Positions 1-64,000 of a stretch of DNA of 64,000 bases are shown in pieces. The notes under the pieces are model-generated. The model saw only the letters and a program-made list of their open reading frames with translations, had not been told where the DNA came from and did no database searches. The stretch comes from Persicaria tinctoria (Eukaryota; Streptophyta; Magnoliopsida; Caryophyllales; Polygonaceae), in NCBI GenBank assembly GCA_037127255.1, contig JBANSL010000001.1, forward strand, positions 34,215,001 through 34,279,000. Reading direction: 5' to 3'. Positions within the stretch are counted from its first letter, which is position 1. Each line of letters opens with the position of its first letter. The position numbers and the translations under genes are program-made.

Positions 1-1002
1 AAAAGCGGTCATTTCGGGATTCGAATCGGGGACCTATGGGTATTATCCACAAGTCCTTTACGGTGAGCCATTCTGAATGGTTACTCTTTCCCGTTAATGG
101 CAAAAAAAGCTTCTTTTATATGTTAGATTAGATAGATGGAACCACGTACTCTCATTCAAGTTAAGTATTGTTGCTCATATTCCAGGCCCAATTTATAAGT
201 AAAGGTAGGATGGGTGATTGCCCAAAGCCTAAAATAATTTAGGGGTTAATCAGACAAAATTAAAATTTGAATGGATTGGATAGGCTAAATTTTACATATA
301 TATTTATATGTAAATATACATAATTTTCATTAAAAAAAACTCTTATTCTAATTTAAAAATACATAATTTTTTTATTAATATTTTTGTAATTTTTATCCCT
401 TTTTTAATTTTTATCCCTTTGCCTCCTAACAACGCTAGCCTCGGCCAAGTACAAGAAAGCTCGCGCCACTACCAACGTCGACACCAGTAGCCAAACCCCC
501 GCCAGCAGCCGCCCAATCAAGCTCTTGAATGCCCGATTCACGTCTGTCCTTTATCAATCTCGAACGCAAGAAATTATTTTAACTCGATTATCGTCTTCTC
601 TTATAGATCGAGGACCCGATTGACTACACCGTTGAGCAAAATGTCGACGAATCCGAACCCAATTAGGACGAAGAGGCAAGCGAAGAGCTTGACACCACCA
701 CCGTCGCTAGACAGCGCGCTTGAACGCCACCACCACTTCCGGCGACACCCCCCGCAGCGCCTCCTACTGTTGCCCAACTATCAACAATTGTCGCCGGTTG
801 AGGAGGAGGTTGGTGCTTTGCATTTTCCCATTTTCTGTTGCAAAATCTAAGGGCAAATGTGGATGAAAAGGGTATGAAATACTCCTCCATCCCAATCCAT
901 CTTCATATCTGAAGGTGTGAAAAACGGAAGATTTCCACCCCCGACCTCCACCCTCGACCTCCACCTTCCGTATCCCGCACCAAACACCACCCGAAAATAT
1001 AA
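1..1002. other. Intergenic DNA, no supported gene
   Basis: AT-rich sequence with no readable gene. Around 606-720 one plus-strand frame reads an acidic peptide (IEDPIDYTVEQNVDESEPN) followed at once by a stop, so at most it is a decayed coding scrap. I do not recognise it. Confidence 0.4.
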
Positions 1003-1740
1003 ACAAATTTGACCCAAGAGCCTCACCATGTGTTTATAGGCTACCCCTATGGCAAGAAATGTTATTTGGTCTTTAATCTCAAAACCAAGTCTGTTTTTGT
1101 GTCCAGGGATGTCAGTTTTCACGAGACACACTTTCCATTTCAGTTCATTGATGGGGATTCTCCCACATTGCCTGTCCTACATACAGATACTTATCTAACC
1201 TCCAATTTTCTGCCCTCTGGCAATTTCTTTCCTGTCATTTTCAATGATGAAACTCCAGGTCTCACTATATTGCTCCTAATGCACCTATTGCTCCTCTAGG
1301 TCCACAAGATCAATAGCATAATGAGCCTGAGCCTGACCATGTTCAGGTCAGAAGGTCCACCATACCTCACAATACATGACTTCTTCCTTTGTTGAATCAC
1401 ACATATTACCCTCTTCTCATTTCACTCTTTTGTCCCAATTCTCAGCTTTTACTGAACCTCAAAGTTGGCTTGAAGCTTCTAAGGATCCAAATTGGGTTAA
1501 GGCTATGGATAATAAAATCAATTCTTTACATGCAAATGGTACATGTCAGGTTGTTTCTCTTCCTCCTGGACAAAGAGCCATATGGTGTAAATGGCTATTT
1601 AAAGTCAAGCTAAAAGCTGATGGATCTCTTGAGAGATATAAAGCTCGTTTAGTGGCTAAAGGCTATACATAGAAGGAAGGGGTAGACTTCCATGAAACTT
1701 TCCCACCATTGATCAAAATGGCAATACAGGCAATGCCTTA
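1003..1740 (+). pseudogene. Ty1/copia polyprotein relic (integrase C-terminus to start of reverse transcriptase)
   Basis: Decayed plus-strand piece of a copia polyprotein. The first part reads KFDPRA...VFIGYPYGKK then SVFVSRDVSFHE, the usual end of a copia integrase region. After a broken linker the second part (about 1440-1672) reads DPNWVKAM, WLFKVKLKADGS and RYKARLVAKGYT, the start of a copia reverse transcriptase. A TAG stop follows at about 1670, and the frame then continues as GVDFHETFPP before homology ends. The catalytic YVDD region, RNase H and LTRs are absent, so this is a dead internal fragment. It is unrelated in position to the complete copia element at 55500-59618. Confidence 0.8.
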
Positions 1741-1839
1741 ATAGATCGAGAGCTCAAAACGGCTAGCTAAGGTAGCTTGTTGATGAAGCTGTTACAACTG
1801 AAATTTAACTAACTCCCACCTAGAGCTGGCAATTCCTGA

Positions 1840-2105
1840 TCCGACCCGAGAAACCCGACCGACTCACCCGACCCAAAACCCGATCGAACCCGAAAATTTG
1901 GCGTTATGCATAACCCGAACCCTAACCCGAGCCCGACCGATGTTGACCCGAAACCCGAAGTGACCCGAATACAGGCAAACCCGACTCAACCCGAACCCGA
2001 CCCGAATTCCAACCCGACCCGACTCCCAACCCGACCGACTCTCAACCGACCCGACTCCCAACCCGACCCGACTCCCGACTGACCCGACTCCCAACCTGAC
2101 CCGAA
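1840..2105. repeat. Left subterminal ACCCGA array of the hAT element
   Basis: Dense direct repeats of CCCGA and CCCGACC in an otherwise AT-rich element. In hAT elements subterminal repeats are the usual transposase binding sites; that role is inferred here. Open frames across it are low-complexity artefacts. Confidence 0.8.
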
Positions 2106-2712
2106 TATCCTTAAATATATATATTTATTATACATTTATACTATAAAACAAAAAAAATTATTGTAATCTATTATCGAGCCATTGATAGTTAATGTTATTT
2201 CTAAACAAAATAAAATTTTCATTGATCAAAATTAAAATTTAAAACCATTAGTGCGTAAGTGCATTCCATTGAACAAAGTTAAATTTACCATAACTTGTAA
2301 ATTTGATGACAGTTTAGAAACAAAACAAAATAAGTCAAAGTCCATAGCAGTAACTCAATGAGGATATTATAACTTGAATCATATACGTAGTGAAATTTAT
2401 TTTGAAAACTACTTTTTGAAAGACACAAATAACAATATAATAACGTGAATTATATTTTAGATAGGGAATCAAGTATGATTTTGATAACAATATATTGCCA
2501 AATTTCAATGACATTAATGATTAATAGAATGAGCTTACTAACCGCATGGATTAATTTTTTTTAAATGAAGTTAATATGTTTAATATTAGATAAATATTAT
2601 GTTAAATAAAAAAAAATGTCCATAAAGATTGTAAAATTTTAAAAATAAACTAAATATAATATAAATTAACTAAATATATTACAAATTTCTTAGATATAAA
2701 GGATAAATATTA

Positions 2713-2949
2713 CTCCCTCCGTTAATTAAAACTTGACGTTTTACTATTCACGCACGCATTTTTAGGTGTTAAAAACTATATAAAATATTAACTTTTTAAA
2801 TAATTTTTTTAAATAATATCATACTTATTACTATTAAGTATTAGTTTATAAAAACAAATGTAAAAAAAAGTTAATATTTTATATAGTTTTTATCGTTCTA
2901 AAAAAGCGTGCATGAATAGTAAACGACAAGTTTTAATTAACAGAGGGAG
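2713..2949. mobile_element. Stowaway-type MITE inside the hAT element
   Basis: Terminal inverted repeats begin CTCCCTCCGTTAATTAAAAC and end with the matching GTTTTAATTAACAGAGGGAG. The target duplication is TA (2711-2712 and 2950-2951). It is 237 bp and non-coding. Its core resembles that of the MITE at 62779-63013, so the two probably belong to one family. It inserted after the surrounding hAT. Confidence 0.85.
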
Positions 2950-3289
2950 TATAATTTTTTTATAATAGACATTTTATAGGATCGTTATATTATAATCGCA
3001 AAAAAAAAAATCAGGATGGTTTTTCCATTTTTAGATCGTAGGATCGTCGGAATCGTAGGATCGAATTGAGTTTTTAACAACATTGGAGCTTACGAGCCAA
3101 TGAGTAGATTATATATTGAATCCTATTTAATTTTACTAAAATAATTTTTGAAATACATAAATAACATGAATTACATATCCGATTTAATAAAATTGATTAC
3201 CCGAAAGTCCCAAACGTCGAACGAACATGATTTAACAAATTCAATTCAAACAATTAAGAGTACAAAACAAATGTAGACCTCACCCGCTT

Positions 3290-3535
3290 CTACTTGAAAC
3301 CTGAATGAGACCGACCCGAGTACCGACCCAAAACCCGAATGAGACCGACCCAATTCTGACCGAAAACCCGAATGGGTCCAACCCGATTTTGACCGAAACC
3401 CGACCAATCTAAATTTTATTTTGACCGAACCCGACCCGACCCAACCCGACCAAGACCGACACAGAAATTTTGACCCGAGTTAACCCGACTCATTAGTGCC
3501 CGACCCGAATGTGTTCGACCGGATGACCCGAATTG
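3290..3535. repeat. Right subterminal CCCGA array of the hAT element
   Basis: Repeats of GACCCGA, ACCCGACC and AACCCGA mirror the left array, giving the element repeat-rich ends on both sides. Confidence 0.75.
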
Positions 3536-4047
3536 CCATCTCTACTCCCACCAATATAATTCAATCTATCTATAACTCCTATACACAAATTTTTTTTTTC
3601 TTTAGAAGCAATATATAACGTATACATATTTTAATCAATAAAATGAAATTCTTAATGATGTTTATGCATTGCAAATGCAGAAACTGACCGTGCAACCTTC
3701 GGTAGAAATGGGTGAGCTACACACAACTGCCAACGAATGTACCCACAAGCGCAACTGTCTGGCCACGCGAACGCAATATTGCCAGTTCGATTGACGAATC
3801 AATGCCTTAAGGTCGGCTAGCCAATTAAACCAGGAATCCAAACCACACCACACCATGCCGAACCCCAACACTGATACCAAGCGCAAACGCGTGCTAACCA
3901 AGCCGAGCACACAAGCCGAGTGGGGTTCCATCCTAAAACCAATTGGTGTTAGGTGGGGTAGCCCACCGACTTATATGCAAGGCTTGGATACAATTTCTAA
4001 CCAATGTGGGACACTCTCACAATCATATACTCCACACCACCTAGGCC

Positions 4048-4466
4048 TTACCGGAGCTCTCACATTGCTCAACTATTTGGGCATGGCGATCGTAGGATGG
4101 GCTACCGTGGCCTTAGGTGTGGTTTCGATCCTCCCTTTTGCGGTTTTGACATTGATGTCGATCCCGAGATTGAAGCCTTGTAGGTGGCTTGGGGTAGATT
4201 TGAAGAGCGTCAAGTGGAGTTTGTATCTCAACACGTTGTTTTGGAATCTCAATTACTGGGATTCGGTTAGTACGTTGGCCGGAGAGGTTAAGAACCCAAA
4301 AAGGACAATCCCGAAGGCTCTCTTTTGCACGTTGTTGCTCGTTATATCCGCCTACTTCTTCCCTCTCCTAGCTGCCACCGGCGCTATTGACGTCGACCGC
4401 TCCCTTTGGACGGGCGGGTATTTCACTGACGTGGCCAAACTCGTAGGTCAGTTCAAATCTCCTTCT

Positions 4467-4549
<83 letters not shown>

Positions 4550-5176
4550 TGATTTAATTGCATTGTAACCAATTAATTATAGTGTCTTAATAACTTGGTT
4601 AATTATATTATAGGTGGCACCTGGCTGAGCTGGTGGATACAAGGGGCGGCTGCGATGTCTAACATGGGGCTGTTCGTGGTGGATTGCTTCGGCATGTTCC
4701 TCGAGTTCATAGCGTTTGTGACGCTTCAGATCAAGAGGCCTCACGCGCCGCGCCCTTACAAGGTCCCGGTTGGAACGGTTGGAGCTGTTCTTATATGTGT
4801 TCCTCCGACGGCTCTGATGTGCGTCGTGCTCGCTCTCTCTTCCTTGAAGGTCATGGTGATTAGCCTTGTCGCTGTGGTGATCGGGATTGGGCTAAGACCG
4901 ACTCTCTTGTTCGTGGAGAAAAAGGGATGGATCATGTTCTCGACAAATTCTACTCTCCCTGACCTCAAAGATAGTAGCACTACCAGTCTCGGGTGGAATT
5001 ATCGGAAGGAGTGGTTTGACCAAGGTCGTCGTCGTCGGTATGTTACATTGATCGATTCTATTGCCTATTCAATTCCTCTGGCATGTAGCTTATTTTATCC
5101 ATGTCGTCATCCGTATATGCTTTTATTTCAATCTGGAAAGAAATCGGAGGTGAGTTTGGTTCCATTTTCCAATTAA
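4048..5176 (+). pseudogene. Truncated polyamine/amino-acid transporter (PUT/LAT type, APC superfamily)
   Basis: Exon 1 reads [12 protein letters not shown], the family signature [20 protein letters not shown] and [23 protein letters not shown] intron (4447-4613) joins in phase to exon 2, which reads [32 protein letters not shown] and [13 protein letters not shown]. Plant polyamine uptake transporters have about 12 membrane segments in roughly 500 residues. Here the first 130-150 residues, with the earliest helices, are missing. About 60 residues between SNMGLFV and CFGM are also deleted, in frame. The sequence before about 4048 has no homology. I infer a pseudogene, but the splice sites and reading frame are intact. 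Substrate is inferred from family resemblance only. Confidence 0.78.
4469..4546. repeat. (TA)n microsatellite in the transporter-like intron
   Basis: About 39 uninterrupted AT units inside the intron, shortly after the donor site. Likely length-variable. Confidence 0.95.
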
Positions 5177-6689
5177 ATTTAGCGTTATACCTTCGCACTG
5201 ATCTAAGTGCCCCCCGGCCTATAATTAATATCGATCGATCTGCTTAGCTTGTCTATGAAGAAGCTCCTTTTGCATGTCTATATATGAAACTAATTAGCTA
5301 CATAAACAACGTACCTATAAAGATTTAGCTACTCAACTGAATCTACCACCTCAAGATCAGATAGAGTACATACTAATCCTAGATCATCTAGGATTCATGA
5401 TCGATACCGTCGGAGAAGAATAAGAGGAAGAGAAGATATTTGCGGAAACGATTTTTTGTATTTCCAAAACAGAGAAAAATAAAGTGCAGTTATATAACTA
5501 ACTCGCTTATGTTACTTCTTGTTGCGGAGGGAAATCAAGTATGAAAATAAATCGAAAGACAAAATCAAACAAACTCCTTGTCCAAACAAATAAAATATAA
5601 GAAACCTGAAGAGTTGAGTACTTAAAGTAATTAACAGTAATAGACAAAATACTCTAGAAGGGGGTTGAATAGAGTATAGACGCTTTTCGCAAACTTGTGT
5701 AGAGCAAGCAACTTCAAGGGCTGGATAATGGGTTTCAAGGCCTTGAACTCAGTCTCAAGATCTTGAACAAGTTTTTCGTTCCTTGATAGTTCTGCAAATT
5801 AATCAGACGTAAAAAAAACTGATAAAGAAATAAATAACACAGGACTTGTTTACGAGGTTCGACTCTTAACCAGCCTACGTCCCCACCTAGGATTATCCAA
5901 CCCGTAGGATTCAACAACTTTTATTCCTCTTTCCTTATGAGTCCTAGATACAGCCTAGAAGATGTTCCTCTCTTCTAATCCTGAAGCCAACCTCACTTCT
6001 ATCTAGACAACGTTAACCCAAGATACAGAGAAATAAAAGTCCCCTTCGTCACACCGAAGTGTGATACGCTTGAGTATATGATACTCTTAGTATAACAGGG
6101 ATTGAATTAAACTATGAAGCTCAAGACTTCCTAACTCTCAAAGATAATAAATTGAATACAAAGTAGAGAGAAAGAAAGCGAATGAAATCAGCAGTAGCGT
6201 CTGTAAACTCGAGAGCTCTTTGTTGCGCAATGAAGACTTGGCAGAAGGTGTATCCTTGAACGTTCTTCTCCTTCTGCTTTATAACCGAGAGCTCCAAAGG
6301 ATTGCTGATTTTTTATCTCTCCAAATCTTGACAAGTTGTAACAAGAATTTGAACGTTGAATTGGAGATCTTCTGTTGCCGAGTCCTCCTAGCATTTGAAA
6401 TTGAAATTCCGGCCGAGATATGTTGTACAAGCTACTGGAAAGCTCCACATTTTTCTCTTTAATTTAAATCCGAGATATGATGTACAAGCTACAGGCCGAG
6501 ATCTTCTAGTTGCTAGGAGGGATATGGATTTGCTGAGATCTTATTTTCTTCCAAATTAAGATTGAGAATACCCTGTACATAAAAATTCTAGAACCACACA
6601 TGTCTATCCAATATATTCTTAACCAAAAATCCAATAAAGATGTGAGATAATATTTAAACAAATGAAATCAATTTATCCGAAAATAAATA
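5177..6689. other. Non-coding DNA, possibly an LTR remnant
   Basis: No gene is supported. From about 5640 the sequence (AGAAGGGGGTTGAATAG, then GAGGTTCG and CTACGTCC blocks) resembles plant LTRs, but I find no matching ends or duplication. Short frames at 6188-6462 overlap on both strands and match nothing I know. Confidence 0.35.
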
Positions 6690-6942
6690 CTCCCTCCGTT
6701 CAGCAAAACTTGTCGTTGTAGAGTTTTGTTTTTGTTCGGAAAAACTTGTCATTTTAGGTATTTTTGCTTCTACTTTACTAAAATGCCCTTGATTTGATTG
6801 ATGTGTTGTGAGTTGTAGTTTTTGATAAAGTAAAAAGTAGAGTAATAGATGAGGGTATATTAGTAAAAAAGGAGTGTAATTATTAACTTTATTAAAAGTT
6901 GTGTGGAGAGTTAAAATGACAAGTTTTGCCGAACGGATGGAG
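6690..6942. mobile_element. Stowaway-type MITE
   Basis: Inverted ends CTCCCTCCGTTCAGCAAAAC and the complement of GTTTTGCCGAACGGATGGAG, with TA duplications at 6688-6689 and 6943-6944. It is 253 bp and non-coding. The core differs from the other two MITEs here. Confidence 0.87.
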
Positions 6943-7199
6943 TATAGGAATAGCCTAAATCATCTTTATAAAACTGAATATATATGGATAGAATAAAACT
7001 AATATAACCGAAAATATATATGTATATAAGGATAGACTAAAACAATTCTAACCTAATATATATTAGTCCGAAAATAAGATTAACCTGCAAGATAAAATAT
7101 ATATCCAATATGTATAAGCCATAATACCTTATCCTTTTGTCTTTTATCAATCCTGCATAAATTACATTAGTACTATAGCATATGTTTTTCATCAAGGGA
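6943..7199. other. AT-rich non-coding DNA
   Basis: No gene, terminal repeats or RNA gene seen. The left end of the following LTR-like copy may lie in here. Confidence 0.4.
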
Positions 7200-8899
7200 A
7201 AGTAAGGGAGCCATCAAAACCCTCCCGCTGTAGTGGTTGGGTATTCAGGATCGTATCCACGAGGAAGCGGGTATACGCTCGCCTTTTCAGCTCCTAAATT
7301 CTTCTCAAAATCAACTAGAAGGCTCCTCGGTGTCGAGTAGAGTACTCGATATCGACAAGACTTGTCAACTAAACCTGCAAAATCGTGCAACAGAGAGCAA
7401 AAACAAGCAGTGTCGAGTAGAAAGGGGTACTCGACGTCGACCAGACTCCTCGACGTCGACGAGAACTGGTCGAGATCGAGTAGTGCAGGACAAAAATCAT
7501 GACTTTGTGAACGGAATAAAAACGGAAATAATACGAAATTTGTGGGAATTCAATAATATAAAAGACTTCCAGAATCGAGGTATCAATGCCACAACGACAA
7601 CCATATAAGAATCATGCTAAAGGTATAAAAGATCATGTATTTTCATCAAATAACTTTCGTTATTAACAAATAAGAAGATAGAGGCTTTCACATAAGCCCT
7701 AATTGTTACTAACCATTTTCACATAATTAATCCAAGTTTGAATAAAGATCACTTTCGCTTCAATAACACAAACAAGAATCACCTTCAACTGTCGCAAAAG
7801 AATCATGCTCATAAGGATAGAAGACGAAATTGCATTAAAAGTTGTACCTTTGTCGCATTACCTTACATGGCTACCGTCGGGCTCACCCCGACCCTAGAAG
7901 TTGGGTGACTACTCGCTCTTCATCATAAAGAAACACATCAATAATAAAAGGGAACTAAATTGCATTGAATCAAAATAAAAACTTACAACCAATCGAAGCC
8001 AAAATCGCTCTCACAAATCTCTACCTCAATCAGCCAAAGCTCTCTAAATTCTCTCTACTCGCTATCAATTGTTATGTGTGTAAATTTGGAATTGAATAAA
8101 AATCAGCCCCTAGGGCCTTATTTATAGTATTAAATCCCCGCTATCCAAGGAAAGAATATTCTATCTATATATATTCCTATCTATCTAAAGCTTTATGATA
8201 AAACTTGGAAATAAAACAAATAAATCTCTAAGGTAAGTAAGACTAAAGTGGATAAACTTCTTCACTCTTGATAGATCTTCACATGACTTGATAGAATCCC
8301 ACGTGACTTCACTTGCAAGTAATCCACATATCTCGGACTCCACTCGATTTTAACTCGGAATGGCTCTGGGGAGTACTTGACATCGAGTAAAGTACTCGAC
8401 GTCGAGTAGGTTTCGTCTTCTCCTCGTGACATGCTCGAGCTCGGCTAGGATTGTGGACTCGACGGGTACTCGACGTCAACAAGAGTCCTCGACATCGAGT
8501 AGTCCTATGCTCCTCGAGTGGTTTTCTGCTCATCTGGTGCTCGACTAGTGAATTTCGACCATGAAGTCCTTGATATCGACCAGAGTGGTCGATATCGACT
8601 AGTCCTTTTCGAGTGCTCTTTCTCTTCTTTTCTGCTCGATGTGGTCTGGCTCAGCTGCTACTCGACCTTGGACTTTCTTTATTTGACCTCGAGCTTTTCC
8701 ATGATTTCCTTCTTTTCTCTGAATTGTTGTAAAATGCCTCGATTTCTGCGAAATTAAACAGAAACTAGTGTAGACTCCATAATTTGGAAAATAAGCATAA
8801 ACTACATAGATTATGTACTATTCTAACCCAATGATATGAAATGCATGCAGAAATCGCTATAAAAGTCAATGTAAAACATGGAAATTTAGACTCACAACA
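7200..8899 (-). mobile_element. Diverged LTR-like copy related to the Athila-like element at 22036-31217
   Basis: It shares ordered blocks with the 1867-bp LTRs further right: ATCCACGAGGAAGC, TAACTTTCGTTATTAACAAA, AGGCTTTC, TGTTACTAAC, CATAATTAATCCAAG and a right end CTCACAACA at 8891-8899. It also carries at least seven TCGANNTCGA sites. No internal domain flanks it, so it is probably a solo LTR or LTR fragment. The left end is uncertain and I could not match a 5-bp duplication. Strand is given by analogy with the intact copy. Confidence 0.6.
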
Positions 8900-9612
8900 C
8901 TTGTTCTATGTAACTAAGAGCTATTAACCAAATAATTTATACAAAATTATAATTAAAGTCATATTGTTCATCCTCATACCCAAAATATTAAAATTCCAGG
9001 TCGGGAGATGCACACGGTGAGACATCATTCAACCAATTGACAATAAAAGTAGATCACCGACTTATATACTAGGCTTGATTTGTTCAATTATCAAGGTATA
9101 GGATAATTTTTTTTTCATTCACATCTCATCATTTGAGTTAGGTTTGTCTTTTTTGTTTTCTGTTCAATTAGTAAATATACCAAATCAATCGTCTCACGTA
9201 CTAATTGTATGGGAGATCGGATACGGGCAAACGCACACGGCGTTGGATTCAATTGAGATTTGAGACGAATGTGGCAATCACTCATCTTCAGCGTAGTTGC
9301 ATTCAGTGGATTATTTCCCATGTAAGGACTAATGAGGTTAATTCCAACTTTTCCTTAGTTCCCTGCAAAGTGCAAATAGACCATATTTGGAATTTTCCGG
9401 TGAAACGGGAGTTATGTCAACTGCTGATTGACATGTTTCTTCATGGCTCTAAGACACTTCTCGAAAGGCCTCCCCCACCCTCTTAACTTGTCTCTCGTCC
9501 CACATGAAGATTCCCTCTACCCAACCAAGGAACCAATCAGGATGACAAACTTGAATAGGCTAGATTTACCTTTAATTTTTGTTTTCCCTATTTGTCACTG
9601 TATCTATTGAGT
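8900..9612. other. Intergenic DNA, no supported gene
   Basis: Only short unmatched frames (for example 9205-9486). No repeats or RNA genes seen. The right edge abuts the poly(A)-type tail of the minus-strand LINE. Confidence 0.4.
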
Positions 9613-10296
9613 TAAAAATAAAATGATTTTTTTATTTTTTTTATTATTTTTTTTTAACCGAAAAAAATTTGGCTTTAGGGGAACCCTTGAGCCAAGGGCA
9701 TCCATACGGATGAGAGAGCAAAGCAAAGAATCGTCAGGGCTAATATGGTTGTGCATGGAAAAGTTCAGATACGATAAGCGGTCCGCAACTTGGTTTGCCT
9801 CGCGATAGACATAACAAATCTCGACTGAAGAAAAGAAACCTAGCCAGACTAGACTACCCGAGACAATCATTTCTGAGTGTCCCGTAGGCTTCCCAAGACC
9901 TTTTAGACTGTTAATTATGGTTAGATTGTCCCCTTCTATTTCCAAGTCGGATATGTGTAGTTCTAATGTAGTCGCGATACCTTTCCAGGCCCCAAAGCTT
10001 TCAGCTCCCACAACATAAGGGACAGGACAAGAACCACAACCAAAGAATATCGGGGTTCCCATATGGTTTCTGATTATAAAGCCATAGGAGCCAGAGCCAG
10101 AGCTCGAAAGAGCTCCATCGAAATTAAGTTTGTGTTTCCCAGTCAACGGGGGTTTCCATTTTGTCTTTTTTCTCCGTTTGGTTGCTTTTGTTTCGGTTGT
10201 TGGTTGTGTTGTTGTGTTGTTGTCAAGATCTTCACTATTTTTTGCGTATTTCCATAGTGATGTTTGCTCTTTGCCGAAAGACTTAATACATCTCAC
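9604..10296 (-). pseudogene. LINE C-terminal RNase H domain
   Basis: A 230-codon frame. KLNFDGALSSSGSGSYGFIIRN carries the first RNase H aspartate, ESFGAWKG fits the glutamate position, LEIEGDNLTIINSL the second aspartate, and REANQVADRLSY the last. This archaeal-like RNase H is known at the C-terminus of many plant L1 elements, where it helps process the RNA-DNA hybrid. It follows the zinc-binding domain with a short gap and is bounded by the A-rich tail. Confidence 0.82.
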
Positions 10297-10347
10297 ATCT
10301 AGGTGAATATCGTCAAATAGCGTCTTGTTCCGAAAGTATCAAATTAC

Positions 10348-10779
10348 CTACCAGGAAAAGGCAACCTTAGCAAAACGGTGCATGCCAATGTTGTTTTTGA
10401 TATCTTGAATTATGTCATTGAGGGTAGTGCCTTCCCTGAAAGCATTGCTAATGTGCATGTACGGTCCTGGGTTGATCGAGATTATTGTGTCTTTTGCAAT
10501 AGGACAATCCCACAATACATGCGGTATATCTTCATAGCTGGAATCAAATTGTGGGCAGTTGGTCGGGATACCTAATCGTCGTGATGCCAGCTTAGATGTG
10601 GTGGGTATGCCATTCTTTGAAATTTTCCAAAGGAATGTTTTAATCTTTGGTGGAATATCTAGGTCCCAAATCCATCTCATGTTGGATTTTTGATGTTGTT
10701 TAATGCTACTTATCATGTCTATAGCTGATTTGGTAGAGAACCATCCATTTCTACTCCATTTCCAGTATAGCCTATCCAT
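10348..10779 (-). pseudogene. LINE zinc-binding domain (zf-RVT)
   Basis: Reads IWDLDIPPKIKTFLWKISK, then GIPTTSKLASRRL and HVLWDCPIAK. This is the family pattern W-x-P-K-hydrophobic-LWK followed by the H-x-L-x-x-C cluster. The expected first C-x-x-C is degraded (NCPQFDSS). It lies between reverse transcriptase and RNase H of the same LINE. Confidence 0.78.
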
Positions 10780-10945
10780 ATGTATATTCTTAGGTTAGGT
10801 ATCAGTGTTATTTTAATATCATTTATTACTGTTTTAGTTAGGTGATGATCAACGAGTCTGTTCAATTTTTCAAGGTCCCATGTCTTGTTAGGCGTTAGTA
10901 GCTGCTTTACAGTTGTGGTAGTTTCAATTTGTTGGGCTTCCAACA

Positions 10946-11892
10946 CTAAAGATATAAGAAGCGCATTGCCTGCCCAATTGACCATCGTATTCCTTGCTTA
11001 AATAATGGAATTAATTTAGTCAACTGAGTCCACTGCCAAGAAGTGGCCCCATTTCTGTTATAAGTAAGAAGTTCTTGTTGTTTTAGATATTTTTCCTTAA
11101 TTAGTGTTACCCAAGGGTTGCTAGGTTCTGCTAAAATTTTCCAAAGCAGTTTAAGCTGTAAGGCTTTATTCATCTCTTCTGATGTATGTAGACCCAATCC
11201 ACCATTGGATTTAGATTTGCAGATCTCAAACCAGCTGATTAATGGCTTGTGTCGTGGGCCCTTGTTCCAGAGGAAGTTTCTATTTATTTTGTCGAGTTCT
11301 ATATGTACTGATTTTGGCAATAAAAAAACATTGCATTAGGTATTGTGGTTTTGCAGATACGTTTGTCTTTATTAGGGTGCAGCGACCGACCTGGGAGAGA
11401 CCGTCAGCTTTCCAACGCTGAAGTTGGGCTTTAGTTGTGTTTAATGATTTCTCAAATTCTGCTTTGGTTGTACGTCCACTAATAACTGGGCAACCAAGAT
11501 AGTTCCCTAGGTTGGTGGTGTAAGCAATTTCCAATTCATTGTCAATAAGCTATTTTTGGTGTCTCTCTACCTTTTTTGATGTTTGAAATTGTGATTTATG
11601 CCGGTTGGCTCTTTGACCTGAGATTGATGAATATTCCATATGTTGTTGATCTGTTGACATGTTGTGAGTGATGTTGAGGCAAAAATAACAATATCATCTG
11701 CAAATGCCAAGTATGGAATTTTGGTTCTATTTCGCGTTATTTTTATACCTAGATGACTTTGAGCTTTTGTAGATTCTATTTGTAATCCCCTGCCCAAGAA
11801 TATTTCTAATAGTATAAGAAACGGGTAAGGTGACAACGGGTCCCCTTGTCTGAGTCCTCTTTGGGGTGTTATTAATTATGTGGGCTCATTAT
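10946..11892 (-). pseudogene. LINE reverse transcriptase, C-terminal half
   Basis: Three overlapping minus-strand frames broken by frameshifts. They include LAFADDIVIFA (the catalytic FADD), YLGCPVISGRTTKA, LQRWKADGLSQVGR (thumb) and FLWNKGPRHKPLISWFEICK. An in-frame stop lies in the first codons after the interrupted junction. Dead but well recognisable. Confidence 0.82.
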
Positions 11893-12029
11893 TTACCTGT
11901 TGAACAAAAATGCGCGAGTAATTGTAAAACATATTTTATTTAATTTTTAGAATTTGAATTCGACCCCTTTTGGTTATCCTCTTGATTCAAAGTCGTATCG
12001 GCACCAAGACTCAAGTGGTTTTGGTGATT

Positions 12030-12366
12030 TGGGCTGCACCCGAATTTTAACGGGTTGCCTACGTATCTCTTGGAAGAGAATCAAGACTTACGTAGTTCAG
12101 AGTGTTTAAGATGATTTAATTTTTGGGTTTGGTGATTGAACCCGACGAGCTTGAGCTTTATGTCGGGTGTCCTACGTACCCGTTTGGAACGGGATCAAAT
12201 CACCCGTAGTTCTTTTGAGAACAAATGATTTAATTTGATTGGACTTTGACCTCGTATTCATTTAGAAGTGAATTTAGAGGTTGACGACTGTACCCGATAT
12301 ATTTTTAGGATTTAATATCGGGTTACCTACATAGCCGATATAAGGCGTCAAGTCTTTACGTAGTTC
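12030..12366 (-). other. Three copies of a double-hairpin module in the Tat 3' LTR
   Basis: Cores at 12057-12098, 12170-12212 and 12325-12366. Each has an outer pair CTACG(TA) ... (TA)CGTAG followed by TTC, enclosing an inner hairpin: TCTCTT/AAGAGA, CCCGTT/AACGGG and GCC/GGC respectively. Just to the left of each lies another hairpin: ACCCG/CGGGT (12038-12055), ACCCGAC/GTCGGGT (12140-12168) and ACCCGATAT/ATATCGGGT (12292-12323). Stem sequences differ but pairing is kept. In the transcript the order is reversed. Confidence 0.75.
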
Positions 12367-12631
12367 TCTTTGTAGAACCATTTGAATTTAGGGATATTTA
12401 ATTTAGGGTTTTGACTCCGTTTTCATTTTTCTCGTTTAGAAGTCAATTTTGAGATCGACCCACTCGAACAAATCGGCAATAAAATTTTACTGAGTTTAAT
12501 TTTGTGATTTTTGCTAAACCCGCTTTCTAATTTGTGCCAACTATAATTCTTATATTTAAGTGGGTCAGTTTCGTAATTAGAAACAAAATCAAAAAGGCCG
12601 AAGGCTGTAGGCATATATTAATGTGTATTAC

Positions 12632-13375
12632 CACTTCCGCCATGACCAATCTCACCTTTGTGTGGTGGACCACGTGGAATATTAGGAATCAATATTTATT
12701 CCAACATACCTCCATCCCACCCCAACATGCCGTTCTACGGATGATAAGAACCCACATAAATAACTGGAACAAAACATACACTATAGAGCAGGATTGGGAA
12801 GAAGGTGTCCGGCCGACTGCGATAGCTAGGCCAAAAAAGGGAGATAAACAGCGAGATATACGGTGGAGGAAACCACCGAGGGGGAAATACAAACTCAATT
12901 TCGATGGTTCTACCATTTCCAATGGAGATAGTACTGCCGGTGTCATTATTAGAGATTGGGTTGGTAACCCGGTTTCCATCCAGTACCGGAAGGTTGGGAT
13001 ACAGCAGCCAACTACAGCAGAGGCTCTAGCGCTCAAAATAGGAGTTCAGAAAGTAATACAACTAAACATAGAAAGACTACAAGTCGAAGGGGATTGTAAG
13101 ATCATCATAGATCACCTGAACAAAAAAGCCAACTGTCCTTGGGAGATCGAGTTAATCCTCTCTCACATTCAAGTCCTGCTATCAACAGTGAAGGAAGTTG
13201 AGTACTTCCACGTACCTCGTTTGGGCAATAGAGTGGCGGATAAGGTTGCACACCTTTGCCGCTCTGCCCAAGGACCTGATATTCAAAATAACCCTGGTCT
13301 ACTAGACCTCATCCGCAAGGATGCCGCCGGGTAGGGCTTGCCCACCCGAATTATTTCCTAATCAAAAAAATAAAA
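12632..13375 (+). mobile_element. 5'-truncated L1 LINE inserted in the Tat LTR
   Basis: A 744-bp plus-strand insertion that keeps only the LINE 3' end: RNase H, a short untranslated region and an A-rich tail (13363-13375). It is flanked by an exact 17-bp duplication ATATTAATGTGTATTAC (12615-12631 and 13376-13392). The other Tat LTR has the uninterrupted site. This is the usual signature of L1 target-primed insertion with 5' truncation. Confidence 0.92.
12635..13334 (+). pseudogene. LINE C-terminal RNase H (truncated element)
   Basis: Open frame from the truncation point to a stop at 13332-13334. It starts in the tail of the zinc-binding region (TFVWWTTWNIRNQYLF) and then carries an RNase H with KYKLNFDGSTISNGD, TAEALALKIGV, LQVEGDCKIIIDHL and PRLGNRVADKVAHL. 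All four expected acidic positions seem present, so the domain could still be intact, but the element has no reverse transcriptase. The frame happens to extend upstream into LTR sequence (from 12534), which is not LINE. Confidence 0.85.
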
Positions 13376-13526
13376 ATATTAATGTGTATTACGGAGTACT
13401 TTTTTTCTTTGATGTAACTGGTGACTCAAGTGCAGATCGAAGCCCCGAATTCAAACAGGCCCAACAACAAATCGGGTCAAGCTTATAATTTGTTTGTCAA
13501 CCCGAGTCTGAACTCTGAAGTCCCTG

Positions 13527-14441
13527 GAAAAATACGCCGACCATACGAAGGGCCCCGTGGAAAAATACATACGATGTATACCTCTCAAAACACCACAAAA
13601 AATTGTACCCATGTCCCTCAATAACTATCTCCCCACCTAAAAACTACCCCGTCAAAAAATGTCCTGCACTCACATCCCCTGTACACCCAAACTCACATCT
13701 CCTACGGCTAACTCACTGCATTAGCCTCTTCACCCATAGTTTCTCCATCTTCGTTTTGCCCTTGCACTTGATGGATATTCTGTTACGACAAGCTTTGATA
13801 ATTTCGACAGCACACGCAGCCGGGTAGCACTGCTCACCCATGAATATCATATGGTTTCGCGCCCGCCAAGTAGTGTACACAAGGGCACACAAAGCCAGCA
13901 GCTTCCCTTGGAACATTGCCCCTTTTCTGGTTCCTTCCGGTTCCCTTTCGAACCATTGCAACCATTCACGAAGGGTGCTGTGTCGGATTCCTACCCCCAA
14001 CCAATCGAACACCCTGCTCTGAATTTCTCGGATCACTCTACAGTTGAACGAGAGATGATCTTCAGTTTCTTCTTCCTCCTTGCATAGCACACACCAAGCC
14101 GCATCTGGGCCTTTCCAGTGCTTAACCACACGTCCTGTCCGCAATCTCTGTCTAGCAGCTAACCACGTCACAAACGACCAGCGTTTGCACTGGGCTCGCT
14201 TCCAAATGAAGCTCCCCCATTCTACTTGCGCTCCATGGTCGCGTACCAGCTCATAAACCTTCCCACTTGCTAACCTTCCATCTGGATTGTGCAAATCCTC
14301 CCAATCGATAGCCCCCTGGGGCTGCATGAGGCCCTTGATTTCATCTCTCACATCCAGCAGAGCCTTCCATGCCCATGAATCATCGACTTTTGGGCCAACA
14401 TCCCACACCGAGTTACCCCTTAGCAGATTATGTTGCGCCCA
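13527..14441 (-). mobile_element. LINE fragment (zf-RVT plus 3' region) replacing 68 bp of LTR
   Basis: In the other LTR the matching interval is a 68-bp T-rich stretch (about 36779-36846). Here a 915-bp LINE-derived piece sits between AGTCCCTG and TCTCTCGATACC with no target duplication. In minus-strand sense it holds a zinc-binding domain, a stop and about 185 bp of downstream sequence. It looks like replacement or repair rather than ordinary insertion. Confidence 0.7.
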
Positions 14442-14552
14442 TCTCTCGATACCAACAGCGACCTTCAATCTTAACCAGGCAATTGAGCGGAGGAGGAGAG
14501 AGCACCGGTGAATCGCTCGGGCAAGGCAAAGGCGGAGGAGAAGGCGGTGCAA
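13713..14552 (-). pseudogene. LINE zinc-binding (zf-RVT) domain, copy 1
   Basis: A 279-codon frame whose first 35 or so residues come from the LTR. From about WAQHNLLRGNSVWDVG it is LINE sequence: ASGKVYELVRDHG, FIWKRAQCKRWSFVTWLAAR, WCVLCKEEEETEDHLSFNC (the C-x-x-C ... H-x(4)-C zinc cluster) and VYTTWRARNHMIF. This is the region between reverse transcriptase and the C-terminus of plant L1 proteins. The frame is intact across the fragment and ends with a normal stop. Confidence 0.85.
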
Positions 14553-14800
14553 GGACGGAAAGAGCGAGACTCTCCTCGGACCTTTCTAATCAGGTCCGCC
14601 CTATTTCCTTTTCCTCTTTCTTTTTGGTTTGCGAAATTCGCTCTCTAATTTGTTGTTCGGTCCGATTTTGAAGTGATTCTTGGTTTAGATTCCAGATTTT
14701 AAGAGGAATCCCCTTTCAATTTAGTGTTTGATTTTAACACTAGACTACTTTTCCCCAAATTGTAATTTTAGGGTTTTTTTTTTAATTCCGATTTTCACCC

Positions 14801-16256
14801 CGAATTATTTCCTAATCAAAAAAATAAAAATATTAATGTGTATTACGGAGTACTTTTTTTCTTTGATGTAACTGGTGACTCAAGTGCAGATCGAAGCCCC
14901 GAATTCAAACAGGCCCAACAACAAATCGGGTCAAGCTTATAATTTGTTTGTCAACCCGAGTCTGAACTCTGAAGTCCCTGGAAAAATACGCCGACCATAC
15001 GAAGGGCCCCGTGGAAAAATACATACGATGTATACCTCTCAAAACACCACAAAAAATTGTACCCATGTCCCTCAATAACTATCTCCCCACCTAAAAACTA
15101 CCCCGTCAAAAAATGTCCTGCACTCACATCCCCTGTACACCCAAACTCACATCTCCTACGGCTAACTCACTGCATTAGCCTCTTCACCCATAGTTTCTCC
15201 ATCTTCGTTTTGCCCTTGCACTTGATGGATATTCTGTTACGACAAGCTTTGATAATTTCGACAGCACACGCAGCCGGGTAGCACTGCTCACCCATGAATA
15301 TCATATGGTTTCGCGCCCGCCAAGTAGTGTACACAAGGGCACACAAAGCCAGCAGCTTCCCTTGGAACATTGCCCCTTTTCTGGTTCCTTCCGGTTCCCT
15401 TTCGAACCATTGCAACCATTCACGAAGGGTGCTGTGTCGGATTCCTACCCCCAACCAATCGAACACCCTTCTCTGAATTTCTCGGATCACTCTACAGTTG
15501 AACGAGAGATGATCTTCAGTTTCTTCTTCCTCCTTGCATAGCACACACCAAGCCGCATCTGGGCCTTTCCAGTGCTTAACCACACGTCCTGTCCGCAATC
15601 TCTGTCTAGCAGCTAACCACGTCACAAACGACCAGCGTTTGCACTGGGCTCGCTTCCAAATGAAGCTCCCCCATTCTACTTGCGCTCCATGGTCGCGTAC
15701 CAGCTCATAAACCTTCCCACTTGCTAACCTTCCATCTGGATTGTGCAAATCCTCCCAATCGATAGCCCCCTGGGGCTGCATGAGGCCCTTGATTTCATCT
15801 CTCACATCCAGCAGAGCCTTCCATGCCCATGAATCATCGACTTTTGGGCCAACATCCCACACCGAGTTACCCCTTAGCAGATTATGTTGCGCCCATCTCT
15901 CGATACCAACAGCGACCTTCAATCTTAACCAGGCAATTGAGCGGAGGAGGAGAGAGCACCGGTGAATCGCTCGGGCAAGGCAAAGGCGGAGGAGAAGGCG
16001 GTGCAAGGACGGAAAGAGCGAGACTCTCCTCGGACCTTTCTAATCAGGTCCGCCCTATTTCCTTTTCCTCTTTCTTTTTGGTTTGCGAAATTCGCTCTCT
16101 AATTTGTTGTTCGGTCCGATTTTGAAGTGATTCTTGGTTTAGATTCCAGATTTTAAGAGGAATCCCCTTTCAATTTAGTGTTTGATTTTAACACTAGACT
16201 ACTTTTCCCCAAATTGTAATTTTAGGGTTTTTTTTTTTTAATTCCGATTTTCACCC
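14801..16256. repeat. Tandem duplication, copy 2
   Basis: Nearly identical to copy 1. By eye I see one base change (CCTGCTCTG to CCTTCTCTG near 15468) and a T-run two bases longer. Either a very recent duplication or an assembly artefact. Confidence 0.95.
15167..16006 (-). pseudogene. LINE zinc-binding (zf-RVT) domain, copy 2
   Basis: Duplicate of the frame at 13713-14552, differing in one residue (S to R in REIQ-RVFDW). The zinc cluster WCVLC ... DHLSFNC is kept. It arose by the 1454-bp tandem duplication, not a second insertion. Confidence 0.85.
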
Positions 16257-17237
16257 CAAATCTGGTATTCAATCCGATACTTAAGTGATTCTTGGCCTAG
16301 ATTTCGTCTTCCTACACCAAATCTCTTTCAATTGAGTGTTCAATTTAAACGTTCGATTGATTTTCCCCAATTTGTGATTTTAGGGCTTTAATTTTGTGCT
16401 ATTTGGGGCTTTTTGGTTTAGGGTCGGTCGATAAGTGGAATAAGAGGACCAAAGCTTGAGGAGTTTGAGAAGAGGTGACGGAATCCGGAGCTACAATTTG
16501 GGCCCGACTGATTTCGACTCGAGACCAGTAGATTTAGGTACGTTCTAGGATATATTTTTTTTTTTGTAAATTTCAGTCCTAATTTTTGTCGGGCTTTGAA
16601 TTTGAATGACGCCATATTTTGAGCTCTGCTAATTGGGTATTTGATTCTTATTTGAATCGGATTTGAGTCTTGAGCAGACTGTCAACTATTGAGGCAAAGG
16701 GACAATCAGGACTTCAATCCTTGAAGCATCCAGGAGGTTCTGTAGCTTGAAGAACAACTAGGTTTGTCCCTAAATTTGTCGTTAGTTCGATTTCGATTTG
16801 AATGATTTAATGCTCGAGCAGAATCAGTGCTGAGTTTGTTTTTCATGTACAGCTTGGGATTTTCTGAACCTTTGACAAGGGCGCGGCTTTGAGGCAGGGA
16901 AGGGGAATACAACGACTGTGGTGTGACCGCTTCATGGGTAAGTTAATTTGTTTCCTGCTTATTTTTTTCTTTAGAGGATGCTCAAAAGAGAGGAAACTAA
17001 ATTATTTGAACCGATTTAGCTGTGCAGGCAATCTGTTCTTTTTTTTTGCCTATGATTTCATTATTCCCTTGTCTGGCTGCCATAAAGTTGTTTGTTCTTG
17101 CTTGTTTTCTGTTGGATTTCTGAATGAATTTAGGAAGAGTGATGTGACGATTTGATTTGTGTGAAATTGAAGAGTAAGTATGTTCAATGTCTTTTTGTTT
17201 TAACTGGCTGCAGTGATTGATTTGGGGTGATTTGATT

Positions 17238-17430
17238 TCCTAAGCCACGAGCGAAAGCTTGAGGGTTTGCAAGGGCGGGGTTTCGAGAATTGATTTTTGC
17301 AGCATATCGGCTCGATTTGGGGTGATTTGATGATTTCGAAACCCAGGCCACAAGCGAAAGCCTGCAAGGTTTGCAAGGGCCTAAGCCACGAGCGAAAGCT
17401 TGAGGGTTTGCAAGGGCGGGGTTTCGAGAA
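17238..17430. repeat. Short tandem repeat in the Tat 3' LTR
   Basis: Two copies of a block containing CCTAAGCCACGAGCGAAAGC and GCAAGGGCGGGGTTTCGAGA. The matching array in the other LTR is at 38569-38790. Confidence 0.8.
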
Positions 17431-18188
17431 TCGATAGGAATCCCCACGTATAGAGGGAGAGCTACCTTGTTGGCTCTCTTCTTCTTCTTTGCTTGCTTTC
17501 TTCAGACGTGTTTCTCTGCAGCTTTTTTTTCCTCTGTTGTGTCGTCTTTTTTTTTTGGCGTGTGAACTTTTTTCATTCAACTGACCTAGGCCTTGTTTTA
17601 TAGGGGAAAAGATATCTTTTTACCTTCCTTTAAGATAATACAGAATATCCTCTCTTGGCTGATCTCATATCTTTTAGTTCCTTCCAACAACCTTTATATA
17701 TATATTTTTTAAAAGATATCGATAGCCCTTTTTTTTTAATAGCTATTATATCTTTTTTTTTGCCGCCTTTCCTGCTGAATTTACAGTAATGGGCTAGGCC
17801 CCTTTTTATTATTATTATTATTTTAGACCCATATTACTTATTTGCAGCTGAACAAACTGCTCATGAGAATAGCAAGTCATTTGTGGAATTTCAACCGGGA
17901 AAGCTATTAACTCTACGAAGGTGTTGGCGAAAACTGATGGACTGAAATTGCGTCACCCAAACTCGACTACTGTAGTTATTTTGTATGCTCCAGTTTACGA
18001 ATTTGTACAGTGTTAGAACAATGTATTGGATATGTAATATACACACCACACACCCATCTATATGTGATTGTCCAACAGCTTACATTCGTATTCAATATAT
18101 AAAGTCTTACATGAACGCTTTCGAAAAAATAATTTTGTAAGCGCATTTAACGACTTCTAATTAAACACGAAAATTTTTCCCCCAAACA

Positions 18189-18202
18189 GATGCCCCCGAA
18201 CT
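18189..18202 (-). other. Tat polypurine tract
   Basis: In element sense AGTTCGGGGGCATC lies directly before the 3' LTR start TGTTTGGGGG. Position and purine content fit the plus-strand primer site. Confidence 0.6.
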
Positions 18203-18889
18203 TTGAATTTGTGAGAAGCTCGTTGAACAGATTCAAAGTTCGCCATTGATTTTTTGATCTCATTTGATTTGGTATTTGCTTATTATTTCATTTTGGCTTT
18301 TTTTTTTTATTACCAGAATGAAAATTTATGGAGACAACCATTCCAAAAGGACCTTAGTGACAACATGAAGCTCATGTATGAGTTCAGACCTGAATATGTG
18401 TAGTTGAACAACATTCTATAAACGCCAACACAAATTTTCTCAAACATTAGCTATCCGTGAGAATTACACATGTATTCCCATTGAAAAGGGGAAGGTTGGT
18501 GTTGTTTTTGTTTTTGGGGTTGCATCCAACATTCTTAACTAGCCGGATTGCCTACGTACCCTCTTCATGAGGGATCAAGCCATTCGTAGTTCATTTGAGC
18601 ACCCTTTTCTTCACATATTCGACAGGGTGTTTGGTTTCGGACTAACTTCAAGTCCATCCTTTCTCGTTCATTGAATTGGGATTTTTTTTTTATTTTTACC
18701 GCATCACTCAAATCATCTGGGCCCACCTTCTAAGAAGGGTTTCCCAAACGCTTTGACTATCATCTGCGAACCCTTTTTTTTTTTTTTTTTGCGACTGAAT
18801 TTGACGTATTTTGGTTGTCAAACGTCCTACGTACTCCTTGTTGGAGATCAAGTCATGACGTAGTTCTGGGCGCTTTCACTCTCGAGGCT
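18203..18889 (-). other. Tat 3' untranslated region with two double-hairpin modules
   Basis: Non-coding stretch between integrase and the polypurine tract. Modules at 18550-18592 (inner stem CCCTC/GAGGG, neighbouring stem ATCC/GGAT) and 18825-18866 (inner stem CTCC/GGAG, neighbouring stem TTTGAC/GTCAAA at 18800-18822) match those in the LTRs in outer arms but not in stem sequence. Confidence 0.65.
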
Positions 18890-20295
18890 TCACGTGAAAT
18901 ATTTCTTCACGAATTTTCCATTCACGCAGGAGTATACCACTTCACCTTCGGCATTTGAGAGTTCATATGCCCCTTTAGGGAAAACTTTGGTCACCACATA
19001 AGGACCTTCCCATTTTGCCTGAAACTTTCCTTGGGATTTTCGGTTGACCACAATTGGTCGCCTAATGGTAAGGACCAAGTCACCAACAATAAATGAGCGA
19101 AATTTGACCCGTTTATTGAATGCCCCAGCCACTTGGGCTTGGTAGATTTCCAGTTTTTGTTGTGTTGCTAGCCGATGCTCATCCAATGCTTCGAGCTCGG
19201 CCAAACGGATCTTGACATTCTCTTCCGGGTCGGTGAGCTGAATTGCAACTCTGAGAGATGGCAACTGAATTTCTAAGGGTAAAACAGCTTCAGACCCAAA
19301 GACCAGGTTGTAAGGTGTACAACCAGTCGATGTGCGTGTTGTTGTCCGATAAGCCCATAGTGCCTCCGGTAGCCGTTCATGCCAATTTCTTTTGGATTTT
19401 GACACCATCTTCTTTAGGATCTTGCATAACACTTTATTAAATGCCTCAGCTTGCCCATTTGATGACGGGTTATAGCTCGATGAGAAGCTATGCTTAAACC
19501 CAAACTTCTCGCTCAACTTCACTAGCATCTGATTTTTGAAGTAGAGAGCGTTGTCTGAGATGATTTTTGAAGGAACTCCATATCGATAGATAATATGAGT
19601 TCTTATGAAGTTAGCGACTTCTTTAGCTCCCACTTCCTTCAATGGTATAGCTTCAGCCCATTTGGAGAACTAGTCTGTAGCAGCCAAGATATACTGATGC
19701 CCTCGAGAGGATGATGGATTTATACACCCTACAACGTCGAGACCCCATGCATTAAATGGCCATGACAAAGTAGTCGGGTGCAACAATTGAGGAGGTTGGT
19801 GTATGAAGTCGCTGTGAATTTGACAAGCGTGGCAAGCTTTAGAAAAAAATCCATGGCATCTTTCACCATTGTCGTCCAATAATAGCCTAATCGTTTGATT
19901 TGATTAGCTAATTTAGGACCAGCTTGATGCGCCCCGCATACCCCAGCGTGGGTTTCTGCGAGAATATATTTGGCTTCTTCATTCGACAAGCATCTTAATA
20001 ATATTCCATCGAATGTTCTTCGATACAAAGTGTCGTTCCTAAGTAGGAACCTTGACACTCGCCTTTTAACATCCACTTTCTTTTTAGCATCATCAGGAAG
20101 GACTCCATGACAAAGATACTCAATGAGCGGCTGCCGCCAGTCTGTTTCTTCTTCAACTTCATATACGGAAACGACATCCACATATTCGTTGGGCTCGGCT
20201 CGCTCCGAAGCTGACATAAGCAAATGTGGCTCCCTGATTGTAATCTCGATTTCTCTTTCACTTGGCAATGTCAGTGACGCAGCCAATTTAGCCAA
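18890..20295 (-). pseudogene. Tat integrase
   Basis: Joins viral cDNA to host DNA. In order: AETHAGVCGAHQAGPKLANQ and KACHACQIH give the HH-CC zinc finger; GLDVVG holds the first catalytic aspartate; IISDNALYF the second; YNPSSNGQAEAFNKVL the glutamate; then WAYRTTTRTSTGCTPY and a C-terminal DNA-binding region (VGDLVLTIRRP ... GPYVVTKVFPKGAYEL). The frame is broken near 19850 and by a TAG at about 19668, which replaces the residue after AATD. DNG has become DNA beside the second aspartate. Inactive. Confidence 0.88.
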
Positions 20296-20957
20296 TGCCC
20301 TGCTTGGTCATTTTCGGACCTTGATATATGCACGATTTCTATCTGACGGAACTGGTGCATGAGATGCCTAGCTGTTTGATGCAAAAGAAGCAGATTTGCG
20401 TTTTTGACTTCATACTGGCCATTCAGCTGCCTGATTACTAACTGAGAGTCACCAAACACCTTTAATGGGTCAGCGTTCATCTCAATAGCTATCTCTAGGC
20501 CAATGATGAGTGCCTCATATTCTGCCACGTTGTTTGTGCAATTTTCTAAAAGAGAAAATGAATAAGGCACTATTCCCTCGGTTGGGGTGATGAATACTAT
20601 GCCCACTCCGGCCCCTCTTCTCTTTGCAGCGCCATCAAAGTATAACTGCCAAGATTTTCCTTCTGTCATGAAGACTTCTTCATCTGGCAAATCCTCCACT
20701 AACTCCTCGTTATCGGGAGTAGGATGGGCGGCTAAGAAATCAGCTATGACTTGGCCGTTGACCGCCTTTTGAGGCACAAACTTGATGTCAAAGGGAGCCA
20801 AAAGCATAGCCCATTTAGCTAGTCTTCCCGACAACACCGTCTTGGACAAAATGTATCGCAAAGGATCAGCTCTTGAGATTAATGTGATTTGATGAGACAA
20901 GAGATAATGTCGTAGCTTTTGGATAGCAAAGATCAATGCTAGACATATCTTCTCCAT
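20271..20957 (-). pseudogene. Tat RNase H end and additional archaeal-like RNase H
   Basis: The first part (YILSKTVLSGRLAKWAMLL, KAVNGQVIADFLA) is the end of the normal RNase H and tether. The second part (WQLYFDGAAKRRGAGVGIVF, NNVAEYEALIIGLEIA, VFGDSQLVIRQLNG, VHISRSENDQAG) is a second RNase H with the aspartate and glutamate positions kept. This extra domain between pol RNase H and integrase is the hallmark of the Tat lineage. A frameshift follows at about 20290. Confidence 0.88.
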
Positions 20958-20959
20958 AG

Positions 20960-22035
20960 CAGGATAATTTAATTATGCCCCAACCATCGTTCGGCTGATG
21001 TAGTACAAGGCATTTTCCTTTCCTTCGTCATTATTTTGGGCTAGCATTGCCCTTAACGACCGCTCAAGACTTGCGGTGTACAAGACTAAGGGTTTTCCCT
21101 GAACTGGTGCCAGGAGGACTGGCGGGTCAGTCAAGTATTTCTTGATGCTGTCGAGAGCATTTTGACAAGCTTGGTCCCATATGAACGGAACATCTTTCTT
21201 CATCAACCTCAGAAAGGGTTGACACCTCCCCGTCAGATTTGAAATAAAACGCCGGATGTAGGCAAGTTTGCCCTGTAGACCTCGCAACTCACGGAGATTC
21301 CTCGGGGCTGGCATTTGCACGATTGCCTTGATTTTATCGGGGTCGATTTCTATGCCCCGTCCTCGAAAAATGAAGCCAAGAAACTTGCCTGAAGTTACAC
21401 CAAAGGCACATTTAAGGGGATTCATCTTCAATTGGTGTTTTCGCAACCTCTCGAAGATTCTCTTGAGATCATCCAAATGATCCTCTTTTTTTTTTTTTTT
21501 CACCACAAGGTCATCCACATAGCACTCAATGGTGTTGTGAAGCAGATCATGAAAGATCACTGTCATGGCTTTTTCAAACCAAAAGGCATTACTGTATAGC
21601 AATACGTGCCTAGAGGTGTCCGGAAAGCTGTTAATTCTTCGTCTTCGGGATGCATCTTAATCTGATTATACCCTGAGAAACCATCCATGAAGGATAAGGC
21701 TTGAAACCCCGTGGTGGAATCAACCAACAACTCAGTTATCGGAAGAGGGAATTCATCTTTGGGACATGCTTCATTTAAGTCCCGAAAATCCACACAAATA
21801 CGGAGCTGGCCATTCTTCTTCTTGACAGGAACAATGTTTGCCAACCAGATTGGGTATTGGACCTCACGAATGAATCCAGCCTCAATGAGCTTGATGACTT
21901 CGGCTTTAATCTGCACTGTCAGCTCGGGCCGAAAACGACGTTGAGCTTGCTTTACTGGCTTTTCCTCTTCGGAGACAGATAGCTTGTGCATAGCCACCTT
22001 AGGATCCAAACCAGGCATGTCTTGATATCCCCAAG
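20960..22035 (-). pseudogene. Tat reverse transcriptase and RNase H, N-terminus cut off by the nested insertion
   Basis: Reads GFIREVQYPIWLANIVPVKK, RICVDFRDLNEACPKD, FMDGFSGYNQI and MPFGLKK. A small deletion with frameshift near 21590 removes the usual block after GLK. The second frame has the catalytic CYVDD, a lysine run from a long A tract, CAFGVTSGKFLGF and the start of RNase H. An in-frame stop near 20973 separates it from the next frame. The protein begins in the piece at 31223-32213, where the reading stops at DVFAW; here it resumes at GYQDMPGLDP. Confidence 0.88.
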
Positions 22036-23902
22036 TGTTGTTGCAGGAGTTAGTCAAGTATAGAATAAGAATATGGATTAGAACGACTCCCCTGTTCCAG
22101 CAAATAATTACAAGACTTCCTCCCGTTGTAGTAGAAGGTTGTCAGGATCGATCCACGAGGAAGCACGTCAGCGGTTTCAGGTAGCAGTAGATCCCACAGA
22201 CAAGCAACAGAAGCAAAGACAGAAGCAAACAAAGCAAACGAAAGCAAGGAACAAAGCAACTCGACAAAAGCTAATCGACAACAGCAAAGTACTCGACCAG
22301 ACAACTCGACCAAGCTTTGTCGACACAGAAGTCCTCGATATCGAGAAGTACTCGACATAGAAGGCAAATCGACAAGATGTTCTCGACACAACAGCAGAAG
22401 TCGACAACAGCAAAAGGGAAGGAACTCGACTCCAACAATCTCCTCGACGTCGAGTAGATAACTCGATGTCGACAAGTTTCTCGAGGTCGATAAGAGTAGA
22501 AAATTAAATGCAAATGCTTTTCGAACACGGAACACGAATTTCGATGAAATAAATCAATAAACTAAAGACTTCCAAAGCTAGGGTTTCAACACCACAACAG
22601 TAACCATGCAAAGTAACACATAAAGGCATAAAAATCATGCTTTCCATCTAAATAACTTTCGTTATTAACAAATAGGAATATAGAGGCTTTCGCATAAACC
22701 CTAATTGTTACTAACCCTTTTCACATAATTAATCCAAGTTGCATTAAGATCACTTTCGCTTCAATAACACAAACAAGGATCACCTTCAACTCTCGCAAAA
22801 GAATCATGCTCATAGGGATAGAAGACAAATCGCATAAAAATCTGACCTTTATTGCATCGCCTCACATGGCCACCGTCGGGCTCACCCCAGCCCCAGAAGT
22901 GGGTGGACTACTCACGCCTCATCGCAATCGCAGACATTGATGTAAAAGAAGAAACTTGCATAAAACTAAATTCAAAGCCTTTACAATCTTGGCAATCAAC
23001 TTTCGCAAAAAGCCAAAACCCTAAAAACCTTAAACTCCTAAACTGTATCTCTGAATGGAACTAACTAATTGTGTGTAACTTGGAATCTAACTGAATTTGA
23101 ATGAATAAAACTGAGCCCCCTAGGGATTTATTTATAGGCTTCTAATCCTCGCTAATCAAGGATAGAAGATATCTATCTTTATCTAAAACTATATCTAAAA
23201 CTTAATGATAAATAAATAACATAGTGTAATTAAATAAAATAGATAGACTAGGATTATATCTAATGTGTGGACATCTTCTTTGGTCTTGATAGATCTTGAT
23301 AGAATTGGACGAATCTTAGCTTGCAAGTATCCAATCCCGCTCGGACTTCTCCTCGATCTCGGCTTCTGGACTCCTCGACATGTCTTCTCGATGTCGACAA
23401 CTTTCCTCGACATCGACAACATTTTGGTCTCGAGTTCAGTCAACTCGACTTCGTCTTCCAGTGCTCATGTCGAGTTTTGGAAACTTGTCGATGTCGACAA
23501 CTCTTGTCGACGTCGAGTTCTTTTCTCGGCTTCCAGCTCTGTTCGTAAAACGCACTTTCCCGCTGCCTCGGTTGTCGGATTGACGCATATGACCATGCGT
23601 TGGAAAGCTCTTTCCGAGGGCTACAACTCTCATGAAGACATCACAGCCTGGTTCAGAATGATGAAAGCCGGAAATTGGCCTTCTCTCCAGCTGCACCATT
23701 CTTGGCTTCTCCATAAGTTTCCTTTAAGCTCCAAAATGCGTCCGATTTCTGCGAAATATAACAAAAACTTGTGTAGACCTCCATATATTGCAAATAAGTG
23801 TAAACTACACATATTCTGTATCATTCAAGCCCAAATGCATGAAATGCATGCAGAAATCGATATAAAAGATAATGTAAAACATGGCTAATTAGGCTCACAA
23901 CA
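22036..23902 (-). repeat. 3' LTR of the Athila-like element
   Basis: 1867 bp, about 99.5% identical by eye to 29351-31217. Contains eight TCGANNTCGA sites (for example near 22335, 22444, 22463, 22481, 23388, 23407, 23488, 23507). Confidence 0.93.
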
Positions 23903-23916
23903 AACACCCCATACTT
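23903..23916 (-). other. Polypurine tract of the Athila-like element
   Basis: In element sense AAGTATGGGGTGTT lies directly before the 3' LTR, preceded by CTTGAGGACAAGCAAGCTT, a context typical of Athila-type elements. Confidence 0.75.
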
Positions 23917-24967
23917 AAGCTTGCTTGTCCTCAAGCAATACTTTTAATTGTCATTCAAGGGAAGAATTCAAACTCTCAACATCTTAGATTCATTGCCATA
24001 TGTCCCTGCAATCAATTACCATCTCTGAAAAGGTACTAGTGTCACCGATTCATGCATGTGCAAAATATATAAAAGCAACATCTACTCACAAAAGGAGGTT
24101 TATGCACAAACAATTTTTATGTGACAAAGCATTGATAATCAAGAAGACTTTAATTTAAGCTCATGAAGGAGTAGATTGGTAAAAGACAAAAAGGTGGGCA
24201 ATTTCTGGCAATGTGGTGCTTTTGATCCGGGGAAATGGAGTACTTTCCAAACTGAATTTCATACCACATTCTTTCTTCCATTTGATTCATCACCTTTCAT
24301 AATGCTTTTATCAATAATCATGCTTTTACCTCTCTGACCTCAGCACTGCCTTCTCGCGAGTCGCAAACATGGGTGTCATGAATGGCCCCGGATACTTAGT
24401 GCGTCGGACTCCTCACAATGTGTCCCATCTCTCCAAACTATTATCTCAGAGAGCAGGGTCAATCTACCTTTATCTCCTGAGGTGATTGGATTTTCTTTCA
24501 CTCATTAAATTTTCCATATATTTCAAATAATTTCCTTCCAAACTCCAAATATGATATTAATCACACAAACACCATATGACATCTCCATAATGTAACATCA
24601 TTCTCAACATAATCCCCGGATAAGGTAAAGAATGGAAATATTTAGATCATGTGGAGCAATATTCGAAATAAGGCATATTATGGCTTTTGTGATGCATAAG
24701 CATAGGTATGGCTAGGATTATAAACATATGAGCATTATATGGAAATATAAAGTCCTCCATCATCTTATCATGCAACATGTCAAAAGCAACTTCAAATTTT
24801 ACCTCCTTTCATGGTTTTCATCAAAATAATGCACTTCGTTGTGACTTCCCTTTACTAGGCAATTTCATGCTATATCTCTAATGAATCCAATTTTGCATCG
24901 TCGAGTTCAATTAAAGCTTCCATGACATTATTCAAAAAATTCAATGGGGGTCATTTTTCAAAACTTT
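23917..24967 (-). other. Non-coding 3' spacer of the Athila-like element
   Basis: No open frame or domain recognised. It lies between the tandem 500-bp repeat and the polypurine tract, where a complete relative would carry its pol 3' end and any extra frame. Confidence 0.5.
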
Positions 24968-25962
24968 TTAGAAAACATGCATATAAGCACATAAATCAAT
25001 AATGCATTCCAAAATAGCCATGTAGCAATTCTAAGAAATAATGCACATATATGTCAAATATGGAAAATATGCATAATGTAAGCCCTTCCCCCACCCCATA
25101 CTTAAACATTACAGTGTCCTCACTGTATAAAAAACAAGGGTAAAGAAAGAAACTCACAAGACAGGTGTGCGGATCGTCGGAAATCGAGTGAAAAAGTGTT
25201 GCAGTGCTTGTCGATCTCGACAACTCTAGTCGATCTCGAGAACTTGTCGATGTCGACAACTTCTCCTCGACATCGAGTTCTTCCTGTTGCCTCCAGGGTG
25301 ATCTTCTCGACCACAGGCTTACTCGATGTGGTTTTGTTGATGTCGAGTTCCTCCCCTCATGTCGACAAGACTGTAGCCATTCCTGCAAGATTCGATAGAC
25401 AAAAAATATCCACAATAGTATAACCCTAAAAAACAAACAAACAATGTCCAAAAAGTCCCAAAACGTTTTAGAAAACATGCATATAAGCACATAAATCAAT
25501 AATGCATTCCAAAATAGCCATGTAGCAATTCTAAGAAATAATGCACATATATGTCAAATATGGCAAATATGCATAATGTAAGCCCTTCCCCCACCCCATA
25601 CTTAAACATTACAGTGTCCTCACTGTATAAAAAACAAGGGTAAAGAAAGAAACTCACAAGACAGGTGTGCGGATCGTCGGAAATCGAGTGAAGAAGTGCT
25701 GCAGTGCTTGTCGATCTCGACAACTCTAGTCGATCTCGAGAACTTGTCGATGTTGACAACTTCTCCTCGACATCGAGTTCTTCCTGTTGCCTCCAGGGTG
25801 ATCTTCTCGACCACAGGCTTACTCGATGTGGTTTTGTTGATGTCGAGTTCCTCCCCTCATGTCGACAAGACTGTAGCCATTCCTGCAAGATTCGATAGAC
25901 CAAAAATATCCACAATAGTATAACCCTAAAAAACAAACAAACAATGTCCAAAAAGTCCCAAA
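24968..25962. repeat. Tandem pair of about 500-bp repeats in the Athila-like spacer
   Basis: Copy 1 is about 24968-25467 and copy 2 about 25468-25962, offset 500 bp, with only a few differences by eye. Each carries a cluster of TCGANNTCGA sites (four in copy 1, three intact in copy 2). Short frames on both strands here are artefacts. Confidence 0.92.
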
Positions 25963-26024
25963 ATAAAAAGTCTATTTACAAGCTCTAGATTTTATAGTCG
26001 CTAGGCCGACTTTCTCCATTAAGC

Positions 26025-29000
26025 TCAAGGTGGCATCTTCAGAGCCCATGTAGCCTGGGCTTCAAACAAGACTCCATTTTTATCCTTCAGCTGAATCCCT
26101 CCTGAATGGATCTTGTTCACCGTGAATGGTCCCATCTTCTTCTTATTGAATTTGTTAGGAAACCAATGATCCTTTGATTTAGAGACATAGACCATATCTC
26201 CTACTTTGTACTCCTTTGGATCGTCATCGGAAATCCTGCATAAGTGCACATACCAAGGCAAACCTCTCCCATGTATAGATAAATCTTTAATTGAAATAGA
26301 AGAAGACAGATTCATACCTTGGCTTACCTTCGCAGAATCGGAATCGGGAACCACTGGATCTTGTCGATCTCGAGTAACATTACTCGACATCAAGTTGCTT
26401 TCAGCTTCAGGTGGTGGACTGCTCGAAGACGGCGAAGTCGAGGAAACCCTAATCTTGTCGACATCGACAAGAGTTGTCGACGTCGAGGACTTCTCAACCT
26501 CCAGTGGATTTCTCGTCGAGGAAGGCAGTGTCGAGGAAGCATCAATCTTGTCGATATCGACAAGTGTTGTCGATGTCGAGTTGTTCTCTGGTTCCAGTGG
26601 CTTGCTCGACGACGCTGGTGGTGGTTTCTGATCTTTGTCGACGTTGACTAAACTACTCGATCTCGAGAAGTTTTTGTCGACTTCGACCCCATACTTAGCT
26701 CCTGTCAAGGCATCCGAAAAATAGTTAATCCAAATCGACTTACCTTGGTTTGCGTCGAGTGGATCTTCTGTTTCTTCCTTTAGGATGTCCATGATTTTCT
26801 CCACCTGTGCCTCTATATCTCTCTTTTCTATCTCCTTAGGGGTCATATTTCTGACCTTGGGTTCCCCGCAGGTGATATAGCCAGCTGAGATAGATTTGAC
26901 CTCTTCCTTTGGACCTGTATGCCTTTTAGTTTTATTGAAAGAATACTCTATTACCTCATCGCTGATGTTGAAGGTGAGCACTCCTTTCCGTACGCTTATG
27001 TTGGCATCCACAGTCGCCAAGAATGGTCTCCCTAGAATAATTGGACAAGCAGGATCTTCTTGCATATCAACAATTAAGAAATCAGCAGGGACGAAGAATT
27101 TACCTACTTGTACTGGTACATTTTCCACCATGCCTATTGGAATGACCACCGTGTTGTTGGCCATATAAAGTCTTGCATCCACAGGCTCCAGGGCACCTAT
27201 CTTAATCTTGGACCAAATTGTTAAAGGCATAATACTAACACTGGCTCCAAGATCACATAGGGCATTAATTTTGTATGGACCAAATCCAATAGTTATAGCA
27301 AACTTACCTGGATCCGGCCTCTTTTCCAATATGTCCAGATGGCTGCACTCCTCTGTGATTTCCGCCATCGATCGCTTTTTACTCAGAATCTCCTTTAGGA
27401 ACTTGACATAGGATGGCATTTCATTGAGAGCTTCTGTGAAGGGTATGGTGACATTGAGCTTCTGAAGCATCTTGATGAAGCGCTGAAACTTTTTCTCCGC
27501 TGGGTCCTTTAGAGATTTCGTGGGGAAAGGCAGCTTCTTTTTCTGACTCGGAGCCAGAACAGACATCGGAGGCGTTGCAGACTTCTCGACATCGATTTGA
27601 GACTTCTCGACATCGACAAGTTCCTCGACATCGACAACTTCCCTCGATGTGGAGTTGCTGTTCAGTGCAGAAGTTGGTCGATCAGGGTTGTCCTCGACAT
27701 CGAGAAGTTTTTTGTCGACATCGACAAGATTCTTGTCGACATCGAGTTGTTCTTCAGTGTTGTCCTGCTGCTTTCCGACCTCTGGCTCTTGCAGTTGATG
27801 CCCGCTCCTGAGTTTTACAACAGCTATGTGTCCAGTATTTCCCTTAGGATTTGGTTCTGTTTGCCCAGGGAGCTTGCCGGACTGTCGTGGGATCTGTGCA
27901 GAAATCTGTCCTATCTGAGTCTCAATTCCCCTTTTCCAGATGTCTAGCTCTCCAAATTTGGTGGTGATGTTCTGGAACTGGTTGTTGATGGTCCCTTGAT
28001 TTCGTCGCATCTCCTCAAGGACCAGCTGCAGATCATCCTTCCTTTGATCCCTTTCTGGATGTCCTGGAGCTCTGTAGGGTGGAGGATTCCTAGGGGGACC
28101 TTGGTTCCATTGCTGTTGATAAGGCCTTTGATCCCCCATATAGCGATTAGGCCCCCCTGCGTAAGCTGCATCCTCATGATGTTCTGCCATCCTGACTTGC
28201 TCTGTATGTGGGCACTCAGTAGTGGTGTGCCTCTGTGATCCGCATTCGATGCAAGGCTGGTTGACAGACAGATATTTGACTTGCTTGAGGAGCTTTTTAT
28301 TCTGGTCTCTATAGTATTGCTCCTTGACATCTGGGTCAATCTCCCTTGCTGGCTCATAGAGAGGCCTGGATGGGGCTGGCCTAGCATAGGTATTCTCCTC
28401 ATAGTTTGCAGGAGCCCCATACTTGTTGTCGTAATTGGTGAGCTTATCCAGGATACCCCATGCTTCAATTGGTGGTATTGTTAGGAACTCATATCGAGTA
28501 TAATTGTTGATTCTGTCCTTAGTGATTTGATCAAGAGAATTGAAGAAAATCTCCTGAACCACATAAGGTGGCTGTCCATGGGTGGGACAGGATTGCAGAA
28601 GTTCCTTGTAGCGCTCCCATGCCTTTGCCAGCGGTTCCCCAGGTTTCTGTCTGAAAGCTGTGATCTTTTGACGTAGGAGTGCTGTCTTGGCAGGAGGAAA
28701 GAATTTGTCGAGAAATTCCTGCTCTACTTGGGCCCATGTCGTGAGGCTTCGCGGTTTAAGCCCTACTAACCATTGCAATGCGGGGCCAGCGAGAGACCAT
28801 CGAAAAGCCTTCATCTTGATGTACTCCAGAGTGGTACCTTCAGCAAGTGTACGACACATGTCAGAAAAGTTTATAATATGCTCAAGAGGACACTCATTAA
28901 AATTCCCATGAAAAGCATTATTTTTAAGTTCAATTAGAAATTGAGTGCGAATTTCATAGGAGTTTTCAGGGATAAGAATGGCCGATTCAGGCACGACGAG

Positions 29001-29267
29001 AGTGGGATGCATGTAATCCTCTGCAGTAAGAGGACACTGGGCGAGCACGCCTTCTACTTGTCTAGCACGCTCATTTGCTTGTTCTTTTTCTGCCCTCTCA
29101 GCAGCGAGGGCAGCATCTCTGGCGGCTAGATCCCTTGTGAGCCTAGCGATCAGCTGTTCCTGTGTTTCAGCAGCTGACATGATTCTTTTGAGTTTGGAGT
29201 GGATGTGTAGGTAGCGCTCCCGTTCGTCTAAGCTGTCAAACTCAGGTGTTTGATCAGAACGACGCAT
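26025..29267 (-). CDS. Athila-like Gag-protease polyprotein with integrase-tail-like end
   Basis: Intact 1080-codon frame, starting at the first Met after the priming site. Residues about 1-75 are coiled-coil-like. About 110-285 is the Athila-type Gag domain (WAQVEQEFLDKFFPPAKTA, FRQKPGEPLAKAWERYKEL). About 335-350 is a zinc knuckle CIECGSQRHTTTEC. About 640-760 is an aspartic protease (INALCDLGASVSIMPLTIW, IILGRPFLAT). The end (YKVGDMVYVSKS, KMGPFTVNKIHSGGIQLKD) looks like the C-terminal tail of an integrase, so pol seems deleted between protease and integrase tail without losing the frame. Two acidic low-complexity stretches repeat VDVDK-like units encoded by TCGANNTCGA. Gag would form the particle; the missing enzymes would come in trans. 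Confidence 0.88.
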   Translation of the reverse strand: MRRSDQTPEFDSLDERERYLHIHSKLKRIMSAAETQEQLIARLTRDLAARDAALAAERAEKEQANERARQVEGVLAQCPLTAEDYMHPTLVVPESAILIPENSYEIRTQFLIELKNNAFHGNFNECPLEHIINFSDMCRTLAEGTTLEYIKMKAFRWSLAGPALQWLVGLKPRSLTTWAQVEQEFLDKFFPPAKTALLRQKITAFRQKPGEPLAKAWERYKELLQSCPTHGQPPYVVQEIFFNSLDQITKDRINNYTRYEFLTIPPIEAWGILDKLTNYDNKYGAPANYEENTYARPAPSRPLYEPAREIDPDVKEQYYRDQNKKLLKQVKYLSVNQPCIECGSQRHTTTECPHTEQVRMAEHHEDAAYAGGPNRYMGDQRPYQQQWNQGPPRNPPPYRAPGHPERDQRKDDLQLVLEEMRRNQGTINNQFQNITTKFGELDIWKRGIETQIGQISAQIPRQSGKLPGQTEPNPKGNTGHIAVVKLRSGHQLQEPEVGKQQDNTEEQLDVDKNLVDVDKKLLDVEDNPDRPTSALNSNSTSREVVDVEELVDVEKSQIDVEKSATPPMSVLAPSQKKKLPFPTKSLKDPAEKKFQRFIKMLQKLNVTIPFTEALNEMPSYVKFLKEILSKKRSMAEITEECSHLDILEKRPDPGKFAITIGFGPYKINALCDLGASVSIMPLTIWSKIKIGALEPVDARLYMANNTVVIPIGMVENVPVQVGKFFVPADFLIVDMQEDPACPIILGRPFLATVDANISVRKGVLTFNISDEVIEYSFNKTKRHTGPKEEVKSISAGYITCGEPKVRNMTPKEIEKRDIEAQVEKIMDILKEETEDPLDANQGKSIWINYFSDALTGAKYGVEVDKNFSRSSSLVNVDKDQKPPPASSSKPLEPENNSTSTTLVDIDKIDASSTLPSSTRNPLEVEKSSTSTTLVDVDKIRVSSTSPSSSSPPPEAESNLMSSNVTRDRQDPVVPDSDSAKVSQGMNLSSSISIKDLSIHGRGLPWYVHLCRISDDDPKEYKVGDMVYVSKSKDHWFPNKFNKKKMGPFTVNKIHSGGIQLKDKNGVLFEAQATWALKMPP

Positions 29268-29329
29268 ACACCTGCAATCTAACTCAAAGAAACAGTGAGA
29301 ACTAACTACCTAAGGCGCGATTGATAGCT

Positions 29330-29347
29330 TCCCCGGCAACGGCGCCA
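29330..29347 (-). other. Primer-binding site, tRNA-Asp type
   Basis: In element sense TGGCGCCGTTGCCGGGGA, three bases after the 5' LTR end. It is complementary to the 3' end of plant tRNA-Asp and is the usual Athila priming site. Confidence 0.9.
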
Positions 29348-29350
29348 ATT

Positions 29351-31217
29351 TGTTGTTGCAAGAGTTAGTCAAGTATAGAATAAGAATATGGATTAGAACG
29401 ACTCCCCTGTTCCAGCAAATAATTACAAGACTTCCTCCCGTTGTAGTAGAAGGTTGTCAGGATCGATCCACGAGGAAGCACGTCAGCGGTTTCAGGTAGC
29501 AGTAGATCCCACAGACAAGCAACAGAAGCAAAGACAGAAGCAAACAAAGCAAACGAAAGCAAGGAACAAAGCAACTCGACAAAAGCTAATCGACAACAGC
29601 AAAGTACTCGACCAGACAACTCGACCAAGCTTTGTCGACACAGAAGTCCTCGATATCGAGAAGTACTCGACACAGAAGGCAAATCGACAAGATGTTCTCG
29701 ACACAACAGCAGAAGTCGACAACAGCAAAAGGGAAGGAACTCGACTCCAACAATCTCCTCGACGTCGAGTAGATAACTCGATATCGACAAGTTTCTCGAG
29801 GTCGATAAGAGCAGAAAATTAAATGCAAATGCTTTTCGAACACGGAACACGAATTTCGATGAAATAAATCAATAAACTAAAGACTTCCAAAGCTAGGGTT
29901 TCAACACCACAACAGTAACCATGCAAAGTAACACATAAAGGCATAAAAATCATGCTTTCCATCTAAATAACTTTCGTTATTAACAAATAGGAATATAGAG
30001 GCTTTCGCATAAACCCTAATTGTTACTAACCCTTTTCACATAATTAATCCAAGTTGCATTAAGATCACTTTCGCTTCAATAACACAAACAAGGATCACCT
30101 TCAACTCTCGCAAAAGAATCATGCTCATAGGGATAGAAGACAAATCGCATAAAAATCTGACCTTTATTGCATCGCCTCACATGGCCACCGTCGGGCTCAC
30201 CCCAGCCCCAGAAGTGGGTGGACTACTCACGCCTCATCGCAATCGCAGAAATTGATGTAAAAGAAGAAACTTGCATAAAACTAAATTCAAAGCCTTTACA
30301 ATCTTGGCAATCAACTTTCGCAAAAAGCCAAAACCCTAAAAACCTTAAACTCCTAAACTGTATCTCTGAATGGAACTAACTAATTGTGTGTAACTTGGAA
30401 TCTAACTGAATTTGAATGAATAAAACTGAGCCCCCTAGGGCTTTATTTATAGGCTTCTAATCCTCGCTAATCAAGGATAGAAGATATCTATCTTTATCTA
30501 AAACTATATCTAAAACTTAATGATAAATAAATAACATAGTGTAATTAAATAAAATAGATAGACTAGGATTATATCTAATGTGTGGACATCTTCTTTGGTC
30601 TTGATAGATCTTGATAGAATTGGACGAATCTTAGCTTGCAAGTATCCAATCCCGCTCGGACTTCTCCTCGATCTCGGCTTCTGGACTCCTCGACATGTCT
30701 TCTCGATGTCGACAACTTTCCTCGACATCGACAACATTTTGGTCTCGAGTTCAGTCAACTCGACTTCGTCTTCCAGTGCTCATGTCGAGTTTTGGAAACT
30801 TGTCGATGTCGACAACTCTTGTCGACGTCGAGTTCTTTTCTCGGCTTCCAGCTCTGTTCGTAAAACGCACTTTCCCGCTGCCTCGGTTGTCGGATTGACG
30901 CATATGACCATGCGTTGGAAAGCTCTTTCCGAGGGCTACAACTCTCATGAAGACATCACAGCCTGATTCAGAATGATGAAAGCCGGAAATTGGCCTTCTC
31001 TCCAGCTGCACCATTCTTGGCTTCTCCATAAGTTTCCTTTAAGCTCCAAAATGCGTCCGATTTCTGCGAAATATAACAAAAACTTGTATAGACCTCCATA
31101 TATTGCAAATAAGTGTAAACTACACATATTCTGTATCATTCAAGCCCAAATGCATGAAATGCATGCAGAAATCGATATAAAAGATAATGTAAAACATGGT
31201 TAATTAGGCTCACAACA
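29351..31217 (-). repeat. 5' LTR of the Athila-like element
   Basis: 1867 bp, same length as 22036-23902. Differences seen by eye include single changes near 29361, 29672, 29782 and 29811. Confidence 0.93.
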
Positions 31218-31222
31218 CCAAG

Positions 31223-32213
31223 CAAATACATCTCTATATTCATTGAGAAGATGCTCATATGATCCTCTTTCCTCTTCTGTTAGCAAAGCGCTAACGAATA
31301 CGGGCTTAGGGTCTTCTATAGTCCCCAAGTTGATCTCTTGTAGTTTGTCAACCGTAGCTTGACCTCCATCTTCCATTTCTGGCGGAGCAGGTTGGACCAC
31401 ATTAAGAAAATCCTGAGGATCTTCACTTGGCTCACTCCTTGTATAGGTCAATACCATATTTACTTCTTCTGTTTGAGCATCCATGGGATCTTCATCTTCG
31501 TAAGTGGAGGTTTCTAGCTTCTTATTCTTCAGCTTCCACTTTCTGGTCTTCTTGGTGTTGGCCCTCTTGTGTTTAGGCACGTTAACTCTTTCAAGCCTCT
31601 CGAACACAGAAACTCTTGGAGCACCTGTCCCAAGTCTTTTGAAAACCGTGACTCGAGGTGCATTTGTTGCGTCTTGTGAGAACATATTTTGCTCTTGGCT
31701 TGTTAGAGTCATAGGCTCCAAAACTTTAGCAGACAATAACTCCCCCTCTTGAGAGATTTGTAGATCATCCATCGAGATCTCATTGAGGGATTTCCGCGAA
31801 GCTTTTCTTTTCAATAGAGGTCTTGTTGCCTTAACTTTGATGGCCTTATGATGCTTTGAAGAGGCTTGTTCGACCGGTGCCTTAGAAGACTCACCCTTGA
31901 ACACCACTCTTACATTTTCATTTCTTTTATCTCCGAAATGTGTTTGAATGACCAACTTCTTCTTTGGAACGGATTGGTCGATTTTGCGGAGAGGACAAGT
32001 GTAGCTTGTCATTAGGGAGTGCATAGCCTTCTCTGCTGCACTCAATGGCTTCTGGCCGGGTTGTCTCTTATCCTTGGGTGTGTATTTGAATAACACCTTC
32101 GGACGTGTCTCTGGATCTTCTCTTATTCGGACAAGAGAGACCTTGGGTGACGGGGACTCTTCTTGGGTCATTGCTCCCTTTTGTGGACTGACACTTTTAC
32201 CTTCCTCTTTCAC
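31223..32213 (-). pseudogene. Tat region between protease and reverse transcriptase
   Basis: Minus-strand frame ending in LLTEEERGSYEHLLNEYRDV, the usual lead-in to a Tat reverse transcriptase, before being cut by the Athila-like element. The upstream part is lysine-rich (TRPLLKRKASRKSLNE; VFKRLGTGAPRVSVFERLER repeated) and poorly conserved in general. The frame runs 23 bp on into the inserted LTR, which is not native. Its continuation is at 22035 and leftward. Confidence 0.8.
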
Positions 32214-32339
32214 TTCCGTACGCGGATTGGAGTTAGAGTGAACAGTCTTGTAGAATTTGGCGTCCGCGTAATTAACGCTTTCACCTTGAAAAGGATCGCT
32301 ATCGCCACGGATAGTCCTTTCATTTCCGTTTTCATCGGT

Positions 32340-33422
32340 CTACTTCAAGCACTGATGAAGTGTAGAAGCAATCGACTTGCTGGCATGGAGCCATGGCCTC
32401 CCTAGCAAAGCGTTATAGGAGGTTCCAGCGTCGATGACGTGGAAAAGAGTATCCTTGTAGAGATCATCCAGAACTACTTTCAAGGCAATGGCGCCCAAAG
32501 CTTTTTGTCCCACCTGGTTGAAACCTTGAATGGTGAGCAATGTGGGCGACAGATGATCGACGGTCAATCCCATTGCTTCCAAGACCCGTAAAGGTAATAG
32601 ATTCACCGCAGACCCACAATCCAGTAGGATTCTGTTGACTTTTGCATCCCCAATCATACCCGTGACATATAAGGGTCTATTGTGATCGGTGCTTCCTAAT
32701 TGGAGGTCTCCGTCAGAGAAAGTTATGGATGCCATGCATGAAGCACATTGAGATGGAGTGGGCAAAGCCACCTCATCAACCTCAACTCGATCCACTTGGT
32801 CTTTGTAATCTTCTGGATCCATGAGGGCCTGAATCAAGGCCTTCCTTAAATCGGTCGACATTTGTAATGCGTCATATACACTTAAGCGTGCAGGAATGCG
32901 CTTTAAATGGCCGGTCACGTCGTACTTCACTTGCTCCTTAAAAGAAGCTTTACGAAGCAACACAGGCCTCCGTAGCACAACATCTTTTTGGGCAGACGTC
33001 CCAGCTTCCTGGTCTTTCTGACCCAATGTGGGAGTCTCATTTTCAATCGCCTCCTCAAAATTTGTAGCATTTGGAGTCTCATTGACAAGTGGCCCCCTCC
33101 CTTTCCCTTTTTCCTTCGGCTTAGGAGGTGGCAAATTCTTTCCCGAACGAAGAGTAACTTCATCAGCCTCTAACTCTTCTTCCTCAACTTTCTCGGCCCA
33201 TGTGGCCATGCAACATTGAACAATTTCTTCTTCCCAAAATAACTCATCTTCAGAAAAATCATTTTCTAAGAGTTCTTTCGGAATGAAGTCCTTCAGAGTA
33301 ATCATCTGGCGTATAGGCTGAATATACTCTTCATCAGAATCATCTTCTGACTTCTTGCTCTTCTTGTTTTTGCTCTTGTTTTTCCTTTTCTTATTTTTCT
33401 TCTCGGGCTTTCTACCGATCAT
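32340..33422 (-). pseudogene. Tat aspartic protease region
   Basis: A 360-codon frame. About residues 230-355 form the protease: VNRILLDCGSAVNLLPL in place of the usual D-S/T-G-x-x motif with the same LLDxG core, GFNQVGQKALG and YNALLGRPWLH. The N-terminal 180 residues are charged and low complexity. It is separated from gag by stops and from the next frame by about 125 bp. Whether this copy ever made an active protease cannot be judged. Confidence 0.8.
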
Positions 33423-33488
33423 TCTAAAGCCCGTAGGTCCGGTATGCCGAGTACTCTTTGGATTAGACTTCTTTCGGCTTAGACAGAC

Positions 33489-35825
33489 CTACCACTTATA
33501 ACCATCCTCACCGTCTTCGTCGTGTGAAAATGATTCTTCAATGTTTGACTGCTTTAGGACCTCATACAGAGTCGGGCAGTCTGGTTCTTCCCTTGGCATG
33601 CCAGGATATGCCCATACAGTGCGTACTTTATCACGCATCTGAAATTGCACCGGGACCACCTTCGGGGGTAATGACACTGTAGGGATGTCATCTGGTGAAG
33701 GAACAACCTCAACCTCTTCTACTATGGAGACGGGATTTGACGAGGCTGCTTGGCCTTTAGAGCTTGCACCTTCGATTTCAATTTCTCCCTTGTTGATCAT
33801 TCTTTCCACGATCTCTTTGAACACGTAGTAGTCTTCGAGATGATGACTAACAATTCGATGATAAGGGCAATACTTTGGATCACCCGTTTTGTCAGCCTCG
33901 TTTGGCCTCTTTGGCTCGGGGAGTGACAACATATTCTCCGTCATTAGCTCATTGAATATCCCTCTCACATCTTCATCGTCAAAGGGATACTTCTTCTGCT
34001 TTCTCTCTTCGAGCGACAATCTTTTAACGGGCTCTTTAGCTTGCCCCTTTTCTTGCGCTTTAGGATTATTTCCAGCGGATTTTCCACGAGGCTTAATGAA
34101 CGTAGCCATGGATTCTCCTCTTTTTGGCAACTTTTTGTTGTCATCCTTCCTCGTCTCATTGACCTGAGGTCGGCTTGCTACGGGTTTGCGTCGAGCCAGC
34201 TGACGCTCAACGTTGCAGGCCTTTGAAACCAATGTATCAAAAGCACGAGGTTCTGCGCTACCGACATGTATAGCAAGATCTGGGAGTAAGTTGTTGACAC
34301 ACATCTGCACGCATGCCTCTTCGCTCAATTTTTCTGAACATTGAAGTCTCAAACTTCTCCACCTTGCGATAAAGTCATTTGCGGACTCATTCGGTCTTTG
34401 TTGTGTATTAGCCAGATCCATGATGGACACCTTGGCTTTCGAGCTCACGAACTGAGCTAGGAACTCCCTTTGCAGCTCGTCCCATGTATGGATAGACTCA
34501 GGTTGAAGCTGAGTATACCATGTGAACGCGGATCCTCGTAGTGATTGGACAAATTGTCTTATCAGTAGCTGATCACTCAAGGCAGTTTCTCCACATGCCG
34601 AGTAAAAGTAAGCTAAATGTTCACGAGGGGACCCATTGAGGCCGTCAAATTTATCAAAATTCGGCCTTTGGTAGTTCGGAGGAAATGGGATTGCGTCGAA
34701 CTCCGCATGATATGGTTTTCTATAACCGATCACAGGCGGACTCTGAGAAATCTTGAACTCTCGGATCCCTTGTGCGATCCATTCTTGCCTATTCTCCGAA
34801 TTTTGCTCTTGTCTGCTCTCCGAATTTTTCTGTTGGAGCTGGTCCATGAGCAATTTAATTTGAGCATCCCTCTCCTCTAGCTTCTTTTGTAATTCCTGGA
34901 GATGCTCTTCAGTGCTTGTTGCCCCAGTCACTAGAACTGGCATGCTTTCAATTTCTTCTTTAGAGTCATTGGATGACCCTCCCTCGCCTACGACAAGCGG
35001 AAAATCCTCCTCTTGAAACAGAGAAGTAGAGTCCCCATATAATGGGGAATTTTGCTTTTCTTCTTGAACCGTTTCTGGATTCGAAGATTGGGTGGTCACT
35101 TTAGCATATGACTCGGCCTTAGACATAGACCTTGTCACTCGCCGCTCACATTTTTCTAGCGACGTTGATTTCTCGGCTATAGCTAGACCTTTTCCTTTTT
35201 TCTGGGTTTGAGAAGCCTTAGATGTCTCCTTTTGAGGCTTGGCCAGATTTGGTACCCCAACCTCTGGAACATTGGCCTTTTGAGCCTTGACAGTTGAGGA
35301 TATAGCTTCCGCCTCCTCATCAGAACAAGAGGTAACCAAAACCTGTACTAGATTGTCCATATCGACAGGGATAGACCCAAAGAAAATTTTCCTTGGGCTA
35401 TCGATAAGATCCTTGGTAGCTCTCCACAGTGTTGCATTGGCCTGTTCCAGAGCAGGGGAACGAGCCAATTTGCGAAGCGCTCCTGTCTTTCCGCGTTGGG
35501 AACCACATTTGCGTCCCCTCTTCCTGCGAGGCTTGGTTTCCTTCTTCGCCTCATTCACAGCTGGCTTTGAGACCTTGGCCGAGTTACCGTTTCTCTTGAT
35601 AACTCGAATGATTGGCCCATGAGCAGGCTTGGGAGTGAGCTCTTCTCCGCCGGTTACTTCCTCCCTGATAGCTTCGAAGCTGTTGTTGGTTGGGATCTCA
35701 GCAATGATCGACTCCCTAGTCACGTCAAACTGGACCTTAAACGATCTCCTCTTCAACCAGCGGCCACCCTCCACGAGAAAGGTAGCAGGTAGCTCGTTGA
35801 AGTTGACAATAGCTCTTGGTGCCAT
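33489..35825 (-). CDS. Tat Gag
   Basis: Intact 778-codon frame starting MAPRAIVNFNELPATF about 95 bp after the 5' LTR end. Residues about 370-540 form the retrotransposon Gag domain (PNFDKFDGLNGSPREHLAYF, FTWYTQLQPESIHTWDEL, FIARWRSLRLQCSEKLSEEA). Near residue 660 the usual Tat zinc-binding C-P-Y-H-x(4)-H-x(4)-C reads CPYHRIVSHHLEDYY, with the last cysteine replaced by tyrosine. The N-terminal third is basic and serine-rich. Gag packages element RNA in cytoplasmic particles. This is the only Tat protein here without a frameshift. Confidence 0.87.
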   Translation of the reverse strand: MAPRAIVNFNELPATFLVEGGRWLKRRSFKVQFDVTRESIIAEIPTNNSFEAIREEVTGGEELTPKPAHGPIIRVIKRNGNSAKVSKPAVNEAKKETKPRRKRGRKCGSQRGKTGALRKLARSPALEQANATLWRATKDLIDSPRKIFFGSIPVDMDNLVQVLVTSCSDEEAEAISSTVKAQKANVPEVGVPNLAKPQKETSKASQTQKKGKGLAIAEKSTSLEKCERRVTRSMSKAESYAKVTTQSSNPETVQEEKQNSPLYGDSTSLFQEEDFPLVVGEGGSSNDSKEEIESMPVLVTGATSTEEHLQELQKKLEERDAQIKLLMDQLQQKNSESRQEQNSENRQEWIAQGIREFKISQSPPVIGYRKPYHAEFDAIPFPPNYQRPNFDKFDGLNGSPREHLAYFYSACGETALSDQLLIRQFVQSLRGSAFTWYTQLQPESIHTWDELQREFLAQFVSSKAKVSIMDLANTQQRPNESANDFIARWRSLRLQCSEKLSEEACVQMCVNNLLPDLAIHVGSAEPRAFDTLVSKACNVERQLARRKPVASRPQVNETRKDDNKKLPKRGESMATFIKPRGKSAGNNPKAQEKGQAKEPVKRLSLEERKQKKYPFDDEDVRGIFNELMTENMLSLPEPKRPNEADKTGDPKYCPYHRIVSHHLEDYYVFKEIVERMINKGEIEIEGASSKGQAASSNPVSIVEEVEVVPSPDDIPTVSLPPKVVPVQFQMRDKVRTVWAYPGMPREEPDCPTLYEVLKQSNIEESFSHDEDGEDGYKW

Positions 35826-35892
35826 TTTCTCCTACAAATAAGAAATAGGCAAATATTAGTTTCAACACAACTAAGAGATGAAAAGGCAAAAA

Positions 35893-35915
35893 GGGTCCCA
35901 CTGGGCGTGCCAAAA
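35893..35915 (-). other. Putative Tat primer-binding site
   Basis: In element sense TTGGCACGCCCAGTGGGACC lies a few bases after the 5' LTR end (35919). Position fits a priming site. I cannot name the tRNA. Confidence 0.5.
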
Positions 35916-36049
35916 ATATGTTGAACAAAAATGCGCGAGTAATTGTAAAACATATTTTATTTAATTTTTAGAATTTGAGTTCGACCCCTTTTGGTTATCC
36001 TCTTGATTCAAAGTCGTATCGGCACCAAGACTCAAGTGGTTTTGGTGAT

Positions 36050-36387
36050 TTGGGCTGCACCCGAATTTTAACGGGTTGCCTACGTATCTCTTGGAAGAGA
36101 ATCAAGCCTTACGTAGTTCAGAGTGTTTAAGATGATTTAATTTTTGGGTTTGGTGATTGAACCCGACGAGCTTGAGCTTTATGTCGGGTGTCCTACGTAC
36201 CCGTTTGGAACGGGATCAAATCACCCGTAGTTCTTTTGAGAACAAATGATTTAATTTGATTGGACTTTGACCTCGTATTCATTTAGAAGTGAATTTAGAG
36301 GTTGACGACTCTACCCGATATATTTTTAGAATTTAATATCGGGTTACCTACGTAGCCGATATAAGGCGTCAAGTCTTTACGTAGTTC
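36050..36387 (-). other. Three copies of the double-hairpin module in the Tat 5' LTR
   Basis: Cores at 36078-36119, 36191-36233 and 36346-36387, corresponding to the three in the other LTR. At the third site this copy has CTACGTA where the other has CTACATA, so the full 7-bp outer stem is kept here. Confidence 0.75.
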
Positions 36388-38568
36388 TCTTTGTAGAACC
36401 ATTTGAATTTAGGGATATTTAATTTAGGGTTTTGACTCCATTTTCATTTTCCTCGTTTAGAAGTCAATTTCGAGATCGACCCACTCGAACAAATCGGCAA
36501 TAAAATTTTACTGAGTTTAATTTTGTGATTTTTGCTAAACCCGCTTTCTAATTTGTGCCAACTATAATTCTTATATTTAAGTGGGTCAGTTTCGTAATTA
36601 GAAACAAAATCAAAAAGGCCGAAGGCTGTATGCATTTATTAATGTGTATTACGGAGTATTTTTTTCTTTGTTGTAACTGGTGACTCAAGTGCAGATCGAA
36701 GCCCCGAATTCAAACAGGCCCAACAACAAATCGGGTCAAGCTTATAATTTGTTTGTCAACCCGAGTCTGAAGTCCCTGTACGTTTTTTTTTTAGATGAGG
36801 CACAGTTTTTTTATTTTTTTTTGTTTTTCTTTTGTCTCCTTCCTTCTCTCGATACCAACAGCGACCTTCAATCTTAACCAGGCAATTGAGCGGAGGAGGA
36901 GAGAGCACCGGCGAATCGCTCGGGCAAGGCAAAGGCGGAGGAGAAGGCGGTGCAAGGACGGAAAGAGCGAGACTCTCCTCGGACCTTTCTAATCAGGTCC
37001 GCCCTATTTCCTTTTCCTCTTTCTTTTTGGTTTGCGAAATTCGCTCTCTAATTTGTTGTTCCGTCCGATTTTGAAGTGATTCTTGGTTTAGATTCCAGAT
37101 TTTAAGAGGAATCCCCTTTCAATTTAGTGTTTGATTTTAACACTAGACTACTTTTCCCCAAATTGTAATTTTAGGTTTTTTTTTTTTAATTCCGATTTTC
37201 ACCCCAAATCTGGTATTCAATCCGATACTTAAGTGATTCTTGGCCTAGATTTCGTCTTCCTACACCAAATCTCTTTCAATTGAGTGTTCAATTTAAACGC
37301 TCGATTGATTTTCCCCAATTTGTGATTTTAGGGCTTTAATTTTGTGCTATTTGGGGCTTTTTGGTTTAGGGTCGGTCGATAAGTGGAATAAGAGGACCAA
37401 AGCTTGAGGAGTTTGAGAAGAGGTGACGGAATCCGGAGCTGCAATTTGGGCCCGACTGATTTCGACTCGAGACCAGTAGATTTAGGTACGTTCTAGGATA
37501 TATTTTTTTTTTTGTAAATTTCAGTCCTAATTTTTGTCGGGCTTTGAATTTGAATGACGCCATATTTTGAGCTCTGCTAATTGGGTATTTGATTCTTATT
37601 TGAATCGGATTTGAGTCTTGAGCAGACTGTCAACTGTTGAGGCAAAGGGACAATCAGGACTTCAATCCTTGAAGCATCCAGGAGGTTCTGTAGCTTGAAG
37701 AACAACTAGGTTTGTCCCTAAATTTGCCCTTAGTTCGATTTCGATTTGAATGATTTAATGCTCGAGCAGAATCAGTGCTGAGTTTGTTTTTCATGTACAG
37801 CTTGGGATTTTCTGAAACTTTGACAAGGGCGCGGCTTTGAGGCAGTGAAGGGGAATACAACGACTGTGGTGTGACAGCTTCATGGGTAAGTTAATTTGTT
37901 TCCTGCTTATTTTTTTCTTTAGAGGATGCTCAAAAGAGAGGAAACTAAATTATTTGAACCGATTTAGCTGTGCAGACAATCTGTTCTTTTTTTTTTGCCT
38001 ATGATTTCATTATTCCCTTGTCTGGCTGCCATAAAGTTGTTTGTTCTTGCTTGTTTTCTGTTGGATTTCTGAATGAATTTAGGCAGAGTGATGTGACGAT
38101 TTGATTTGTGTGAAATTGAAGAGTAAGTATGTTCAATGTCTTTTTGTTTTAACTGGCTGCAGTGATCCTTTTTTTTTCTTTGGCTTGATATTTGTGGACT
38201 TAGCCTTGGAATGAGACTTTGTGTCTCTACAGTCTTATGTGAAACTGAGCCAATTTGCTTAGTTTCAGCTTGAACAGAAAATCTGCGAGTTTTGTTGTTG
38301 TGTTTTTTTCCTTGAAGCTGGTAGCTTAACTTTGGAATTCTCTGCAGAAATTTTGGCAGAAATTTTGACAGAAATTCACCCTTGTTCTAGGGTAAACCTC
38401 TGATTTCCTTAGGAAAATTATTGCCTTGAGGACTTTGTTGTGTGAGACTGAATTTGCCTGCAATTTGTTTGCTTGTTTTGGCCGCCTAGTTTAGGGAAAA
38501 TCCAGCATGAATTAGTCTGCTAGTTTAGGGAAAATCCCGTAGGAATTTGAATAGTTGATGATTGCGAA

Positions 38569-38790
38569 ACCCAGGCCACAAGCGAAAGCCTACAAGGCTT
38601 GCAAGGGCCTAAGCCACGAGCGAAAGCTTGATTTGCAAGGGCGGGGTTTCGAGAATTGATTTTTGCAGCATATCGGCTCGATTGATGATTCCGAAACCCA
38701 GGCCACAAGCGAAAGCCTGCAAGGTTTGCAAGGGCCTAAGCCACGAGCGAAAGCTTGAGGGTTTGCAAGGGCGGGGTTTCGAGAATCGAT
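38569..38790. repeat. Tandem 127-bp repeat in the Tat 5' LTR
   Basis: Two copies starting ACCCAGGCCACAAGCGAAAG at 38569 and 38696, with CGAGCGAAAGCTTGA and CAAGGGCGGGGTTTCGAGA inside. The first copy has small deletions. Confidence 0.8.
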
Positions 38791-39551
38791 AGGAATCCCC
38801 ACGTATAGAGGGAGAGCTACCTTGTTGGCTCTCTTCTTCTTCTTTGGTTGCTTTCTTCAGACGTGTTTCTCTGCAGCTTTTTTTTCCTCGGTTGTGTCGT
38901 CTTTTTTTTTTTGGCGTGTGAACTTTTTTCATTCAACTGACCTAGGCCTTGTTTTATAGGGGAAAGATATCTTTTTACCTTCCTTTAAGATAATACAGAA
39001 TATCCTCTCTTGGCTGATCTCATATCTTTTATTTCCTTCCAACAACCTTTATATATATATATTTTAAAAGATATCGATAGCCCTTTTTTTTTTAATAGCT
39101 ATTATATCTTTTTTTTTTTGCCGCCTTTCCTGCTGAATTTACAGTAATGGGCTAGGCCCCTTTTTATTATTATTATTATTTTAGGCCCATATTACTTATT
39201 TGCAGGTGAACAAACTGCTCATGAGAATAGCAAGTCATTTGTGGAATTTCAACCGGGAAAGCTATTAACTCTACGAAGGTGTTGGCGAAAACTGATGGAC
39301 TGCCATTGCGTCACCGAAACTCGACTACTGTAGTTATTTTGTATGCTCCAGTTTACGAATTTGTACAGTGTTAGAACAATGTATTGGATATGTAATACAC
39401 ACACCACACACCCATCTATATGTGATTGTCCAACAGCTTACATTCGTATTCAATATATAAAGTCTTACATGAACGCTTTCGAAAAAATAATTTTGTAAGC
39501 GCATTTAACGACTTCTAATTAAACACGAAATGTTTTCCCCCAAACATTACC

Positions 39552-40227
39552 AGCACGGAATAAGGGACCGTGTTTATGCATTCCTTGATCCAATCCGAGA
39601 ATCGGGGTGAGAACCCAAATTTGTTTAATACTGAAAGCCTTTTCTATGTCTAGTTTTACTGCCATCCATCTCGTGGATCCTTTTTTCTTAGAGAAAGAAT
39701 GAAAGATCTCATTGGCGATAAGTATATTGTCTTGTATGGCCCTTCCTGATGTAAAAGCACTTTGCATTGGGTTAATTATTTTTTTCAGTCTTGTGGCAAG
39801 AATCTTGGACATGATCTTATACGTGGTAGAACATAGACTTATTGGTTTATAATAGGATGTGGTTGTGGGGTTTTCACATTTTGGTATGCAATGAAAGTAT
39901 GATTTGTTTGTTTGAGAATTCTTCCACTAAGAAAGAAACCTTTCACTGCCTTAATGACGGTTGGTTCAATAATATGCCAATATTTTTATTAAAAAAACCC
40001 ACCAGAAAGCCATCGGGCCCAGGTGATTTGTCATTTGCCAGGCTGAACACCGCCTTTTTAATTTCGGAGTTTGTAACCTGGCGTGTAAGCCGGTTGTTGT
40101 CGTCATCTGTGATTTCCGTACTTATTTTATTTAGTAGTCTACTAGGGTGATTTCCTCGTGATTGTTGAGAGTAGCGCTTTGTGAAGTCATTTATGATCAT
40201 AACCCTTATATCCTTTTCTCTTGTCAA
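39552..40227 (-). pseudogene. LINE reverse transcriptase, N-terminal half
   Basis: Frame 39943-40227 reads SEIKKAVFSLANDKSPGPDG; frame 39552-39812 reads QSAFTSGRAIQDNILIANE and WMAVKLDIEKAF. After DIEKAF a frameshift follows. The alternative frame reads WIKECINTV and SVLV up to the Tat insertion point. Confidence 0.82.
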
Positions 40228-40335
40228 GGTGACCCCCGCTGTTGTCTGTATAGTTTTTGTAATGTTTTTATTTCTTCTCCTTGTGCCTATTTTGTGGAAA
40301 TATCTTGTGTTTGTGTCTATGGATTTTACATGTTT

Positions 40336-40878
40336 TCATTTTGCTCTTTGTCCCCAGTATTTCTTTTGGTAGGTTAAGAGAGAAGCATGTTTGGTGGAAA
40401 GTCTTTTTATTTTCTGCTCTATGTGTGTGTTATGACAGTTATACAGCTTTATTTGAAGCTCTTGTAACTCTGTCTCAACTTGATCAATTTGCCGGAATAT
40501 ATGACCAAAGGTGACTTTGCTCCATGATTTGCTCTTTTTCTTTACTTCTTGCAATTTCCTTGTTAACTTGAACATATGAGATCCAGGGGTATCAACTCGC
40601 CATGCCTGGTGAACAAGTGTTTCATAGTCCGACCTATTGGTCCAAGCCATTTCAAATTTGAAAGGCTGTAACTTAGGCTTCTGGTTATCTATTAAATCCA
40701 GTGTGATTTGTGCATGATCAGATTTTAAGAAAGCATGATTTTTTGTATATAGATTTGGGAATTTTTGAAGTAAATAAAAGCTAACTAGGACTCTGTCAAG
40801 TTTTTCATAAATATTGTCGAGTCTATAGGCTCTCTTTCTCCAGGTGAATTTATTTCCCGATGTTGGTGCATCCATCAA
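40336..40878 (-). pseudogene. LINE endonuclease C-terminus and linker to reverse transcriptase
   Basis: A 180-codon frame. NKFTWRKRAYRLDNIYEKLD and HAFLKSDHAQITLDL match the end of the L1 endonuclease, where the SDH triad closes the active site. The following helical region (PFKFEMAW, HQAWRVDTPG) is the usual linker. Confidence 0.78.
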
Positions 40879-41410
40879 GTTATGAGTTACAATGATTTCA
40901 TTTAGTCTTCGAACTCAATTTGCGTTGGGTGTTACTCCACCCATTTTGTCATCGGTGTCACGTATCTCTATCAGGTCTCTAATTATTATTATTTGATGTT
41001 GGATGTTTTGTATCGCATCCGAGAGGGAAGACCAGAAGACCACTTTTTCATTTTCGTGGGGTGGTGCATAGACAAATAGAATTTCTATTGTCGTTCATAT
41101 CAAGGTGTTTGTGTAAGTTGCATGTATTGTTCTATTACCCGAGTGTATCACTGCAAATGTTTCGTTTTGAAGTTGTGCTTCCTTCCTCATAAGACAGAGG
41201 CCACCAGATAGGCCTGAAGAGGGACATAAGTGCATTATGTCAAAGCCTGATTTTTTCCAACAATTTTCCGGTGGTGGATTCTTTCATTTTGTTTCAGCTA
41301 TCATTAGTACTTTGATATGGTTCATTCTGCTTGTCGATTCAATATGCGTCCAAACGTTCCTTCTATTTAGATCCCCTTACATTCCAATAACTAAATTTCA
41401 TAGTAACTAT

Positions 41411-41741
41411 CTTTAAGAGAATGGGTAACTCTTGTATTGACAATGTGTTTGTTTTTATTCATTTTGAACGTAGTGAGATGGGAATTTTTTATTTATATTT
41501 AAATGAGCACCAATAGAGTTAATTAACTAACAAAGATAATCATGAAAAATTTAGGAGTAAAAGAGAAAGACAAAAAAAAAAAGAATAGTAACACTAAAAA
41601 GAAAGACAAAAAAACTATAAGGGAGAAAGAAAGACAAAAAAGGGGGGACCATAAAGAAAGGAAAAAAAAGAAAGAAAGACAAAAAGCAGAAAGAAAGACA
41701 AAAATGAGGAAAAAACAAGGGAAAACTAATTAAAATACTCA
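41411..41741. other. Non-coding DNA with AAAGA-rich stretch
   Basis: Contains a purine-rich low-complexity run (about 41560-41730) that creates lysine-rich or phenylalanine-rich frames. No gene is supported. Confidence 0.5.
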
Positions 41742-43388
41742 CACCTTTGAGGGTATTTAAAAAAATATCATCAACTTTCAAATGTAATAAAAATATCCCG
41801 ACATTTGAGGATAGTGGTAATATATTATCACGGGTTTTCTCACAGGTAAAAAATGATAACAAGGCAGCCTACGTGGATTTTTTTTTTTGACAAGGCAACA
41901 TGTGTGGAAGCCTTTTTACAAAATAGCACTAAAATTGGGTTTTCTTGAACGGTTTTCTTAGGACAAAAACCGCCAGCAAAATTAAACTCGAAAAATGAAA
42001 TTGATTCAACCAAACAACTAATCCGGTCAAAACTGCCTCAAATTAACACAAAACGACTATTTCTAACACCAACCCGACAATAAAACTAAACCGACAACAA
42101 CAGAAACAACGAAGATGGGAAAAAAACAAAACTTACTCAGTCAAGTCTGTGAATGAATCAAAGATGAAGAAGATGTAAAGATTGGAAAATTTAATTATTA
42201 TTTAATTTCCAAATTTGGAAAGCTTTCAGAAAACCGTCCTCAAGCAACTTGCTATTTTTGGAAATTCTTTGAAATGATTCCAGTATCCTTTTAATTTAAG
42301 ATTTTGACGGATCATTTTTTCGCTATCGAGTTTCGGATTTGAAAACTTAGCGCCTCGTGTGTCATTTTGAAACGATTTGAAATTTCGAGTAGGATTTTCC
42401 GAGAGTCGGGATTCGGGTTGAATTATCGGGATTCAGAGTCGGACCTAGCGAGACTCTCTCTCTCTCCTTCTTTATGGGTTTTCATCTTTTTCCTCATTAA
42501 AACCCTAGAAATCCCATGTGTTCCTTTATATAAAGAAAGCATCAATCCCCAAGTGAGACAACGTCAACATAAAATTCTGAGCCTCCACCCTAAAACCCAA
42601 ATCTCTCTCTCCATTTGAAGATCCAACAAAGAAACGTACCCTAGCCACCTTCCTCCCTTCTCCTCCTTCAATCTTCTAAACCCTTCTTCCAATCTCATCT
42701 TTTTTGTTTCTCCCCACCCTAAAACCCTCAAACACACCTCCATTACCTTTTTCTTGAAGATCTAGCCAAGAAAAACGAAGACCGGATGTCGTTTCAAGCA
42801 AAACAACACTTTTGGGGGAATTTTGCTGTCGCGAGTTCAACACCTAGTTCCGTTTTCAGCTCGGTAAAACACCTCACTCTCCTTCATTTTAGCTTCTTTT
42901 TCTTCCCCATTTGTTTTTGCTTGTTCCTCACTCTTTTCTCTACCTTCTAAGGTCAAATCAGAGTGGATCTAACCCCTGAAAAAATGAAATCAAACCATTC
43001 TTTCTCCTTTCCCCTGTTTTTCGAAGGTGAGCTAGATCTCTCTCGTTTTTGCTCGTTTTGATCCCAAACTTTGCAAATGAGCTCTTTTATTCATCCTCTA
43101 CCTTTCCTACACTCGATCTCTCATTTCCTCATCGAATCGAACCTCGGATGACCCTCTATTCGAAGATTTTTTAAGAAGCCTCAAAGAGGCTAGGTAATCC
43201 CTCTTCCGCTCTCCCTCTCTAGTCCTCGTTTGTGTCTTTTGGTGTTGGTTTAGGTCGGGATATAATTTACTTTAAATTGGTTTTGGTTTGACAAAGAAAG
43301 GAATTGATTCAAGGCAAAAATGAACCAAAACGTTCGAATCTCGCTGTAGCGAGTTAGAACAGAGGCTAGTGGGAGGAAGGAGACAATG

Positions 43389-43463
43389 TTCGCGGCCGCG
43401 AAAGTACTGTTCACAGTGGCGAAAGTACTGCTCACCGCGGCGAAAATGTGCTTTCGCGGCCAG
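43389..43463. repeat. GC-rich short tandem repeat
   Basis: About three 21-bp units of the type GCGAAAGTACTGTTCACAGTG in AT-rich surroundings. Confidence 0.6.
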
Positions 43464-44706
43464 TGAAGATTTCTTCTTCGTGGGGAACCTGGGAAGGATT
43501 TTGCCGTGGCAAGCGGCCATTTCGTCGCGGAAAAATCTATCCCAGCAGCCCTGGCCAAGGCGTTTCCCTTGATCTCTCGAGTCCTTTGGTTGGTTTTTGG
43601 GTTGAAACAAACTATGACGGGTTTATTGTCGATCATCGAGTTCGAACATGGATTTTGAATATATCATTTATTTAAGGGATTATTTAATGATTTAAATATG
43701 ACTTTGATGGATTTTGGAAAAGTATTGATTATATCGATTTGATGTTTCGAAAATGCTTTGAGAAATTGTATTTCAAATCAAATGTCGGAATTCCATAAAT
43801 GTTACGACTTGAGTAAAGCTTAACAATTTGATGACTTGATGTTTACGAATTTCGTTTAACGGATGGACTTAACCTAACTTGTCGGATTTTGAACTTTTAT
43901 CACCAAATGTCGTTTGATGGTGTTATGCTTGGTTTGAAAATGGGATTGGACATGAGTAATGATGAGTTATGGAAACTTGATGGGAATTTGGCAATATCGA
44001 AATAGCTTGGCTTTTGAATGTTTTCTCGTATCAGAAAATGGCTTTGAAATGGTTTAACTTCCGGATGGTTTTGGAAACGTTTTGTAACATGGTTTCTGTA
44101 TGTATGAGTTGTAGCATTGTAGCTTATCAAATTCTTTATTATTATAATAGGTGCTTGTTGATTAATTGGATTATCCTTTCCGCTATGCTTTGATGTCCGG
44201 CTTTCCAAGCAAGTTCCTTTATGGACTTACTCAGACTGATCAAATAAAAACCTCCTGCTTGTGGTCATATGACATACTAGGTGTTGCATAAGCATTGAAG
44301 CAGGCCATGTAGTATCATGCTAGGGTTGCACACTTGAATAAGTATTCGGTTACTCTCTGTGTTTGAGAAACAGAACGATTGTTATCTGTGAGTCCTAGAG
44401 TCTTTGCTAGGGTCATATCCCAGCACCATCAGGTTTGTCCTGAGTCATTATTGTCAATATATGAGATGAGCATGATGATGATATGATTATGATGTGCACA
44501 CTTACCACTTGCGGGTAGAATTGCTATGCTATAACACTGAGCTGGCCCTAACAGAAAAGGGGGCGGAGGTAGGAGAGGGATATGCCACTTGGCATTCTTT
44601 GGGCCATTTATTTACTTCCGCATATTATATCCTGATTAAGCATGACTTGCGTGTTTAAGTTCCGTTATACATTAGAAGCATCTTTATTACAAGTATAGCG
44701 TATGCG

Positions 44707-45994
44707 TAGGGCTGGGGAAAATTTCCCACGAAAACCATACCAACACGTGCCAATCGAACCAATTGTCAAAAGTCGGTACGGTAATGGTAATCGAAACGGA
44801 AAAGTTGGGATTACCATTACCAACCGATTTGCAATTGGTTGGTACGGTAATTACCAACCAACTACTACCAATATACATATATTTTTTTTTAATTATATTT
44901 TAATTGTTTTAAGATTACATTAAGTTGGAGTGTTTTTTTAGGTGTGCAACCTTAATTGTCAGTCGTCCTATTACCCTCACGGGGCACATAGGAATAGAAG
45001 ATATCAAGAAAAGATAATAAAATTCATTTGATATCACCCATAATTAATTCTATTTCCCAGGGACAAGTCACGCTGTTCTGTAAGTAATTTATTATTATTT
45101 GCGAATCACCTTCAACAATTAATTTATTATATTTGTTATTTTTAGCACTAAGTACTCCTTCTCTTAGAGCGATAGTTTCAGCCATAATCGGAGTTTGTGT
45201 TCCAATATCTCCATTCCCTACACTGACCACATTTCCTTCTGAGTTCCGAATTATAAAACCAATTGATGCTTCCCCCTGATTATTAACTCCACCATCGAAA
45301 TTGAGCTTCATGACACCCTGTTCAGGTTTTTTCCATTTCACATTCTTCCTACAAACCTTTCCCTTTTTTTCCCTTCATCCCCGTTGTATCTCTATATTGT
45401 CCTTCTTTTTCCTCCTTCTCAGCTTTTCCCATCCTTATTTTTTACTTGTCATTGTTGTTTGTTATTCAAGTTAATAAGTACCCCGTATTACTTATTTCTT
45501 TTTTACTTGTTATTTTATTTTTGATACTAGTATTACCTATTAACTTGATTTCTTTTTATATTTGTTATTTTTATAAATTGTTTTTAACCAAGGGAAGAAT
45601 GCTAGTTCGGCTTCGGTTCGGACTAAAACCTAAATTTTATTCGGAAGCTAGTGTACATGTTATTTTGAATATTATCGGGACTATTTAAGTCTTTATATTG
45701 CTTTCGTGTTTAAATGTATGAACAATTTAAGTATTTATGTTGTTGCTACTTATAAATTTTAAATTTTATTTAAGTTGTATTGTCTTTGATTATTTGTATG
45801 TTTTTTCCATCAACACCCAAAACATGGTAAAATACCATTACCAACACGTACCAACCAACTTAATTGGTAACCAATTAAGTTGGTACAACCCCTTCGGTGG
45901 TTGGTAATGGTTTGGATTTTAGGATTACCAATTATAATTGGTTGGTACATGGTAGTGACAAAAACTAATTGGTATTGTACCAATTCCACCCCTA
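44707..45994. mobile_element. Non-autonomous hAT element with perfect 8-bp duplication
   Basis: The ends are TAGGGCTGGGGAAAATT and the complement of AATTCCACCCCTA. The exact duplication CGTATGCG lies at 44699-44706 and 45995-46002. It is 1288 bp with no transposase. Both subterminal zones repeat ACCAACC / TTGGTA motifs (about 44745-44870 and 45835-45980). It contains an RNase H piece from a LINE and sits in the probable solo LTR. Confidence 0.88.
45024..45341 (-). pseudogene. LINE RNase H fragment inside the hAT
   Basis: A 105-codon frame: KWKKPEQGVMKLNFDGGVNN, IGFIIRNSEGNVVSVGNG, MAETIALREGVLSA, LIVEGDSQIIINYL, CPWEIELIM. It is the N-terminal two-thirds of the archaeal-like RNase H of plant L1; the last acidic motif is missing. 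I see no A tail or target duplication, so capture by the hAT and a LINE insertion are both possible. Confidence 0.8.
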
Positions 45995-46764
45995 CGTATG
46001 CGTATGCCTGCTTGTGGGACCCAACATGCGATAGGGCCTCGGTCTAATACTGCCCCGCATATATTTTTTTAGGTCTGTTTTGCAGTTATGCTTGCTCTAG
46101 CTTTTATGACGTGGCAAACCTCCCGGGTGATTGCAAAGAAAATGTCTAACTCCGCTAATTCGGCTTAATAATTTTTGGTAATATGTTTTGTGGTTTCGGT
46201 TTTGCAGTTATGCTTGCTCTAGCTTCTGTTTTGCAGTTGTACTTTACTTTCCACTTTCGTAGTTTCTTCCAAAATTAATTTCCGCGACTTAGTCTTTAGG
46301 GTAAGTTAAGGGTACTCAATGGCCCTTCATACCTGAATTGCAAGATCTAAAATAAGGTATCCAATGTTCGAAACATAACCCGAATATTTATATTCGGGCC
46401 GTTACATAAGATGTGACAGAGACAACTCAAGATAGGCAACCACGAGGGAGGAAGACTTTCATTGAAGAGGAACCATGAGCTGTCTAGAAGACTTGGAAGA
46501 CAATTCAAAAGGCAACCACAGTCCACGGAAGAAGATAGAAGGGAGGAAAAGAGGTTGGATGTGAACCCGGTCCAACTCTTTATTTTTTTCCTAAGAAAAC
46601 CGTTCAAGAAAACCATTGTAAAAAAAATCAACGTAGGCTACCTTGTTAGCGTTTTTAACCCATGAGAAAACCCATGGTAATAATATATCACTACCCTCAA
46701 AGGTCGGGATATTTTTATTACATTTGAAAATTGAGAATATATTTTTACCATACCCCCAAAGGTG

Positions 46765-47034
46765 CAGGGCAAGATCTGGTCTCACGTTTCCACTCCTTTC
46801 CTCAACCAAATGTACCAACCAAGCAACTTGTTCATTTATACACCTATATTATACCTATATTAATTTTAAAATGGGGAGGGATGTAGCATACATCAGCCCA
46901 CCCCTAGTTCCATTCCTGCCTCTTCCCTGCCTTTCCTAATCACCCAACTCTCCAACGCATTCCAATATGAAAATCTCCACTCATTACATCCCCGGTGGCT
47001 CCAACGCTTCCATTCTCACTACATCGATCAAATC
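46765..47034. other. Intergenic DNA, no supported gene
   Basis: Short stretch between two DNA transposons. Nothing recognised. Confidence 0.4.
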
Positions 47035-48173
47035 CAGTGGTGGCCCTGGGGTGTGGTGGGCGTTCCTTCGACTCATGGGTTCCCTTTATTTAAAAAAAAC
47101 AATAAAATAAAATAATAAATTTACAAAACGACGTCGTTTTGGGTTGTTTATAATTGAAATGTTGTAATTTGAATTGATTTAGAGAATTGAAATTTTGTTA
47201 GATTTTAGGGTTTGAGATTTGTAGTATGAAAATTGGGGATTTTGATTATGATAATTTGTGTATTTCATTGCTTATGAATGAAATATGATTAGAGATTTGT
47301 AGAATTGAAATTGTGTTACTTGTTAGGTTTTAGGGTTTGAGATTCGAAGTGATTTGAAGTATGAAAACTGGAGATTTTTTTTCATTTTCATTGCTTTTTA
47401 ATTATGATTAGGGATTCAGGTATCGATAATTTTTTCTCGAATCAAGAAAGTGTCAAGTGTTGGTTCATCCACTCCTCCCAATATAGTTGCAAATGTTGAT
47501 AATGCTAATATGGAGGCAAATGTTGATAATGCTAATATGGAGACAAATGTGGATAATTCAATTCGTAATCCTTTGATTGATAATGCTGATGTTGTTGATG
47601 GAGATGATGTTGAGCTTGATAATAGATATGATGTTGTTAATGGTAGTGAGGAGGTTTCGAGCGGACCGAGTGTGAGAGATGATTCCGATAGTTAAATTTG
47701 GAAAAAAGTTAGAATATTATCAAGTGGGAATTTATAGTGTTTTCCCCTTGATTTATCGGCTTCTAGTGTTGGTCTTGGTATTACCAATTGCAACTACTTC
47801 TGTTGAAATAACATTTTCTGCGATGAATATTATCAAGTCAGATTTGTGTAGCAAGATGTTGGATGATCACCTCTCTGATAATCTTGTGTGCTACATTGAG
47901 AAAGATCTTCAAAGTATTGAAAATGAACCTAATTTGGAGCATTATCAAGCTATGATCGAGAACTTGATTTACTTCCTCTATCATCAAAATGAACTTATAT
48001 TTTGTACTATTTAATCTTCCATATGTATTCACTCTAAATGGTTGGTGTTGAACATTTGAATTTATTTGCAGACTTGTATCATTGAATGCTAGTTTGTTGA
48101 TGAATTGACGATGTAACACTTTCGTAGTGTAGAATTTCGCTCCACCTTTCAGAGAGTCCTGCAGCCACCACTG
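47035..48173 (+). mobile_element. Internally deleted hAT element (ZMYM1-like transposase remnants)
   Basis: Possible ends CAGTGGTGGCCCTGGGG and the complement of CTGCAGCCACCACTG. The flanks ATCAAATC and GTGAAATT agree at five of eight bases, consistent with an old 8-bp duplication. It keeps the first and last parts of a transposase gene with the catalytic centre missing, like Ds derivatives of Ac. Confidence 0.6.
47691..48014 (+). pseudogene. hAT transposase C-terminal dimerisation domain
   Basis: Reads FPLIYRLLVLVLVLPIATTS then EITFSAMNIIKSDLCSKM and LSDNLVCYIEKDL. This is the hAT C-terminal dimerisation region (usual core A-S-V-E-R-x-F-S-x-M-x-x-I-K-x-x-L), here with R changed to I. The upstream frame 47450-47695 is acidic with repeated NVDNAN units and would be the transposase N-terminus. 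The two are fused by a deletion and lie in different frames. Confidence 0.78.
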
Positions 48174-48283
48174 GTGAAATTCTCTTCTATCTCCGATCGA
48201 TACCCATCTCCGCAATCAGATTCATCCAATGGTTTGCCCTTCCCCTCCAATCTTACCCCTTCCATCCCCATCTCTTTCTTTCC

Positions 48284-48790
48284 CATCACATGTTTGATCA
48301 TGCCCACAAGGTGATCGATGAAATGATTCAGGGGTTTGGATCTTTGATCTGTTCTTTGCACTTTCTGATAGGTTTTGTGGTTATGGGTCTAATGGCATCA
48401 CTATTTATAGCTGTTTGCTTACTGGGTTTTGTAGGAATCATAGGATTGATCATGCTTGGGTTTGTACTTCAGAATGTGGTGTGGTAGAGTAGCGGTTGCT
48501 CCCTATGCGTCGAGGAATTTGTTGAGTTTGCTTGTCTTTTTGGATCGATTTGATGCAAATGTGGACGTTCTTCAGAAAGAAACAAAGTTTGGATTCAGTG
48601 TGTTTGATTTTTTTTTTCGTGGATTGGTTTGTCCATAAAAATGAAATAGAGAAAGGTCTTATTCTTTACCATGTGATGGCAGAGAGGGGTGTTGTGGTTG
48701 GTGTCATTGATTATAACAGAATTTAGAAGACATTGTGCGGGGCAAAGTCATTGGAACATGTAGATGACATGATGACATGATGTATGGAAT
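48284..48790 (+). pseudogene. Pentatricopeptide-repeat (PPR) protein relic
   Basis: Pieces in different frames read like P-type PPR repeats: FDHAHKVIDEMIQ, then NGITIYSCLLTGFCRNHRID with HAWV, VAPYAS, and GLILYHVMAERGVVVGVIDY followed by a stop, then KTLCGAKSLEHVDDM. PPR proteins bind organellar RNA through tandem 35-residue helical pairs. At least three frameshifts or stops occur in 500 bp, so this is dead. A hydrophobic frame across 48365-48470 comes from the wrong frame. Confidence 0.55.
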
Positions 48791-49018
48791 GCAGACTCTT
48801 TCCTACTATTTTTTTTCTTTTTGTTTTTAAAGCGAAACCACTGGTTATAAGAATAGCGGGATAAAAATCATGAGTGACGGAAAAGAACAAATTATAATGG
48901 TTAGAAACTACCATCGATCTTTTTTTTTTATACTAGGCGACAATTTGGGGGATTAACCATGGTTAACCCACCTCATAAGAGCGTCCAGACGGACGGCGTC
49001 GGCGCACTCAGCAAGAAC

Positions 49019-49521
49019 CAATGTTCTAAAAGGCGCTAAGTGGCCACCTAGCGGGTGGCCACCTAGCGGGTAGGTGGGTGCCTAGACACCCGCCTAGACA
49101 GACTTAGAACAAACTTGAGTATTTCCTTATATTTTAACGCATAGCATATATCAATAATTCTTATTGTAGTAATAATCCCTAATATCACTCATAAACCCAA
49201 ATTTGCAGTGTTTAACTAACACTTAAGTAAATAAATGCAAAAGTATGCATTCAACTAGCGACTCTAAATCTCCTAAAATAGATTGGACTCCAAAACAAAT
49301 ACATCCCGACTTAGGGGATAAAAAAACCTTAAATCGACTAATCACATGCCTAGAAGCTGAAATTGAATAATCATCGGGTTAGGCAGACCTATGCGGCACC
49401 TAGGTTGGATTAGGCAGTCCTAGGCGGCGCCTAGGCGGATTTCCGCCTATAGGGCCGCCTAGGCTTAAAAATTCCTAGGTGCCCTCTCGCCTAGCGCCTA
49501 GGCGCGATTTTTAGAACACTG
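49019..49521. mobile_element. Short hAT-type MITE in the LINE RNase H
   Basis: Ends CAATGTTCTAAAAGGCGC and the complement of GCGATTTTTAGAACACTG. The flanks GCAAGAAC and CCATGAAC match at six of eight bases. It is 503 bp. Subterminal CCTAGGCG-type repeats are numerous near both ends. It splits the RNase H tail of the LINE. Confidence 0.7.
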
Positions 49522-50012
49522 CCATGAACAAATACGTCAACGAAGTGCAAGGAAAGACCAACGTGAGCCAGCAAATCAGCCACACATTTCCCCTTGCGGA
49601 AGATGTGGGAGAAGGAGACACGATCAAATGTCCCACAAAGGCCAAGAGCATTAGAGACCGCCAACTCGATCTCCCAAGGACATCGCCAAATCCCCTTCAA
49701 GGCGTTAATCACCTTCGTGCAAGCGCCCTCCACCTCCAGGCAGGAGAAACCCCGTTTCACCGGTTACTAGAGACTAGCCAGAAGACCAAAACACTCTGCT
49801 CGGTCAATAGAGACCTTCCCGTGAGCACGTGCCCCGCACAACAAGACCTCACAACGGTCATCCCGGATTACAAACCCGGTCGTTACCTCACCTGAACTGA
49901 TCTTCGCACCATCGAACTTGAGTTTGACAACACCAATATGAGGCTTTTTCCATTTAACCATTTTTAGAATTTTTGTTTTCGTTTGATGAGAGTTTGGTTT
50001 TATGTTGTCCAC
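49522..50012 (-). pseudogene. LINE RNase H domain
   Basis: First frame (49767-50012): KWKKPHIGVVKLKFDGAKIS, TGFVIRDDRCEVLL, DRAECFGLLASL. Second frame (to 49522): SCLEVEGACTKVINALKGIW, CPWEIELAVSNALG, FRKGKCVADLLAHVGLS. One frameshift separates them and the expected FDG/EGD pattern is partly degraded (EGA). Confidence 0.78.
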
Positions 50013-50352
50013 GCCATCTTCTTGTTTCTTTGATTATGCTGTCTTCCATGTTGTTCTGTACTATTTGATATATCTTAACCAATCTTCCACCTTGTCAATG
50101 TATGTCATTGTTGTCGAAGAGTATCCTGTTTCACATCATCCAAATTCCCTATAGAAAGCTAGAATCGATTTTTGCTATGATAAAAGCTTAGAGAAGATCT
50201 CCGAGATGATGTTCTTATACAATTTGTTCTCTTTTTTTTCGTATTTCTTCTTGTTCCTTTGATATATCTTAACCAATCTTCCACCTTGCCAATGTCATTG
50301 TTGTCAAAGAGTATCTTGTTTCTCATCGTCCAAACTCTCCATAGGGAGAAAG

Positions 50353-50646
50353 CTAGAATCGATTTTTGTTATGAAGGAGCTTGGAGAAGATCTCCGAGAT
50401 GATGTTCTTATGCGGTTTGTTATCTTTGTCCGTATTTTGGATAATTTGTTCAATCTGTCTATCCATTCTTCTTATCACATCAAGCATAATGTGACATTCA
50501 GTGAAGATGTGTGTATCATCCTCCACATTATGGTCACAGAGAGGGCATTTCATAAGGACATAGACTCCATTGCTTTGTAATCTCGTTTTCGTTGGGGTTC
50601 CATTTAAGAGGTTTTTCCAGAGAAAGTTTTTATCTTTGATGGGCAA
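50353..50646 (-). pseudogene. LINE zinc-binding domain fragment
   Basis: Reads DKNFLWKNLLNGTPTKTRL, then CPLCDHNVEDDTHIFTEC: a complete C-x-x-C ... H-x(4)-C zinc cluster. It precedes the RNase H of the same LINE. Confidence 0.75.
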
Positions 50647-50650
50647 TCAA

Positions 50651-50995
50651 TTTTCCAAATCCATTCAATTTGGTAAGTAATTCCCCGTTAAGTCCTCTTG
50701 CGCATGCAATCTACTAGTAAAAGGGTGATTTTAATGAATATTATCATATTGAGTTGTTATGATCAAATGTGTTGATTTAGTTGGGAATCTACAATAACAC
50801 CAACACCAACACCAACACCAACACCAACAATAATGAGTACAAATGGAAACCTGAAACTACACGGGGTACAGGGGGGAGGTAAAGCACTGATAGATACATA
50901 ACTCTCAATGATCCTCCAAACAGCACACTGCAAGGCTCTGCAAGTAGCAAAAGTTGCTAGGTTTTTATTTTTTCAGCGCTTAATACCTGATTATA
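50651..50995. other. Downstream flank of the 5'-nucleotidase gene with (ACACCA)n microsatellite
   Basis: Probably includes the gene's 3' untranslated region. An (ACACCA)n repeat of about five units lies at 50796-50829. No other gene. Confidence 0.55.
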
Positions 50996-52104
50996 CTACA
51001 AAGAATACTTGTTCCTGCGGTCCTCATTGTACTGCGAGCAGTAGAATGAATATGAATCGTGGGCGAGTGTCTGCAACAAAGGAAGACATGCTCATACATT
51101 CTCATCTTTGCATATTGTATTAGTATTAGTGTATTAGTTTACACAAGAAAATTAGAAAAGAACGGAAATATACATAAGTGATACCTGTTCCTGAGAGCGA
51201 AAATACATGAAAGGTGTGTAATGTAGGAAATTTGACACCCTCGACGTGTAAATATCAGCATACCTGCAAATTGCATGGTGAATTTTTATTTATTTTTAAA
51301 TCTAGATTCTAGACAATCTCACCTCAAATGTATGGTAGACAAACAATTGAAGCGCTTCAGTAAACAAGGGGGATGAGTTTTTGGAAAAAATATGAGAAGG
51401 TTTTGTAAACTATAGAGAGAAATACCGGGGGTTAGGATTAAGAAAATTGAAAGAAGTGTTACATACTTCTCAATTTGCCTCATCAGGTGGCTTTTATCCC
51501 AGAGTCCAGCGCGTGAAAGAAATCCCCACCTGTTTCACATGGAACGTACAATGTACCAATTACACAAAAATGCATATAACCACATGGAACCATTGAGCCC
51601 TTTTTGGTATAAATTAAGTTTCTTTTATAAATTACATTCAGTTATACCCACTATTTCCGATAGCTTGTTTCAGAGAGACTCCTGTGGCCAGTTAACAATA
51701 CGTATAACTAGGGGTGGGCACAAATCCCGCAAATCCCGATCCCGTCCCGGTCCCGTCCCGATCCCGTCCCGATCCCGGTGGGATTTAGGACAAAATAGCG
51801 AATCCCGTCCCGATCCCGTCCCGCAAAAATTATGCGGGACGAAACGCGGGACGATCCCGGTGGGATCCCGCAAATCCCGTCCCGTCCCGCATATAATAAT
51901 AATAATATTATTAATAATAATAATATTATAATAATAATATTATTATAATATTATAGAATAATAATAATATATTATTAGTATTATTATTTTGAGCAAATAT
52001 TATTTATAACTATAATAATAATTTTCAATTTATAATAATAATAATATTATTATTATTATATAATATTATAATATAATTTAATAATAATATTAATTTATAA
52101 TAAA

Positions 52105-52144
<40 letters not shown>

Positions 52145-52244
52145 CATATTATATTTTTTCTTGTAAAGTATAATTATTTTATAATAATAAAAATAAAAAT
52201 AAGTAATTTTATTTTATTTTTAATTATAACGTGGGATTATTATA

Positions 52245-52285
<41 letters not shown>

Positions 52286-55200
52286 ATAAAAACAGATTAC
52301 AAGAAATTAGTGGGCAACCGAGATACTATCTGGGCACCCACTCCTTTAGCGATAACAAAGCCAAGTCTAGTAAAAATATAACCTGCAGCACGAGCCCCAG
52401 CATCCTGAGATACCGAGAATTTCTGAATCCGCTTCAGCAATGCAACCGCATCTGTATCCAACTCCCCCAATGAAGTGAATGAGAAGGGTAGGAAACCATA
52501 ACCAGCCGCCGTACACAAATCTCGATACATGACACACTTACATCGAGCAGCATCAACAACAGCACGACCAGGCATAAAGTCAGAAATTCCAGACTGAGTC
52601 AATGGAGAGGATCCCATCAGATCGACACACACATCCCGCCCCTTTAGAGTTACAAGAGGCAAATAGCTAATTAAATACGGTATTCTTCCTAACTATCAAT
52701 CGATAATTAGACAATATTGGTAAATCTCGTCTCAATTCCTTTCCGTCCTGATCTAGTAAGATAATGTAGCCAAATATGTTGAACATTATAATTAATTATA
52801 CAATCATTGTATGAATTAATAATAGTCTTATAATATTAATATTAATATTATTATTATTATTGAATAATATAGTTGAGAATAATACCGTATTCAACATATT
52901 ATACTAAATAATGAATTATGAAAGCATTATTTCACTTTGCGAATTTATATAATATTTTATTATTTTTATATGCGGGACAAGGCCCGTCCCGTCCCGATCC
53001 CGTCCCGTCCAGACCCCATCCCGTCCCGATCCCGTCCCGAAAAAAAAATGTCAATCCCGTCTCGATCCCGTCCCGAAAAAATTTCGCGGGACGAGTCCCG
53101 TCCCGGCCCAATCCCGTCCCGTCCCGTCCCGTGCCCACCCCTACGTATAACTGTCACAGAATTAGCAAATATCCTTCCCCTATCTCGCTCTTTAACTGTC
53201 CTTTTCTTTTGTGTCCAATCCTTGGTTTAGTGAAATGTTGAAATCCAATCTATTGTTTTAGGAATCTTTCCTTTAAACCTCGGAGGGTGGAAGGAGTCAA
53301 ACAGCCTACTCCCCTCAACCCCTTTTTGTGATATTCTCGAGAATAAAAGGAAACGAAAAAAGGGCAATTGATGCATATTCTTGGCTGGGAAAAAACATGC
53401 ACCAGGTTACTACATCTATTACCTTCTGTTGAATAGCTCACCATCTGTTTCCATCAATGGCACAATCTTTTGGTCCAGTCTTTGCATAACAATGAGTAGC
53501 TTTTGCATGCTCTCTGTGAGATCTTGGTCATCCATTTTAGTTGCAGCAAGGGTCTGCATTCAAAAATTTTAATTCAGAAGAATTTTGAAAATCATGCAAA
53601 TGACAAAAGAAGTTGAGAGGAAGGTCCAGCTCCATGGAGACCAAATTTTCATTCAGAGCAGCTTAAGGTGGACTAAGAAAAGTAACGAAAAGATAAACAT
53701 GATTCTGACTCTTCAGACTCTTAACTAGACAGAAACCTTTTGACAATTTAAGATGTATGATGTAGAAAGGCAAAGAGAATGTTTTACTTGTGCAGGACGG
53801 TCCCTATTTCGCCTTTGTAGTGCAAGACGAAGTTGGTTAAATAGATCGCCAACAACCTCTTTCTGATTAACGAGTTCTATTAATGTGGCTCGGTGAGCCC
53901 GGCTACCAACCAAAGCTCTGTACTGAATTATCACAAATCCAGAGAATATTGCAAACACTTGATGAGCACAAGGAGACAAATAGATAATAAATAAGCAAAT
54001 ATGAAAAACTCAATCAATTAGATGGGTATGAACCAATGCAAACCTCTTCTTCCAGTTCTCGGCATATCAATGCTGTACGCCAACGTAAATGAACCTTGGA
54101 TTGGCTTACATCAGTGTATATATGGTCACCCACATATAATATTTCATCTCCATGAATGCCAAGTGAATTTTCAACCATCTGAGCACTGCCTCCAGAGTAC
54201 AAGCCACCTTGTCCAAAATTTAAATGAACAAAGTCAGATATATGTTGCTTATTAAATGCAAAACTGATCACTGGTGAAATTTATAATAAACATCAAAGTT
54301 AAAGGTTTCCTGATATAGTGAAGAATACAAATCACAAGATATAATGACCAAACACAATAAAGCGATAAACACAGATTTCCCGAGCCAAAGGATAGGAATC
54401 CTCTTGACAATCCTCACTAACTTTACCTGAGAAGGGAAACCCTCTCTCGCACAAATGGCATAAGCCGATTACAAAAGAAAATGACAGCAGGCATCTAGCC
54501 TCATTTCTTCTATAATTTATAACAGGTACTATTCTCAAGCCACTACAGGTGAAACTATAATCTACCTCTGACCCTCACCCTTTCATTGTGGAAAAAGATC
54601 TTCACAGCCTAGTTGGACCCAGCTAATGGTCCAACTCTTAACTTCTTTCTGATATACAAAATCTAAGGCACAACAGTTTTGTTACAAGTCACTCCCATTC
54701 CCCATTCTCAATCTTGCACTTTCTCATCAAATTTAATTATTATGTTTATGCTAAATAGGAACATGAAATTGGGAAAATTACCAAAGAGTTGGTTGATATG
54801 AGCAGATTTTTAACCTTGTTATGATTCCTTGAATGGTCTATTATGATGAAGGAATAGATAGGGTTTATTTAAGCTAATGTAACATCTCAAACCTTGGGAT
54901 TTAATATACGGAGATCCAATTCGCATACATTGAAAATAATTTTCTTAGTCCCATTCAATACCCTGGCTCTCTTTCCAGGAAATAAAAACTGCAGTTAAAG
55001 GAATCATAACTAATGAAATGGCAACAAGGAAACGTGCATTTACCTACAAACCACTCCATTTTTTTAATTTGTGATGAGCATTCAGTGTCTTGTTTAGAAA
55101 GATAATCACTACATACTGTAATAATTATCGCACAATACTGAAAGCGCTTAAAACAGGAAGCAAACAAGAACCCAGATTCACACACAAAAGAACACAACAT

Positions 55201-58200
55201 TTGAGGACAACCAAGGGAATTCCAAAGAGCTCCTTGTCCAAAACCTTTTCACTTGACTTTGGCAGAGTTAACAGGCAGATATAGTGCCTTTACAAGATAT
55301 ATTCCAAAAGCAGAACTCATTCTAGAGGCTAGTCCTCTTATTTACAGTGGTAGTACGCCAATACTCCCTGAGGCACACACTATGACAACAGTAAAACTAG
55401 TTACTCCACATCCAAGTGACTGTGCTTCTCCATCTCAACCTTGAGCCTACCAGATTATAGTAATATCCCTTCCTCTCCATGTCCATGACATATACATACT
55501 GTTAGCATGCTTACATTAATTAGTTGGTTGCTACAGGCTTTTAATGTTAAATACATTAATTAGATTTTACAGCTGTGTAAAGCTGTTTACTTTTTCTGAT
55601 GCATTTATTCTTTGCATCTTCCTAGTTTGTTCTCTTTATATTCTGTACCTTTCTTAGGAATACAAAGAACTGATTCTCCTCTTCTCCATCTCTCTCTTTA
55701 CTCTCTCATTTCCTAACATGGTATCAGAGCTTAAGGTGTTCTCCTAAGCTTATTTTTATGATTTACTTCAGCCTTCATTGCTGAAACTTTCTGGTTTCTC
55801 CAGCCTTCATTGCTGAGAACCTTTTTCCTGTTTTCTCAGCCTTCATTGCTGAAAAATTTCTTCTAGTTTCAGCATTCATTGCTGAAATTACTCTCTTTTC
55901 ATTCTCAGCCTTCATTGCCAAAGAAATTTAACCTTTAAAGGATGACAATCCTCACAATTGAAGATTCTTCAAATGCCAACTGGAATGCAAATACTGGGGG
56001 CACAAGTGTTGCTGATTTTGAAGGCCAATCTGCAAGTGCTCCATTCACTCTTGCTTTATCAGGTAATATCTCACATTTTTTACACTCTAGAGCTTCTGAG
56101 GAGTCTCGACCCACACAATGGATCATAGACTCAGGTGCCACAAACCATATGGCCAATTCCTCACAACGGTTTCAAACTTACCGGTCAAACCCTAAAAACA
56201 TGAGAGTCTGTACGGCTAATGGGTCTTTTACTCCTGTTGTTGGCCAAGGAACCATACGTCTCTCAGCTACACTTGTCCTTAAAAATGTGCTTTATGTCCC
56301 TGAATTGTCTATAAATCTCATCTCCACTCAAAAGCTTACAGCAGACCTTAATTGTCATGTTATTTTCACACCCTCTTGTTGTATTTTAGAGGACCAAGAT
56401 TCAGGAAAGAGGATTGTGATTGCTAAGGTGAAGAATGGTCTCTATCACCTTGAATTGCCTCGGGACAGTCCCCACATCCAAGCTTTGTCCACCACCACAA
56501 ATGCTGGCTCCATTTGGCTTTACCATTATCGCCTTGGTCATCCTTCTTTTTATATGTTAAAACATTTGTATCCAAATATGTTCCAAGGAATTGATGTTTC
56601 ACAGCTTCATTGTGAAGTTTGTGAGTTAGCCAAGCATACCCGTGTCTCATTTCCAATAAGTGCTAAGAGGAGTGTTTCTCCTTTTCAACTTATTCATAGT
56701 GACATTTGGGGACCTTCTCCTCTATCCAGTGTCTCCGGTGCCCGCTGGTTTGTTACACTCATTGATGATTGTACTCGTACAATGTGGGTATTCCTCCTCA
56801 AAAACAAGTCTGATGTCAGCCATATTATTCCCACCTTCCACACCATGGTTCAAAACCAATTTGGCACCAAAATCCAAAGGATTCGAACCGATAATGCTAA
56901 GGACTATTTTAATCAGACCTTGACATCTTTCTTTCAATCCCAAGGTATTATCCATGAATCCTCTTGTGTTTATACACCTCAACAAAATGGTCTTGCCGAG
57001 AGGAAAAATAGACACATTTTAGAGGTAACCCGTGCCCTTCTTTTTACCAACAATGTTCCCAAATTCTATTGGGGTGAAGCTGTCCTCACTGCAGCTCGTC
57101 TTATTAATAGGCTTCCTTCTAAGGTTCTTCAATGTAAAAGCCCTCTTGAGTGTCTTCGAGAATTCTATCCCCAACTGGAGATCATTCTCTGATCTTGAAC
57201 CGAAAATTTTTGGGTGCACTACATATGTCCATGTTCACAATTCTCAAAGAGGGAAGTTAGACCCAAAAGCTATCAAATGCATCTTCCTTGGCTATTCTGC
57301 CACTCAAAAGGGATACAAGTGTTATAACCCTCTTACCAAAAAGATGTACATCTCCATTGATGTAACATTTTCAGAAAAGTCACCATTTTATTCTCAAACC
57401 AAGGCTCCAGATCAAGAGCAACTACCCTTTGTTCCAGAAAAGACTTTCCCAAACTTAGACTTGGATCTCGAAATTTCTCCAAATAAACTTGCCCCTACTC
57501 CTCCACTTGAACCTAGTGCACCTTATCCAAGCTATCCTTATGTTTATTCAAGGAGGGTAGAGACCGATCTGATCCAACAAGTTCAAACATCTCCTGAATC
57601 TGAACCCGGTAACACTACTTCCCAAGGCATGGAACCTGAGCCTAATGTCATTCCCTCTAACCCTACATCTTCTGAACCTATTACTTGTGAATCCAATGAC
57701 TCTCCTAGTTCAGATAATGATGTACCCATTGCCATCAGGAAAGGCATTCGTGAGTGCACAAAAAGGCCTTTGTATCCATTATCCAACCATGTGTCCTTGA
57801 ACCGTTTCTCTGCATCCCACCAAAAGTTCATTCAAAACCTTCACAACATTTCTACACCTAAGAACCTTTCAGAAGCTCTAAAGAAAAAAGAGTGGAGAGA
57901 AGCCATGAAAGCAGAGATGATCGCTCTAGAGAAAAATAATACATGGGAAATTGTTGACAAGCCAGCGGGGAAGAATGTTGTTGATTGCAGGTGGATCTTT
58001 GCTCTTAAATACAACGCAGATGGGTCATTAGAGAGGTACAAGGCCCGCCTTGTAGGTAAAGGCTACACTCAAACATATGGAATTGATTACCAGGACACCT
58101 TTGCACCCGTTGCGAAAATGAATACAGTGAGGATACTGTTGTCATTGGCAGCTCACTTTAATTGGCCTCTCCTCCAGTATGATGTGAAGAATGCTTTCCT

Positions 58201-61200
58201 TCATGGAACTTTGGATGAAGAAATCTACATGAGGGTGCCACCACGCTTTACTTCTCTTTCTTCTAACAAAGTATGTCGACTAAAAAAGGCTCTTTATGGG
58301 CTTAAACAGTCACCAAGGGCTTGGTTTGGGCGGTTTACAGCAGTGATGAAGGGCGCTGGTTATAAGCAAAGCCAAGGGGATCACACTTTGTTTGTCAAAC
58401 ATTCAGCTTCAGGGGGAGTGACCATTTTATTAGTCTACGTTGATGATATCATTGTCACCGGTGACAATGAGCTGGAAAAGGAGCAGTTGAAGAAAAAGTT
58501 AGAAGCTGAATTTGAGATCAAAGCTCTTGGTAAGCTCAAGTACTTCCTTGGTATTGAGGTAGCTCACTCTTCTAATGGGATTTTTATCTCTCAACAGAAG
58601 TATATCACAGATTTGTTGAAAGAGACAGGTAAAAGTGGTTGTAAACCAGCTTCTACTCCCATTGATCCAAATCACAAACTTGGGCACTTCAAAGATGACC
58701 CACAAGTGGATAAAGCAATGTATCAACGATTGTGTGGGAAATTGATCTATTTATCTCATACTAGGCCGGACATTGCTTATCCCGTTTCTGTCATAAGTCA
58801 GTTTATGCATGACCCGAGACAATCTCATCTTAGTGCAGCCTATCGCATACTTCACTACTTGAAAGGGTGTCCAGGTAAAGGTATACTCTTCAAAAGAGGA
58901 AACAAGTTGACCATAGAAGCTTTCACAGATGCGGACTATGCTGGTTCCATTGTTGATAGAAGATCTACCTCTGGATATTGCATGTTTCTTGGAGGAAATC
59001 TTGTTACATGGAGAAGTAAAAAACAGAATGTTGTGGCCAGATCTTCTGCTGAAGCTGAATTCAGAGCTCTAGCACATGGCTTATGTGAGATGTTGTGGTT
59101 AAGAATCATTTTGGCTGATCTAAAGATAAAATGGGAGGGACCTATGGTTCTAAATTGTGACAACAAATCTGCTATTAGCATTGCTCATAACCCTGTCCAA
59201 CATGATAGGACCAAACATGTGGAGATTGATAGACACTTCATCAAAGAAAAACTGGAGGAAGGAGTGGCCCGAATTGCCTTTGTCAAGTCAGAAGATCAGC
59301 TTGCGGATTTGCTCACTAAAGGATTCCATTGTTCCAGATTTGAAAAGTTAACTTCCAAGCTTGGATTGGTCGACCTCTACCATCCAACTTGAGGGGGAGT
59401 GTTAGCATGCTTACATTAATTAGTTGGTTGCTACAGGCTTTTAATGTTAAATACATTAATTAGATTTTACAGCTGTGTAAAGCTGTTTACTTTTTCTGAT
59501 GCATTTATTCTTTGCATCTTCCTAGTTTGTTCTCTTTATATTCTGTACCTTTCTTAGGAATACAAAGAACTGATTCTCCTCTTCTCCATCTCTCTCTTTA
59601 CTCTCTCATTTCCTAACACATACACTGATAGACAAACTATGCACATAGCAGGGAAATTGTATATAATGAGTCTATATAAGGTGTCATCAATGATAGAGAA
59701 TGATGAAGTGTTAATCTATTGTTGGGAAAAAGCCTCCCTTTATAATTACAGAAGAAGACTCTTTAAGTGACTCCTGTAATCACTAACTACACCTAGGAAC
59801 TCACATATTAAATGTCCCAGGGAATAAACTACATCAGCTAATAATTGTAGAAGTATTAATTTAATCTAGGGACTTTATCTAACAGCTGTATTAGCATTTA
59901 TATTAGCTAACAATCGGTATCATGGGATCAAATGTTGAAAAGATGCCCATTAGATTGGAGACAAGGGGAAAAAAAAAAGAGAAAGCAATTTGACCTGTAT
60001 GAGCTTTGAAGCATGGACGCATTAGACCCTCGCCAGTCACAACCTCATACATTGGATGGGACATCTGAAAGAACTCTGGTTTCCTGGCAGAGACTATCAC
60101 CTGGAAGACAATATTCATTCCCAGAAAACATTTTCAAATAAGCAAACATTACATTGCTATTACTAAGAGGCTGGTGCCATATTTATACTAATAATTCTCC
60201 CCGCTTCTAGCTTATCCTAGAAGCTTTTATCCTAACTGCTCATGTTTGTATCATTTTCCATGAAGTTTTTACAAGGTGGTTTCACGATCATCAATTGATG
60301 TCAAGGATCCCCATCGAAGAAGTTGGTCAAGAAGGTTTTCAAGCAGCGAATCAAGAAAAAAACATCAATGTCTTAAGCCCATAGACGAATCGAGTAATTT
60401 GACTTGAAACAAGGTACAAGAGATAACTCGTGGCTGAACAAGATGTAAGATATGTGGTTTTGCTACTACTGTGTATTTCCTATGGGATCAAGAAAGAGTC
60501 AAGAGGTAATGCATGGCTGAACAAGATGAAGAGATGTGGTTTTGCTACTGCTGTGTATTTCCTAAAGAATGCTAGAAATAACACACTTTTGTAGAACAAT
60601 GATCCACGTATTGATGATATTATGTGTATGATTAAGATGCACGAGCACAAGGTAATTGTTAGACCTCTGAATTATTATGTGGAATTGGGCTAGGCATTCA
60701 AAGGAAGGGGCAGTGTCATGAGAGTGGGCAGTTAGAGGAATTTGCTAGTGTCACATGGCTGTTAGGAGTTGTTAGTCACAACCCATATTAGTGTACATAA
60801 GGAGTAGTCCTCTACGTTTATATCAAGCAGTGGTGATTAAGTATCTTTACTAGTTGAGCAAGGCTCTCTAGTGGCCAATTTGGGATATCCCAACTGGTGG
60901 TTACCCTCTCAGATCCCTGAGACTTTGTCCTGGTATGTTCTTGTTTTCCCTTTGTGAGGTAATGAAATATATTGTCTCGTATCAACCTATGTATCTTAAA
61001 CTACATGACGCTCACTTAAGATCCTTTTGGTTTGACAGATTGCAGTCAATGGATTGACCATGGCCACTTCTGTATATGCCCTATACACAGGTTTTTCCTA
61101 CATAGATTTTAATCATTTATGATAGCTTTTTCCAGTTGAAATTTTCTTTTCACAAAAAAACATAAATTTTAGTTCAAAAATAGAAGTCTTTCTAGGCTTA

Positions 61201-63228
61201 AATTTTAGTTTGAAAATATAAGTACTTTTAAGTTTCTAGGTATTGGGATACGAGAATTGTTACTTTTTGACTTTTTTTCTCAAATTTTATTGGTTGATAA
61301 GGGTTGCGGATAATTAATGAGGGGTATAAGGTAATAAGTTTATGATTTCCTTAATTTGTGTGCAAATGTCTAAAAAGACATTCTTTTAAACGGAGGTAGT
61401 ATCTTGTAAGCAATCGGATAGTAAGGATACCTAAACCAACAACCCACGGACAAAACTACTTGTAATAAGACTAGTGTGTTGAGATGTTTAACAGTTAATT
61501 TCATTAATCATATGTCAGCAAAAAATTGTAAAAAAAAACATTAAAATAAAGATATCAACACATGACCATGGGACAAAATTTGCATGTGTAGCATAAAATG
61601 ACAAAATAAATGACGCAGGCATATGCCAATTCAAATACACACTATTAATCAGGCATAGCAATTTTGCTCAAGGTGAAAAATGTCAACCTCTTTGATCCTT
61701 TTGTTTGATGCCATTTATATATTATTTTACTTTTCACTTCAATTGAAAAGTGGGATATGCCAATAGCAAAAGAAAAAAATTTCCATGTTCATCTTTGTAT
61801 CAAAAGTTGCATGTAAAATTGCATCCTTTAAACGAACTTACCATGTCAAATAGATCCCTCCAATTCATGTCATTTGGAAGGAATCTGTTGAAGGAGTGCT
61901 GCATCATTTTGTCTGTATAATGATAGTCTGAGTTGGTTATAAGCACCAACTTCTTGCCTGCCTGACAAGTGCAACATCCAAGTGAAACAACTCAACCTTA
62001 CAATCTTCTGAATCATTTATGAGAAAAGCAAAAGCCAATGAGCTGCTTTTACCTCTTTTTGATCCAAAAGTGCCAAAGGTAGTTCAGGATCAGGCTCCAC
62101 AAATAATTCTGGCTTAGACATTATCTCACTCTGCAATTTGGGTTCTTAATTAGATGAAATTTCTCGGAAAGTAGTACATAGACTGTGCTTAGTACAAAAC
62201 CTTAAGCCTGCCTTCTACATGAGCTCTGAACAAAGCCTTGCCAACAGCCTGAACCAAAATTGGACATGGATACAGTATTATGATAAGTTCTTTTGATGGA
62301 AACAGTGAAACTATCAAATAATAAAGTCTTTAAAGAAATTCATCGATAATTACCCTATACAGCCCCTTGTAATCAAGGGGACCAACCTCAGATGCCACTG
62401 ATCCATCATCCAACCTATCAACCATCTGAAAGAAAAATGTGTCATACTATCAAGGCTAATATCATAATCAGAAATGGTAGTTACAGAGTTATGAACTTGC
62501 AGGACTAGCTTCTAGGAGTACTCGTCATTTACCCAAAAAAAAAAGATATTAGGAGTACTCTGTGCATTGAGAAGTTCTTAAGTTACTAGGTATAGATGTA
62601 TCAAATGATGTTTAACAGCCAATAAAATAATTTACCTTTTTTTTGGGTGGGGATAAAACAATTTACTACATAAGGATTTTTTTCAACTAAAATTTTGAAA
62701 AGGAAAGTCATACTACAACAAGCATGATGGCAGCATGTCGTGGCAGAGGTCAGCCCATGAAGAGCCAGAAAGAAGTTACTACCTCCGATCCAAAATGTAA
62801 GTCGTTTGACTTTTTAACACGTATTTTAAGGAGCTAAAAACTATATAATATATTAACTTTTTTATTATTATTTTTTTACAATTCAATACTTATTACCAAC
62901 AAATATTAAGTTGTAAAAAAATAATTTTAAAAAAGTTGATATTTTATATAGTTTTGGGCTTCTTGAAATACGTGTTGAAAAGTCAAACGACTTATATTTT
63001 GGATCGGAGGGAGTATTAGACAAGACCTAACTCTTCTAAGCTTCCATTTACTTGGAAATTGGAATGACTAGGCACTTTACACTAGAGCATTCTGCAAAAT
63101 TAAAGAGAAAAAAAAAAGGAATACCTGCATGTAAGCCACTGCTTCTGAAACAGAAAATAACGTGTTAAGGAACTCCCATCGAGTTTCTTTCCGAAGATCT
63201 ACAAGTTCTCTCCCATAGACATCACTTC
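50996..63228 (-). CDS. HAD-superfamily 5'-nucleotidase (IG type), 3' portion, 12 exons
   Basis: Exons in coding order: 63228-63125, 62425-62354, 62248-62201, 62130-62053, 61961-61842, 60100-59995, 54207-54044, 53922-53788, 53553-53423, 51529-51467, 51263-51185, 51070-50996 (stop). All joins are GT-AG and in phase, 1175 nt in total. Signatures: VYGRELVDLRKETRWEFLNT, ALLDQKEAGKKLVLITNSDY, VTGEGLMRPCFKAHTG, SGGSAQMVENSL, ILYVGDHIYTDVSQSKVHLR (HAD motif with the metal-binding aspartate), GDLFNQLRLALQRR, WGFLSRAGLWDKSH and SNFLHYTPFMYFRSQEQ. The family removes phosphate from nucleoside 5'-monophosphates. The first HAD motif (DxDxT) and the start codon lie beyond the right edge. A hAT sits in the intron 51530-53422 and a copia element in the intron 54208-59994, yet no exon is damaged. 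Confidence 0.92.
51890..52290. repeat. AT-rich (TAA)n / (TTA)n low-complexity block
   Basis: Imperfect trinucleotide repeats, longest near 52105-52141 and 52245-52283. Part is probably the microsatellite tail of the adjoining RTE fragment. Confidence 0.8.
52284..52670 (-). pseudogene. C-terminal fragment of an RTE-type non-LTR retrotransposon protein
   Basis: A 121-codon frame: DVCVDLMGSSPLTQSGISDF, PGRAVVDAARCKC, GYGFLPFSFTSLGELDTDAV, KFSVSQDAGARAAGYIFTRL, VGAQIVSRLPTNFL then stop. I remember this as the conserved end of a reverse-transcriptase-type protein common in plant genomes, probably RTE-like. The stop is followed in minus sense by (TAA)n, the usual RTE tail. It is intact over this stretch but only a 5'-truncated end, inserted in the hAT. 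Confidence 0.6.
54208..55499. other. Intron sequence of the 5'-nucleotidase gene left of the copia element
   Basis: No exon or other gene seen; unmatched short frames only. Together with 59619-59994 it forms the original intron of about 1.7 kb before the copia insertion. Confidence 0.6.
55500..55718 (+). repeat. Copia 5' LTR
   Basis: 219 bp, TGTTAGCATGC to TTTCCTAACA. Contains TTCTCTTTATATTCTG, a plausible TATA region. Confidence 0.93.
55719..55730 (+). other. Copia primer-binding site (initiator tRNA-Met)
   Basis: TGGTATCAGAGC follows the 5' LTR directly, the standard plant copia site. Confidence 0.93.
55767..55921 (+). repeat. Five hairpin-forming repeats in the copia leader
   Basis: CAGCCTTCATTGCTGA recurs at 55767-55785, 55800-55816, 55836-55855, 55867-55886 (as CAGCATTCATTGCTGA) and 55903-55919 (degenerate). 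The first four can pair TCAGC with GCTGA around a 7-base loop. They lie between the priming site and the first coding frame, where packaging signals are expected. Confidence 0.8.
55942..57192 (+). CDS. Copia protease-integrase (frameshifted from the rest of pol)
   Basis: A 416-codon frame. WIIDSGATNHM near residue 65 is the protease active site. The GAG-pre-integrase HH-CC zinc region has HYRLGHPSF and CEVCELAKH. The integrase catalytic residues are in FQLIHSDIWGP, RIRTDNAKDYF and TPQQNGLAERKNRH. The frame leaves homology after about SPLECLREF, where a one-base shift moves pol to the next frame. Upstream of the protease only some 60 residues remain (SADF- and SASAPF-containing leader), far too short for Gag. 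Confidence 0.88.
   Translation: MTILTIEDSSNANWNANTGGTSVADFEGQSASAPFTLALSGNISHFLHSRASEESRPTQWIIDSGATNHMANSSQRFQTYRSNPKNMRVCTANGSFTPVVGQGTIRLSATLVLKNVLYVPELSINLISTQKLTADLNCHVIFTPSCCILEDQDSGKRIVIAKVKNGLYHLELPRDSPHIQALSTTTNAGSIWLYHYRLGHPSFYMLKHLYPNMFQGIDVSQLHCEVCELAKHTRVSFPISAKRSVSPFQLIHSDIWGPSPLSSVSGARWFVTLIDDCTRTMWVFLLKNKSDVSHIIPTFHTMVQNQFGTKIQRIRTDNAKDYFNQTLTSFFQSQGIIHESSCVYTPQQNGLAERKNRHILEVTRALLFTNNVPKFYWGEAVLTAARLINRLPSKVLQCKSPLECLREFYPQLEIIL
57170..59392 (+). CDS. Copia integrase end, reverse transcriptase and RNase H
   Basis: This frame is open from 57032, but homology starts at about PNWRSFSDLEPKIFGC. Then come CIFLGYSATQKGYKC (integrase end), WIFALKYNADGSLERYKARL (reverse transcriptase start), YDVKNAFLHGTL, LKQSPRAWFGRF, ILLVYVDDIIVTG with the catalytic YVDD, and RNase H (TDADYAGSIVDRRSTSGYC, SSAEAEFRAL, DRTKHVEIDRHFIKEKL, QLADLLTKGF). 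About 740 codons with no stop. All catalytic motifs look intact. Confidence 0.9.
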   Translation, partial: PNWRSFSDLEPKIFGCTTYVHVHNSQRGKLDPKAIKCIFLGYSATQKGYKCYNPLTKKMYISIDVTFSEKSPFYSQTKAPDQEQLPFVPEKTFPNLDLDLEISPNKLAPTPPLEPSAPYPSYPYVYSRRVETDLIQQVQTSPESEPGNTTSQGMEPEPNVIPSNPTSSEPITCESNDSPSSDNDVPIAIRKGIRECTKRPLYPLSNHVSLNRFSASHQKFIQNLHNISTPKNLSEALKKKEWREAMKAEMIALEKNNTWEIVDKPAGKNVVDCRWIFALKYNADGSLERYKARLVGKGYTQTYGIDYQDTFAPVAKMNTVRILLSLAAHFNWPLLQYDVKNAFLHGTLDEEIYMRVPPRFTSLSSNKVCRLKKALYGLKQSPRAWFGRFTAVMKGAGYKQSQGDHTLFVKHSASGGVTILLVYVDDIIVTGDNELEKEQLKKKLEAEFEIKALGKLKYFLGIEVAHSSNGIFISQQKYITDLLKETGKSGCKPASTPIDPNHKLGHFKDDPQVDKAMYQRLCGKLIYLSHTRPDIAYPVSVISQFMHDPRQSHLSAAYRILHYLKGCPGKGILFKRGNKLTIEAFTDADYAGSIVDRRSTSGYCMFLGGNLVTWRSKKQNVVARSSAEAEFRALAHGLCEMLWLRIILADLKIKWEGPMVLNCDNKSAISIAHNPVQHDRTKHVEIDRHFIKEKLEEGVARIAFVKSEDQLADLLTKGFHCSRFEKLTSKLGLVDLYHPT
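59388..59399 (+). other. Copia polypurine tract
   Basis: CTTGAGGGGGAG directly before the 3' LTR. Confidence 0.9.
59400..59618 (+). repeat. Copia 3' LTR
   Basis: Same 219-bp sequence as the 5' LTR by eye, ending CCTAACA and followed by the duplication CATAC. Confidence 0.93.
60101..61841. other. Large intron of the 5'-nucleotidase gene
   Basis: 1.74 kb between exons. No coding match. Around 61380-61400 the sequence TTTTAAACGGAGGTAGTA resembles one end of a Stowaway element, but I cannot find its partner. Confidence 0.55.
62779..63013. mobile_element. Stowaway-type MITE in an intron
   Basis: Ends CTACCTCCGATCCAAAATGT and the complement of TATATTTTGGATCGGAGGGAG, with TA duplications at 62777-62778 and 63014-63015. 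It is 235 bp and shares its core (AAAACTATATAA, TATTAACTTTTT) with 2713-2949. It sits between the first two recognised exons of the 5'-nucleotidase gene. Confidence 0.87.
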
Positions 63229-64000
63229 CTTGCATAGAAAAAAAAAACATTGTTCATACACAATGCAGTTTTCCCTTTAATTGAAGAAATATTGAATAAG
63301 GACACAATCAACCCAAATGTCAATTCTTCAGTAGGGCAGATAGGGCTTGCCGTGATTATTTGAGCTTAGGCATGGTTATTTGAGAATGTAAATGGCTACA
63401 CTCTTGGATCTTACAAATGAATCTCTTGGTTTGGTTTCCATTATCTTTTGTAATCCTCTTCTTTCTTTTATAGATTTACCCATTTCAAAAAAAAAAAACC
63501 CCATTGAATCAGGTTCAGATCATGCCAAGAAAATTATAGGTTTATGCCGTTGCCTTTTGAGAATAAGGTTTTTTAGGTTATTATTGAGCATAAATTGACG
63601 TAACCTACTGGAGTACTATGTAATGGTAAAAATAATCTAGGCTTATTTAATTAATTCAAAAAAAAAATATTATCTCATGAAATGGTTCAAGTAATCAGAC
63701 AATACCAACCAGACCTTTACCTACAGCGTATAAAATTCGATCTGTGATAAGATGTGTAGTTACTAGTTATGGCCTTTGATTCATTTTTAGCGGCAAAGTT
63801 TAATGTGTCTAGTTATTAACCAACGCTGACGAGTTAGGCAAATAAAGCATACTTGATACATGGGATAGAATTATAGACTTACCTTTTAATAGCATTCCAA
63901 GTTTCCAATATATTCTGTTCTTACATTAAAAATCTCACCTTTTATAAAGGTAAAACTCATGGTTTAAGTTCTGCATCCAAGTGAAATGAAAATAAAGCTT
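63229..64000 (-). other. Upstream part of the 5'-nucleotidase gene, mostly intron; one possible 32-bp exon
   Basis: A possible micro-exon lies at 63914-63883: CAG before it, AG|GTAAGT after it, and its last reading phase joins correctly to the exon at 63228 to give IYWKLGMLLKG. I cannot confirm it without a homologue. The rest shows no exon; the gene begins beyond the window. Confidence 0.4.

What the first reader, a model, noticed from the sequence alone, without database searches (positions are those of the whole stretch)
22036..31217. TCGANNTCGA repeated about 36 times across LTR, coding and spacer of one retrotransposon
Seen: the pattern TCGA-two bases-TCGA occurs about 8 times in each LTR, 13 times in the gag-pro frame (near 26365, 26457-26670, 27590-27760) and 7 times in the tandem spacer repeats. 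The middle pair varies (AT, AC, CA, TG, CG, CT, GG). Eight fixed bases would be expected about 0.14 times in 9.2 kb. Inside gag-pro the same DNA encodes VDVDK/VDIDK-like runs, so DNA-level spread seems to have shaped the protein. Each site has two CpGs, which should decay if methylated, so retention hints at selection. Inference: binding sites for an element- or host-encoded factor, perhaps analogous to the short motifs bound by the anti-silencing VANC proteins of VANDAL transposons, or cooperative dimer sites for a transcription factor.
Basis: partly seen in the sequence, partly recalled or inferred. Interest (0 to 1): 0.86.

Follow-up and report, generated by a model that had tools for sequence, protein, structure and literature searches.

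The report
Paired TCGA sites in plant retrotransposons
A plant retrotransposon and its relatives carry dense arrays of one paired, palindromic DNA motif that look like selected binding sites for a protein, with a middle 'code' that differs between related families, which suggests a protein and its sites that evolve together.

Summary
In detail: TCGANNTCGA occurs 36 times in the element, against about 0.1 in shuffles of one LTR plus internal part, which hold 28. The host genome has 617,165 copies (reversed control 43,496) and 222,217 close pairs (control 72). The site is really TNSTCGANNTCGASNA, often in pairs 19-21 bp apart. Its flanks mirror each other and mostly vary independently, which fits a dimer on double-stranded DNA better than an RNA hairpin. 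Over 30 LTRs the core is 99.2% conserved, the middle pair 85.9%, sequence within 60 bp 90.6%. Related families keep many sites at the same positions but prefer different middle pairs: YR, RR/YY or TA; in gag this gives V-against-I differences. Autonomous relatives with related LTRs carry an extra ~420-aa ORF, a candidate binder. I read the array as binding sites for a co-evolving, probably element-encoded dimer that activates or un-silences the LTR. Site selection is well supported by sequence; the protein and its effect are inferred. Closest known: Sirevirus LTR palindromes and the VANC/VANDAL system.

The parts
22031..22035 (.). target-site duplication CCAAG (left copy)
31218..31222 (.). target-site duplication CCAAG (right copy)
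22036..23902 (-). 3' LTR, 1867 bp, 8 sites at 22335, 22444, 22463, 22481, 23388, 23407, 23488, 23507; 9 differences from the 5' LTR
29351..31217 (-). 5' LTR, 8 sites at 29650, 29759, 29778, 29796, 30703, 30722, 30803, 30822
30703..30831 (.). site cluster 1 of the 5' LTR (sense positions 387-515), 250-380 bp upstream of the TATA-like sequence
30444..30451 (-). only TATA[AT]A match in the sense LTR (position 767, TATAAATA)
   Evidence: promoter role inferred
29650..29805 (.). site cluster 2 of the 5' LTR (sense 1413-1568), about 650-800 bp downstream of the TATA-like sequence
29331..29347 (-). primer-binding-site-like TGGCGCCGTTGCCGGGG just inside the 5' LTR
   Evidence: sequence; tRNA-Asp match recalled, not tested
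23903..23916 (-). polypurine-tract-like stretch beside the 3' LTR
   Evidence: sequence
26025..29267 (-). gag-pro ORF, 1080 aa; Pfam finds Retrotrans_gag only; protease and the integrase-C-terminus-like end (26028-26204) seen by eye
27586..27745 (-). linker 1 of gag-pro, 6 sites read as LDVDK/VDVDK/VDVE-like
26364..26686 (-). linker 2 of gag-pro, 7 sites read in three frames (VEVD/VDID/VDVD, STS/SRS, RDR)
24959..25963 (.). two 500-bp tandem repeats in the spacer, 4 + 3 sites; the eighth place reads TCGATGTTGA, one C-to-T difference in a CpG
7346..8899 (.). related, diverged LTR (blocks 75% and 82% identical), 7 sites

Best explanation
The repeats are an array of double-stranded DNA binding sites. 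Each TNSTCGANNTCGASNA site is bound by a dimer, one subunit per TNSTCGA half-site; two sites 19-21 bp apart (about two helical turns) form a composite unit. The array lies upstream of the LTR TATA-like sequence, further down the LTR, in the spacer and in two variable linkers of gag-pro, and it is kept by selection because binding lets the element be expressed (activation or anti-silencing). Related families differ in the middle dinucleotide at many positions in concert, so the factor is most likely supplied by the element lineage and co-evolves with the sites. The candidate is the ~420-aa ORF between integrase and 3' LTR of autonomous relatives; the gag-pro element in the window would use such a factor in trans. 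Shown by sequence statistics: a selected, paired motif with family-specific centres. Inferred: dimer binding, identity of the factor, anti-silencing. My step estimates: DNA-binding array 0.88; lineage-encoded co-evolving factor 0.5; this ORF 0.35; anti-silencing rather than plain activation 0.4.
For: Enrichment, exact gap, three reading frames. Genome-wide 617,165 sites against 43,496, and 222,217 pairs with a 9-11-base linker against 72, for the reversed patterns. T at -3 in 82% and C/G at -1 in 91% of half-sites of 172 thinned sites; left and right pair no more often than independent half-sites at +-1 (71 against 73.5) and +-3 (124 against 119.3); mirror-symmetric flanks over 130 oriented sites. 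In 30 LTRs core 99.2%, +-3 96.6%, middle pair 85.9%, within 60 bp 90.6%. Consecutive sites peak at 19 bp in family A (15 of 34 distances up to 45 bp) and lie at 20-21 bp in B (17 of 18) and C (9 of 12). YY..RR pairs 48,099 against RR..YY 8,661. Whole-locus tallies: A TA 6, other YR 41, RR/YY 15; B RR/YY 38, YR 2, RY 1; C TA 30, other YR 2, RR/YY 4. At the 9 LTR columns shared by A and B the majority is YR in 8 of 9 (A) against 0 of 9 (B); at the 8 shared by B and C, 0 of 8 against 8 of 8. Three intact gag-linker sites read CA in the window element and TA in L047. 22 of the 40 best L052-LTR matches flank one of the 100 scored ORF loci, in 15 elements, 7 of them on both sides; chance about 0.0005 per LTR for 100 ORFs and 0.012 for all 2233 candidates.
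Against: No binding, methylation or expression data. The ORF has no informative domain: PF03078 ATHILA ORF-1 is below its cut-off (14.6 against 20.2 bits) and no PDB or NCBIfam match was found. Only one ORF-bearing element, L052, was read as DNA, and only part of its LTR: 5 sites. 18 of the 40 LTR matches have no scored ORF nearby. The bait with the window element's C-terminal domain matched L052 only in its integrase part (query 2-89), so L052 is not its direct parent. The family codes rest on nine loci plus one partial LTR, not chosen at random. Family A keeps 15 of 62 RR/YY sites; L048 has CC at column 721, L003 has CG at 2051, L047 has AA at 2188. One decayed L047 gag site keeps CA (TCAACATCGA) and one reads AA. 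A and C do not differ in YR class at their 5 shared columns, only in TA against CA/TG/CG. Flank complementarity exceeds expectation at +-2 (63 against 46.3, sd 5.8) and +-5 (58 against 45.5, sd 5.8).
Confidence: 0.5

Rival explanations
1. The sites are an enhancer array for a host transcription factor or chromatin protein that binds TNSTCGANNTCGASNA as a dimer; the element only exploits it.
For: Cluster 1 lies 250-380 bp upstream of the only TATA[AT]A match; all data for a selected dimer site apply equally.
Against: Related families in one nucleus prefer different middle pairs at the same positions, which a single host factor would not require. Sites in gag linkers and spacer lie far from the promoter.
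Confidence: 0.3
2. RNA- or ssDNA-level signal, such as packaging or dimerisation hairpins with an ANNT loop.
For: The core is self-complementary; excess of complementary flanks at +-2 and +-5. A review of earlier work ties small RNAs in Sirevirus LTRs to predicted secondary structure of palindromic clusters (PMC10760457, passages).
Against: The constrained flank positions +-1 and +-3 pair no more than independent half-sites and the flanks are mirror-symmetric. LTR cluster 1 lies upstream of the TATA-like sequence.
Confidence: 0.06
3. Neutral spread: microduplication, slippage or gene conversion multiplied a founder site, and families differ because each copied its own version.
For: Some copies are block duplicates; tandem arrays of the element exist.
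Against: Flanks differ between sites; the core is conserved against a faster-changing middle pair and neighbourhood; homologous positions in diverged families keep the site but differ in the middle pair.
Confidence: 0.09
4. Protein-level selection for VDVD-like linkers in gag-pro created the motif.
For: 9 of 13 coding sites share one reading frame, encoding V/L/I-D/E-V/I-D/E.
Against: 16 LTR and 7 spacer sites are outside gag-pro; three frames are used; synonymous shuffles reach at most 7 of 13.
Confidence: 0.02

Closest known systems
Sirevirus (Ty1/copia) repeated motifs, RM boxes (PMC2829016; passages and section 9 read)
   Same: Palindromic, CpG-containing motif in 8 to 32 copies per element, clustered in the LTR upstream of the TATA box, extra copies in the internal region of elements with ENV, sequence differing between elements.
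   Different: Ty1/copia rather than Ty3/gypsy type; 12 of the 13 share a CGG-CCG core. What I read does not mention pairs at two helical turns or copies in gag-pro linkers (a few copies lie at the start of ENV).
VANC/VANDAL anti-silencing system of Arabidopsis (PMC5735166, PMC10398659; passages read)
   Same: Short motifs repeated along an element; related families carry different versions; proposed co-evolution of protein and sites.
   Different: VANDALs are DNA transposons; the VANC21 motif YAGTATTAY is not palindromic and is described in non-coding regions; there a protein with shown binding and demethylation exists, none is shown here.
Athila-type Ty3/gypsy elements with an additional ORF between pol and 3' LTR (PMC7264820, passages)
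   Same: L052 and its kin have pol, then a ~420-aa ORF, then an LTR related to the window's LTR.
   Different: The window element keeps only gag-pro plus a short integrase-like C-terminal domain; the passages I read report no motif array.

Membership tests
Sirevirus RM boxes | many copies of a palindromic motif clustered in the LTR upstream of a TATA box | tested here: met
   cluster 1; cluster 2 lies downstream
Sirevirus RM boxes | CGG-CCG core | tested here: not met
   core is TCGANNTCGA
Sirevirus RM boxes | host element is a Ty1/copia Sirevirus | tested here: not met
   Retrotrans_gag in the window element; integrase of the relative L052 resembles that of the gypsy-type protein P0004; no RT tree made
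VANC/VANDAL system | element is a VANDAL Mutator-like DNA transposon | tested here: not met
   LTRs, 5-bp duplication, gag
VANC/VANDAL system | short repeated motif whose version differs between related families | tested here: met
VANC/VANDAL system | motif confined to non-coding regions | tested here: not met
   13 of 36 sites are in gag-pro
VANC/VANDAL system | element-encoded protein that binds the motif | not testable with these tools
   candidate ORF only
VANC/VANDAL system | loss of DNA methylation at cognate copies | not testable with these tools
   no methylation data
Athila lineage | reverse-transcriptase phylogeny places it in Athila | not tested
   label rests on recalled features and a sub-threshold PF03078 match in L052
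Athila lineage | additional ORF between integrase and 3' LTR in autonomous relatives | tested here: met
non-autonomous gag-bearing LTR element (TR-GAG type; definition recalled) | LTRs, target-site duplication and gag ORF but no RT | tested here: met
   (Pfam on gag-pro and on the longer other ORFs of the element; no RT match)

The most novel reading that the evidence does not exclude
LTR retrotransposons have their own VANC-like system: a ~420-aa ORF of autonomous Athila-like elements binds paired TCGANNTCGA sites as a dimer of dimers and opens silenced LTRs. At least three cis-codes (YR, RR/YY, TA) in one genome mark separate co-evolving families, with gag-pro-only elements as dependants whose gag protein sequence is bent to carry the sites.
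Probability: 0.28. Interest if true: 0.92.

Novelty: new variant of a known kind. Interest (0 to 1): 0.76.

Why it matters
A 2026 paper leaves open whether Tork and Athila elements encode ORFs whose proteins modulate their own epigenetic state, after citing VANC as an example (PMC12844716, passages). This genome would allow a direct test: hundreds of thousands of sites, at least three family preferences, uninterrupted copies of a candidate ORF, and decayed sites as natural controls. It also shows a DNA motif selected inside protein-coding linkers, with repeated V/I differences that follow the DNA centre. For the closest described case, Sirevirus LTR palindromes, the section I read names no proven binder.

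Tried and rejected
PF20167 (Transposase_32) as the binder: 150 scored of 3697 candidates; the one hit read (L050) has no site in 9 kb and sits beside a copia-type RNase H by eye. A second integrase locus, L051, has no site in 6.4 kb and a 270-aa open frame downstream that I did not compare. For L050 and L051 I did not establish whether an LTR lies in the stretch, so neither is a clean negative control. Homology of the ~420-aa ORF to PF20167 proteins: hhalign probability 0.2%, inconclusive with two-row profiles; one search failed on wrong coordinates. Relatives elsewhere: the gag search gave 8 proteins, the best by E-value 38% identical over 89%, with no VDVD run by eye; IMG/VR gave no relative of gag-pro and no match to one form of the pair, flanks included and linker exactly 10; the ORF has one relative in the protein database. 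Papers: a whole-word search for five of the 10-mers gave one mosquito paper (it would miss them inside longer strings); other searches are. Never answered: a gag search in the own genome and the count of single TCGATATCGA (79, 83, 86, 90, 93), so the TA-TA pair count (37,669) has no expected value. The first EL-L047 comparison printed no alignment and was redone. My first hand coding of shared columns and first ORF list (43 of 100, partly picked by contig) were replaced by full recounts; the ORF result stayed the same.
Full report
What is there. The element at 22036-31217 (minus strand) is an LTR retrotransposon with two 1867-bp LTRs that differ at 9 positions, a CCAAG duplication on both sides, a primer-binding-site-like sequence and a 1080-aa gag-pro ORF. 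Pfam finds Retrotrans_gag in that ORF and no RT there or in the longer other ORFs of the element. By eye it is inserted in another retrotransposon whose pol frames continue on both sides. The ORF ends in a short domain that resembles an integrase C-terminus: of 150 scored matches to a bait joining an integrase stretch to this domain, 7 align through both parts (query end 124-137 of 147) and the rest stop by residue 94. I call the lineage Athila-like from recalled features and a sub-threshold PF03078 match in a relative; no RT tree was made.

The count. One LTR plus the internal part has 28 sites against a shuffle mean of 0.114 (maximum 2 of 1000); all have a gap of exactly two bases, gaps 0, 1 and 3-6 have none. 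In the host genome TCGANNTCGA occurs 617,165 times against 43,496 for the pattern read backwards, GTCGAYRTCGAC 49,385 against 387, and pairs with a 9-11-base linker 222,217 against 72; the reversed pattern has no CpG, so it is a rough control. With boundaries set by hand, sites are absent from the gag core, protease and C-terminal domain and lie in two linkers (6 and 7), the spacer (7) and the LTRs (8 each).

What the motif is. In 172 thinned sites the flanks are constrained too: T at -3 (82%), C or G at -1 (91%). On the sense strand left and right flanks mirror each other (130 sites). The two sides vary independently at the constrained positions (71 complementary against 73.5 expected at +-1; 124 against 119.3 at +-3) but show an excess at +-2 (63 against 46.3) and +-5 (58 against 45.5). 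This fits two protein half-sites better than a hairpin. Neighbouring sites often lie 19-21 bp apart. Genome-wide, YY..RR pairs are 5.6 times as common as RR..YY pairs (48,099 against 8,661), so such pairs have a preferred geometry.

Selection. In 30 LTR copies (the window's two and the 28 best other matches with loci) core bases match the majority in 99.2% of cells, the +-3 base in 96.6%, the middle pair in 85.9%, the +-1 base in 86.1%, all positions outside in 94.6% and those within 60 bp in 90.6%. CpG is kept in 519 of 535 cells inside sites, 462 of 521 in lone TCGA and 924 of 1064 elsewhere. The Fisher p for inside against outside is 4e-12, too small because copies are related. In gag-pro the sites use three frames and exceed every one of 2000 synonymous shuffles.

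Families with different codes. Related LTRs, with blocks roughly 70-88% identical, keep many sites at the same aligned positions but with other middle pairs. Tallies: family A (window element, L048, the window's second LTR) TA 6, other YR 41, RR/YY 15; family B (L003, L046, L049) RR/YY 38, YR 2, RY 1; family C (L047, L002, L005) TA 30, other YR 2, RR/YY 4. Of 24 alignment columns with a site, 9 are shared by A and B: majority YR in 8 of 9 in A and 0 of 9 in B. Eight are shared by B and C: 0 of 8 against 8 of 8. Five are shared by A and C, where both are YR and only TA against CA/TG/CG differs (L027b counted in B). Exceptions are CC in L048 at column 721, CG in L003 at 2051, TG in L046 at 2031 and AA in L047 at 2188. 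In the gag linker three homologous sites intact in both read CA in the window element and TA in L047, V against I in the protein; a decayed L047 site also reads TA, another keeps CA, and one place reads AA. The loci were first on contig 1 or beside fetched LTRs, and the first fifteen were found by a YR pattern, so the sample is not random.

Who binds. The window element encodes only gag-pro. A search for integrase neighbours led to L052: the end of a pol frame reported as 2170 aa, a 464-aa open frame (420 aa from its first ATG), and the start of an LTR related to the window's LTR with 5 sites. The ORF has 2233 candidate loci, of which 100 were scored; their main matches are 71-100% identical. 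Of the 40 best matches to the L052 LTR (11210 candidates), 22 flank a scored ORF: 12 at 1.7-2.4 kb on the 3' side and 10 on the 5' side, nine at 9.5-11.1 kb and one at 6.0 kb, in 15 elements of which 7 show both sides; 18 have no scored ORF near. The ORF has no informative domain match, so its role as binder is inference.

Mechanism and known systems. Cluster 1 lies 250-380 bp upstream of the only TATA[AT]A match of the LTR, where an activator could sit; arrays along the internal part resemble VANDAL elements, where VANC proteins bind short repeated motifs and methylation is lost (PMC5735166, passages). Sirevirus LTRs have comparable palindromic boxes upstream of their TATA box (PMC2829016). 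The present case differs by lineage, core, pairing, coding sites and family codes. I therefore rate it a new variant of a known kind.

Noticed in passing
window 26028-26204 and own genome: The last 59 aa of gag-pro (integrase-C-terminus-like) are 98-100% identical in the 150 scored of 9879 candidate loci, although the DNA of two compared elements is about 85% identical; this suggests constraint on a domain kept without RT or integrase core.
   Followed up: partly
G000 C1:1796392-1821483 (L006-L015, L048): Copies of the element form a head-to-tail array with a period near 6670 bp.
   Followed up: no
window 13713-14552 and 15167-16006: Two nearly identical 279-aa ORFs 1454 bp apart on the minus strand, apparently a local duplication.
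   Followed up: no
L050:1082-2821: A 580-aa open frame with PF20167 (Transposase_32) lies downstream of a copia-type RNase H-like frame (by eye); 3697 candidate PF20167 loci in the genome.
   Followed up: partly
window 16787 and 37735: TCGATTTCGA in nearly identical contexts on either side of the outer element, possibly its two LTRs.
   Followed up: no
window 55942-59392: Ty1/copia-like frames (by eye and by names of protein hits), no TCGANNTCGA.
   Followed up: no
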